38,952 nucleotides of DNA from a virus. The stretch covers positions 1 through 38,952 of IMG/VR virus record IMGVR_UViG_3300028794_000012. The stretch is one strand, 5' to 3'. The translations under genes were made by a program, and so were the position numbers. This document shows positions 1 through 38,952 of this stretch, one piece after another. Positions within the stretch are counted from its first letter, which is position 1. Every line of letters starts with the position of its first letter. The notes under the pieces were generated by a model. The model worked only from the letters and a program-made list of their open reading frames with translations, was not told the DNA's origin and did no database searches.

Positions 1-94
1 CCTGAAAATAACTCCGCGGGAACTTTTGGCCCAGAGTCTCCTCAAAATCGGGTTCAAAACTAGCTAAGAACTATACCGAAAGGGGGTGTTAACC

Positions 95-439
95 GTGGTG
101 GCGAGGCAGGTATCACCAAAGAACACACCGCTAACTAAGCGTCCCGCGGCAACAACTCTTGACGGTAGAGAACAACAGTTAGTCGCTCTTGCTGTTGATG
201 AAGCTGAACGTCAGATCCGCGCTGGGACAGCTTCGGCCCAGGTAGTTACACATTTTCTGAAACTTGGATCGACCAGAGAGAAGCTCGAGCAAGAACGAAT
301 CGCACACGAGAACGAATTGCTCGTCGCAAAGCGGGAAGCTCTCGCATCACAAGCTCGAGTCGAAGAGTTGTACTCGAAAGCTCTCGGTGCTATGCGCCAA
401 TACTCTGGTCAAGATCCTATCGGTGAGTACGATGGTTAG
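95..439 (+). CDS. Small terminase subunit-like protein
   Basis: Probable DNA-packaging protein of about 114 aa. It is almost all helix: an N-terminal basic stretch, then a segment with ALAVDEAERQI, and a long charged coiled coil ending in AMRQYSGQ. This pattern (a THFLKLG segment followed by a Glu/Lys/Arg-rich helix and an A-MR-YSG end) is typical of a family at the left end of many Firmicutes and actinobacterial phage genomes, often annotated as small terminase or unknown. GTG at 95 was chosen because AAAGGGGGTG at 79-88 lies 6 bases upstream; GTG at 86 would sit in that ribosome site and GTG at 98 is also possible. It overlaps the HNH gene by 8 bases, which fits a packaging role. The family match is from memory and the function is inferred. 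Confidence 0.6.
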   Translation: MVARQVSPKNTPLTKRPAATTLDGREQQLVALAVDEAERQIRAGTASAQVVTHFLKLGSTREKLEQERIAHENELLVAKREALASQARVEELYSKALGAMRQYSGQDPIGEYDG

Positions 440-839
440 ATCGTACAACGAATTGCACAGATACGTAACGCTCGAAGAACGTTTCAATTACCTGAAGCTT
501 CACGGCCAGGTCGGAGAAGCAACCTTCGGGTTTGATCGCTGGATGAACCAGAGATTCTATCGATCAAGGGAATGGCGACAGCTTCGTGACTTCGTCATAA
601 TCAGAGACAATGGTTGTGACTTGGGTGTGCCTGAACATGAGATTCACGAACGTCTCATAATCCACCACATGAACCCAATGACGATCGAAGACATCGTGCA
701 TAGTAACGAGGACAATCTAAACCCAGACTTCCTCATATCTACCACACATCAAACACACAACGCGATTCACTACGGTGACGAACGTCTGTTGCCTCGCCGC
801 CAAATCATCCGTGCCGCAGGTGACACCAAGCTGTGGTAA
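432..839 (+). CDS. HNH endonuclease
   Basis: Protein of 135 aa with an HNH nuclease core. FYRSREWRQLRDFVIIRDNGC precedes the nuclease, as in phage HNH proteins where a W-x-x-LR segment leads into it. The catalytic part shows IIHHMNP, an Asn in NPDFLI, and THQTHNAIHYG, which together give the His-Asn-His metal site. The start ATG at 432 lies inside the end of the preceding gene, so the two are translationally coupled. HNH proteins next to terminase genes are known to assist cos cleavage in HK97-like phages (HK97 gp74), so this is more likely part of packaging than a homing endonuclease. The large terminase is unusually far away, at 4842. Confidence 0.85.
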   Translation: MVRSYNELHRYVTLEERFNYLKLHGQVGEATFGFDRWMNQRFYRSREWRQLRDFVIIRDNGCDLGVPEHEIHERLIIHHMNPMTIEDIVHSNEDNLNPDFLISTTHQTHNAIHYGDERLLPRRQIIRAAGDTKLW

Positions 840-854
840 TCGAGAGGAGCAATC

Positions 855-998
855 ATGTCTGAATCTCCAGATCCGTGGCCGAACTTGACCCCAGTTGTTG
901 ATGGGGTTGTTCCGGCTTCCGAGATCCCGCAGGATCCCGATTTTCTGTCCATCGACGGTCTCGCCACCGACGACCTTGAGCTTGAGATGGAGGACTAA
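855..998 (+). CDS. Small acidic protein, unknown
   Basis: Protein of 47 aa, beginning MSESPDPWPN and ending LELEMED. It is very acidic, has no membrane segment, and is rich in Pro at its N-terminus, so it is probably disordered. AGAGGAG at 843-849 is a good ribosome site for ATG 855. The stop TAA at 996-998 shares its last A with the ATG of the endolysin gene, so the pair is probably translationally coupled. No family is recognised. Position alone hints at an accessory to packaging or lysis, but this cannot be tested here. Confidence 0.65.
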   Translation: MSESPDPWPNLTPVVDGVVPASEIPQDPDFLSIDGLATDDLELEMED

Positions 999-1882
999 TG
1001 AGCACCAACACAAAGCTTATGATCGAACGAGTCCTCAATCGTCTCCGCGGAGCTCTCGGAACCGGCGAGACTCCACCCGGATCGAATCACAATTTCATCA
1101 CCGAGTGGTACAACAAGACGGTCAAGAAGATCGGTGATGGCCCTTGGTGTGAGATGACCAACACCTGGGCCATGTGGACCGGCGGAGCACAGTCTCTCAA
1201 GAATGGTCGGGCATACACGGTCTGGGCTGCACAAGATGCTCAGCAAAATGTCCGGGGCAGCGATTGGTTCTTCGGAACCAAGGGGATGCGTGCTGGCGAT
1301 CAGGTCTACTACGACTGGTCCGGCAAAAAGGGAAACGTCAATCTCGTCGACCACACGGGAACTGTCGAGCAGATTCTCGGCGATGGAACGTTCTACGTGC
1401 TCGAGGGAAACACCGCTGCAAACAAGCTTCAAAGAATGCGCCGCGATGCGAAATTCGTCGTCGGCTACGCTCGTTTCAACTGGGACGCTCTCGGCCCGGT
1501 CGCACCAACTCCGGTGCCGAAGCCGCCAGCAAAACCGAAGCCCGATGTTGCCCTGATCAAGAAGCTTCAGTCGTTGCTCGAGGTCACGCCTGATGGCAAG
1601 TGGGGTGCGGTCACAGATTCTCGAGCTCAGCTCATGCGTACTGCAGCTCGGGCGAAGGTCGGCTGGCCGAAGCGGGTCAACAAGCCCTTCCGAGTTCTCG
1701 AGGCCCAGCGGATCATCGACACGACCGAAGACAACGTCTGGGGACCTCGTTCTCAGGCTTCCATGAGCGATTGGGTCGAGCTCTTCCAGCACGCTCTTGG
1801 TGTTCCTGTCGATGGCGACTGGGGGCCTCGGACTGACAACGCTTACCTCGCAGCGAGGAAGCGAAACCTGAACAACTTCTGA
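998..1882 (+). CDS. Endolysin, CHAP domain with peptidoglycan-binding C-terminus
   Basis: Cell-wall hydrolase of 294 aa. The N-terminal part (about 25-165) looks like a CHAP amidase/endopeptidase: catalytic Cys51 in PWCEMTNTWAMW and His119 in VDHTGTVEQI, followed by VLEGNTA, with the GDQVYYDW strand between. A Pro/Lys-rich linker (about 168-185, APTPVPKPPAKPKP) leads to a C-terminal region with two imperfect repeats, each with a hydrophobic helix and a DG-WG motif (PDGKWGAVTD, VDGDWGPRTD) plus NVWGPRSQ, as in PG_binding_1 domains. It has no signal peptide, so it depends on the holin encoded far away at 24238. It is odd to find a lysin at the head of the packaging genes rather than beside the holin. 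A virion-borne lysin is an alternative. Confidence 0.88.
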   Translation: MSTNTKLMIERVLNRLRGALGTGETPPGSNHNFITEWYNKTVKKIGDGPWCEMTNTWAMWTGGAQSLKNGRAYTVWAAQDAQQNVRGSDWFFGTKGMRAGDQVYYDWSGKKGNVNLVDHTGTVEQILGDGTFYVLEGNTAANKLQRMRRDAKFVVGYARFNWDALGPVAPTPVPKPPAKPKPDVALIKKLQSLLEVTPDGKWGAVTDSRAQLMRTAARAKVGWPKRVNKPFRVLEAQRIIDTTEDNVWGPRSQASMSDWVELFQHALGVPVDGDWGPRTDNAYLAARKRNLNNF

Positions 1883-1892
1883 TCGATAGGAG

Positions 1893-2264
1893 GTGAGTAC
1901 CATTACCGACAGTATCCTCGACACCACCAAAAAGATGCTGGGCCTTGAAGCTTCTTACGACGTGTTCGACGTTGATATCACGATGCATATCAACAGCGTC
2001 TTCTTCACCCTGAACCAGCTCGGCATTGGCCCAGTGCTCGGTTTCGCCATTGCGGATAATGCTGCGGTGTGGGCTGACTATCTTGGCGAGAATCTTCTTT
2101 TGAACTCGGTGAAAACGTACATGTTCCTCCGAGTCAAATTGCTCTTCGACCCTCCGCAAAACTCATTCACCATCGCTGCCATGGAGCGACAGATCGACAA
2201 GCTCGAGTGGCAACTGAACGTGTATCGAGAGAACGCCATCGCTGAACCGGTCGTGGTTCCATGA
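1893..2264 (+). CDS. Head-tail connector-like protein
   Basis: Protein of about 120 aa resembling the phage head-tail connector/gp6-like (QLRG-type) family. It has a helical N-terminus with ILDTTKKMLGL, then YDVFDVDITMHINSVFFTLNQLGIG, WADYLGE, VKTYMFLRVKLLFDPP and a final helix LEWQLNVYRE. It probably forms part of the ring under the portal. The start is odd: GTG at 1893 overlaps the ribosome site AGGAGGTG (1888-1895). The in-frame ATT at 1902, 6 bases after that site, gives an N-terminus that starts at ITDSIL and may be the real start. The gene lies far from the portal (8261), unusual for a neck protein. Its last 4 bases overlap the next gene. Confidence 0.72.
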   Translation: MSTITDSILDTTKKMLGLEASYDVFDVDITMHINSVFFTLNQLGIGPVLGFAIADNAAVWADYLGENLLLNSVKTYMFLRVKLLFDPPQNSFTIAAMERQIDKLEWQLNVYRENAIAEPVVVP

Positions 2265-3862
2265 CCACGATGCCTTCGGGTCTCGTCAAGGGCCGGCTGA
2301 CAACTCCTCAGATTCTTGGGAATTCAAATCCCTACACTCTGAACATGTCAGCCGGCACCACGGGAACAGCGCTTGCTACTGGGGATTTCATTTTCATCCT
2401 TCTCGATGCTACGGGAACCACAGCAAACGCAAACACACCAACGCCACCCACTGATTTCCGAGAACTCGTCACTTGGCAGGCTCTCGGAACTTCGGGAACT
2501 ACAACTTACGGAATCTACGCAAAACGAAGAGCACTTGGCGAGGGAAATTACGACATCCCTCAGTCGAACACGGGTCGTGCAAACTTCGTCAATGCTCACG
2601 TGATTTGGGTTGACGGAGCAAACGCGGATGAAGTCGAAAATTTCATTATCGGAACAATTGGAACTCGAGCTGGCTCCGGCGGAACGTTCGATACAAACGC
2701 GCCAAGCGTTACAACATCGGCTGCTAACGCAATGGTGTTTGCCTTCGGTGCAGAACGTACCACAGCAGCCGAAACTGAAGTTCAACTGACGGTTTCCGGA
2801 ACTGGTTGGACAAAACAAGCAGCAATTCTTGGTTCTGGTGCAGCACTAACCACATTCACGGTGGCCAGTAAGGGTATGACTTCCGCTGGTGCTTCTGGAA
2901 TCGTCACCTTCACCAACGTCAACACGCAGGCAACCAATGGTGCAGCGCTTCAGGTCATCATCCCAGCGTTGCCGGATGCTCCTCCATCTTCCGTCCCCGG
3001 TCAACTTTGGGATGGTACGAATGCCATTGCCGGTCAATGGTTCGTTGCAGGTCCGAGTGACACGGTAGATTCGCTTCTCTGGGCCGGAATGATTTGGCCA
3101 GGCTACGAATCGATCGACGCCATGCTTGCTGAGGATTTCTTTTACCTCGGTCATCGTGGTGGTTCTGGCAACTGGCCCGAAATGAGTATGCAAGCCTACA
3201 CGCAAGCTGCACTTCGCGGTTACGGTGCACTTGAATTTAGTGTGGCTCGAACGTCAGACGGCGTTTGGATCGGATGTCACGACGCGAGTCTGGATAGAAC
3301 TGCTCTGGGAACTGGTGGCGGATCGGGCACCACGTATGTCGTCTCCGCAATGACCTGGGCAGCAGTTCAGACTCATGATCAACTTCCTGTCGTGGGCGCG
3401 CCCGTGAACTCGCTTCATCAACCGTACTCGAGGCTCGAGGATATTCTCGATGCTTACATCGATAGTCATGTTATCTTCGTGGACATCAAATCGGCGAACT
3501 CGTTCAGAACCGATCTCATCGCGTTCCTGAAGACGTATCCGAATTGGCAAGAAAAGATCGTTGCAAAATCAGTTCCTGGTAGTGCTAACTCTTCTTGGTT
3601 GGCCTCTGCTCGAGCTGCTGGATTCCAGTGCAACGCGATGTTCTACGAAGGTGAGAACTTCACTACGTACCACACTCAGGCTGATATTCTTGGCATGGAG
3701 TACACAGCGTCAAGCGGTACGTGGACGTCGATCAAATCTCATGGAAAGCCAGTCATTGCGCACGTCGTTCCGAGTGAGGCAGCAATTGCAACGGCTATGG
3801 GTCTTGGCGCCGATGGCGCAACTGTCAGCCGACCAAATCAGGTTCCACTCATTACGTTCTGA
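2261..3862 (+). CDS. Tail/fibre protein with glycerophosphodiester phosphodiesterase domain
   Basis: Protein of 533 aa. Residues 1 to about 235 are Thr/Gly/Ala-rich beta structure of the kind seen in phage fibre and baseplate proteins. A short linker region (about 240-290) leads to a GDPD-type TIM barrel (about 294-533): His298 in YLGHRGGS, then LEFSVARTSDGVWIGCHDASLDRT, VIFVDIKS and a C-terminal GADGATVSRP strand. In this family the His, Glu/Asp and second His residues cleave glycerophosphodiesters. In a phage tail the likely substrate is glycerol-phosphate wall polymer such as teichoic acid, helping adsorption. Function is inferred from the domain. It overlaps the connector gene by 4 bases. 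Confidence 0.75.
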   Translation: MTTMPSGLVKGRLTTPQILGNSNPYTLNMSAGTTGTALATGDFIFILLDATGTTANANTPTPPTDFRELVTWQALGTSGTTTYGIYAKRRALGEGNYDIPQSNTGRANFVNAHVIWVDGANADEVENFIIGTIGTRAGSGGTFDTNAPSVTTSAANAMVFAFGAERTTAAETEVQLTVSGTGWTKQAAILGSGAALTTFTVASKGMTSAGASGIVTFTNVNTQATNGAALQVIIPALPDAPPSSVPGQLWDGTNAIAGQWFVAGPSDTVDSLLWAGMIWPGYESIDAMLAEDFFYLGHRGGSGNWPEMSMQAYTQAALRGYGALEFSVARTSDGVWIGCHDASLDRTALGTGGGSGTTYVVSAMTWAAVQTHDQLPVVGAPVNSLHQPYSRLEDILDAYIDSHVIFVDIKSANSFRTDLIAFLKTYPNWQEKIVAKSVPGSANSSWLASARAAGFQCNAMFYEGENFTTYHTQADILGMEYTASSGTWTSIKSHGKPVIAHVVPSEAAIATAMGLGADGATVSRPNQVPLITF

Positions 3863-3874
3863 GGGAGGAGGATA

Positions 3875-4810
3875 ATGCCGGAAATTAGGACTGCAGAAGA
3901 ATTCTTCGAGCACTTCGGTGTCAAAGGCATGAAGTGGGGCGTTCGAAACGATCAGGGTCATGAAGGTCAGTCTGCTAGCCCTCGGAAGATCAATAAGCTT
4001 GATCAGAAATTCGAAACGAAGGCCGGAACAACGAAGACGTTCTTCGATGTATACAACAAGGGCGCCCAAGACTTCAACGACAACAAGATCGACGCGATTA
4101 ACAACAAACCGTTGTGGCGGAAACATGCCAATGCAGGAACGTTCCGTAACGACAACCATCCCGCGACCAAGCAGTATCACAAAGAAGTTCAGGATTCGTT
4201 CGTCGATTCACTGAATAAAGCCGCAAATTCTCTCGGAACGAATGCCTCGGGTACAAAGAAACTTGGCGTGCACATTCTCGATGGCGATAACGATTGGTCT
4301 TTAGTCCTCGAGGACGTCAAGCACGCTGCAGAAAGTATCAGCCTGAAAGTGACAAAATCGCCGACCGGATTGATCACATCGATTGCGTTGGTTGAGCCGA
4401 TGAATCACAGTGAAGAATTCGTTGACGAGTTTTTCGAGCACTTTGGCGTCAAGGGTATGAAGTGGGGCGTTCGACGTGGCGATAATGCTTCGAGTTCTCC
4501 AACATCAAATGATGCAGCAAAAGCATCGAAGTTCCAGCAGGTCGCCAAAAAGTCGGGAACGAGAGCGCTTTCCAACGAGGATCTTCAGACGTTGGTCACA
4601 CGAATGAATCTTGAACAGCAATACAACAGATTGAAGCCGCCAACTCCAACCAAAAAGGCCACGAAGTTTGTCGGAGATTTCCTCCTGTCGGTCGGCAAAC
4701 AGCAGGCTTCAAAGTTCGCAAACGATCAATTCGGCAAATTCATCGCCGGACAACTCGGAAAACCTCGAAATCGACAGCCGAAAGTGCTCAGAATCACATC
4801 ACTTCGGTAA
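3875..4810 (+). CDS. Phage protein with two HFGVKGMKWG motifs
   Basis: Protein of 311 aa with an almost identical motif, FFEHFGVKGMKWGVR, near the N-terminus (3902-3946) and again near residue 186 (4430-4474). Between them is a region of about 160 aa rich in Lys, Asn and Asp, with helix and strand character, whose family I do not recognise. After the second motif comes a Lys/Ser-rich helical tail. Motifs of this GMKWG type are widespread at the ends of phage head-associated proteins, with unknown role. A third copy is in the protein encoded at 6584. GAGGGAGGAGG just before ATG 3875 is a strong ribosome site. A head-associated or injected protein is a reasonable guess. Confidence 0.7.
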   Translation: MPEIRTAEEFFEHFGVKGMKWGVRNDQGHEGQSASPRKINKLDQKFETKAGTTKTFFDVYNKGAQDFNDNKIDAINNKPLWRKHANAGTFRNDNHPATKQYHKEVQDSFVDSLNKAANSLGTNASGTKKLGVHILDGDNDWSLVLEDVKHAAESISLKVTKSPTGLITSIALVEPMNHSEEFVDEFFEHFGVKGMKWGVRRGDNASSSPTSNDAAKASKFQQVAKKSGTRALSNEDLQTLVTRMNLEQQYNRLKPPTPTKKATKFVGDFLLSVGKQQASKFANDQFGKFIAGQLGKPRNRQPKVLRITSLR

Positions 4811-4841
4811 GCAGCTGATGAAGTAGAAGGGAGGGTTGGCG

Positions 4842-6587
4842 ATGGGTTTATCGAATACCGCGGTACCAATCTACTATGGGCGATTTCGGGATGCAGTTAT
4901 GCGCGGGGAAATTCCCGTAAACCGAGAGATTGCCATGGAAATGAACCGCATCGATGCGCTCATCGCCAACCCCAACATCTACTATGATGATCTAGCTGTT
5001 GAAGGATTCATCCTTTACTGTGAGAATGAGCTCACGCTCACAGATGGTGGAGATTTACATCTGCTTGATTCATTCAAAGTGTGGGCAGAACAGATCTTTG
5101 GTTGGTATTACTTTGTAGATCGGAGTGTATACCAACCTTCGAAAGACAATCATGGTGGTCACTACGTAACCAAGACAATTAAGAAGCGTCTGACAATCAA
5201 ACAGTATTTGATCGTCGCTCGAGGCGCTGCAAAGTCGATGTATGCCGAATGCATCCAGGCGTACTTTCTGAATGTCGACACATCGACGACGCATCAGATC
5301 ACAACGGCTCCGACGATGAAGCAGGCCGACGAGGTCATGTCTCCGTTTCGGACCGCCATTACAAGATCTCGTGGTCCACTCTTCGAATTCTTGACCGAAG
5401 GTTCTTTGCAAAACACCACAGGGTCAAGAGCAATGCGGCAGAAGTTGGTGCCGACCAAGAAGGGCATTGAGAACTTTCTGACTGGGTCATTGCTCGAGGT
5501 TCGCCCAATGTCGATCAACAAACTGCAGGGTCTTCGCCCTAAGGTTTCGACGATTGATGAATGGTTGTCTGGAGATGTTCGAGAGGACATTGTCGGTGCA
5601 ATCGAGCAGGGTGCATCCAAACTTGATGACTATTTGATTGTCGCCATCAGCTCAGAAGGAACGGTTCGGAATGGTTCCGGCGATACAATCAAAATGGAAC
5701 TTGCTGACATTCTTAAAGGCGATTACTTGGCGCCTCACATTTCGATTTGGCACTATAAGCTTGATGAACTCGAGGAAGTTGGCGACCCTGCAACGTGGCC
5801 GAAGGCTAATCCGAACATTGGGAAGACGGTTTCGTACGAGACTTATCAACTCGATGTGGAACGAGCGGAGAAAGCGCCGGCGTCAAGGAATGACATCCTG
5901 GCTAAGCGGTTTGGAATCCCCATGGAAGGTTACACATACTTCTTTACTTACGAGGAAACCCTCCCGCACCGCAGGGGTACTTTCTGGCAGCTTCCTTGTT
6001 CTTTGGGTGCTGACTTGTCACAGGGCGATGACTTCTGCGCGTTCACGTTCTTATTCCCATTACCAAATGGGTCTTTCGGAGTCAAGACTCGAAGTTACAT
6101 CACATCATTGACGTTGATGAAATTGCCTAGCGCCATGCGGGTAAAGTACGACGAATTCATCAACGAAGAAAGTCTTCATGTGCTCGAAGGAACGATCCTC
6201 GACATGATGGAAGTCTTTGAGGATCTAGATGCACACATCATCAAAAACGAATACGACGTTCGCACGTTCGGATATGACCCATACAACGCCAAAGAATTCG
6301 TTCAACGCTGGGAAGCTGAGAATGGGCCATTCGGAATTGAGAAAGTAATTCAGGGTGCGAAGACCGAATCAGTTCCTCTCGGTGAATTGAAGAATCTTAG
6401 TGAAGAACGTCTACTCATCTTTGATGAATCACTAATGACCTTCGCGATGGGCAACGCCATCACAATCGAAGACACAAACGGCAATCGGAAGCTCTTGAAG
6501 AAGCGACAAGAAGACAAGATCGATAACGTGTCGGCTATGATGGATGCTTTCGTAGCATACAAACTACACAAGGAGGCGTTCGAATGA
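4842..6587 (+). CDS. terL: Terminase large subunit
   Basis: ATP-driven DNA-packaging motor and nuclease, 581 aa, normal length for the family. The ATPase has a Walker A-like site at 127-132 (RGAAKS, Lys131) within LIVARGAAKSMYAE, then TTAPTMKQADEV, and a Walker B/catalytic pair Asp239-Glu240 in VSTIDEWLS. The nuclease part has Asp391 in GADLSQGDD, Asp479 in GYDPYNAKEF and Asp568 in MMDAFVAYK, the expected three acidic metal ligands. ATG 4842 was chosen because AGGGAGGG lies 6 bases upstream; TTG 4836 in the same frame has poor spacing. The stop overlaps the next ATG. It is separated from the small-terminase-like gene by about 4.4 kb. Confidence 0.93.
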   Translation: MGLSNTAVPIYYGRFRDAVMRGEIPVNREIAMEMNRIDALIANPNIYYDDLAVEGFILYCENELTLTDGGDLHLLDSFKVWAEQIFGWYYFVDRSVYQPSKDNHGGHYVTKTIKKRLTIKQYLIVARGAAKSMYAECIQAYFLNVDTSTTHQITTAPTMKQADEVMSPFRTAITRSRGPLFEFLTEGSLQNTTGSRAMRQKLVPTKKGIENFLTGSLLEVRPMSINKLQGLRPKVSTIDEWLSGDVREDIVGAIEQGASKLDDYLIVAISSEGTVRNGSGDTIKMELADILKGDYLAPHISIWHYKLDELEEVGDPATWPKANPNIGKTVSYETYQLDVERAEKAPASRNDILAKRFGIPMEGYTYFFTYEETLPHRRGTFWQLPCSLGADLSQGDDFCAFTFLFPLPNGSFGVKTRSYITSLTLMKLPSAMRVKYDEFINEESLHVLEGTILDMMEVFEDLDAHIIKNEYDVRTFGYDPYNAKEFVQRWEAENGPFGIEKVIQGAKTESVPLGELKNLSEERLLIFDESLMTFAMGNAITIEDTNGNRKLLKKRQEDKIDNVSAMMDAFVAYKLHKEAFE

Positions 6588-7012
6588 TCGTTGGTGAAGA
6601 CAAACCGTCGCTTGAAACTCTCGCGCATTTCGGCGTCCTCGGAATGAAGTGGGGGCATCGGAGATCTGCGACGGGATCTGAGATTGTAGATGCTAGGCGC
6701 AGGATTCAAATCAAGCAGCAACAAGCTGAACTGGTCAGATCTTCCCGAAAGAGCACCAAAAAGGGAACCCCGGAACGAGCTAAGCAAGATGTGAAGCTCA
6801 ATCAAATGAAGGCTTCTTTTCTGAAGAATCCAGATCGAGTGATTGCATCTCGTTTGACTCGAGGTGAAAAAGCAATCGTAGTGATGCTTGCTGCAACCGG
6901 CGTCGGTGCTCCATTTGCGGTCGCAGCTATCGGATCAACTTCGGCAGTTTCCCGTCGAATCGAATTCAAGCAGGACAAGGCGAAGGCAGCTGCCGGTCAG
7001 AAGACGCCATGA
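6584..7012 (+). CDS. Small phage protein with one GMKWG motif
   Basis: Protein of 142 aa with the motif LAHFGVLGMKWGHRR near its N-terminus (about residues 13-27). A basic helical stretch follows, rich in Lys, Arg and Gln, then a hydrophobic segment (about 100-122, IVVMLAATGVGAPFAVAAIG) that could cross a membrane, and a Lys-rich end. It resembles the protein encoded at 3875 only in the motif. It overlaps the terminase gene and the next gene by 4 bases each. Its place between terminase and portal fits a head-associated role. No function is known to me. Confidence 0.72.
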   Translation: MIVGEDKPSLETLAHFGVLGMKWGHRRSATGSEIVDARRRIQIKQQQAELVRSSRKSTKKGTPERAKQDVKLNQMKASFLKNPDRVIASRLTRGEKAIVVMLAATGVGAPFAVAAIGSTSAVSRRIEFKQDKAKAAAGQKTP

Positions 7013-7662
7013 CGACAACGATTCCAGACGGTCTTCATGGGGGAGGAACGCTGATTCCCGGATCTGGGGAATCGGGTGGCACTGGTGATAAAGGCCCAAC
7101 TGGAGATAAGGGTCCTGTCGGAAACAAAGGCGCCACCGGCGACAAAGGCGCTGTAGGAGACAAAGGCCCAACTGGCGATGAAGGTCCCGATGGAAATCCA
7201 GGATCTGATGGAACGCCAGGTGTTGTAGGAGACAAAGGCCTAATAGGCGATAAGGGTCCAGATGGAGATCCAGGTCCTGATGGAGATCCAGGTCCTGATG
7301 GAAATCCTGGCCCAGATGGTGATCCTGCTGGGCGTCGCACACCAAGAGTATTCTCGACAGTTTCGACTACAACGTTGACGCCCGAGATTGCGGATTACGA
7401 TTTACTTACACTCACAGCTCAAGCGGCAAATCTGACAATCGCCAATCCAGCAACATCCGTCCCAACGGATGGCGAGATGATTCGAATTCGTGTACTCGAC
7501 AATGGTACAGCACGGACGTTTATGTTTGGGTCTGCTTACGTTGCTCGAGCAGGAATCCCTCTACCAACGACTACGGTGATCAGCAAGCTCACCGAGATGG
7601 CGTTTGAGTACAATTCGGCCACCACAAAATGGAATCTGATCGCCTTCGCTCAGGAGGTGTAG
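7009..7662 (+). CDS. Collagen-like structural protein
   Basis: Protein of 217 aa. Residues from about 25 to 106 are Gly-X-Y repeats (GDKGPTGDKG and relatives, later GPDGDPGPDG), a collagen-like triple-helix region that would hold a trimer together. A globular C-terminal domain (about 115-217) contains DGEMIRIRVLDNGTARTF and ends with WNLIAFAQE, typical of phage fibre and decoration proteins. Such proteins usually form trimeric head or tail fibres. The repeats at DNA level are imperfect. It sits between terminase and portal, so a head fibre is possible, but a tail location is not excluded. Confidence 0.82.
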   Translation: MTTTIPDGLHGGGTLIPGSGESGGTGDKGPTGDKGPVGNKGATGDKGAVGDKGPTGDEGPDGNPGSDGTPGVVGDKGLIGDKGPDGDPGPDGDPGPDGNPGPDGDPAGRRTPRVFSTVSTTTLTPEIADYDLLTLTAQAANLTIANPATSVPTDGEMIRIRVLDNGTARTFMFGSAYVARAGIPLPTTTVISKLTEMAFEYNSATTKWNLIAFAQEV

Positions 7663-7665
7663 TCG

Positions 7666-8217
7666 GTGACCGAGAACATATTTACGGATCAGCTTCCGGC
7701 GTTGGTCAACTTACAGGATAGTACGTACACTCTCGGAACTACATTTTCTTCCGATGTTGATGGGCTGATTTTAGGCACTAGAGTTTATGTCGGAGAAGTA
7801 CCAACAAGTCCTTCCCCAACGGGTTTGTTATATTTAGCAACATCGGCCACAACTGGAATTCTTCTTGCCAGTAAAGCTTTTGGAATTTTAATCCCTGGCG
7901 AATGGAACGAGATCCTTTTTGATACGCCAGTGGAAATCATTGCCGATCAAGTTTATGTGACGGCATGGGGTCCCACGAACAATTATTCAGCCACCGGAGG
8001 GATGTTCAACTCATCAAGTGTTATTAATGGACATCTCTCGGCATTGATGACGACATTCGATCGGCCGAATGGCAAATTCCATGTCGGAACGTCATTCACT
8101 TTCCCCGATGAAACATTCAATGGGGGCGGATACTTCGTCGACACTATCTTCGAGTCGGCCGGAGAGGAGTCCGTCTCTTATCTTAAGAACAGTTTCTTCT
8201 TCGGGGCAGCGGTCTAA
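7666..8217 (+). CDS. DUF4082-like structural protein
   Basis: Protein of 183 aa, beta-rich. TLGTTFSSDVDGLILGTRVYVG, then GEWNEILFDTPVEI and QVYVTAWGP resemble a DUF4082-type beta-sandwich domain, found in surface and extracellular proteins. A strong ribosome site (AGGAGGTG) lies 7 bases upstream of the GTG start at 7666. It follows the collagen-like gene directly and probably belongs to the same structure, such as a head or tail fibre. The domain match is from memory and moderate. Confidence 0.65.
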   Translation: MTENIFTDQLPALVNLQDSTYTLGTTFSSDVDGLILGTRVYVGEVPTSPSPTGLLYLATSATTGILLASKAFGILIPGEWNEILFDTPVEIIADQVYVTAWGPTNNYSATGGMFNSSSVINGHLSALMTTFDRPNGKFHVGTSFTFPDETFNGGGYFVDTIFESAGEESVSYLKNSFFFGAAV

Positions 8218-8260
8218 CGTGCCGAGTCTCATCCGAAAACCAAAGGAAAGGAGGTGAGTG

Positions 8261-9517
8261 GTGGCAAATTTCGGATCTAAGCTCAGGCATGCTTGGAACG
8301 CGTTCATCTCAGATGACAAAGAAGAACCGGTTCGTGATTTTCGAGATCTGGGACCTAGTTACAGTTCTCGCCCGGATCGATCTCGATTCCTTTGGTCGAA
8401 TGAACGTTCGATCATCTCCTCGATCTACACACGAATCAGCATTGACGTAGCTTCAGTTCGACTTCGGCATGTTCGTTTGGACGAAGATGAACGTTACGTA
8501 GAAGACATAGCCAGTGGTCTTCAGGAATGTCTGAAGGTCGAGGCCAACATCGATCAGGCAGCTCGGCATTTCCGTCAAGACATTCCTATGACGTTGTTCG
8601 ACAGTGGTGTTTCGTGCATTGTTCCTGTGGACACAACGTCGGATCCGTCGATTTCCGGAGCGTTTGACGTCAAAACGTTGCGTGTTGGGAAGATCGTACA
8701 GTGGTACCCAAAGCACGTTAGGGTACGTTTGTATCGAGAGTCAACGGGGAATCAAGAAGAGATCACGCTCGAGAAGAAGTTTGTGGCGATCGTTGAGAAT
8801 CCGCTTTTCGCGGTAATGAACGAACCAAACTCCACACTTCAGCGATTGATTCGAAAACTCAACATGCTTGACGCTGTGGATGAAGCGTCCAGTTCGGGAA
8901 AGCTCGATTTGATCATCCAATTGCCATACACAATCAAGTCCGAAGCTCGGAAGCTTCAAGCCGAACAACGTCGAACTGACATTGAGTTCCAGTTGAAGGG
9001 CAGCAAGTACGGTATCGCCTACGCCGACGGTACCGAAAAGATTACTCAGCTGAATCGCCCAGCCGAGAACAACCTAATGAGTCAGATCGAGTATTTGATT
9101 GAGATGCTCTATTCTCAGCTTGGTCTAACCAAGGCCATCATGGACGGTACAGCAGAAGAACAGGCGATGATCAACTACTACAACCGAACGGTCGAGCCAA
9201 TTCTTGGTGCAATTGCCGAAGCAATGACGAGAACGTTCTTGACCAAGACCGCTCGATCTCAAGGGCAGTCAGTCGTTTACTTCCGCGACCCGTTCAAGCT
9301 TATTCCAATCTCAGTTCTTGCTGAGGTTACCGATAAGTTCACACGGAATGAAGTTGCGTCGGCAAACGACATTCGAACATCTATTGGATGGAAGCCGTCC
9401 AAGGATCCAAAGGCTGACGAGCTGAGAAACAGCAACATGCCCATGCCGGCGCCGTCGGTACCGGAAGCTACTACAATCAAAGAACTTGGGAAGGTAGACA
9501 GTCAAAATGGCAGCTGA
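8261..9517 (+). CDS. Portal protein
   Basis: Portal protein of 418 aa, HK97-like. It forms the dodecameric ring through which DNA enters and leaves the capsid. Characteristic parts are the N-terminal SSIYTRISIDVASVRLRHVR, the segment VRVRLYRE with YPKHV before it, the long helix LIRKLNMLDAVDEASSSGKLDLIIQLP, and LTKAIMDGTAEEQAMINYYNRTVEPILGAI. GTG 8261 was chosen because AGGAGG at 8249-8254 lies 6 bases upstream; GTG 8258 in the same frame is only 3 bases away. It overlaps the protease-capsid gene by 11 bases, the usual order. Confidence 0.88.
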   Translation: MANFGSKLRHAWNAFISDDKEEPVRDFRDLGPSYSSRPDRSRFLWSNERSIISSIYTRISIDVASVRLRHVRLDEDERYVEDIASGLQECLKVEANIDQAARHFRQDIPMTLFDSGVSCIVPVDTTSDPSISGAFDVKTLRVGKIVQWYPKHVRVRLYRESTGNQEEITLEKKFVAIVENPLFAVMNEPNSTLQRLIRKLNMLDAVDEASSSGKLDLIIQLPYTIKSEARKLQAEQRRTDIEFQLKGSKYGIAYADGTEKITQLNRPAENNLMSQIEYLIEMLYSQLGLTKAIMDGTAEEQAMINYYNRTVEPILGAIAEAMTRTFLTKTARSQGQSVVYFRDPFKLIPISVLAEVTDKFTRNEVASANDIRTSIGWKPSKDPKADELRNSNMPMPAPSVPEATTIKELGKVDSQNGS

Positions 9518-11498
9518 TTTCAGTGGATACGCCACGAAGGCTGGACTCAAGTGCTCCGACGGCAGGACTATCACGGCTGAAGCGTTCAAGCATCAGGATG
9601 CCGTGACGGTTCCTCTCGTGTGGCAGCACGCACACGGTGAGCCCAGCAATGTTCTTGGGCATGCGGTTCTCAAAGCCCAGGCTGACGGCATGCGTGCCGA
9701 CGGATACTTCAACGCCACCAAGGCCGGCCAGACGGCGAAGCAGCTTGTCCAGCACAGGGACATCACTGCGCTCTCCATCTACGCCAACAAGCTTCTCGAG
9801 CAGGGGAAGACCGTTCTTCACGGAACCATTCGTGAGGTCAGTCTGGTTCTTTCGGGAGCCAATCCCGGCGCACTCATCGATTTCGTGCAGATCGCACATG
9901 GTGATGACGTCGAGGTCCTGACTGATGAAGCAGTCATCCACGCCGGCCTCGAGATCGAAGTTCCCGAGCCGGAAGAAGAGCCCGAAGTCCAGGGCGAGAA
10001 GGAAGTCCAGGGAGAGGAGAAGGTCGAGCACGCTGACGACCCCACCGTTCAGGACATCTTCGATTCCATGGATTCGGATCAGAAGAACGTCGTCGCGTTG
10101 CTTGTCGGGCAGGCTCTGGAGTCTGTCGCAGCGGAGCATTCAGACTCCACCACCAATGAGGACGCCCTCACCCACCAGAAAGAGGAACCAGTGAAGCACA
10201 ACGTCTTCGACGCCAACGACACCGCCAACGGCACCGGCAGTGGAGAGCTCCGCCACATCATGTCGGAACTTGATGTCAAGGGCATCATGCAGTCCGCGAT
10301 CAAGCACGGTTCGTTGAAGAGTGCTGTCGAGGAATACGCCCTCGCGCACAACATCACCAACATCGAGCTCATGTTCCCGGATGCGCAGCTTCTGGAGAAC
10401 CGTCCCGAGTTCAACAAGCGCCGCACTGAGTGGGTCGCCGGCGTTCTCGGCGGTACGCGGCACAGCCCATTCTCCCGGGTCAAGAGCATCGTGGCGGACC
10501 TGACCTTCGAGGACGCGCGGGCCAAGGGCTACATCAAGGGCGAGTTGAAGAAGGAAGAGTTCTTCGGCGTCTCCAAGCGGGTCACGTCTCCGACCACCGT
10601 CTACAAGAAGCAGAAGCTCGATCGGGACGACGTCCTGGACATCACGGACTTCGACGTCATCGCGTGGCTCAAGATGGAAATGCGCATGATGCTGGACGAG
10701 GAGATCGCGCGGGCGATCCTCATCTCCGACGGTCGTGACATCTCCAACGAGGACAAGATCAAGGACCCGATCGGTGCTGCGGACGGAATCGGGATCAGGT
10801 CGATCCTCAACGATCACGAGCTGTACGTCACCACGGTGAACGTGAACGTCGACGACGCGGAATCCTCGTACGACGAGGTCATCGACGCGGTGATGGATGG
10901 GATGGAGTACTACAAGGGGACCGGCACGCCGGACTTCTACACCACCATTCGGGAGCGGAACAAGTTCCTCAAGGCCAAGGATGAGATGGGTCGTCGGCTG
11001 TACAAGGACGTCAGTGAGGTGGCTTCTGCACTGGGTGTGGCGAGCGTCATCTGCGTCGAGCCGATGAACGATCTGACCGACGTCGTCGGCATCATCGTCA
11101 ACCTGTCGGACTACAACATTGGCACCGACAAGGGTGGCGAGGTCAATATGTTTGACGACTTCGACATCGACTACAACCAGCAGAAGTACCTGATCGAGAC
11201 CCGGCTCTCCGGTGCTCTCGTGAAGATCAAGTCCGCGCTGGTGATCAAGAAGACCGCCGCGGCCAACGTGCTCGTGGCTCCGACCGTGCCGACCTTCGTT
11301 CGTACGACTGGTGTCATCACGATCCCGACCAAGACCGGCGTGGTTTACAAGAACGCTGCGGGTACTACTCTGACCGCAGGTGCTCAGACCCCCCTGTCCG
11401 CGGGCGCCAGCCTGACCGTCAACGCCACCCCGGCGGCCGGTTACTACTTCGGCACCTCCGAGAACGACAGCTGGACGTTCACGCGCGACGCGGCCTGA
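9507..11498 (+). CDS. Prohead protease fused to major capsid protein with C-terminal Ig-like module
   Basis: Protein of 663 aa. Residues 1 to about 145 look like an HK97-type prohead protease: His41 (or His43) in VWQHAHGEP and Ser112 in REVSLVLSGANPG. A Glu-rich linker (about 150-228) is probably the scaffold region removed during maturation. From about 229 (VKHNVFDAND) the major capsid fold follows, with helices and strands including TEWVAGVLGG, FGVSKRV and WLKMEMRMMLDEEIA. The last about 70 residues form an Ig-like module (ITIPTKTGVVYK to GYYF). An in-frame GTG at 10191, with AGAGGA 4 bases before it, might start a separate capsid product. Third codon positions are mostly G or C, as expected for a highly expressed gene. 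Confidence 0.88.
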   Translation: MAADFSGYATKAGLKCSDGRTITAEAFKHQDAVTVPLVWQHAHGEPSNVLGHAVLKAQADGMRADGYFNATKAGQTAKQLVQHRDITALSIYANKLLEQGKTVLHGTIREVSLVLSGANPGALIDFVQIAHGDDVEVLTDEAVIHAGLEIEVPEPEEEPEVQGEKEVQGEEKVEHADDPTVQDIFDSMDSDQKNVVALLVGQALESVAAEHSDSTTNEDALTHQKEEPVKHNVFDANDTANGTGSGELRHIMSELDVKGIMQSAIKHGSLKSAVEEYALAHNITNIELMFPDAQLLENRPEFNKRRTEWVAGVLGGTRHSPFSRVKSIVADLTFEDARAKGYIKGELKKEEFFGVSKRVTSPTTVYKKQKLDRDDVLDITDFDVIAWLKMEMRMMLDEEIARAILISDGRDISNEDKIKDPIGAADGIGIRSILNDHELYVTTVNVNVDDAESSYDEVIDAVMDGMEYYKGTGTPDFYTTIRERNKFLKAKDEMGRRLYKDVSEVASALGVASVICVEPMNDLTDVVGIIVNLSDYNIGTDKGGEVNMFDDFDIDYNQQKYLIETRLSGALVKIKSALVIKKTAAANVLVAPTVPTFVRTTGVITIPTKTGVVYKNAAGTTLTAGAQTPLSAGASLTVNATPAAGYYFGTSENDSWTFTRDAA

Positions 11499-11519
11499 TC
11501 TGACGGAATGGATTGACTC

Positions 11520-11858
11520 ATGGCAAAGTTCTACGGTGATATTGGCTTCGGCGAATCTGTAGAGACTGCGCCTGGAGTTTGGGAGGACGTCGTCACAACG
11601 CGAAAGTATTATGGCGACGTCCTCCGCAACACCAGAAAGCTTCAGGACGGAGAGAATCTGAACAATGATCTCTCCGTAAACAACTCGATCAGCATCGTCG
11701 CGGACGCTTACGCCAGCGAGAACTTCTTTGCCATGCGGTATATCAGTTGGGCGGGGACGTTGTGGATAGTCTCAGATGTTGAGGTGCAACGTCCTCGCCT
11801 TCTGTTGAGGTTGGGAGGTGTCTACCATGGGTCGATTGGAACTCCAGTCAGTCCTTGA
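11520..11858 (+). CDS. Head-closure/connector-like protein
   Basis: Protein of 112 aa, beginning MAKFYGDIGFGESVETAPGV and containing RKYYGDVLRN, NDLSVNNSISIVADAYA, FFAMRYISWAGTLWIVSDVEV and a C-terminal RPRLLLRLGGVY. This pattern matches a small beta-rich phage protein seen next to capsid genes in Firmicutes phages, which I take to be a head-closure or stopper protein of the neck. It overlaps the next gene by 32 bases. The family match is by eye. The exact neck position is inferred from gene order. Confidence 0.65.
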   Translation: MAKFYGDIGFGESVETAPGVWEDVVTTRKYYGDVLRNTRKLQDGENLNNDLSVNNSISIVADAYASENFFAMRYISWAGTLWIVSDVEVQRPRLLLRLGGVYHGSIGTPVSP

Positions 11859-12129
11859 GGTGCTTCTTGGTAGTGAGAACGTTTACTTCCAGCCACCGCA
11901 AAGCACGAAGATGGCGTTTCCATGCATTGTCTACCATCCGGACAATATGGATACTCAGTTCGCTGGCAATGTCCCTTACAGCGTTACCCAGCGTTACCAA
12001 GTGACCGTAATCGATAAGAATCCGGATAGTTTGATTCCGATGAAGGTCGCCCATCTCCCCCGTTGCCTGTATAACAGGTTCTTCACGGCGGATAATCTCA
12101 ACCATTCCGTATTCAATCTTTACTTCTGA
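11827..12129 (+). CDS. Neck/tail completion protein, probable tail terminator
   Basis: Protein of 100 aa: MGRLELQSVLEVLLGSENVYFQPP, then MAFPCIVYHPDN, YSVTQRYQVTVIDKNPDS and LPRCLYNRFFTADNLNH with a final FNLYF. This arrangement matches small phage proteins between the head-closure protein and the tail tube, with the size and alpha-beta pattern of tail terminators. ATG 11827 is 6 bases after GGGAGGTG (11813-11820); GTG 11818 upstream lies within that ribosome site and is unlikely. It lies just before the first tail-tube gene, where a terminator is expected. Confidence 0.6.
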   Translation: MGRLELQSVLEVLLGSENVYFQPPQSTKMAFPCIVYHPDNMDTQFAGNVPYSVTQRYQVTVIDKNPDSLIPMKVAHLPRCLYNRFFTADNLNHSVFNLYF

Positions 12130-12140
12130 GGAGTAACCAA

Positions 12141-13025
12141 ATGACCAAGCTTGCTTGGGATCAGACTGGTCAGCGCCGCTATGAGACTGGCGTCGATCAC
12201 GGAATTCTGTACCCTCTCGACGGCGCCGGCGCCTACAGCCAGGGTTACGCTTGGAATGGTCTCACGGCCGTTACCGAGTCTCCTTCAGGTGCCGAGGCCA
12301 GCCCGCAGTACGCGGACAACATCAAGTACCTGAACCTGATCTCCTACGAGGAGTTCGGCGGTACGATCGAGGCCTTCACCTACCCGAACGAGTTCGCGTT
12401 GTGTGACGGCACGGCCCAGCCCGAAACCGGGGTTTTCGTGGGGCAGCAGGCCAGAAAGACTTTCGGTCTGGCATACCGCTCCAAGATCGGCAACGATGTC
12501 GACGGTCAGGACCACGGCTACAAGCTCCACCTGATCTACGGCGCTATTGCGGCTCCGTCCGAAAAGGCCTACGCGACGGTGAACGACTCTCCGGAGCCGA
12601 TCACCTTCAGCTGGGAACTGACGACCACTCCGGTCGAGGTCGGCACCATCAGCAGCGTCGCCTACAAGCCGACCGCATACCTCACGATCGATTCGACCAC
12701 CGCCGATGCTGGTTCTCTGGCCGAGCTCGAGGACCTTCTGACCGGAACCGTCGGTTCGGACCCTCAGCTTCCCATGCCGGCCGACGTCATCGCTCTCTTC
12801 GCCGGTACGACCACCCAGGTCACCCCGACCGAGCCGGCGTTCAACCAGGGCACCAACACCATCACCATCCCCACCGTCACCGGCGTGGTCTACAAGGTCG
12901 GAGGCGTCACCAAGGCACCCGGCGCGCTGGTCATCACGACGAACACCGTGGTCAACGCGTACCCGCTTCCGGGCTACAAGTTCCCGGCCGTGGGCGACGA
13001 TGACTGGTTCTACCCGTTCGTCTGA
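12141..13025 (+). CDS. Major tail tube protein 1, with C-terminal Ig-like module
   Basis: Protein of 294 aa forming the tail tube. N-terminal KLAWDQTGQRRYETGVDHGILYP, WNGLTAVTESPSGAE, EAFTYPNEFALCDG, FGLAYRSKIGNDVDG and ITFSWELTTTPV are shared with the protein encoded at 13625, which is a paralogue. The last about 62 residues (ITIPTVTGVVYK to PGYKFP) are an Ig-like module also found at the end of the capsid protein. Codons are strongly G/C-ending, as in the capsid gene, which suggests this is the abundant tube subunit. A GAGGAG ribosome site precedes ATG 12141. Confidence 0.88.
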   Translation: MTKLAWDQTGQRRYETGVDHGILYPLDGAGAYSQGYAWNGLTAVTESPSGAEASPQYADNIKYLNLISYEEFGGTIEAFTYPNEFALCDGTAQPETGVFVGQQARKTFGLAYRSKIGNDVDGQDHGYKLHLIYGAIAAPSEKAYATVNDSPEPITFSWELTTTPVEVGTISSVAYKPTAYLTIDSTTADAGSLAELEDLLTGTVGSDPQLPMPADVIALFAGTTTQVTPTEPAFNQGTNTITIPTVTGVVYKVGGVTKAPGALVITTNTVVNAYPLPGYKFPAVGDDDWFYPFV

Positions 13026-13060
13026 TCTGAGAACTGATTTGAGAGAAAGGAGACCAGAGA

Positions 13061-13603
13061 ATGCTCACTCTAATTGTCCAAATGTCCGAAAATTACGACG
13101 AAGCAAAGCAAGAATTCATCCCGGACAAAGTTGTTAAGTTGGAGCTCGAGCATTCTCTGGTCTCCCTGTCAAAATGGGAGTCATTCTGTGAGAAGCCTTT
13201 TCTCGGAAACATACCCAAGACTGCCGAAGAAACATTGTGGTACATCCAGTTCATGACGATGACCCCCAATGTTCCTCCGGAGGTTTTCAACAGCCTCTCT
13301 ACCGAGAACATAATCGAAATAAATGCCTACATAGACAAGAAAATGACGGCAACTTGGTTCAAAGAAGAACCACCAGCTCGCCAAGGTGAAATCATTACAG
13401 CAGAAGTGATTTACTACTGGATGATTTCATTGAACGTCCCAATAGATTGCCAAGATTGGCACCTTAATCGACTATTAACTTTGATTAGAGTCTGTAATCA
13501 GAAGAACGCTCCGCCAGCAAAGAAGATGAACGCTCGAGAGCTTGCGCAAAGGAATCGCATGCTCAACGAAGAACGCCGAGCCCGACTACAAACAGCTGGA
13601 TAA
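13061..13603 (+). CDS. Tail assembly chaperone
   Basis: Protein of 180 aa. [78 protein letters not shown] and a basic C-terminal helix ([17 protein letters not shown]) match a chaperone-type protein known from many Firmicutes phages, between tail tube and tape measure genes. It assists assembly around the tape measure. It lies between the two tail-tube paralogues. I see no convincing frameshift site or extension, so it is annotated as one reading frame. Codons are less G/C-ending than those of the capsid and tube genes. Confidence 0.78.
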
Positions 13604-13624
13604 CTGTCGGAAGGAGGAACTGGA

Positions 13625-14425
13625 ATGGCGAAGCTTAGCTGGGATTCTGCCGGCAAAAGATTCTTCGAGGTTGGCGTGGATCGAGGCGTTCTCTACCCAA
13701 AAACGGGTCAAGGCGTTGCGTGGAACGGATTGATTGCCGTCACAGAATCGCCAGTTGGTGGCGAAGCCAAGCCATACTATCTCGACGGCGTCAAATACGA
13801 AAATCGAACGACGGTTGAAGAATTCGCAGCTACTATTGAGGCGTTCACGTATCCTGAGGAATTCGCTATTTGCGATGGTACTTCCTCGTTGACCACTGGG
13901 TTGTTCGCCAACCAACAGTACCGGCAACCATTCGGAATGTGTTACCGAACAAAGCTTGGGAACGACATTACCGGGCCGGACTTCGGATACAAGATTCATC
14001 TCGTTTACAACGCAATAGCAACCCCAACACAGCGAGCCAATCAGTCCATCTCGGATAGTCCTGACGCCATCACCTTCAGTTGGTCCGTCACAACGATTCC
14101 GGTTAGGGTTACGGGTATCCGCCCAACTGCGCATTTCATCATCGATTCGGTAAGAACCGACCCAGATGTGTTGGCTGCGGTTGAGGCGTTGTTGTATGGA
14201 TCCGACGATAATGTGCCAACAATGCCAACCGTTGATGAACTCATCGCTATCTATCTCGACGCCCTTCCGCCAACGGAATTCTTGGTTGTTGACAACGGCG
14301 ATGACACCTTCACGATCACTGGTCCGGCCGGAATGGTCGACGCGATCGACGCAACCCACTTCACGCTCAACGCTCCGACCGTTACTGATCATGGTGACGG
14401 CACAGCGACAGCCACCTCAGCGTAA
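13625..14425 (+). CDS. Tail tube paralogue 2
   Basis: Protein of 266 aa similar along its first about 210 residues to the tube protein at 12141: KLSWDSAGKRFFEVGVDRGVLYP, WNGLIAVTESPVGGE, IEAFTYPEEFAICDG, MCYRTKLGND and AITFSWSVTTIPV. The C-terminus (from about 215) differs: a beta-rich stretch with FLVVDNGDDTFTITGPAG, MVDAIDATHFTLNAPTV and DHGDGTATAT, probably another Ig-like module. Codons are less biased than in the first copy, so it may be a minor tube subunit or serve at one end of the tail. GGAGGAAC lies just upstream of ATG 13625. Confidence 0.8.
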   Translation: MAKLSWDSAGKRFFEVGVDRGVLYPKTGQGVAWNGLIAVTESPVGGEAKPYYLDGVKYENRTTVEEFAATIEAFTYPEEFAICDGTSSLTTGLFANQQYRQPFGMCYRTKLGNDITGPDFGYKIHLVYNAIATPTQRANQSISDSPDAITFSWSVTTIPVRVTGIRPTAHFIIDSVRTDPDVLAAVEALLYGSDDNVPTMPTVDELIAIYLDALPPTEFLVVDNGDDTFTITGPAGMVDAIDATHFTLNAPTVTDHGDGTATATSA

Positions 14426-14438
14426 GTAAAGGAGAACC

Positions 14439-14684
14439 ATGGCAAGCGTAAACGTATTGACTGCGGAACGTACGATCGAGATTGAGGATGCGATCATCAC
14501 CGACGCGTCAATCGACGGCAGTGGACATTTGATCCTCACAAGGAACGATCTGTCGACCATCGACGCTGGCGTGGCCAAGGGCGCACAAGGTGTTGCTGGA
14601 GTTTCGGGCGCAATCGCTGTCGACGACCTCGAGGATGTTCCGCCGGGAACGCCTTCCGGCACCCCAATTTTCCTCCGGGAGTAA
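14439..14684 (+). CDS. Small tail-associated protein, unknown
   Basis: Protein of 81 aa: MASVNVLTAERTIEIEDAI, then GSGHLILTRNDLSTIDAG, a GAQGVAGVSG turn and DDLEDVPPGTPSGTP. The LILTRNDGS-like strand and the Gly-rich segment recall short domains in phage fibre proteins that precede collagen-like parts. It lies between the second tube gene and the gp10-like gene, with GGAG (14431-14434) 4 bases before ATG 14439. A small virion protein is likely. The function is unknown. Confidence 0.6.
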   Translation: MASVNVLTAERTIEIEDAIITDASIDGSGHLILTRNDLSTIDAGVAKGAQGVAGVSGAIAVDDLEDVPPGTPSGTPIFLRE

Positions 14685-14716
14685 TTTCCAAAAAGTAATT
14701 TCAAAAGGAGATCCAC

Positions 14717-15094
14717 GTGTTCTCACTAACCTCGAAAGGGTCCTTCAGCAAAACCGAAGCGTCATTAAGGAAAATGGCAGCGATCAATTTCGCGCGTATT
14801 CTTGACTCTGCGGGTAAAGCTGGACAAGATGCTTTGGCGCGAGCAACGCCGGTAGACACAGGTTTAGTTGCGAGTTCGTGGACATACACGGTAGAAGGGG
14901 GAAATGGTGTAATTCGTCTCATTTGGCATAATACGGACATAGAGAGCGGATTTCCGGTAGCCATCATGTTGCAGTTCGGTTATGCAACTGGAACTGGCGG
15001 ATATGTTCAAGGACGAGACTACATCAACCCAGCTATCGAGCCCATATTCATCAAAATCCAAGCTGACGTATGGAAGGCGGTGACCTCCGCATGA
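14717..15094 (+). CDS. HK97 gp10-like tail completion protein
   Basis: Protein of 125 aa of the HK97 gp10-like type. An N-terminal helix (INFARILDSAGKAGQDALARATPVDTGLVASSW) is followed by strands with VIRLIWHN, FPVAIMLQFGYATGTGGYVQGRDYINPAI and a final helix (FIKIQADVWKAVTSA). The GTGGYVQGRDYINPA end is typical of the family, which takes part in the head-tail interface. GTG 14717 is 6 bases after AAAAGGAG. The stop overlaps ATG of the tape measure. It normally lies before the tail-tube genes, so its place after them is slightly unusual. Confidence 0.72.
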   Translation: MFSLTSKGSFSKTEASLRKMAAINFARILDSAGKAGQDALARATPVDTGLVASSWTYTVEGGNGVIRLIWHNTDIESGFPVAIMLQFGYATGTGGYVQGRDYINPAIEPIFIKIQADVWKAVTSA

Positions 15095-18000
15095 GCGGTA
15101 TCGAAACTAGGGTTCTTCAGATCAGATTCGACAATGCTCAATTCTCAGCAGGAATTAGCAAGACTCTTGCCGATCTCAAAGCATTGAATTCCGGACTCAA
15201 GCTCGAGGGCGCCGCCAAGGGTCTAAACGAGGTCAGCAAAGCTGCCAGCAAATTCTCTCTGGGAAATCTCAGCTCCGGTCTAAGCAATGTGACCTCCAAG
15301 TTCAGTGCGCTTTCGGTCGTTGGTGTCACGGCATTAGCTACGATCACTGCAAAAGCAGTCCAAGCCGGCGCCACACTGATCAAATCTCTAACGCTTCAGC
15401 CCTTGACAAGTGGATTCCAAGAATATGAAACTGGTCTGAATGCTGTTCAGACAATCCTGGCGAACACTGCAGCGGCTGGCGTTGGGCTCAAGGAAGTCAA
15501 CGCAACACTGCTCGATTTGAACCGATATTCTGACCAAACGATCTACAACTTCGGTCAGATGGCAAAGAACATCGGAACCTTCACTGCTGCTGGCGTAGAT
15601 CTGAAGACTGCGACAGCGTCGATCAAGGGTATTGCTAACCTTGCTGCTTTGTCGGGCTCCAATTCTGAACAAGCTTCCAGCGCTATGTATCAGCTCTCCC
15701 AGGCTATTTCTGCTGGGAGAGTTTCGCTCGAGGACTGGAACTCAGTCGTCAATGCGGGTATGGGTGGTACTGTATTCCAGCGTGCATTGGCGCAAAATGC
15801 CGAGAAAATGGGCACGCTGAGCAAGGGCGCTGTAGAACTCAAAGGTAAGATGAAGAACGTCACCATCGAAGGAAAATCCTTCCGCGAATCCATCACGGCC
15901 AAGCCGGGTGAAGAATCGTGGTTGACTTCAGATGTCCTGACGCGTACGTTGAGTCAGTTCACCGGTGACTTGTCCAACGCTGCATTGGCTGCGCAGGGCT
16001 TCAACGAGCAGGAAATCAAGGCAATCCAGGCTCAGGCCAAAACTGCTAAGAACGCAGCCACGCAGGTCAAAACGATGACCCAGTTGTTTGGGACGTTGAA
16101 GGAAGCTGCTGGTTCTGGTTGGGCCCAGACGTGGCAGCTCATATTTGGCGACTTTGAGGAAGCGAAGAAGCTCTTCACGAGTGTGAACAATACACTTGGC
16201 GCATTCATTTCTTCATCAGCAAATGCTCGAAACAAGGTTCTTGGCGACTGGAAAGAGATGGGTGGTCGTACAGTACTCATCGATGCAATTGGTAATGCAT
16301 TCAAGGCTCTTGTTTCGGTCGTCAAGCCCATCAAAGATGCTTTTCGAGAGATATTTCCGGCGACGACCGGTGCTCAACTATTCAATTTGACAGCTACACT
16401 TCGAGCGTTTACCCAAACTCTTATTCTCGGTAGCGAAACTGCAGACAAAGTAAAGCGGACCTTTGCTGGTGTCTTTGCTATATTCGGCATTGGTTTTGAG
16501 ATAGTCAAACAAGTTGCCAAAATGTTCGTCGGCTTGTTTAGTGAGGTTGGCAAAGGCTCGAGCGGTTTCCTCGATCTTACCGCAGGTATCGGCGACTGGC
16601 TTGTCTCCTTGCATGAGGCCATCGTCAATGGTGAAGGGCTTACGAAGTTCTTTACGGGTCTCGGAAAGATCTTGGCATTCCCGATCAAAGCAATCAAGGT
16701 GCTGGCCAAACTGCTTGCATCTGCATTTGGTGGTGGATCCGAAGGCTTGGCGAATCTGCAAGATCGATTCGCACCGCTTGGTGCTCTCGGAAATATCATC
16801 GCGATTGCATGGTCGAAGGCGCTTGGGATTCTGGACAGCGTATGGTCCACATTCAAGGAAATGGCGCCGGGACTTTCCGATGCGTTTACGTCCCTCATGG
16901 ACAACATCACAGCAGCTTTCTCCGATGGAAACTTCAGCAAGATTCTTGACGGAATCAATACGGGGTTGTTCGCAGCTCTTGTGCTTGCTTTCCGTAAATT
17001 CACAAAAGGCAGTCTCTTCGGAGATGTCAACGTGGGCGAAGGTTTCTTCGAGTCGATTACAGGTGCATTCAACAACCTGACCGGAACGATGAAGGCTATG
17101 CAGGCACAGCTCAAGGCAGGAACTCTGCTCAAGATTGCAGCTGCGATTGCGCTTCTCACGGTTTCCGTGGTGGCGTTGTCGATGATCGATAGCGACAAGC
17201 TAACCAAGGCCCTCTCGGCACTTACGGTTATGTTTGGTCAACTGCTGGTGGCGATGGCGTTATTTGCAAAGGCGACAGCCGGTGCAGGACTCGTCAGACT
17301 ACCGGTGATGGCTGCAGGGTTGATCCTGATCGCTATCGCAATCGATATTCTGGTCGTGGCAGTCACCGCTCTATCCAAGCTCAGCTGGGAGGATCTGGCG
17401 AAAGGTCTTGGCGGAACACTCGTTCTACTCGGTGCTCTGGTTGGCGTTGTTCGTGGTATGGCCGGACAGTCCGCCGGTATGGTTGCCGCTGGGGCTGGTC
17501 TTATTCTGATAGCTGCAGCAATCAAGATTCTTGTGAGTGCTGTAACAGACCTTTCAGGTCTCAGCTGGGAAGAAATGGCACAAGGTTTGATCGGAACGGC
17601 CGCATTACTTGCATCTCTGGCGTTGTTCTCTCGATTCGCCGGGGCAAATGCCGGAGGTGTACTTGGTGGTGCGGGCATCATCCTTCTTGCGGCGGGAATC
17701 AAGATCCTTGCTAGTGCTTTGAAGGATATTTCCGGATTGTCTTGGGAAGAACTTGCACAAGGACTCGTTGGTATGGCTGGTGGGCTTCTGCTCATTGGAG
17801 CAGCGCTCATTCTTATTCCTCCGACATCACTTCTGTCGGCTGCAGCAGTTCTCGTTGTGGCTACTTCGTTGGGATTGCTTGCGACTGCGCTTGGGCAAAT
17901 GGGCGGTATGACGTGGATAGAGATTGCCAAGGGGTTAACTGTCTTGGCTATCTCTCTAGGCATCATTGCAGCTGCAATGATTCTGATGACTACGGCGCTA

Positions 18001-20235
18001 CCTGGTGCAGCAGCTCTTCTCGTGGTTGCTGCTGCACTTCGGATATTTGTCCCGGTTCTCGTGGCATTATCGGAAATGAGTTGGGGTGAGATTGCTAAGG
18101 GCTTGATCACGCTTGCGGCAGCGTTTGCTGTGATTGGTATTGCCGGTTTGCTTCTTACACCGGTTGTTCCGACACTGATCGGATTGGGTATTGCTATCAC
18201 GCTTCTCGGTGTTGGCATGCTCGCTGCCGGTGGGGGCATATTGGCGTTCTCACTTGCATTGACGGCATTGAGTGTCGCTGGGGCAGCAGGTACGGCCGCG
18301 ATTGTTGGAATCGTAACGGCACTGATCGGTCTTATTCCGAAGGTGATGGAAGGGATCGCTAAGGGCATCGAAGCCTTTGCGAAGACGATTGCTTCGGCAG
18401 CTCCGGCTATATTTAAGTCGATGAGCATTGTGATCTCGTCGATGCTGGACGCAATCGTCAAATTGGCGCCTAAAGTTATTGGCGCCCTCATTACTTTGAT
18501 TGCCGACTTCCTTTCCAGGCTGGCTGCTGCCACGCCGAAATTGGTTTCTGCTGGATTCAGAATGCTTCAGGGTCTTCTTACTGGCATCGCCAACAACATC
18601 GGCAAGGTAGTCACCACTGCAACAACAATCATCGTGAATTTCCTGAACGGTATCTCGAGGAACCAGGGTCGGATCATCGATTCTGGGGTCAAGTTGATCA
18701 TTTCCTTCATCAATGGGATGGCTAGCGCGATTCGTGGAAACTCTGCTGCACTGGGCAAAGCGGGAGCGAATCTAGCCACAGCGATCATCCAGGGTATGGC
18801 TCAGGGTCTCGCTGCAGGTGTTGGTCAGATTGCTCGAGAAGCTGCTAACGTGGCCAAGAGTGCTCTCAACGCGGCCAAGAGTGCGCTTGGGATTCATTCG
18901 CCCTCGAAGGAATTCGAGAAGATCGGAAAGTTCGTCAACGATGGATTCACCAAGGGTCTGCAAGGCACAAGTCGTCAGGGCATTATTGACGCATTCAACA
19001 CCCTTCGAGCGATGGTTAGCGATGCAGTAGCTTCATCGACAGCGGATATGAAGACCGCAAGAGAACGGCTTGAGAAGCTCACCAGTGCGCACCACAAGAA
19101 CGCGAAAGCAATCAAGGCTGCCCGGCTCGAGCTCGCTCAGGCAACTAGCGAACACAAGAAAGCGCTCGCGACCCGGAACCTCATGTATGGCAGCATGGTC
19201 AAAGAGCGTGAGCGGCTCAAGGATCTTGCATCTCAGTATGACAAGAATGCAGCTAAGCTCGAGAAGGCCAACCAATCACTGGCCGACGCAAAGAAGGTCC
19301 GAGATGACTTCGCAGCCAGCGTAAAGACCCAATTCTCCGACCTTCCGGAGATCGCTGCCGATACGAAGCTTGCCGACTACGTCGATGATCTGAAGGAACA
19401 GATTGTCAAGACGAAGGCATTCGCAGCCGTGCTTGCTAAGCTGCGCGCTTTGGGCCTCAACGACACCCTCTACAAAGAGCTCTTGGCCAAGGGTGTCGAC
19501 GCACTTCCGTTCGTTACGCAATTGCTGGATTCCGGCAAGCGTGGCGTGGATGAATTGAATGGTCTCGACAAGACCCTCGAGGAAACCGCCGGAAAGCTCG
19601 GCAATACTGCTTCATCGACGCTATATCAGGCTGCCGTAGATTCGGCCGCAGGTCTGGTGCGTGGTCTGCAACTCCAGCAGAAGGCGATCGAGAAGATCAT
19701 GGAAGCCATCGGAAACGCGATGGTCAAATCGATCAAGAAGCAGCTAGGGATCAAGTCTCCTTCCAAGGAGTTTGAGAAGATCGGACAGTTCGCTGCGCAA
19801 GGTCTTTCCGAAGGCCTATCGAACAGCTCCACCGCAATAAAGCGCTCTGCAGAGGGCATCGGTAAGGACGCGATTCTGGCACTTCAGAAGTCCATATCGG
19901 ATATGTCGGACATGGGCATCGGGAACATGGATCTGACACCCACCATCAGGCCTGTACTTGATCTGTCCGGGGTGAGGAGAGAAGCGGGAAACATGTCCGC
20001 GATGATCCCCAAACAGATTTCTGTGGGTACTACATACACTCAGGCTCGAAGTGCAATGCATGCTTGGGAAGCCAACCAGGCAGCACAAACTCAACCCGAT
20101 ATTCGTACGGACACGGTTGGTCGAGATGTGACGTTCATTCAAAACAACACGTCACCAAAGGCTATCTCGGCGGCCGAGGTATATCGTCAGACCAAGAATC
20201 AACTTTCCGTCGCGAAGGGAGCTCTGGCTAAATGA
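15091..20235 (+). CDS. Tape measure protein
   Basis: Protein of 1714 aa that sets tail length and is ejected into the host. The N-terminal part (to about 480) contains the tape-measure domain: QTILANTAAAGVGLKEVN, LNRYSDQTIYNFGQMAKNIGTFTAAGVDL, and SAMYQLSQAISAGRVSLEDWNSVVNAGMGG. A long hydrophobic middle (17101-18420) holds five repeats of about 57-60 aa, each with an S-W-x-E/D-x-A-K/Q-GL motif. Two copies of GIHSPSKEFEKIG / GIKSPSKEFEKIG (near 18889 and 19744) flank a coiled coil (19020-19320). ATG 15091 overlaps the preceding stop; an ATG at 15070 in the same frame lacks the ATGA junction. By the usual rule of 0.15 nm per residue, the tail would be about 250 nm long. Confidence 0.92.
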   Translation: MSGIETRVLQIRFDNAQFSAGISKTLADLKALNSGLKLEGAAKGLNEVSKAASKFSLGNLSSGLSNVTSKFSALSVVGVTALATITAKAVQAGATLIKSLTLQPLTSGFQEYETGLNAVQTILANTAAAGVGLKEVNATLLDLNRYSDQTIYNFGQMAKNIGTFTAAGVDLKTATASIKGIANLAALSGSNSEQASSAMYQLSQAISAGRVSLEDWNSVVNAGMGGTVFQRALAQNAEKMGTLSKGAVELKGKMKNVTIEGKSFRESITAKPGEESWLTSDVLTRTLSQFTGDLSNAALAAQGFNEQEIKAIQAQAKTAKNAATQVKTMTQLFGTLKEAAGSGWAQTWQLIFGDFEEAKKLFTSVNNTLGAFISSSANARNKVLGDWKEMGGRTVLIDAIGNAFKALVSVVKPIKDAFREIFPATTGAQLFNLTATLRAFTQTLILGSETADKVKRTFAGVFAIFGIGFEIVKQVAKMFVGLFSEVGKGSSGFLDLTAGIGDWLVSLHEAIVNGEGLTKFFTGLGKILAFPIKAIKVLAKLLASAFGGGSEGLANLQDRFAPLGALGNIIAIAWSKALGILDSVWSTFKEMAPGLSDAFTSLMDNITAAFSDGNFSKILDGINTGLFAALVLAFRKFTKGSLFGDVNVGEGFFESITGAFNNLTGTMKAMQAQLKAGTLLKIAAAIALLTVSVVALSMIDSDKLTKALSALTVMFGQLLVAMALFAKATAGAGLVRLPVMAAGLILIAIAIDILVVAVTALSKLSWEDLAKGLGGTLVLLGALVGVVRGMAGQSAGMVAAGAGLILIAAAIKILVSAVTDLSGLSWEEMAQGLIGTAALLASLALFSRFAGANAGGVLGGAGIILLAAGIKILASALKDISGLSWEELAQGLVGMAGGLLLIGAALILIPPTSLLSAAAVLVVATSLGLLATALGQMGGMTWIEIAKGLTVLAISLGIIAAAMILMTTALPGAAALLVVAAALRIFVPVLVALSEMSWGEIAKGLITLAAAFAVIGIAGLLLTPVVPTLIGLGIAITLLGVGMLAAGGGILAFSLALTALSVAGAAGTAAIVGIVTALIGLIPKVMEGIAKGIEAFAKTIASAAPAIFKSMSIVISSMLDAIVKLAPKVIGALITLIADFLSRLAAATPKLVSAGFRMLQGLLTGIANNIGKVVTTATTIIVNFLNGISRNQGRIIDSGVKLIISFINGMASAIRGNSAALGKAGANLATAIIQGMAQGLAAGVGQIAREAANVAKSALNAAKSALGIHSPSKEFEKIGKFVNDGFTKGLQGTSRQGIIDAFNTLRAMVSDAVASSTADMKTARERLEKLTSAHHKNAKAIKAARLELAQATSEHKKALATRNLMYGSMVKERERLKDLASQYDKNAAKLEKANQSLADAKKVRDDFAASVKTQFSDLPEIAADTKLADYVDDLKEQIVKTKAFAAVLAKLRALGLNDTLYKELLAKGVDALPFVTQLLDSGKRGVDELNGLDKTLEETAGKLGNTASSTLYQAAVDSAAGLVRGLQLQQKAIEKIMEAIGNAMVKSIKKQLGIKSPSKEFEKIGQFAAQGLSEGLSNSSTAIKRSAEGIGKDAILALQKSISDMSDMGIGNMDLTPTIRPVLDLSGVRREAGNMSAMIPKQISVGTTYTQARSAMHAWEANQAAQTQPDIRTDTVGRDVTFIQNNTSPKAISAAEVYRQTKNQLSVAKGALAK
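17281..18240 (+). repeat. Tandem repeats inside the tape measure gene
   Basis: Five degenerate repeats of about 170-180 bases. Each encodes a hydrophobic helix, then LSKLSWEDLAKGL or a relative: LSGLSWEEMAQGL, ISGLSWEELAQGL, MGGMTWIEIAKGL, LSEMSWGEIAKGL. The Trp codons lie near 17385, 17565, 17742, 17913 and 18082. Repeats of this kind are common in tape measure proteins and can change tail length by gain or loss of a unit. Confidence 0.7.
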
Positions 20236-21056
20236 CACTCGAAATGCTCGAAGTAAGAACCAGTCAGGGTGGTCTCCTTAGTCTTCCTCTGATCGACCCA
20301 ACTCTCGGGTTTGTCATTGAGAATATCGAAGGACTGGATCCTGTGAAGGCAACTCTCGTGTCTTCCAGCTTTGCACAGCAGGACGGTGCACAGTACCAGT
20401 CCAGTCGACGGGAAGCTCGCAACATCAAAGTCACGTTGGGATTATATCCTGACTGGACCGTCGATGACGTCCGGGAACTCCGCAAGCGTCTGTACGCGTT
20501 CTTCATGCCGAAGACGGAGGCCAAGCTGTCGTTTTACCACGCAGACGGCCTCAATGTGGATATTTCGGGCCGAATTGAGTCCTGCGAAAGTGTGCTCTTC
20601 AGTCAAGAGCCGGCCGTTGATGTGTCGTTGATGTGCTTCGATCCGGACTTTGTTGATCCGGACTTGGTAACTGTCTCCGCAAACACAACGGCCGGCTCGA
20701 CGGAAGTCACGGTCGATTACGTAGGCACGGTTGATACTGGAATCGTGTTCAAGCTGAATGTGAACCGGTCACTTTCTGAATTCACCATTTATCATCAGGC
20801 GGCTGATGGATCTCTCAGAACCATGGACTTCGCAGCATCATTGATTTCTGGCGATGTGGTGACTATCAGCACGATTCCAGGCTCGAAGTTTGCAACATTA
20901 ACTCGAGACGCAGTGGACAGTTCAATTCTCTACGCAGTGTCGCCACATGCGAGTTGGATTGCCCTCATGACCGGTGTCAATCAGCTTCGTGTCTACGCGA
21001 CGGGAGCTGCAATCCCATACACGATCGACTACATGAACCGATATGGAGGCTTGTGA
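20232..21056 (+). CDS. Distal tail protein (Dit-like)
   Basis: Protein of 274 aa. FVIENIEGLDPVKATLVSSSFAQQDGAQYQSSRREARNIKVTLGL, then WTVDDVRELRKRLYAFFMPK and ISGRIESCESVLFSQEPAVDVSLMCFDPDF are typical of Dit N-terminal domains, which form the hub at the tail tip. A beta-rich C-terminal half (about 150-274), with VFKLNVNRSLSEFTIYHQAADGS, may be a carbohydrate-binding-like domain. ATG 20232 overlaps the tape measure stop by 4 bases. It lies directly after the tape measure, the usual place. Confidence 0.83.
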   Translation: MTLEMLEVRTSQGGLLSLPLIDPTLGFVIENIEGLDPVKATLVSSSFAQQDGAQYQSSRREARNIKVTLGLYPDWTVDDVRELRKRLYAFFMPKTEAKLSFYHADGLNVDISGRIESCESVLFSQEPAVDVSLMCFDPDFVDPDLVTVSANTTAGSTEVTVDYVGTVDTGIVFKLNVNRSLSEFTIYHQAADGSLRTMDFAASLISGDVVTISTIPGSKFATLTRDAVDSSILYAVSPHASWIALMTGVNQLRVYATGAAIPYTIDYMNRYGGL

Positions 21057-22219
21057 TGGACGTTTACATTCTCGACAGCCTCCTACGTCGGACCGTGATC
21101 GTGGACAAGTACCTGTCGTTCATTTGGACTGAAAGATATGCTTCCTATGGCGACTTCGAACTACAGTTGATCTCGACCCCGGACTATCGGCGCTTGTTCA
21201 TCACCGGCACTTTATTGGCGTGCACCGAATCAAATTACGTCATGCAGGTGTCGACTGTCGAGAATACTACGGACGCCGAAGGTAAGACCACGCTGAAACT
21301 CACGGGTGTTTCTCTGGAAGCCATGCTTGATGATCGGGTGGCAAAGGATGTGCTGGACGATCTGACGGACGCACCGGTATGGACGATCACTCTACCGCCG
21401 GCAGATGTTGCTCGAAAGATCTTCCATGACGTGTGCGTCACTGGTATACTTGATGTCGGTGACATAATTCCCTTCGTCATCGAAGACACATTCATGCCCG
21501 AAGACACCATTCCAGAACCCATCGATCCAATCACGGTCGAGCTGGAACCCCAGAGCGTCTATGCCGCAGTCAAGGATATTTGCGACCAATGGACTCTGGG
21601 GTTCCGGCTCCTCCGGAACGGTGACACTTCTCAGCTATATTTCGAGATTTACTCGGGAAGTGATCGCACAACAAGTCAGTCGGCCTTGGGTGCTATCGTT
21701 TTCTCGCCCGAGCTGGACACCTTGCAAAACACCAGCGAGTTGACATCCATAGCCAACTACAAAAATGTGGCATATGTCTTCTCTCCGGCCGGTTACGAAG
21801 TGGTATATCCTCAGGATGTCATTCCTGAAACTGCTGGCTTCGAACGTCATGTTCTGATGGTTCGTGCCGACGATATCACTACGGACAACCCGGATGTTTC
21901 GGCTGCGCTTATCCAGCGTGGGAATCAGGAACTAGCAAAACAAAGAAGCTTCTCCGCTTTTGACGGGGAAATCAATCCGAATAGCCAGTACAAATACGGC
22001 GTGCATTACAACCTTGGTGACTTGGTTGAGATGCGTAATATCGATGGTGAGACAAACCTCATGCGAGTCACGGAACAGATCTTTGTTTCCGACCCTGAGG
22101 GTGAGCGGTCATACCCGACATTGGCCAAAAACATATTCATCGATACCGGTTCGTGGCTCTCGTGGGAATCCAACCAGGTTTGGGCGGAGTTTACTACTGA
22201 ACACTGGGCAGAACTATAA
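21056..22219 (+). CDS. Tail-tip protein, ReqiPepy6 Gp37-like
   Basis: Protein of 387 aa like the ReqiPepy6 Gp37 family of siphoviruses. MDVYILDSLLRRTVIVDKYLSFIWTERYASYGDFEL, then GVSLEAMLDDRVAK, SVYAAVKDICDQWTLGFRL, ELTSIANYKNVAYVFSP, and NLGDLVEMRN with a final WLSWESNQVWAEFTTEHWAEL are characteristic. It is probably the baseplate or tail-hub protein. GGAGG (21045-21049) precedes ATG 21056, whose A is shared with the stop of the preceding gene. The family is named from a Rhodococcus equi phage and points to an actinobacterial host. Confidence 0.83.
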   Translation: MDVYILDSLLRRTVIVDKYLSFIWTERYASYGDFELQLISTPDYRRLFITGTLLACTESNYVMQVSTVENTTDAEGKTTLKLTGVSLEAMLDDRVAKDVLDDLTDAPVWTITLPPADVARKIFHDVCVTGILDVGDIIPFVIEDTFMPEDTIPEPIDPITVELEPQSVYAAVKDICDQWTLGFRLLRNGDTSQLYFEIYSGSDRTTSQSALGAIVFSPELDTLQNTSELTSIANYKNVAYVFSPAGYEVVYPQDVIPETAGFERHVLMVRADDITTDNPDVSAALIQRGNQELAKQRSFSAFDGEINPNSQYKYGVHYNLGDLVEMRNIDGETNLMRVTEQIFVSDPEGERSYPTLAKNIFIDTGSWLSWESNQVWAEFTTEHWAEL

Positions 22220-22239
22220 ACAGCGAAGGAGGCTAGACA

Positions 22240-22479
22240 GTGGCTGTAGGCGATGCTGCTACGGCGGCAGGATATCCGCTTGTTCCGGACACAGGCGAAG
22301 AAGGCCGAGTTCGCTGGGGGGCTCGCGAGATCAACCGAACTCGAGACATCATCGCGGGTGTGCTTGGAGCTATTCCGGTCGGGAAGGCTGCGTACCGTAC
22401 CGCTGCGGGAATCACTTCCGGAACCTCGGATCCCACCGGTGGGAACGACGGCGATATCTACTTCAAAATTTTGCTGTAG
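22240..22479 (+). CDS. Small minor tail-region protein, unknown
   Basis: Protein of 79 aa starting at GTG 22240, with AAGGAGG upstream (22226-22232). It contains AATAAGYPLVPDTGEEGRVRWGAREINRTRDIIAGVLGAIPVG and ends with TGGNDGDIYFKIL. The Gly-rich DGDIYFKIL end looks like the end of phage fibre proteins that carry repeated DG-x-IYFK motifs. I do not recognise a family. It probably encodes a small tail component, given its place between Gp37-like and fibronectin-type genes. Confidence 0.6.
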   Translation: MAVGDAATAAGYPLVPDTGEEGRVRWGAREINRTRDIIAGVLGAIPVGKAAYRTAAGITSGTSDPTGGNDGDIYFKILL

Positions 22480-22488
22480 GAGGCTGCC

Positions 22489-23472
22489 GTGACCGATTAC
22501 CTCAAGCCCACGGGTTCCTCCGGGACGATGATGATTCGGGACACGGGCACTCGAGTCGAGTTCTGGCTAAAGGCTGGTTCCGCGACGTTCAACCACTCTC
22601 TTGGGTGGGGATTCACCGTCAATGGAGTTACGGACAATTCCAATACGTTCGACTTCAAGTCCGGTGGCGCTTGGCAGATGCTCCGATCGTGGGCTGTCAG
22701 CAGTACTCAGACGGTATATTTTCGTCTGCAGGACAGCGGCACGAGTGGTCTTGGTGGGCCGACCGTCCATCAAATCAATATCGATCGAGCAACTGCGCCA
22801 GGAAAGCCAAGCACGCCAAATGCTACGCTGATCACGTCCACTTCAGTCTTCATATCCTTCTCGGATGGTGACAATGGTGGAGCTGCGATCGACTCGAGAC
22901 AAATTGGTAGGTCTCTAACCAACGCAGGTCCTACCACGATCGTTTCGTCGGATGGGTCAACGTCCATCACCGGCTTGACACCAGGTACCAAGTACTATTT
23001 CTGGGCCAGGTGTCACAACGCAAAGGGCTATGGCGGATGGTCTGATCAAAAGATCGTCAACACCCTTGAGACGCCCTCGGTTCCTGGTTTGGTGAGCCTT
23101 AGCCAGATCACTCAGGTATCGATGGTCGCCTCGTTTACGGACGCCGACTCGGGGAGTTCTCCCATTCTCGAGCGACAGATCGGGTACAGCACGACCACAG
23201 TGACACCACCCACGGTTACGGTCGGATATACGGGCCCAACCACAGTTACAGGGCTCTTGCCTGGAACCAAATACTATTGGCGCTCGAGGACAAGAAACTC
23301 GGTGGGTTGGAGTGCCTGGTCCGCTACAACCACAGCAACGACGATTGCAGGAGCATTTGTCAAAGTCAGCGGAGTGTGGAAGCCCGCAGTTCCATACGTC
23401 AAAGTGGCCGGCGTGTGGAAAGTTGCTCGTCCTTGGGGACGTCAATACGGATATTGGGAGGAGTCAATATGA
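22489..23472 (+). CDS. Minor tail protein with two fibronectin type III-like domains
   Basis: Protein of 327 aa. The N-terminal about 95 residues form a beta-rich domain with GTRVEFWLKAGSATFNHSLGWGFTVNG. Two fibronectin type III-like domains follow (about 103-193 and 195-283), each ending with a GLTPGTKYYFWAR or GLLPGTKYYWRSR strand and then N-x-x-G-x-GGWS or NSVGWSAWS. The C-terminus has two short repeats, VKVSGVWKPAVPY and VKVAGVWKVARPW, seen at the end of many actinophage tail proteins. GTG 22489 has AGGAGG (22479-22484) just upstream. It probably takes part in host binding. Confidence 0.82.
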   Translation: MTDYLKPTGSSGTMMIRDTGTRVEFWLKAGSATFNHSLGWGFTVNGVTDNSNTFDFKSGGAWQMLRSWAVSSTQTVYFRLQDSGTSGLGGPTVHQINIDRATAPGKPSTPNATLITSTSVFISFSDGDNGGAAIDSRQIGRSLTNAGPTTIVSSDGSTSITGLTPGTKYYFWARCHNAKGYGGWSDQKIVNTLETPSVPGLVSLSQITQVSMVASFTDADSGSSPILERQIGYSTTTVTPPTVTVGYTGPTTVTGLLPGTKYYWRSRTRNSVGWSAWSATTTATTIAGAFVKVSGVWKPAVPYVKVAGVWKVARPWGRQYGYWEESI

Positions 23473-23759
23473 TCGAAGGAATCCCAATCGCAGACTTGAC
23501 CGCGCCAACACTCGTAGGTCTTGCCGTCGTGATGGTGTTCCTGGGTCTGCTCGTTCCGAGACGTTTCTATCGAGACAAGGTCGAGGAGTGTGAGCGATGG
23601 CACGCCGCTTTCGAAGTTCAGCGAGATCGGGCAAACAAATCTGACGAACAGGTCGATGAGATGCTCGAAGTCTCCAAGACCACTCATGCAATCGTTGTCG
23701 CGCTCTTCGGAGCCAGCGAATCGGGACAGCGATCGGGGGATTCAAGTGTGGCCTCGTAG
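23469..23759 (+). CDS. Small membrane protein with coiled coil
   Basis: Protein of 96 aa with one membrane segment at about 12-30 (APTLVGLAVVMVFLGLLVP) followed by a charged helix (about 34-70) containing RDKVEECERWHAAFEVQRDRANKSDEQVDEML. It lies just upstream of the holin genes and overlaps the next gene. It may be a lysis accessory protein or a second holin-like protein, but nothing in the sequence proves it. ATG 23469 overlaps the preceding stop. Confidence 0.7.
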   Translation: MIEGIPIADLTAPTLVGLAVVMVFLGLLVPRRFYRDKVEECERWHAAFEVQRDRANKSDEQVDEMLEVSKTTHAIVVALFGASESGQRSGDSSVAS

Positions 23760-23928
23760 AAGGAAGAAAGATGAGTCCAAGAAAGCCCTGAAAGAATCGG
23801 TCGAGGAATTGAAAAAGACAGAAGCAAAAGAGCCGGAGGTATCCGAGGTGAGTAGAGCCTTTCGGGTTATCAGAGAGCGAAATCATTTCGCTGAAGATTT
23901 GAGAAGCATTATGGGTGGATCGCATTGA
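23746..23928 (+). CDS. Small charged protein with NHFAE motif
   Basis: Protein of 60 aa starting at GTG 23746: MWPRRRKKDESKKAL, a Glu/Lys helix, then SRAFRVIRERNHFAEDLRSIMGG. Small proteins with a W-x-RR-KK-DE start and an RERNHFAE end are known to me from the lysis regions of actinobacterial phages, without a function. It overlaps the preceding gene by 14 bases and its stop overlaps the next start. A GGGGG stretch (23736-23740) is the only ribosome site. Confidence 0.62.
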   Translation: MWPRRRKKDESKKALKESVEELKKTEAKEPEVSEVSRAFRVIRERNHFAEDLRSIMGGSH

Positions 23929-24245
23929 GCATCGAAGAAGCAATGCACTGGTCTCGTGTGCTTCTCGTCATCACAGCGATTTGCACGTCCTCGTTTCCGA
24001 TTCTTTATTTGTTCTCGCCCTGGTACAAATCTGCGCTAGGGCGCGCATCGATGTTGCAGTCCGCAAGTTTGGCGTTGGCTTTGAATCTCTCAGTTTTTTT
24101 GACATTTAGGCCAGTCAAGAACTTGTGGTTTCTGCTTTGGCTAAATTTCGGAATTCTTAGTTTGATAGCCATCGCATCGGCAACACTCACGCTGTCTCTA
24201 TGGAGACTGAATTACAGAAACAAGAAGGAGAAAGAAGATGCCTGA
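23925..24245 (+). CDS. Multi-pass membrane protein near the holin
   Basis: Protein of 106 aa from a TTG start at 23925 that overlaps the preceding stop. It has three hydrophobic segments: about 10-30 (SRVLLVITAICTSSFPILYL), 44-62 (LQSASLALALNLSVFLTF) and 66-91 (LWFLLWLNFGILSLIAIASATLTLSL), followed by a short basic end (NYRNKKEKED). Its size, topology and position before the Dp-1-type holin suggest a lysis accessory or second holin. No family name can be given. Confidence 0.65.
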   Translation: MSIEEAMHWSRVLLVITAICTSSFPILYLFSPWYKSALGRASMLQSASLALALNLSVFLTFRPVKNLWFLLWLNFGILSLIAIASATLTLSLWRLNYRNKKEKEDA

Positions 24246-24597
24246 GAAGACGAGTACTGACTACATTCTGCCCAGCAAGGTCTACGATGTTCTGAAGAAA
24301 ACCACGACCGTAGTGCTCCCGGGACTCGGGTCGCTATATCTTGCGCTGGCTCAGATCTGGGGTCTTCCAGCTGCGGACAAGGTCACGGGGACCATTGTGG
24401 CGGTGAATTTGTTCTTGGGGTTGCTGCTCGCTTTCGGATCGGCATCGTACAACAACAGCGAATCGAAGTATGCCGGGACGGTTTCCGTCGACACCAATCC
24501 GGCGGGTAATCCACGTGCGGTATATTCTCTGAACGAGGATCCGACCGAAGTGGATCTCGGCAAGGAAGTCATCTTCAAGGTGGTCAAGCCCGAGTAA
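24238..24597 (+). CDS. Holin, Dp-1 type
   Basis: Protein of 119 aa: ILPSKVYDVLKKTTTVVLPGLGSLYLALAQIWGLPAADKVTGTIVAVNLFLGLLLAFGSASYNNSE matches the phage Dp-1 holin family, with two membrane segments at about 24-43 and 50-68. A hydrophilic C-terminal tail follows. It should form membrane lesions that release the endolysin. It overlaps the preceding gene by 8 bases and has a clear ribosome site (AGAAGGAGAAAG). The endolysin gene is not next to it but at 998. The stop is followed directly by the first cassette promoter. Confidence 0.8.
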   Translation: MPEKTSTDYILPSKVYDVLKKTTTVVLPGLGSLYLALAQIWGLPAADKVTGTIVAVNLFLGLLLAFGSASYNNSESKYAGTVSVDTNPAGNPRAVYSLNEDPTEVDLGKEVIFKVVKPE

Positions 24598-24598
24598 G

Positions 24599-24630
24599 TC
24601 GCGAACATTACTTCTCCTATAATGAGACCC
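24599..24630 (+). promoter_or_regulatory. Cassette promoter P1
   Basis: TCGC at 24599-24602, TTAC at 24608-24611, TATAAT at 24618-24623 followed by GAGACCCC. The distance from TCGC to TATAAT is exactly 15 bases, as in the five other promoters of this family. It starts 2 bases after the holin stop. TTCTCCT (24612-24618) can pair with AGGAGAA (24637-24643), the ribosome site of the next gene. Confidence 0.75.
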
Positions 24631-24646
24631 CAATAAAGGAGAACCC

Positions 24647-24934
24647 ATGTTCACCTCGAAGACACCGATCGAACCAACGGCGCTAGACCACATCATCGAT
24701 GACCTGCTGACCGACATGCAAGCGTATCCACGCGACTCTGATGAGTACGCCAAGATGGCTGCCCAGTTCGTCAAGTTGTATCCTCTGAAAGACGCTGAGC
24801 GTCCAAAGACGATATCACCTGACGTTCTGGCAACCGTCGCGGCCAACCTCCTCGGAATCGCTGCGATTCTCTACCATGAACGCGCAGGTATCGTGACGAG
24901 TAAAGCCCTCGGCTTCGTACTGAAGCTTCGCTGA
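24647..24934 (+). CDS. Small conserved phage protein (cassette 1)
   Basis: Protein of 95 aa. An N-terminal helical part (LDHIIDDLLTDMQAYPRDSDEYAKMAAQFVKLYPL) is followed by ISPDVLATVAANLLGIAAILYHERAGIVTSKALGFVLKLR, with a short hydrophobic segment at about 60-76. This end (NLLGI-x-x-IL-x-HE, VTSKAL) is familiar from actinophage proteins of unknown function. The gene is 23 bases after the P1 -10 box and is followed by a long hairpin (24956-25009). It is one of five single-gene cassettes in this region. Confidence 0.78.
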   Translation: MFTSKTPIEPTALDHIIDDLLTDMQAYPRDSDEYAKMAAQFVKLYPLKDAERPKTISPDVLATVAANLLGIAAILYHERAGIVTSKALGFVLKLR

Positions 24935-24955
24935 ACTACCGACCCCCACGGATAT

Positions 24956-25009
24956 CTAAACACAGACGCTGTGTAAGCCCACCATAACTTACACGGCGTC
25001 TGTGTTTAG
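24956..25009 (+). terminator. Long hairpin, probable terminator
   Basis: Inverted repeat of 22 bases on each side (24956-24977 and 24988-25009) with a loop of 10 bases (CCCACCATAA). The only mismatch becomes a G-U pair in RNA. It has no long T run after the stem, so it is not a classic terminator, but its position 21 bases after a gene end and before the next promoter suggests termination or RNA protection. Its arms differ from those of the other four hairpins of the region. Confidence 0.6.
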
Positions 25010-25035
25010 CCAAAATGACATGGGTTATAAAATTT

Positions 25036-25078
25036 TGGTTGATCCTCGCAAAGAATACTGGGGCTATAATGAGACCCC
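25036..25078 (+). promoter_or_regulatory. Cassette promoter P2 with upstream pairing arm
   Basis: TCGC at 25046-25049 and TATAAT at 25065-25070, 15 bases apart, with AATAC in place of TTAC, and GAGACCCC after it. TGGTTGATCCT at 25036-25046 can pair with AGGAGAAACCA at 25085-25095 (9 of 11 pairs), which covers the ribosome site and the first base of the ATG of the next gene. Confidence 0.75.
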
Positions 25079-25094
25079 CTACTAAGGAGAAACC

Positions 25095-25364
25095 ATGAAC
25101 CGAAAGTTCAGGAACCTGATCGCCCAGACCAAAGAATACATCCACGAAAACCCGCTCGACGCCACGCTCTACGGATTCGCTATAATAGTCGGATCGATTG
25201 CCGTTTACCAACTCAACAAGAACAATGAGAAAAGTGAAACGGAAACGACCCTATTCATGAGCGAAACCGTTGGACGTCACATGTTCGACACCGGAGAATC
25301 GTACTTATTTGAAACGCCTCTGGGAGATCTGATCCTAACCCCAGTTCCAAAAGTATCCGAGTAA
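25095..25364 (+). CDS. Small membrane protein (cassette 2)
   Basis: Protein of 89 aa with a basic N-terminal helix (about 1-20), one membrane segment at about 23-40 (ATLYGFAIIVGSIAVYQL) and an acidic/Thr-rich C-terminus of about 45 residues. A strong ribosome site (AAGGAGA) and promoter P2 precede it, and a hairpin follows 10 bases after the stop. No family is recognised. Its single-promoter, single-gene arrangement suggests expression apart from the surrounding operon. Confidence 0.78.
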   Translation: MNRKFRNLIAQTKEYIHENPLDATLYGFAIIVGSIAVYQLNKNNEKSETETTLFMSETVGRHMFDTGESYLFETPLGDLILTPVPKVSE

Positions 25365-25373
25365 TCTCAATAG

Positions 25374-25404
25374 CCTAATACCCCAACACGGTATTTAGGT
25401 TTTC
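25374..25404 (+). terminator. Terminator hairpin A
   Basis: Arms CCTAATACC (25374-25382) and GGTATTTAGG (25390-25399), with one bulged A, around a CCAACAC loop, followed by TTTTC. This is the first of four related hairpins that end single-gene cassettes. Confidence 0.72.
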
Positions 25405-25434
25405 GCGGGTTTTACATGGGCTATAATGAACCCC
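25403..25434 (+). promoter_or_regulatory. Cassette promoter P3
   Basis: TCGC at 25403-25406, TTAC at 25412-25415 and TATAAT at 25422-25427; the 15-base distance is conserved. The downstream sequence is GAACCCC rather than GAGACCCC. GGGTTTT at 25407-25413 can pair with AGAACCC at 25446-25452 (one G-U pair), part of the ribosome site of the next gene. Confidence 0.75.
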
Positions 25435-25452
25435 ATCTACCAAGGAGAACCC

Positions 25453-25674
25453 ATGTTTCCCAGACATTCCTTCCAGGTCAAGATGGTCAAAGACAAGACC
25501 GAAACCGCACCAAACCCATTTCAGCTGTCCGACATTGACTTCCAGGCGATCGACACGATCATCAGGAAGTACGCGTTGGCAACTGCAATTGGCGTAGTGC
25601 TGATGTACGCCGCTGTCAAGACCATCGACACCACGAGCGAAGTGATTGTGAACAACACCAATCCGACTCGATGA
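25453..25674 (+). CDS. Small membrane protein (cassette 3)
   Basis: Protein of 73 aa with a Pro/Lys-rich N-terminus, a polar part (about 20-37) and one membrane segment at about 38-56 (RKYALATAIGVVLMYAAVK), then a short Thr/Asn tail. ATG 25453 is used because AAGGAG (25442-25447) is 5 bases upstream; the upstream ATG within the TATAATG box is not a start. It lies between promoter P3 and hairpin B. No family is recognised. Confidence 0.78.
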   Translation: MFPRHSFQVKMVKDKTETAPNPFQLSDIDFQAIDTIIRKYALATAIGVVLMYAAVKTIDTTSEVIVNNTNPTR

Positions 25675-25678
25675 TTTC

Positions 25679-25714
25679 AAAACCTCGATACCCCTAACAA
25701 GGTATTTAGGTTTT
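25679..25714 (+). terminator. Terminator hairpin B
   Basis: Arms AAAACCT and ATACC (25679-25692) pair with GGTAT and AGGTTTT (25701-25714), with a mismatched CG/TT pair inside. The loop is CCTAACAA, as in hairpins C and D. The T run is part of the arm. No cassette promoter lies between it and the next gene, so it may terminate only partly. Confidence 0.72.
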
Positions 25715-25731
25715 CATTTAAGGAGACGATC

Positions 25732-25872
25732 ATGCTCGATGCTATTGTATTTTTATATCAGCTGATTCTACTACTAGTACTTGGAGTTATCTGTTTGGTT
25801 GTGGCATTTGTTATTATTGCGGTCGTTTTCATAGCCATTCGTGAGTTTTTCAGGAGTCTGCTCAGAAATTAG
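25732..25872 (+). CDS. Small hydrophobic membrane protein
   Basis: Protein of 46 aa, almost entirely one long membrane segment (about 4-37: AIVFLYQLILLLVLGVICLV, then further hydrophobic residues) with a short basic end, FFRSLLRN. It has a good ribosome site (AAGGAG, 25720-25725) but no visible promoter of its own; its RNA may come from read-through of hairpin B. The next gene has its own promoter (P4). Too short for family assignment. Confidence 0.65.
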   Translation: MLDAIVFLYQLILLLVLGVICLVVAFVIIAVVFIAIREFFRSLLRN

Positions 25873-25873
25873 T

Positions 25874-25904
25874 TCGCAAGAATTACAAGTGTTATAATGA
25901 GAAG
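25874..25904 (+). promoter_or_regulatory. Cassette promoter P4
   Basis: TCGC at 25874-25877, TTAC at 25883-25886 and TATAAT at 25893-25898, with the 15-base distance conserved. Unlike the others it continues with GAGAAGA. A site ATGAGAAGA (25897-25905) is complementary to TCTTCTCAT (25981-25989) in the leader. It starts 2 bases after the stop of the preceding gene. Confidence 0.75.
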
Positions 25905-26022
25905 ATATGTAAGACTATCAAGGCGTAGAGGCATTCCTCTACCTACTAGTTACCTGTTTTGATAGGGCAGTAACTCTAGTTCTTCTCATATAAATTTTCC
26001 AACCCAATCCAGAGGAGCCCAC
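25905..26022 (+). promoter_or_regulatory. Structured leader, possible pseudoknot
   Basis: About 118 bases between promoter P4 and GTG 26023 without an ORF. Hairpin 1 is TAGAGG (25926-25931), CATT, CCTCTA (25936-25941). Hairpin 2 pairs AGTTAC (25948-25953) with GTAACT (25970-25975) and can be extended at both ends. Its loop contains TTGATAG (25959-25965), complementary to CTATCAA (25915-25921) upstream of hairpin 1, so both can form only as a pseudoknot. A leader regulator or a small RNA are both possible. No known riboswitch was recognised. Confidence 0.55.
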
Positions 26023-26460
26023 GTGTTCGAGATTACCATCGACGTCTTCACACTCATCGGGTTTTTGTTTTGTCTCTTCATCCTGTTCTGCCTGTGTTGC
26101 TTGGTGGGTTTCGTCACAATCATGTCGTGGGAATTCACGAGGAAGCATCGGAAGAATAGGTACGCGAGGCATCAGTCATCCGGTGAGCTCGAGGGAGTCA
26201 AGAAGGAACATGCGAATTTCCTTACTGAGCTCGAGGCTGCTGAGAAGCGAGCTGGACTACACAATACGGCGTATCCCGTACTCCGCGTACCGCAGCCTCC
26301 GCAAAAGTGGGAGCACGAAGATCGTCGTTTCAGTGATCAGGATATCGTCGATTTCCGTAATCGAGTCAACCCCGACGAACCTCCAACTCAAATCTACCCG
26401 TTCAATATGACAGGCCAGGAGGTAATCGATGCGACTCACCCCCTTTTTAAAAACCGCTGA
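26023..26460 (+). CDS. Membrane protein, unknown
   Basis: Protein of 145 aa from GTG 26023, with AGAGGAG upstream. One long membrane segment at about 7-35 (Cys/Phe/Leu-rich) is followed by a basic segment (WEFTRKHRKNRYARH) and a soluble, mostly helical C-terminal part with ELEGVKKEHANFLTELEAAEKRAGL and PPQKWEHEDRRF. The basic end after the segment points to a cytoplasmic C-terminus. It is expressed from P4 with the pseudoknot leader and overlaps the next gene by 32 bases. No family is recognised. Confidence 0.75.
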   Translation: MFEITIDVFTLIGFLFCLFILFCLCCLVGFVTIMSWEFTRKHRKNRYARHQSSGELEGVKKEHANFLTELEAAEKRAGLHNTAYPVLRVPQPPQKWEHEDRRFSDQDIVDFRNRVNPDEPPTQIYPFNMTGQEVIDATHPLFKNR

Positions 26461-27193
26461 GAAACTGTTCATCGACAATTCGCCGGCGATCCTGACAGCC
26501 GTCGGAGTTGTAGGGGCAGTTACAACGGCTGTGCTCACGGGGAAAGCCACTTACAAGTACATGGCTGAGCTAGCTGGAGAAGGGTATTACGATCGTGACT
26601 ACAGATTCGACAGATCCACGAAGGAGCACCTCGAGATCGCCTGGAAGCTCTACATACCAGCAGTGGGAACTGGCGTACTTACAATCGCAGCTATCGTCGG
26701 TGCGAATCGAATTGGCGCTCGTCGAGCTGCAGGTCTTGCAGCAGCATATTCTCTGTCAGAAAGAGCGTATCTCGAGTACAAGGAGAAGGTCGTTGAGAAA
26801 CTCGGCGAGAACAAAGAACGTGATCTCCGGGATGAACTCGCTCAAGATCGCGTCAATCGGAGCCCAGAAGGAGCTCGAGAAATTGTCATCGTTGGGACGG
26901 ATGTTCTCTGTCATGACGCATTCTCCGGTCGGTACTTTCAAAGTAGCATGGAAGCGCTTCGAAAGGCCGAAAACGAACTGAATTACCAGGTTCTGAACAA
27001 CATGTACGCTTCGCTAACCGATCTGTACGACTTACTTGGTTTGCCGAAGACAGCATATTCGGACGAAGTGGGTTGGAATGTCAACAATTCACTCAGTCTG
27101 AAGTTCTCCTCAGTCTTGTCTGAAGATGGACGACCCTGTCTCTCCTTCGAATTCGACACCACGCATATCCGGGACTATCACAAGTTCGGATAA
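26429..27193 (+). CDS. DUF6353-like phage membrane protein 1
   Basis: Protein of 254 aa. Two hydrophobic segments are at about 18-38 (SPAILTAVGVVGAVTTAVLTGKATYK) and 75-95 (IPAVGTGVLTIAAIVGANR), with AAYSLSERAYLEYKEKVVEKLGENKERDLRDELA after them and a C-terminal part with LNNMYASLTDLYDLLGLPKTAYSDEVGWNVN. It resembles the DUF6353 phage family and the protein encoded at 29859, which has the same order. AGGAGG (26417-26422) precedes ATG 26429. The family has no known function. Confidence 0.72.
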   Translation: MRLTPFLKTAEKLFIDNSPAILTAVGVVGAVTTAVLTGKATYKYMAELAGEGYYDRDYRFDRSTKEHLEIAWKLYIPAVGTGVLTIAAIVGANRIGARRAAGLAAAYSLSERAYLEYKEKVVEKLGENKERDLRDELAQDRVNRSPEGAREIVIVGTDVLCHDAFSGRYFQSSMEALRKAENELNYQVLNNMYASLTDLYDLLGLPKTAYSDEVGWNVNNSLSLKFSSVLSEDGRPCLSFEFDTTHIRDYHKFG

Positions 27194-27218
27194 CTCATCA
27201 ATCGAAATGGAGCCCCTC

Positions 27219-27296
27219 ATGATCGTGCTCTACACATTTCTGGCTCAGATCGTCGTCCTCGCAGGCATCGTCTGGTACAACGTGTCTCGCGGGTAG
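27219..27296 (+). CDS. Membrane microprotein of 25 aa
   Basis: MIVLYTFLAQIVVLAGIVWY followed by NVSRG: one membrane segment with a short basic end. GGAG (27209-27212) lies 6 bases before ATG 27219. An in-frame ATG at 27207 lacks a ribosome site. It lies between the DUF6353-like gene and promoter P5. Small size makes this call tentative. Confidence 0.5.
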   Translation: MIVLYTFLAQIVVLAGIVWYNVSRG

Positions 27297-27297
27297 C

Positions 27298-27330
27298 TCG
27301 CAGGTTTTACAGGCCATATAATGAGACCCC
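27298..27330 (+). promoter_or_regulatory. Cassette promoter P5
   Basis: TCGC at 27298-27301, TTAC at 27307-27310 and TATAAT at 27317-27322, followed by GAGACCCC; the 15-base distance is conserved. It starts 1 base after the stop of the preceding microprotein. Pairing of upstream sequence with the ribosome site is weak here. Confidence 0.75.
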
Positions 27331-27352
27331 ATCGCCTTCAAAGGAGATAGAC

Positions 27353-27529
27353 ATGAACGCCAAGCTCGCATCCGCGAAGAGGTTCGTTTCTGCCCACCGA
27401 GTCGCCATCGCCGTCACGGCAACCACAGCAGTGTGTGTTGCCCTGAACCAGATGGCCCTCAGGAGCCACAACGACTTCCTCAAGGAGAAGAACCTGTACG
27501 ACGAGTACTACACCCCCGACGCCGACTGA
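27353..27529 (+). CDS. Small membrane protein (cassette 5)
   Basis: Protein of 58 aa: basic N-terminal helix (MNAKLASAKRFVSAHR), membrane segment at about 16-34 (RVAIAVTATTAVCVALNQM), then LRSHNDFLKEKNLYDEYYTPDAD. AAAGGAG (27340-27346) is 6 bases before ATG 27353. Proteins with AKRFVxxHRVAIAVTATxAVC are known to me from actinophages, without function. It lies between P5 and hairpin C. Confidence 0.75.
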   Translation: MNAKLASAKRFVSAHRVAIAVTATTAVCVALNQMALRSHNDFLKEKNLYDEYYTPDAD

Positions 27530-27533
27530 TCTC

Positions 27534-27568
27534 AAAAGCCTAATACCCTAACAAGGTATTTAGGTTTT
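27534..27568 (+). terminator. Terminator hairpin C
   Basis: AAAAGCCTAATACC (27534-27547) and GGTATTTAGGTTTT (27555-27568) form a stem with one mismatch around the loop CTAACAA. It ends 37 bases before the next gene, which has no promoter of this family, so it may act as a partial terminator. Confidence 0.72.
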
Positions 27569-27605
27569 CGTTCTGCCCAAAAACACACCACAGGAGAAAA
27601 CGCAC

Positions 27606-28241
27606 ATGATCAACTGGCCCGTTACGTATGATGACCTCGAGACCGGCAAGTCGACCACGGAGTCGTTCTGGTTCAACCTGGACAAGCTCGAGATCGCAGA
27701 GTTCAACTTCGGCGCGAAGGGTGGTATGGCCGACCTCTTGCAGGGGATGAGCGAGACCTTGCAGCCCGACGAGATTTTCCCAGCGCTCAGGTCGATCGTC
27801 CGTCGGGCTTACGGTGTCCGGGACGGCGTTCGATTCCGGAAGTCCAAGGAGATGGCAGACGACTTCGAGAGTCACCCGGCCTTCGGTGAGTTGATCGTCG
27901 GTCTTCTGCAGCGGCCCACGGAACTGGTTACCTTCTTCGCGGGTATCATGCCCGGCGATGCGATCAACACGGCGGCGAAATTGAATTCGGAACTGAGTGC
28001 CAAGGGAATCTCCTTCGACAACGCGAAAGATGGCGAGATCGTCGGCAAGGTGGTCGAGGGCGAGACGCACAACGTCTTCAATCAGTTGCCGGCCGTCGAC
28101 GAGTCCGCATACGGTCCGGATGCCGTTGAGCTCCCACTCGAGCCGGGTGAGGGCTACACCGACAAGCAGATCGCGAACATGACCACCGAAGAACTTCGCG
28201 CAGCTCTCGCCAACCCGCGCAACCTCCGTACGCCCGAATAA
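27606..28241 (+). CDS. Conserved phage protein, tail-chaperone-like
   Basis: Protein of 211 aa. N-terminal VTYDDLETGKSTTESFWFNLDKLEIAEF and GGMADLLQGMSETLQPDEIFPALRSIVRRAYGVRDGVRFRKSKEMADDFESHPAFGELIVGLL, then ATELVTFFAGIMPG-like helices, resemble a phage protein that in Firmicutes phages lies near tail genes. Its C-terminal part ends with MTTEELRAALANPR. The Ala/Glu-rich end may be disordered. Here it lies away from the tail genes. The role is uncertain; the similarity is from memory. Confidence 0.62.
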   Translation: MINWPVTYDDLETGKSTTESFWFNLDKLEIAEFNFGAKGGMADLLQGMSETLQPDEIFPALRSIVRRAYGVRDGVRFRKSKEMADDFESHPAFGELIVGLLQRPTELVTFFAGIMPGDAINTAAKLNSELSAKGISFDNAKDGEIVGKVVEGETHNVFNQLPAVDESAYGPDAVELPLEPGEGYTDKQIANMTTEELRAALANPRNLRTPE

Positions 28242-28257
28242 CTATCGAAGGACAAAT

Positions 28258-28611
28258 ATGAGCAGCGAGATCGAGTCCGTCCAGGATGCGCTTCGCGTCG
28301 CCGAGGGAGTGAAAGACCTGGCCGAGCAGGAAGAATCAACGGTTGCTGAGGTCAAGGTCGGCATCAGTAATGCGGTCGGCTACATGCAGCAAATCGGAAA
28401 GTACTTCGAGGGGTTCGCCGGACTTCTTGTCAAGAACGGCATGTCGGCCTCGAAGCAGTCCAAGGCGGGTCAGGACGCGATCGAGATCGCAAAGAAGTTG
28501 GCCGCCACCACAAAACAGCTCGAGGAATTGGGCACGAAGTTCAAAGGCATTGCTGACGAAGCCGTCGATCTGATGTCGGCCATGCAGGACATCGTCAGCA
28601 GCGCGGAGTAG
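28258..28611 (+). CDS. Helical protein, unknown
   Basis: Protein of 117 aa, nearly all helix with Glu/Lys/Ala heptads: IESVQDALRVAEGVKDLAEQEESTVAEVKVGISNAVGYMQQIGKYF and AKKLAATTKQLEELGTKFKGIADEAVDLMSAMQDIVSS. It could be a small scaffold, chaperone or oligomer-forming protein. It has no Cys and no membrane segment. It is 16 bases after the preceding gene and probably in the same operon. Confidence 0.72.
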   Translation: MSSEIESVQDALRVAEGVKDLAEQEESTVAEVKVGISNAVGYMQQIGKYFEGFAGLLVKNGMSASKQSKAGQDAIEIAKKLAATTKQLEELGTKFKGIADEAVDLMSAMQDIVSSAE

Positions 28612-28618
28612 GAGCGAG

Positions 28619-28795
28619 ATGTACTTTGACGCTGTGGTAGACGCCGAACAGAATGTCTTGTGTAACGCCAGTCCGTGGGGCGTTCGGAAATGGCTGATCG
28701 ACAACTATGCATATGTCCAGAAGAAAGCCGATTTGATGGTGATCGATGGCAGGACACTCTTCTACTACAGCGTCGACGAATATCTCATGCCGTAA
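28619..28795 (+). CDS. Small protein, unknown
   Basis: Protein of 58 aa: MYFDAVVDAEQNVLCNASPWGVRKWLIDNYAYVQKKADLMVIDG and a C-terminal FYYSVDEYLMP. AGGAG (28610-28614) is 4 bases before ATG 28619. It has no membrane segment. It ends just before promoter P6 and its 13-base inverted repeat. No family is recognised. Confidence 0.7.
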   Translation: MYFDAVVDAEQNVLCNASPWGVRKWLIDNYAYVQKKADLMVIDGRTLFYYSVDEYLMP

Positions 28796-28797
28796 TC

Positions 28798-28860
28798 TGG
28801 GTGGTCCTTTCGCAGGATTTACTCAGCCTATAATGAGACCCCCTACGAAAGGACCACCCA
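28798..28860 (+). promoter_or_regulatory. Inverted repeat around promoter P6 and ribosome site
   Basis: Perfect 13-base inverted repeat: TGGGTGGTCCTTT (28798-28810) and AAAGGACCACCCA (28848-28860). The left arm lies upstream of the P6 -10 box (28829-28834), the right arm covers the ribosome site AAAGGA and the first base of the ATG at 28860. RNA from upstream would fold and hide this start; RNA from P6 (start about 28841) lacks the left arm. Confidence 0.78.
28810..28841 (+). promoter_or_regulatory. Cassette promoter P6
   Basis: TCGC at 28810-28813, TTAC at 28819-28822 and TATAAT at 28829-28834, followed by GAGACCCC; the 15-base distance is conserved. It lies between the arms of the inverted repeat 28798-28860. 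Confidence 0.78.
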
Positions 28861-29105
28861 TGACCAAGATCGAACTCGCCAAAGCTACTGTTTCGACGAT
28901 TGTTGCGTTTGGTGCTGGTCGTATCACCTACTCCATCCTCAACAATAACGTTGACGAGCCGGAGAACATTGCCCAAGCGGTAAGTGTTCCCGTCGCGTCA
29001 TTCGTGATTGCTGGGATGGCGGCAGATTACACGTCCCAGTACTCAGACAAGCTGATCGACGAAATCGTCGTCTGGTGGAAGACCAACGTCACGAAGAACG
29101 CCTGA
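28860..29105 (+). CDS. Small membrane protein (cassette 6)
   Basis: Protein of 81 aa with two hydrophobic segments, about 8-27 (KATVSTIVAFGAGRITYSIL) and 38-56 (AQAVSVPVASFVIAGMAAD), joined by an acidic loop (NNVDEPEN), and a soluble end with DKLIDEIVVWWKTN. ATG 28860 overlaps the right arm of the inverted repeat. Promoter P6 precedes and hairpin D follows it. No family is recognised. Confidence 0.78.
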   Translation: MTKIELAKATVSTIVAFGAGRITYSILNNNVDEPENIAQAVSVPVASFVIAGMAADYTSQYSDKLIDEIVVWWKTNVTKNA

Positions 29106-29117
29106 TCGTACCAAATC

Positions 29118-29152
29118 AAACTCGAATACCCCTAACAAGGTATTTGAGTTTT
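29118..29152 (+). terminator. Terminator hairpin D
   Basis: AAACTCGAATACC (29118-29130) and GGTATTTGAGTTTT (29139-29152) pair with one G-U pair around the loop CCTAACAA. Compared with hairpins B and C the outer stem changes from ACCT/AGGT to ACTC/GAGT on both sides, a compensatory change that supports a real RNA stem. The next gene has no promoter of this family. Confidence 0.75.
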
Positions 29153-29170
29153 CTATTGAAGTGAGGAAGT

Positions 29171-29806
29171 ATGGAAGGCGAATTCCCGAGTAACAGCAAG
29201 AGCCGTAATCCGGGCCCCGTGGAACCGGAGAAGAATGTCGAAAAAGTGATCGAGGGCACGGCGATTCGGCGCAAAAAATCCCTCGGGAAGCGTTTCGCAG
29301 AAGTCTTCGTGATCGGGGACATCAAGGGTGTGACGCAATACGTTCTGCTCGAGGTGCTGTTGCCCGCAGCAAAGGATGCTGTTGCCGACGTCGCCAGCTC
29401 GTTCGTCGAGAGGTCGTTATTCGGCGATACTCGCGCGGGCCATCGTCGGCCTGGGATGAGTCACTCTCGCCCCAGCGGGACGCCAGGATATGTCAGCTAC
29501 AACCGATTCGGTCCGGGTTCTCGCGAAGAAGCGCGACCAAATCTCAGTCGGAGAGCTCGAGCAACACACAATTTCGACGAGTTGCTCATTCCGACTCGAG
29601 CAGAAGCTGAGATGGTTCTCAGCAGTCTGTACGACTTGATCGGTAAGTACGAGCAGGCCACTGTCATGGATCTGTACGACCTCGTCGGCGAAACTGGTCA
29701 GTACACCGACAACAAGTGGGGCTGGGAAGATCTTCGCGGTTCTGGCGTGACTCGATCTGGCGGGGGATATTTGCTCGATCTGCCAAAGCCGGTACCTCTC
29801 GCCTAG
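29171..29806 (+). CDS. Conserved phage protein with C-terminal LYDLVG repeat
   Basis: Protein of 211 aa. N-terminal KVIEGTAIRRKKSLGKRFAEVFVIGDIKGVTQYVLLEVLLPAAKDAVADVASSFVERSLFGD is followed by a Ser/Arg/Pro-rich linker (about 86-135) and a C-terminal domain with EAEMVLSSLYDLIGKYEQATVMDLYDLVGETGQYTDNKWGWEDL and YLLDLPKPVPL. This layout is known to me from proteins of Firmicutes phages, without a function. It has a ribosome site GTGAGGAAG and sits behind hairpin D with no own promoter. Confidence 0.7.
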   Translation: MEGEFPSNSKSRNPGPVEPEKNVEKVIEGTAIRRKKSLGKRFAEVFVIGDIKGVTQYVLLEVLLPAAKDAVADVASSFVERSLFGDTRAGHRRPGMSHSRPSGTPGYVSYNRFGPGSREEARPNLSRRARATHNFDELLIPTRAEAEMVLSSLYDLIGKYEQATVMDLYDLVGETGQYTDNKWGWEDLRGSGVTRSGGGYLLDLPKPVPLA

Positions 29807-29858
29807 TTATCGTTAGTAGCTCGACCACCATTACAAAATCACCAACAAGGAGCAAGTC

Positions 29859-30746
29859 ATGAATCTCATCAAGCTCGTTCCACCTTCGGTGGTGAGTACC
29901 GTTGCTCGATCGGTACTCCAGACCCAGAAGCATTCGCCCAAGATCCTCTTCAGTGCCGGCCTCGTCGGAGCCGTGACGTCCACCGTTCTGGCTTGCCGGG
30001 CCACGTTGAAGCTCGATGAGGTTCTCGAGAACACGCAGAAGACCCTGATCGACATCGCGACGGTGATCGACCACGAGAAGTACACTGAAGAGGACCGGAC
30101 CAAGGACAAGGCTCTCGTCTACGTCAAGACGGGCGTGGCCATTGTCAAGCTGTACGGTCCGGCGATCACCATCGGTGCCATTTCCGTGACCTGCCTGGTC
30201 GGATCGCACCATATCCTGACGACTCGGAACGCCGGCCTGATGACCGCGTACGCCGCGCTCGAGAAGGGCTTCGAGGAATACCGTGGCCGGGTTCGTGCGG
30301 ATCTGGGCGATGACAAGGAGCGGGAGTTCCGCTACGGATCCGAGATCATTTCGGAGAAGGGCGAGGATGGCAAGAAGAACAAGATCACTCGAGTTGGTCA
30401 GAACGCGCCATCGGTCTACGCGAAGTTCTTCGACGAGACGTCCAGCTCGTGGGAACGTCGGCCGGAGCTGAACAAGGCGTTCCTGCGGTGCCAGCAGAAC
30501 TGGGCCAACGACAAGCTCATCGCCCAGAAGCACCTGTTCCTGAACGAGGTCTACGACATGCTCGGTCTCGATCGGACCGTGGCTGGGTCGATCGTCGGCT
30601 GGATCATCAGTCCGATCGGTGACAACTACGTCGATTTCGGCATCTTCGACGATTCCAGTGAGCGGATCCGGGACTTCATGAACGGTCACGAGGGGTCCGT
30701 GCTCCTCGACTTCAACGTCGATGGGGTCATCTACAACTTGATCTGA
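29859..30746 (+). CDS. DUF6353-like phage membrane protein 2
   Basis: Protein of 295 aa with two hydrophobic segments (about 28-48, KILFSAGLVGAVTSTVLACRATLK, and 100-122, AITIGAISVTCLVGSHHIL), then TRNAGLMTAYAALEKGFEEYRGRVRADLGDDKEREFRYG, and a C-terminal part with QKHLFLNEVYDMLGLDRTVAGSIVGWIISPIGDNYVDFGIFDD. Order and spacing match the protein at 26429, so the two are paralogues. Codons are strongly G/C-ending, more than in the copy at 26429. AAGGAG (29845-29850) precedes ATG 29859. Confidence 0.75.
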   Translation: MNLIKLVPPSVVSTVARSVLQTQKHSPKILFSAGLVGAVTSTVLACRATLKLDEVLENTQKTLIDIATVIDHEKYTEEDRTKDKALVYVKTGVAIVKLYGPAITIGAISVTCLVGSHHILTTRNAGLMTAYAALEKGFEEYRGRVRADLGDDKEREFRYGSEIISEKGEDGKKNKITRVGQNAPSVYAKFFDETSSSWERRPELNKAFLRCQQNWANDKLIAQKHLFLNEVYDMLGLDRTVAGSIVGWIISPIGDNYVDFGIFDDSSERIRDFMNGHEGSVLLDFNVDGVIYNLI

Positions 30747-30756
30747 AGGGATCCTG

Positions 30757-31560
30757 ATGAGCACGGAAGAGATCAAAGCATTCGCCCAGTCCATCGCGAG
30801 GAACCAGAAAGCGATGATCGCCCTTGCTTCAAGCATATCGCTTGCCGCTGGAGCAGTGGGCGGTTTTGTGACCGCGATGAAGAAGCTCGAGGCGAAATAC
30901 GAGCTGAAGTACGCGGATATTTCTGAGAAGGAGATTTCCGACGCGAAGGAGTTCTACAGCCGGCATTACAAGACGGCACAGTTCGCGACTGTGGAAGGTA
31001 CCGTCGAGGCGCTGAAGGAAAACGGCTCCAGCGTTGCGCTTGAGAACGCAGCAATGGCGTTGTTGACGTATCAGGGTGTCGTCGCAGATGATCCGATTGA
31101 CACCCTGATCGACGAGATGGACGATGTATCTCGAGATGATGACTCTGGTCTTGTCGAGGTGGCCAAGAACGTCTTCACTGATGCCGGCACGATCGAGGAC
31201 TTCGATTACGAGAAGGAGCTCGAGAATCGCGATCCCGAGGTTCCGTACGTGATCACCGAAGACGAGTACAATCAGAACGAGTTCGAGTACGACCAGGTCG
31301 AGTACGTGTTCTACTTGCAGGATCGTGTTCTCGCGAACGAGCGGGATCAGGTGATCGAGCAGGAAATCGTCGACGACGCCAACCTGAAGAGATTCGGATA
31401 TGGATCGAATGATCCGAACGTGGTCTATATCCGGAACGTCAAGCTCAGTCTGGACATCACGATCCTTCGTAGTACTGGCTCCTACGCGAAGGAAGTCCTC
31501 GACGTGCTCGAGCACAGTCACAAGCCGAAGATCAGGAGATTTCGGGGTGACGATGACTGA
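30757..31560 (+). CDS. Conserved phage membrane-anchored protein
   Basis: Protein of 267 aa with one membrane segment near 20-41 (MIALASSISLAAGAVGGFVTAM), then a charged helix, and a very acidic soluble domain with VPYVITEDEYNQNEFEYDQVEYVFYLQDRVLANERDQVIE, LKRFGYGSNDPNVVYIRNVKLSLDITILRS and EVLDVLEHS. This acidic domain (ITEDE-x-x-NE, RFG-x-GS-DPN-VY-RN) is familiar from phage proteins next to DUF6353-type genes, without known function. It shares one base with the next gene. Confidence 0.75.
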   Translation: MSTEEIKAFAQSIARNQKAMIALASSISLAAGAVGGFVTAMKKLEAKYELKYADISEKEISDAKEFYSRHYKTAQFATVEGTVEALKENGSSVALENAAMALLTYQGVVADDPIDTLIDEMDDVSRDDDSGLVEVAKNVFTDAGTIEDFDYEKELENRDPEVPYVITEDEYNQNEFEYDQVEYVFYLQDRVLANERDQVIEQEIVDDANLKRFGYGSNDPNVVYIRNVKLSLDITILRSTGSYAKEVLDVLEHSHKPKIRRFRGDDD

Positions 31561-32093
31561 TGGAGGAGCCACTAGAAGAAACATATCTTCGGTGGCTCTA
31601 TAGTCAAGTCGCGGCAACCAGATGGAAGAATCCAACCAGAACGTACTGGAAACTGTTAGGACAGCTCCATAAGAAGGAGTTTGTCTGGTTTGTGCCGAAC
31701 GACGACAACAGGGCCACAGAAGGGCAGGATCTGCGAGAAGAATTCCTGGAGACGTCTGGGATTGATATCGTGGATGAGAACTGGATGACTCTAGGTTGCT
31801 CGTTCCTGGAGATGTTGATAGCCCTTTCGCGACGCCTCGACTTTGAAACTTCGGCCGGGGCTCGCGAATGGTTTTGGTGTCTGTTGGATAATCTCGAGTT
31901 GAGACATCTAACAGATGCTGTCGATATTCCACCGGAGAGTATTGACGAAAAAATCAACGCCGTGATTTGGCGGACATATTCGTTCAACGGAAGAGGAGGG
32001 CTATTTCCACTAAGACATCCTGCAAAGGACCAACGTCAAGTTGAGCTCTGGTACCAGCTGAACGCGTACCTGCTAGAACTGCAAACTGGTTAG
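31560..32093 (+). CDS. Conserved phage protein before the replicase
   Basis: Protein of 177 aa: EETYLRWLYSQVAATRWKNPTRTYWKLLGQLHKKEFVWFVPNDDNRATEGQDLREEFLE, then WMTLGCSFLEMLIALSRRLDFE, AREWFWCLLDNLELRHL and FPLRHPAKDQRQVELWYQLNAYLLE. It is helix-rich and resembles a conserved phage protein found beside replication genes in related phages. No function is known to me. ATG 31560 overlaps the preceding TGA. Confidence 0.7.
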   Translation: MEEPLEETYLRWLYSQVAATRWKNPTRTYWKLLGQLHKKEFVWFVPNDDNRATEGQDLREEFLETSGIDIVDENWMTLGCSFLEMLIALSRRLDFETSAGAREWFWCLLDNLELRHLTDAVDIPPESIDEKINAVIWRTYSFNGRGGLFPLRHPAKDQRQVELWYQLNAYLLELQTG

Positions 32094-32109
32094 CGCGAGG
32101 GAGGTGTAT

Positions 32110-35100
32110 ATGGATTTCTTTAGAATGGGTACACGAGAAGGCAAAGGGGGACAGGAGTTATATCCTGACTTCGTGGTCGGACGTTCAAAGGACTTGATGG
32201 TTCGCGGACGTTCGTTCTATGCCATCTGGGATCAGGAAACGGGGCTTTGGTCTACAGACGAGTACGATGTTCAACGTCTTGTGGATACCGAGCTACGAGC
32301 ATGGGCCGAGAAAGCCCTGACTGATCGCGGAATCGAGTACAACGTAAGATACCTCAACTCGTTCGGTAGCCAGAGCTGGAGTACGTTCCGTAAGTACCTG
32401 CAAAACATCAGCGACAACGCTCATCAGCTTGACGAATCTTTAACCTTCGCGGACACCATCACCAAAAAGAGCAACTACGCGAGCAAAAGACTTCCATATT
32501 CCCTCGCACCGGGTGAGCACCCTGCGTGGGATGAACTTGTCGGCACGCTATATTCTGTCGACGAAAGAGTAAAGATCGAATGGTCCATCGGCGCGGTCAT
32601 CGCTGGTGAGGCTAAGAAGATTCAGAAATTCCTGGTATTTTATGGTGCGGCCGGGACTGGTAAGTCAACCATTCTGAACGTTATCGACAAGCTCTTTAAG
32701 GGGTACACCACCTCTTTCGAAGCAAAAGCACTTGGTAGCAATAACGGAACTTTCGCCACTGAGGTATTCAAGGACAACCCACTCGTAGCAATCCAGCAAG
32801 ACGGGGATCTGTCCAGGATCGAAGACAACACAAAACTCAACTCCGTTATTGCGCACGAAGCTATGACCATGAACGAGAAGTTCAGACCCAGCTATACCGC
32901 TCACGTGAATGCGTTTCTGTTCATGGGGACGAACCAGCCAGTCAAGATCAGCGATGCAAAGTCTGGAATCATTCGACGTTTGATCGACGTTAGTCCCACT
33001 GGCGTACGGATTCCCGCCAATCATTACAACACGCTGGTTGCACAAATCGATTTCGAGTTGGGTGCGATCGCGCATCATTGCCTCGAGGTATATCGTAGTC
33101 TTGGAAAGAATCACTATAACGGGTATCGACCTCTTGAGATGATGTTCCAGACGGACATCTTCTTCAACTTCATCGAGGCGAACTACGATATTTTCAAGAC
33201 TCAGGATGGTGTGTCACTCAAGCAAGCGTACGCGCTCTATAAGGAATACTGCTCGGAAACAGGAATCGAGAAGCCGCTTCCACAGTACAAGGTTCGTGAA
33301 GAGTTGAGGAACTACTTCGACAACTTCAAGGATCGGGAAGAGATCGATGGCGTGATTGTCCGGAGTTATTATGTCGGCTTCAACGCGAACAAGTTCAAAG
33401 CACCGGCTAAGGATCTGGCAGTCTTCTCGCTCGTTATGGAGGAGACCACATCAATACTTGACGATATTCTGTCAGGTATGCCGGCTCAGTACGCGAAGGC
33501 CAGTGGAGTACCAGCTAAGTATTGGTCTGACGAGCCAAGACTTATTGACGATGAATTGAAAGTTCCGAAGCCGAGTCAAATTGTCAGTACGACTTTGGCT
33601 GATCTTGATACGCAGAAGGAGCATTTCGTCAAGGTTCCTGAGCATCATATTGTCATCGACTTCGATCTAAGGGGTATCGATGGAGAAAAAAGCCTCGAGC
33701 GGAACTTGGAGGCCGCTTCCAACTGGCCTGCTACCTACGCCGAACTCAGCAAGTCCGGGAGTGGTGTACACCTCCATTATATTTACGACGGAGATACTAC
33801 CAAACTCCGTGTTCAATACTCTGAGGGCATTGAAGTCAAGGTGTACCCAGGGAACAGCGCCTTGCGGCGCAGGCTGTCGAGATGCAACAATGTGCCCATT
33901 TCTACAATAAACAGTGGGCTGCCTCTGAAGGAGAACATCGTGCTTCCAACAACAACTATCCAGAGCGAAAGGAGTCTTCGAGAGCTTATTGGTAGGAACC
34001 TCCGGAAGGAAATTCATCCGGGAACCAAGAGCTCAGTCGATTTCATGAAGAAGATTCTCGACGACGCGTTCAAGTCTGGGATGTCTTACGATGTCACAGA
34101 TCTACGTCCGAGACTCATCGCTTTCGCCAACAACTCAACCAACCAACCTCTGCAGGCAATCAAGGCCGTCCAGCAGATGAAATTCAAGAGTGAGGAGGTT
34201 GAGCGACCCGAGAAGGCTGTGAAGCCTAAGGACGATCGGCGGGTGTTCTTCGACATCGAGGTATATCCGAACCTCTTTGTTTTGTGTTGGAAGTACGAAG
34301 GCGACCCGAATGTCGTCCGGATGATCAACCCCAGCCCGCAGGACGTTGAGGCGCTGTTCCCATTTAAGCTCGTGGGTTACAACAACCGACGCTACGACAA
34401 CCACATCATGTACGGTCGCTACATGGGCTACGACAACGAGGCCCTCTACAAGCTCTCGCAGAAGATCATCGACAACCGAGGAGGGATGTTCGGAGAGGCG
34501 TACAGTATTTCGTACGCGGATATCTACGACTATTCCTCGGTGAAGCAGAGCTTGAAGAAGTTCGAAATCGACCTGGGCATCCATCACATGGAGCTTCCAT
34601 TTGCTTGGGACAAGCCAGTTCCGAAGGAGGATTGGGGAAAGGTCGTTGAGTACTGCGTTAACGACGTTCTTGCTACCGAAGCTACGGCGGAGGATCGTGA
34701 GCAGGATTTCGTTGCTCGGCAGATTCTGGCCGACTTGAGTGGGCTCACTGTGAACGACACGACGGCAAGGCACACTGCGAAGATCATATTCGGGAACGAT
34801 CGAAATCCGCAGAGCAGTTTTGTGTACACCAAGCTCGAGGAGCGATTCCCCAGCTATAAGTATGAAATGGGTGTCAGTACATATCGAGATGAGGTAGTTG
34901 GAGAGGGAGGCTACGTCTATGATGAGTCTGGTATATATTCAGATGTTGCTCTTCTGGATGTTGCTTCCATGCATCCCACGAGCATCGAGATTCTCAATCT
35001 ATTTGGGGACTACACCCCCAATTTTTCTGCTCTCAAATCTGCCCGGATGGCGATCAAACACAAGGATTACAACTCCGCTCGGAGTATGCTTGGTGGGCGG

Positions 35101-35916
35101 TTGGCTCCTTTCCTCGAGGATCCTGAGAGAGCTGAAGCGCTTTCGTACGCGCTCAAGATTGTAATCAACATCGTCTACGGTTTGACGAGCGCGAAGTTCG
35201 ACAATCCCTTCCGGGATATTCGTAACAAAGACAACATCGCAGCCAAACGTGGCGCGTTATTCATGATCGACCTGAAGCATTTTGTTCAGGAATCTGGTTA
35301 CACGGTCGCTCATATCAAGACCGATTCAATCAAGATCCCGAATGCAACGCAAGGTATCATCGACAAGGTGATGGCGTTCGGAGAGGATTACGGATACACC
35401 TTTGAACACGAGGCTACGTATGAGCGTCTTGCGCTTGTGAATGCCGCTGTGTTCGTCGGTAAGTATGGATGGAATGCGAAGGAGAAGCTGATTGGGACTT
35501 GGTCGGCTACCGGAGCTCAGTTCCAGCATCCGTACGTCTTCAAGACCCTGTTCAGTGAGGAAAAGATCGAGTTTGATGACTTGTGTGAGACCAAGCAGGT
35601 CACGCAGGGGCATATGTATCTCGACTTCGATGAGGTACACAAGGCCATGTTCAACTACGAAGGTATGCACTTCGTCGGAAGAACTGGTCGATTTGTCCCG
35701 GTTACGGAGGCGTCCGGTGGTGGCGTTCTCTACCGTGTCAAGGATGGGCAGCAGTACGCAGTCTCGGGCACGAAGGGTCATTTCTGGATCGAGGCTGAGG
35801 TGGCCAAGAACATGGGTGACCAGCTCGAGGTAGATATGTCGTATTTCGAGAACCTGGTGTACGACGCACGCAAGACGATCAGCAAGTTCGGCGACATCGA
35901 TTCATTCATCAGCTGA
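32110..35916 (+). CDS. SF3 helicase, AEP primase and family B DNA polymerase in one polypeptide
   Basis: Protein of 1268 aa with three parts. (1) SF3-type helicase (about 1-400): Walker A at 179-187 (GAAGTGKST, Lys185), preceded by a D5-like N-terminal part. (2) AEP primase-like part (about 480-620): IDFDLRG with Asp517 and Asp519, SGSGVHLH with His554 and His556, and GIEVKVYPG. (3) 3'-5' exonuclease and family B polymerase: Asp715 and Glu717 in FDIEVYPN, NNRRYDN, YCVNDV, then motif A with Asp950 (LDVASMHPTSI), motif B near 1016 (KIVINIVYGLTSAKF) and motif C with Asp1072 (IKTDSIKI). In motif C the first Asp of the usual DTDS is Lys. ATG 32110 follows GGAGG by 5 bases. Confidence 0.82.
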   Translation: MDFFRMGTREGKGGQELYPDFVVGRSKDLMVRGRSFYAIWDQETGLWSTDEYDVQRLVDTELRAWAEKALTDRGIEYNVRYLNSFGSQSWSTFRKYLQNISDNAHQLDESLTFADTITKKSNYASKRLPYSLAPGEHPAWDELVGTLYSVDERVKIEWSIGAVIAGEAKKIQKFLVFYGAAGTGKSTILNVIDKLFKGYTTSFEAKALGSNNGTFATEVFKDNPLVAIQQDGDLSRIEDNTKLNSVIAHEAMTMNEKFRPSYTAHVNAFLFMGTNQPVKISDAKSGIIRRLIDVSPTGVRIPANHYNTLVAQIDFELGAIAHHCLEVYRSLGKNHYNGYRPLEMMFQTDIFFNFIEANYDIFKTQDGVSLKQAYALYKEYCSETGIEKPLPQYKVREELRNYFDNFKDREEIDGVIVRSYYVGFNANKFKAPAKDLAVFSLVMEETTSILDDILSGMPAQYAKASGVPAKYWSDEPRLIDDELKVPKPSQIVSTTLADLDTQKEHFVKVPEHHIVIDFDLRGIDGEKSLERNLEAASNWPATYAELSKSGSGVHLHYIYDGDTTKLRVQYSEGIEVKVYPGNSALRRRLSRCNNVPISTINSGLPLKENIVLPTTTIQSERSLRELIGRNLRKEIHPGTKSSVDFMKKILDDAFKSGMSYDVTDLRPRLIAFANNSTNQPLQAIKAVQQMKFKSEEVERPEKAVKPKDDRRVFFDIEVYPNLFVLCWKYEGDPNVVRMINPSPQDVEALFPFKLVGYNNRRYDNHIMYGRYMGYDNEALYKLSQKIIDNRGGMFGEAYSISYADIYDYSSVKQSLKKFEIDLGIHHMELPFAWDKPVPKEDWGKVVEYCVNDVLATEATAEDREQDFVARQILADLSGLTVNDTTARHTAKIIFGNDRNPQSSFVYTKLEERFPSYKYEMGVSTYRDEVVGEGGYVYDESGIYSDVALLDVASMHPTSIEILNLFGDYTPNFSALKSARMAIKHKDYNSARSMLGGRLAPFLEDPERAEALSYALKIVINIVYGLTSAKFDNPFRDIRNKDNIAAKRGALFMIDLKHFVQESGYTVAHIKTDSIKIPNATQGIIDKVMAFGEDYGYTFEHEATYERLALVNAAVFVGKYGWNAKEKLIGTWSATGAQFQHPYVFKTLFSEEKIEFDDLCETKQVTQGHMYLDFDEVHKAMFNYEGMHFVGRTGRFVPVTEASGGGVLYRVKDGQQYAVSGTKGHFWIEAEVAKNMGDQLEVDMSYFENLVYDARKTISKFGDIDSFIS

Positions 35917-35928
35917 GGAGAAATAATC

Positions 35929-36393
35929 ATGAAGGTCTGCCTGCACTACAAGTCCGATTCGATCCACCCCAACCGAGTCGACGTCGTCGAATGTGAAAAA
36001 GTCAGTACGATGGATCATTCGATCAAGTTCTTCAACAAGAGCAGCCATCACGTTGCATTCAAGTTGGTGAATTTGGATCAGATCGCGGAGTATCACGTCG
36101 TCGGTGAGTTCCAGTTGGAGACGAAGCTCGAAAACTACCTCAACGAGCACGGAGATGTCGCAGGTTTCTATCGGGGCATGATCGTCAGCAAAAAGATCGG
36201 ATTGTTTTTCTTCTCGTCGCTCAACAAGATGGACCAATATCGTCTCATCATGTCCGGTTCAAGGGACGTCATTTGTGGGGATGAGGCTGGATACGACAGT
36301 CCAGTGATTCTTCAGGCGATCGAGTTCCTCGAGGAAACCGAGGAGAAGTACCCGGAGAACCATCCACTACGAAAGCTTGCCAAAAAGGGGTAA
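35929..36393 (+). CDS. Unknown protein after the replicase
   Basis: Protein of 154 aa beginning MKVCLHYKSDSIHPNRVDVVEC, with KFFNKSSHHVAFKLVNLDQIAEYHVVGEFQLE, a helix (LENYLNEHGDV), IGLFFFSSLNKMDQYRL and a Glu/Lys-rich C-terminal helix. The alternation of strands suggests a small beta-barrel-like fold, but I do not recognise a family. GAGGAG (35915-35920) is 8 bases upstream. Its place points to a replication accessory protein. Confidence 0.7.
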   Translation: MKVCLHYKSDSIHPNRVDVVECEKVSTMDHSIKFFNKSSHHVAFKLVNLDQIAEYHVVGEFQLETKLENYLNEHGDVAGFYRGMIVSKKIGLFFFSSLNKMDQYRLIMSGSRDVICGDEAGYDSPVILQAIEFLEETEEKYPENHPLRKLAKKG

Positions 36394-36395
36394 CC

Positions 36396-36575
36396 ATGCA
36401 CTGGATTACCGAAACCGACCTGCTGATCATAGACGATGAGGAGCCTAAACGAAGGGTTATCTTCCGGCAGGTCGGTTGGTTGGGGCAAACGAGTCGATTC
36501 TACAATCTCGAAGAAGACCCATCGAAGACCGAACCGGGTGGGTTCATGCCCATATTCATCCAGAGAGACAGTTGA
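36396..36575 (+). CDS. Small protein, unknown
   Basis: Protein of 59 aa: MHWITETDLLIIDDEEPKRRVIFRQVGWLGQTSRFYNLEEDPSKTEPGGF and MPIFIQRDS at the end. ATG 36396 follows AAGGGG (36386-36391) closely. Its stop shares an A with the ATG of the next gene, so the two are likely coupled. No family is recognised. Confidence 0.65.
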   Translation: MHWITETDLLIIDDEEPKRRVIFRQVGWLGQTSRFYNLEEDPSKTEPGGFMPIFIQRDS

Positions 36576-36682
36576 TGAGGGACTTCTGCATCTACTGTGG
36601 AATTCGAATCGTGATCACTATCTTCCGTGGTCGTGGATACTGCTGTGAGAACCACCGCAAGATCCTCATGAACGAAAAATAA
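36575..36682 (+). CDS. Zinc-ribbon-like microprotein
   Basis: Protein of 35 aa with Cys5 and Cys8 in FCIYCG and Cys23, Cys24 and His27 in YCCENHRK, a likely zinc site. It has only about 14 residues between the two halves, as in short zinc-knuckle or treble-clef-like proteins. It is coupled to the preceding gene by a shared base. Its role is not known. Confidence 0.6.
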   Translation: MRDFCIYCGIRIVITIFRGRGYCCENHRKILMNEK

Positions 36683-36710
36683 CCGCTCCTAAGCAAACGG
36701 AGACTCGATA

Positions 36711-36938
36711 GTGTCTAATCTGTACAACGTGGTTTTTGCAAGGGGGTCTGTTCCCAAAAAGAAGATTCCCATCGTTGCCTACAAAGGCGGCCGACGAACA
36801 ATCGTTGGTCAGGCAGAGGTCGAGGACGATGGCCACGAGCTTCATATTCACGCGGAGATCGACCCCGTGTTCAACGCATTGATCTGCGCGCCGGACAATC
36901 ATATTTCTATCGGCTACGAGAATTCGGAGGAACTATGA
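36711..36938 (+). CDS. Small protein, unknown
   Basis: Protein of 75 aa from GTG 36711, with ACGGAGA (36698-36704) upstream. Mostly strands: YNVVFARGSVPKKKIPIVAYKGGRRTIVGQAEVEDDGHELHIHAEIDP. The part ending HAEID resembles the IGEIEIRDTPDGFVVVAVEV region of the next gene, so the two may share a small beta domain. It overlaps the next gene by 4 bases. Confidence 0.68.
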   Translation: MSNLYNVVFARGSVPKKKIPIVAYKGGRRTIVGQAEVEDDGHELHIHAEIDPVFNALICAPDNHISIGYENSEEL

Positions 36939-37804
36939 GTGAAGAAGGTGGTTCGCCACTGGATCAGGACTGGAAGAAGTCTCCGGACGCCATGGTCTGG
37001 GCGAACAAGCTGGCCGAGTACATTTTCATCCACAAGATCAATCCCAGAGACCCTGGCGATATGGTGGTGTGGTTTGCAAATGCCATGGCTGCCGCGGAGG
37101 GTCACGCTGCGAAACTCGCTCGAGATAATTCGACAGCGGTTGGGACCGTTCCGCTTGTTACGTACGCAGACGGGATTCGGCACGACATTGGCGAGATTGA
37201 GATCCGAGACACTCCAGACGGCTTCGTTGTCGTTGCGGTGGAGGTTCTTGATTCGGACGTTGCCTCGCCGACCTCTGCGGTGCAGGGAAAGATCTCTCCG
37301 TCGTTGAGGGCGAATCCGTACGAGCCGGCGATCTACGGTATGGGTCTCAGCGGCGAAGGTCTTCGGATGGTGGACGAGATCGATCGAAATGCTCGAGCAT
37401 ATGGGTATGAGATCGGTCGTGGACATCGTCTGGCCAAGTTCATTCCAGCTGCGTCGGAGGGTAATCCGTTCTTGGCGTTCGACTGGCGCGATCGGATGCA
37501 ACAGGAGGTTGATGGCAATCCTCAGAAGGACGATGATGACCAATGGTGCAGCATCTACGGTTATCAAATTCCAGAAGCTCATATCTGTTCGGTCGGGGCG
37601 TGCTACAACCCCGTTCGTGACGGACAGATTCTCCGAGGAACTGTTGATGAGCGCATTGCTGGGATCGCGAAGAGCAAAGCGGACATGGATCGGATCGCTT
37701 CGAAGATGGGGCTTGGGATCTGTGACGAGGCTGTTTGCGAAAGCAAGGGTTCTCATGACCACGGGTTCCTGTGCGGTCGGTCGTGTCCTGTCTGTAGTAC
37801 GTAG
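36935..37804 (+). CDS. Unknown protein with Cys/His-rich C-terminus
   Basis: Protein of 289 aa. N-terminal helices (WKKSPDAMVWANKLAEYIFIHKINPRDPGDMVVWFANAMAAAEGHA), then a beta part with PLVTYADGIRHDIGEIEIRDTPDGFVVVAVEV, and a C-terminal region with WCSIYGYQIPEAHICSVGACYNP and CDEAVCESKGSHDHGFLCGRSCPVC. The clustered Cys and His residues suggest one or two zinc sites. No family is recognised. It overlaps the preceding gene by 4 bases. Confidence 0.72.
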   Translation: MSEEGGSPLDQDWKKSPDAMVWANKLAEYIFIHKINPRDPGDMVVWFANAMAAAEGHAAKLARDNSTAVGTVPLVTYADGIRHDIGEIEIRDTPDGFVVVAVEVLDSDVASPTSAVQGKISPSLRANPYEPAIYGMGLSGEGLRMVDEIDRNARAYGYEIGRGHRLAKFIPAASEGNPFLAFDWRDRMQQEVDGNPQKDDDDQWCSIYGYQIPEAHICSVGACYNPVRDGQILRGTVDERIAGIAKSKADMDRIASKMGLGICDEAVCESKGSHDHGFLCGRSCPVCST

Positions 37805-37828
37805 TTGTAAACACCACTGAGAGGAACC

Positions 37829-38017
37829 ATGAAAAACGGGTGCGCATGGTGTGAGACCCCTGCGAAAGATCCAAAGACATTACCAATCACGGGGGTTCCG
37901 GCTAGCGAAGATCAAGTCGAAAAAGGTAAATCTTGGTTCTGCCCCGTCTGCAAGATCCCGTACGCAACCATTCAAGGATTCGATCCGGATTTGTGGAGGA
38001 GTAATGCCAGGACTTGA
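37829..38017 (+). CDS. Small zinc-ribbon-like protein
   Basis: Protein of 62 aa with Cys5/Cys8 in NGCAWCETP and Cys38/Cys41 in WFCPVCKIP, a zinc ribbon arrangement with a 29-residue middle. It may bind nucleic acid or protein. GAGAGGAAC (37820-37828) precedes ATG 37829. It overlaps the next gene by 14 bases. Confidence 0.7.
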   Translation: MKNGCAWCETPAKDPKTLPITGVPASEDQVEKGKSWFCPVCKIPYATIQGFDPDLWRSNART

Positions 38018-38363
38018 GGAGAGGAGACGGCTTTTCAAACCCTACTATCTTCTGATAGGGGGTGGTCGGAACGGCGAAGTTGTTTGGTGGCCACGACCGG
38101 ACTTGGAGCCGTGCTTCTTCTTGAAGAACGAAGACCCAACAAAAAGCATCTTCAGGGACGGTGCGAGTCACGAGTTCACCAATCTCTACTTTCCTCAGAC
38201 GTTGGTGTTTAACACGCCAAACAATCCGGAGATTTCAGTTTCCTATCGAGTAGCGGGTCACGATAGATATCTGCATCCAGCTTTGCATAACGGGATCGCT
38301 CATCATCTACTCGCCCTATCCCTCGAGGATCTATCGAAAGTGCGGTGTGGTGACCATGGATGA
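38004..38363 (+). CDS. Unknown protein
   Basis: Protein of 119 aa: MPGLEERRRLFKPYYLLIGGGRNGEVVWWPRPDLEPCFFLKNEDP, then DGASHEFTNLYFPQTLVFNTPNNPEISVSYRVAGHDRYLHPALHNGIAHHLLALS. It has several His residues in its C-terminal half. I do not recognise a family. TGGAGGAG (37994-38001) precedes ATG 38004. Confidence 0.65.
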   Translation: MPGLEERRRLFKPYYLLIGGGRNGEVVWWPRPDLEPCFFLKNEDPTKSIFRDGASHEFTNLYFPQTLVFNTPNNPEISVSYRVAGHDRYLHPALHNGIAHHLLALSLEDLSKVRCGDHG

Positions 38364-38397
38364 GGATCTGAAAACAGCAATCAAGAAGGAGCAATAA
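38356..38397 (+). CDS. Possible 13-aa peptide upstream of the last gene
   Basis: ATG 38356 opens a frame coding for MDEDLKTAIKKEQ, ending with TAA at 38395-38397 immediately before ATG 38398. It starts inside the end of the preceding gene. It may help translation of the next gene or have no function. This is a weak call. Confidence 0.25.
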   Translation: MDEDLKTAIKKEQ

Positions 38398-38952
38398 ATG
38401 GCTGGCGGAATGGTTCGACATGAGGAAAACGTCGTGCTCGAGGATGCTCGACTCACGTACCTGAACTTTCGTGGGGAGGGTGGGATGTACAACCGTGATG
38501 GTGATCGAAATTTCTCGGTCATCCTCGAGCACGATAAGGCCGTGGAGTTGGAGGCGGCCGGTTGGAACATCAAGTGGCGTGCACCTCGCGAGGAGGGTGA
38601 CGATCCCACACCAATCCTGAGTGTCTCGGTGAACTACTCGAACCGACCTCCGCGGATCGTCATGATCACATCCAAGCGGCGGAACCATTTGCCCGAGGAT
38701 ATCGTCGATCAGCTGGACTACGTCGACATCGAGATGGCCGACCTGGTGATCCGTCCGTACGACTGGGGACCGATCAACGGCAAGTCCGGACGGAAGGCCT
38801 ATCTCAGGACGCTATTCATCACGATCTACGAAGACCCGATCGAGCTGAAGTACGCCGAGATGATGAAGCGTCCGCTGGCGATCGAGGCTGATGAGGTTCT
38901 GGACGCCGAGGTCATTGACGACAGTTGGGAAATACAACAGATCGGACAATAA
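38398..38952 (+). CDS. Possible ssDNA-binding phage protein
   Basis: Protein of 184 aa: LEDARLTYLNFRGEGGMYNRDGDRNFSVILEHDKAVELEAAGWNIKWRAPREEGDDPTPILSVSVNYSNRPPRIVMITSKRRNHLPEDIVDQLDYVDIEMADLVIRPYDWG followed by SGRKAYLRTLFITIYED. This strand pattern, with RNF, GWN and RPYDW motifs, is a phage family near replication genes; in related phages it is often considered an OB-fold ssDNA-binding protein. An acidic C-terminus (EADEVLDAEVIDDSWE) fits such proteins. AAGGAG (38386-38391) precedes ATG 38398. The window ends with its stop codon. Confidence 0.65.
   Translation: MAGGMVRHEENVVLEDARLTYLNFRGEGGMYNRDGDRNFSVILEHDKAVELEAAGWNIKWRAPREEGDDPTPILSVSVNYSNRPPRIVMITSKRRNHLPEDIVDQLDYVDIEMADLVIRPYDWGPINGKSGRKAYLRTLFITIYEDPIELKYAEMMKRPLAIEADEVLDAEVIDDSWEIQQIGQ

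Follow-up and report, generated by a model that had tools for sequence, protein, structure and literature searches.

Six plus-strand sites in the viral DNA analysed here, a stretch of 38,952 bp (the window), probably belong to a promoter class that serves one enzyme only, a single-chain, two-barrel RNA polymerase encoded by the phage (PHROG 4291). Judged from sequence, the motif that they share is a promoter signal common to a widespread group of bacterial viruses. These viruses carry an unusual single-protein RNA polymerase, and which promoters it uses was previously not known. Our search of the literature found no paper on the motif or on a promoter of these phages.

The first-pass annotation had placed TCGC exactly 15 bases before TATAAT at 24599, 25046, 25403, 25874, 27298 and 28810. 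All six sites were confirmed as exact plus-strand matches, compared with a mean of 0.04 and a maximum of 1 in 100 dinucleotide shuffles. TCGC lies 15 bp upstream of six of the seven plus-strand TATAATs in the window and of neither of the two on the minus strand. The description of the flanks also held, as TTAC or ATAC lies 5 bp past TCGC and GA directly 3′ of TATAAT at every site, the latter as GAGACCCC at four of the six. Likewise, the reported lack of a TTGACA-like -35 box with spacers of 16–18 bases was borne out, with a best match of 3/6 bases. TG just 5′ of the box was found at one site (box at 25893). The putative promoters and the features around them are:

24599..24629, plus strand: promoter 1, TCGC GAACATT ACT TCTCC TATAAT GAGACC, exact match, score 31.4, before ORF 24647-24934
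24647..24934, plus strand: small ORF of 95 aa behind promoter 1, from the ORF list, putative gene
24955..25009, plus strand: long terminator-like hairpin separating gene 1 from promoter 2, predicted fold -35.7 kcal/mol
25046..25076, plus strand: promoter 2, TCGC AAAGAAT ACT GGGGC TATAAT GAGACC, exact match, score 33.1, before ORF 25095-25364
25095..25364, plus strand: small ORF of 89 aa behind promoter 2, from the ORF list, putative gene
25372..25403, plus strand: terminator-like hairpin with T-run adjoining promoter 3, from folding
25403..25433, plus strand: promoter 3, TCGC GGGTTTT ACA TGGGC TATAAT GAACCC, exact match, score 33.4, before an ORF from about 25453 to 25674
25453..25674, plus strand: small ORF behind promoter 3, from the ORF list, start picked by its ribosome-binding site
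25681..25714, plus strand: terminator-like hairpin with T-run, from folding
25874..25904, plus strand: promoter 4, TCGC AAGAATT ACA AGTGT TATAAT GAGAAG, exact match, score 39.0, before a structured non-coding RNA
25899..25987, plus strand: predicted small structured RNA, fold -24.3 kcal/mol
27298..27328, plus strand: promoter 5, TCGC AGGTTTT ACA GGCCA TATAAT GAGACC, exact match, score 35.5, before small ORF 27353-27529
27353..27529, plus strand: small ORF of 58 aa behind promoter 5, read from the sequence
27535..27571, plus strand: terminator-like hairpin with T-run 3′ of the promoter 5 gene, from folding
28810..28840, plus strand: promoter 6, TCGC AGGATTT ACT CAGCC TATAAT GAGACC, exact match, score 36.1, before ORF 28860-29105
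28860..29105, plus strand: small ORF of 81 aa behind promoter 6, from the ORF list and the sequence
29117..29155, plus strand: terminator-like hairpin with T-run 3′ of the promoter 6 gene, from folding

Each of the six would drive its own small gene or small RNA, and terminator-like hairpins separate these units. Promoter 3 immediately adjoins the terminator upstream, and the mechanical start of its ORF, 25426, overlaps the TATAAT box. The RNA at 25899..25987 has partial relatives at two further loci (L042 and L128), and an Rfam search with the small RNAs, this one included, gave no match.

In related phages the full motif reads TCGC-R-A-rich-W-ACA-N5-TATAAT-GA. The ACA ending 5 bp before the box is as fixed as TCGC, and the TTAC of the first-pass annotation is the first part of W-W-ACA. 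The spacing is rigid throughout: TCGC and TATAAT are 15 bp apart at 415 sites compared with 0–6 at any other distance, TCGC-7-ACA occurs at 408 sites (0–1 at other spacings) and ACA-5-TATA at 409 (0–8). Within any one genome the copies share a strand, and start codons follow approximately 27 nucleotides downstream. The proposed search of related phages recovered the motif mostly before small genes, as suggested, and in addition ahead of tRNAs and structured RNAs. Several traits strongly support the view that the six window sites are promoters of one special type: the spacing of the three parts is rigid, copies keep to one strand at a similar distance from start codons, almost none stands alone, and the motif is conserved in many phage contigs. 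A direct-repeat reading (TCGCA/TTACA, 9-bp period) was dropped as weak.

The motif is common to phages with hosts among Actinobacteria, Lactococcus and Clostridia. Most actinophages have TATAAT as their box, which equals the sigma-70 consensus and is what a promoter read by the host would show; Clostridial-type relatives carry CTTTAT, TCTAAT or TTTTAT. Lactococcus phage 1706 uses the dialect YCAC...TATAGT-AGA, and phage P118, with the same host species, uses TTTT...TATAAT-GAA. Plasmids searched for the motif gave no match. The early promoters of phiC31 were rejected as a precedent, as a scan of that genome found no motif copy.

The motif goes together with the gene for PHROG 4291, which is encoded in 23 of 24 IMG/VR contigs of at least 40 kb that were picked by the motif; the exception has a single poor, chance-like site. 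Tallies of motif and polymerase among phage records run in parallel in each genus (Gordonia 55/55, Streptomyces 54/54, Rhodococcus 4/4, Arthrobacter 80/95). In all named genomes scanned that have the polymerase, the coding strand carries the motif; this holds also for phages of Lactococcus, Bifidobacterium, Curtobacterium and Microbacterium, where BLAST gave no or few copies. Bifidobacterium phage BitterVaud1, considered as a negative control in the form of a lineage member lacking the polymerase, was rejected as such because it has both polymerase and motif. Among distant polymerase-bearing contigs, two of ten 20-kb stretches contain no motif copy, though these may not cover the right region. 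In the relatives, then, the motif with its spacing, strand bias and gene context occurs together with the polymerase gene. Motif phages are relatives that share virion and replication genes. Motif and polymerase are therefore also joined by shared descent, and co-occurrence alone does not name the reader.

We did not find the PHROG 4291 gene in the 38,952-bp contig of the window. The other four right-end core genes are missing as well, and since the whole five-gene block is absent, the contig appears truncated, which would explain the lack. The virus of the window presumably has the gene beyond the end of the contig.

PHROG 4291 is a protein of approximately 900 aa with helix-turn-helix domains near both ends and the catalytic motif SGADFDGD (DxDGD type) in 117 of 117 aligned members. 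P118-type polymerases, which go with the TTTT dialect, alone have lost a conserved recognition-helix Arg (2/117), which amounts to one evolutionary event. A PDB sequence search returned just short helix-turn-helix-like or helical matches, so a fold comparison was needed. The AlphaFold model is of moderate confidence (pLDDT 74, pTM 0.54), and its best Foldseek matches in the PDB are QDE-1 (E 1.8e-6), P74 gp62, a P23-45-type gp64 and plant RDR2; TM-scores to known polymerases are low (0.34) though the E-values are good. Gp66 of the crAss-like phage phi14:2 is a weak match (E 0.07). This indirect evidence supports a two-barrel (double-psi beta-barrel), QDE-1-like polymerase fold. Present annotations call the protein a helix-turn-helix protein, tail fiber, structural protein, D5 factor or RNA-dependent RNA polymerase.

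The polymerase would read the upstream TCGC...ACA, probably via its N-terminal helix-turn-helix, and open the AT-rich TATAAT box, with RNA starting approximately 0–3 nucleotides past the box at the conserved GAGA. The genes served would be early genes. The enzyme itself may travel in the virion, since those who deposited the records of Lactococcus phage 1706 and Rhodococcus phage ReqiPoco6 annotated it as a structural protein. A literature search on the virion proteins of phage 1706 found no paper. Streptococcus records are present in the capsid tally.

The start position has its own evidence. tRNA genes begin 3, 3, 4, 4 and 7 nucleotides past the box, with two of the five tRNA calls odd in having unusual anticodons. 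Bases 0–5 past the box pair with RNA 3′ ends at 8–16 sites per offset compared with about 1 in controls. In the window, the first bases past TATAAT of promoter 4 (GAGAAGA) pair with the last bases of its RNA (TCTTCTC) in the predicted fold. Between Tanis and Odesza, one compensatory change (n=1) is seen in pairing of this kind. A strict count of helices of at least 9 bp gave only 23 sites compared with about 7 in controls, so the argument from pairing rests mainly on the offset profile and the tRNA distances. As tRNAs lie 3–4 nucleotides past the box and RNAs pair from the first base, the start is likely to be there, within about 3 nucleotides of the box. This indirect evidence contradicts the earlier expectation of starts about 7 bases after TATAAT.

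One alternative put forward in the first-pass annotation was the host sigma factor with a phage activator. In this reading host RNA polymerase and its main sigma factor would recognise TATAAT, and the activator, bound to TCGC...ACA, would stand in for the -35 contact in the manner of MotA in phage T4. The window box equals the sigma-70 consensus, and an element near -30 at fixed spacing without a -35 box is what such activators use. However, A-11 is dispensable: in relatives it is kept at 87%, among the least conserved positions, compared with 96% for both T-10 and T-7, and in distant Clostridial-type relatives at 44%. The same motif serves phages of very different hosts, two lineages of one Lactococcus host use two dialects, and tRNA 5′ ends 3–4 nucleotides past the box are too close for sigma-type initiation. 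In addition, the polymerase is by Pfam the sole non-virion core protein with a helix-turn-helix, and no other protein with this domain was found to be common to all motif phages, although uncharacterised proteins remain in the shared core. We therefore infer that PHROG 4291, and not another phage factor acting with host RNA polymerase, reads the motif, and regard the activator reading as unlikely.

An operator or stoperator-like site of a phage repressor overlapping a promoter, also raised earlier, would fit the many copies in a single orientation near gene starts, as with the stoperators of clusters A and CA (PMC13313380). Yet on the coding strand the upstream element occurs 58 times with the box and 3 times without, one of these three having TATATT; the spacing is without drift and no repressor was found in the lineage core. 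This makes the reading very improbable. We give still less credit to a role of the conserved stretch in RNA, be it in processing or as an element of the 5′ leader: conservation does extend to GAGACCCC within the leader, but the bulk of conservation lies upstream of the probable start, and the motif stands directly 3′ of terminator-like hairpins and 5′ of isolated small genes, tRNAs and RNAs. Ordinary promoters read by host sigma alone, with a spacer conserved by chance, would account for the TATAAT consensus and are just as hard to credit, given that family sites are depleted in -35 elements (at least 5/6 TTGACA at 16–18 bp in 0 of 563 compared with 8 at random positions) and extended -10 elements (TGn in 14 of 563) and keep their three-part spacing across phages of different hosts. 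Host sigma recognition in any form seems unlikely because there is no -35 box, A-11 is dispensable, the motif spans phages of Actinobacteria, Lactococcus and Clostridia, and Lactococcus phages have two dialects.

The single-chain relatives of cellular RNA polymerase are regarded as similar to its ancestor, and little is known of how they find promoters. Under the dedicated-polymerase reading, a defined promoter with a rigid three-part code and natural variants in the hundreds would become available together with a candidate enzyme, which is present in phages that are easy to grow (Gordonia, Arthrobacter, Streptomyces, Lactococcus) and in cultured Clostridia genomes. With promoter and enzyme at hand in such phages, the question of promoter finding becomes directly testable. 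The reading would also correct the current annotations of PHROG 4291 and, if true, add to the T7-like and jumbo-phage enzymes a further route to phage transcription without host sigma. As a compact one-protein enzyme with a dedicated promoter, such a polymerase could serve as an orthogonal expression tool in high-GC bacteria. Slightly less firmly, we think it likely that a promoter class with a helix-turn-helix-bearing, single-chain two-barrel polymerase as its reader and a start right past the AT box is common to lytic actinophages, Lactococcus phages and Clostridial prophages.

Among known systems, T7-type promoters start directly past a TATA stretch at GA-rich sequence and are read by one polypeptide, as we propose for the window motif; their polymerase fold is unrelated, and the upstream element of the window motif is different and longer. 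T4 middle promoters likewise lack a -35 and have an element near -30, the MotA box, at an almost constant distance from a TATAAT-like box; their -10 is a genuine sigma element and their start geometry that of sigma, and no MotA-like protein was found in the motif phages. QDE-1, the top structural match of PHROG 4291, is eukaryotic, and the virion polymerase gp66 of phi14:2 is much larger; we know of no such promoter for either. YonO of the SPbeta prophage, described in a study that leaves its promoter sequence open (PMC5467207), is by description a comparable single-chain phage RNA polymerase with a catalytic aspartate triad and two-barrel ancestry. Thermus phage P23-45 has virion and non-virion RNA polymerases, and to each belongs a separate conserved motif that precedes phage genes, an assignment argued from ChIP-seq, cappable-seq and presence in relatives (PMC10770324). 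PHROG 4291 belongs to other phages with another sequence and has helix-turn-helix domains and, as its putative promoter, a rigid three-part motif of approximately 30 bp; the likeness lies in single-chain two-barrel phage polymerases that are each tied to a motif, P74 gp62 and the P23-45-type gp64 being Foldseek matches of PHROG 4291.

All six sites that the first-pass annotation had described as a family of promoters were recovered in the window, with TCGC at positions 24599, 25046, 25403, 25874, 27298 and 28810. TCGC-N15-TATAAT matches six times, always on the plus strand, whereas 100 dinucleotide shuffles of the window average 0.04 matches and never exceed 1. Six of the seven plus-strand TATAAT hexamers bear TCGC at 15 bp, and the seventh (25181) sits within an ORF. 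The lack of a normal -35 box also holds, with at most three of six matches to TTGACA at spacers of 16–18 at any window site. The genes behind the sites are small ORFs bounded by terminator-like hairpins.

The window encodes a terminase, a portal, a capsid-protease fusion, a tape measure and a primase-polymerase. The lineage of these proteins comprises phages of Gordonia (cluster DJ), Streptomyces, Arthrobacter, Rhodococcus, Curtobacterium and Microbacterium, with remoter members on Bifidobacterium and Lactococcus. Judging from the closest relatives, the host is likely an actinobacterium. Two window proteins belong to the DUF6353 family (PHROG 2152), part of the shared core of the lineage:
Window 26429-27193, DUF6353 protein
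Window 29859-30746, DUF6353 protein

Searching related phages for the pattern, as the first-pass annotation had suggested, we found it across the lineage, though not before small genes alone, as it also precedes tRNAs and RNAs without an ORF. Among the matches listed, the IMG/VR scan for the exact pattern gave up to 8 copies per stretch, and 387 distinct sites, anchored solely on TCGC and TATAAT, yielded the consensus TCGC-A/G-n-R-A-W-W-W-ACA-n5-TATAAT-GA-R-A with a weak CCCC downstream. TCGC and TATAAT were 15 bp apart at 415 of the matches listed versus 0–6 at each other spacing from 5 to 35, a rigidity that the search pattern itself selects in part. Even so, 149 of the 415 listed sites (415 less 266) lack the TAC demanded by the search, and in two full records the spacing is 15 bp in 12 of 12 (G024) and 8 of 8 (G042) matches. 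Where the outer elements are present, ACA lies 7 bp from TCGC in 408 cases and 5 bp from the box in 409; each other gap accounts for at most 1 case in the first interval and at most 8 in the second. A position weight matrix trained on the IMG/VR sites detected 6 to 30 copies in each of the named phages, almost all of them on the coding strand, and no copy in the phiC31 genome. A start codon with a ribosome-binding site follows the box at a median of 27 nt (interquartile range 24–32), while 77 of 558 sites lack one within 120 nt. Arthrobacter phage Qui is the extreme of one promoter per gene: it carries thirty copies in 50 kb, mostly each before one small gene in a row.

Transcription had been predicted to start about 7 bases after TATAAT, and indirect evidence places it closer. 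Five tRNA or tRNA-like genes lie directly behind the promoter (L029, L089, L107, L123, L246), the distances from box to 5′ end being 3, 3, 4, 4 and 7 nt; a sigma-type start at 6–8 nt would clip at least four of them. At other sites, the first bases of ORF-less RNAs pair with 3′ ends just ahead of the T-run, and every offset of 0–5 past the box shows eight-base complementarity at 8 to 16 sites, versus about 1 in permuted controls. The fifth pair of orthologous RNAs is A-U in Tanis and C-G in Odesza; in the ReqiPepy6 orthologue pairing begins only about five bases in, so this evidence is not uniform. At some sites pairing extends 2–5 bases into the box itself, as expected if the following T-run is AT-rich, which limits the start to roughly the end of the box rather than to one base.

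Two of the five tRNA or tRNA-like genes have odd anticodons. Structured small RNAs also lie behind promoters (window 25899-25987; in relatives, L120:29823 and 37829, Qui L128:28012, L123:23124, L160, L161 and L162). They contain conserved cores such as GGCGTA-hairpin-TACCTRCT, and the core CTAACCCTTGAGTC...TTGGAAGGTA is common to Gordonia and Rhodococcus phages. Rfam returned no match for those searched.

The first-pass annotation proposed that the host sigma factor, helped by a phage activator, could read these sites. Despite the -10-like box, this is unlikely given the site sequence, the phage dialects and the start position. Across 563 sites, -35 and extended -10 elements are either missing or depleted. 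When sites are anchored on the upstream element alone, A-11 is conserved at 87% against 96% for T-10, and the boxes include TTTAAT, TGTAAT, TCTAAT and TTAAAT. Distant relatives, whose polymerase type also occurs in Clostridia, use CGC-R-AAA-WWW-ACA-N5-NNTWAT-GRA, with A-11 at 44% and boxes including CTTTAT and TTTTAT; all 28 upstream elements keep to a single strand in each genome, and for 25 of them the box stands exactly where expected. Two lineages of Lactococcus phages, those of 1706 (YCAC...TATAGT-AGA) and P118 (TTTT...TATAAT-GAA), differ in dialect, each dialect being near-uniform within its genome.

The named motif phages encode a protein of about 900 aa near one genome end of the assembled records, matching PHROG 4291 over its full length. 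Helix-turn-helix signatures lie near residues 80–115 and at the C-terminus, and the middle gives a weak RdRP match. Each of the 117 aligned sequences carries SGADFDGD, which is the catalytic motif of RNA polymerases of the cellular type. Modelled with AlphaFold from 20 relatives (pLDDT 74, pTM 0.54), the protein had QDE-1, P74 gp62, P23-45-type gp64 and plant RDR2 as top PDB matches (E 1.8e-6 to 2.7e-4), which makes the predicted fold a good assignment, at a resolution limited by low TM-scores. Annotations of the polymerase in named phage records conflict (H102, H141, H144, H252): gp106 or tail fiber, structural protein, D5 factor, RNA-dependent RNA polymerase and HTH protein. Members of the family are also present, probably as prophages, in Lachnospiraceae and other Clostridia genomes (L254-L293), among them Hungatella hathewayi and [Ruminococcus] torques.

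The polymerase gene accompanies the motif in 23 of 24 IMG/VR records of at least 40 kb (among 50 picked by motif); the remaining one has just one site, a poor one. The gene was not found in the window (38,952 bp), nor were its neighbours in other genomes: the helicase, VRR nuclease, Cas4-type exonuclease and gp93 homologues. Since these are missing together, we read the contig as stopping before the polymerase block. A possible partner of the polymerase, present in 12 of 12 relatives compared, is:
Tanis (Gordonia phage) L130:10310-10558, gp93, PHROG 4303, 82 aa, following the polymerase gene

The simplest reading of these sequences would be that the phage polymerase reads the motif, recognising TCGC...ACA and then opening the AT box, so that RNA would begin at the conserved GAGA. 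By Pfam, the polymerase is the sole helix-turn-helix protein among the non-virion genes common to the lineage. The conserved Arg of its N-terminal recognition helix is lost in 2 of 117 polymerases, both P118-type and counted as one event, together with a conserved Ser; if this helix reads TCGC, such a loss would be expected with the TTTT dialect. The main weakness of this assignment is shared descent, which links motif and polymerase to the rest of the genome. The motif, its rigid spacing, its context and its co-occurrence with the gene are direct observations, start position and fold come from indirect evidence, and we infer direct recognition as well as timing and delivery. Depositors labelled the polymerases of Lactococcus phage 1706 and Rhodococcus phage ReqiPoco6 structural, as would suit an enzyme carried in the virion.

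Phage-encoded polymerases with dedicated promoters are already known. We found no report of this motif in the literature searched, and as far as searched this promoter and the PHROG 4291 family as its proposed reader are new. The motif bears on the question of the YonO promoter, which was left undetermined (PMC5467207). Phage P23-45 has two single-chain polymerases with a motif for each (PMC10770324), the same logic as here, in which a single-chain phage polymerase would be tied to its own motif.
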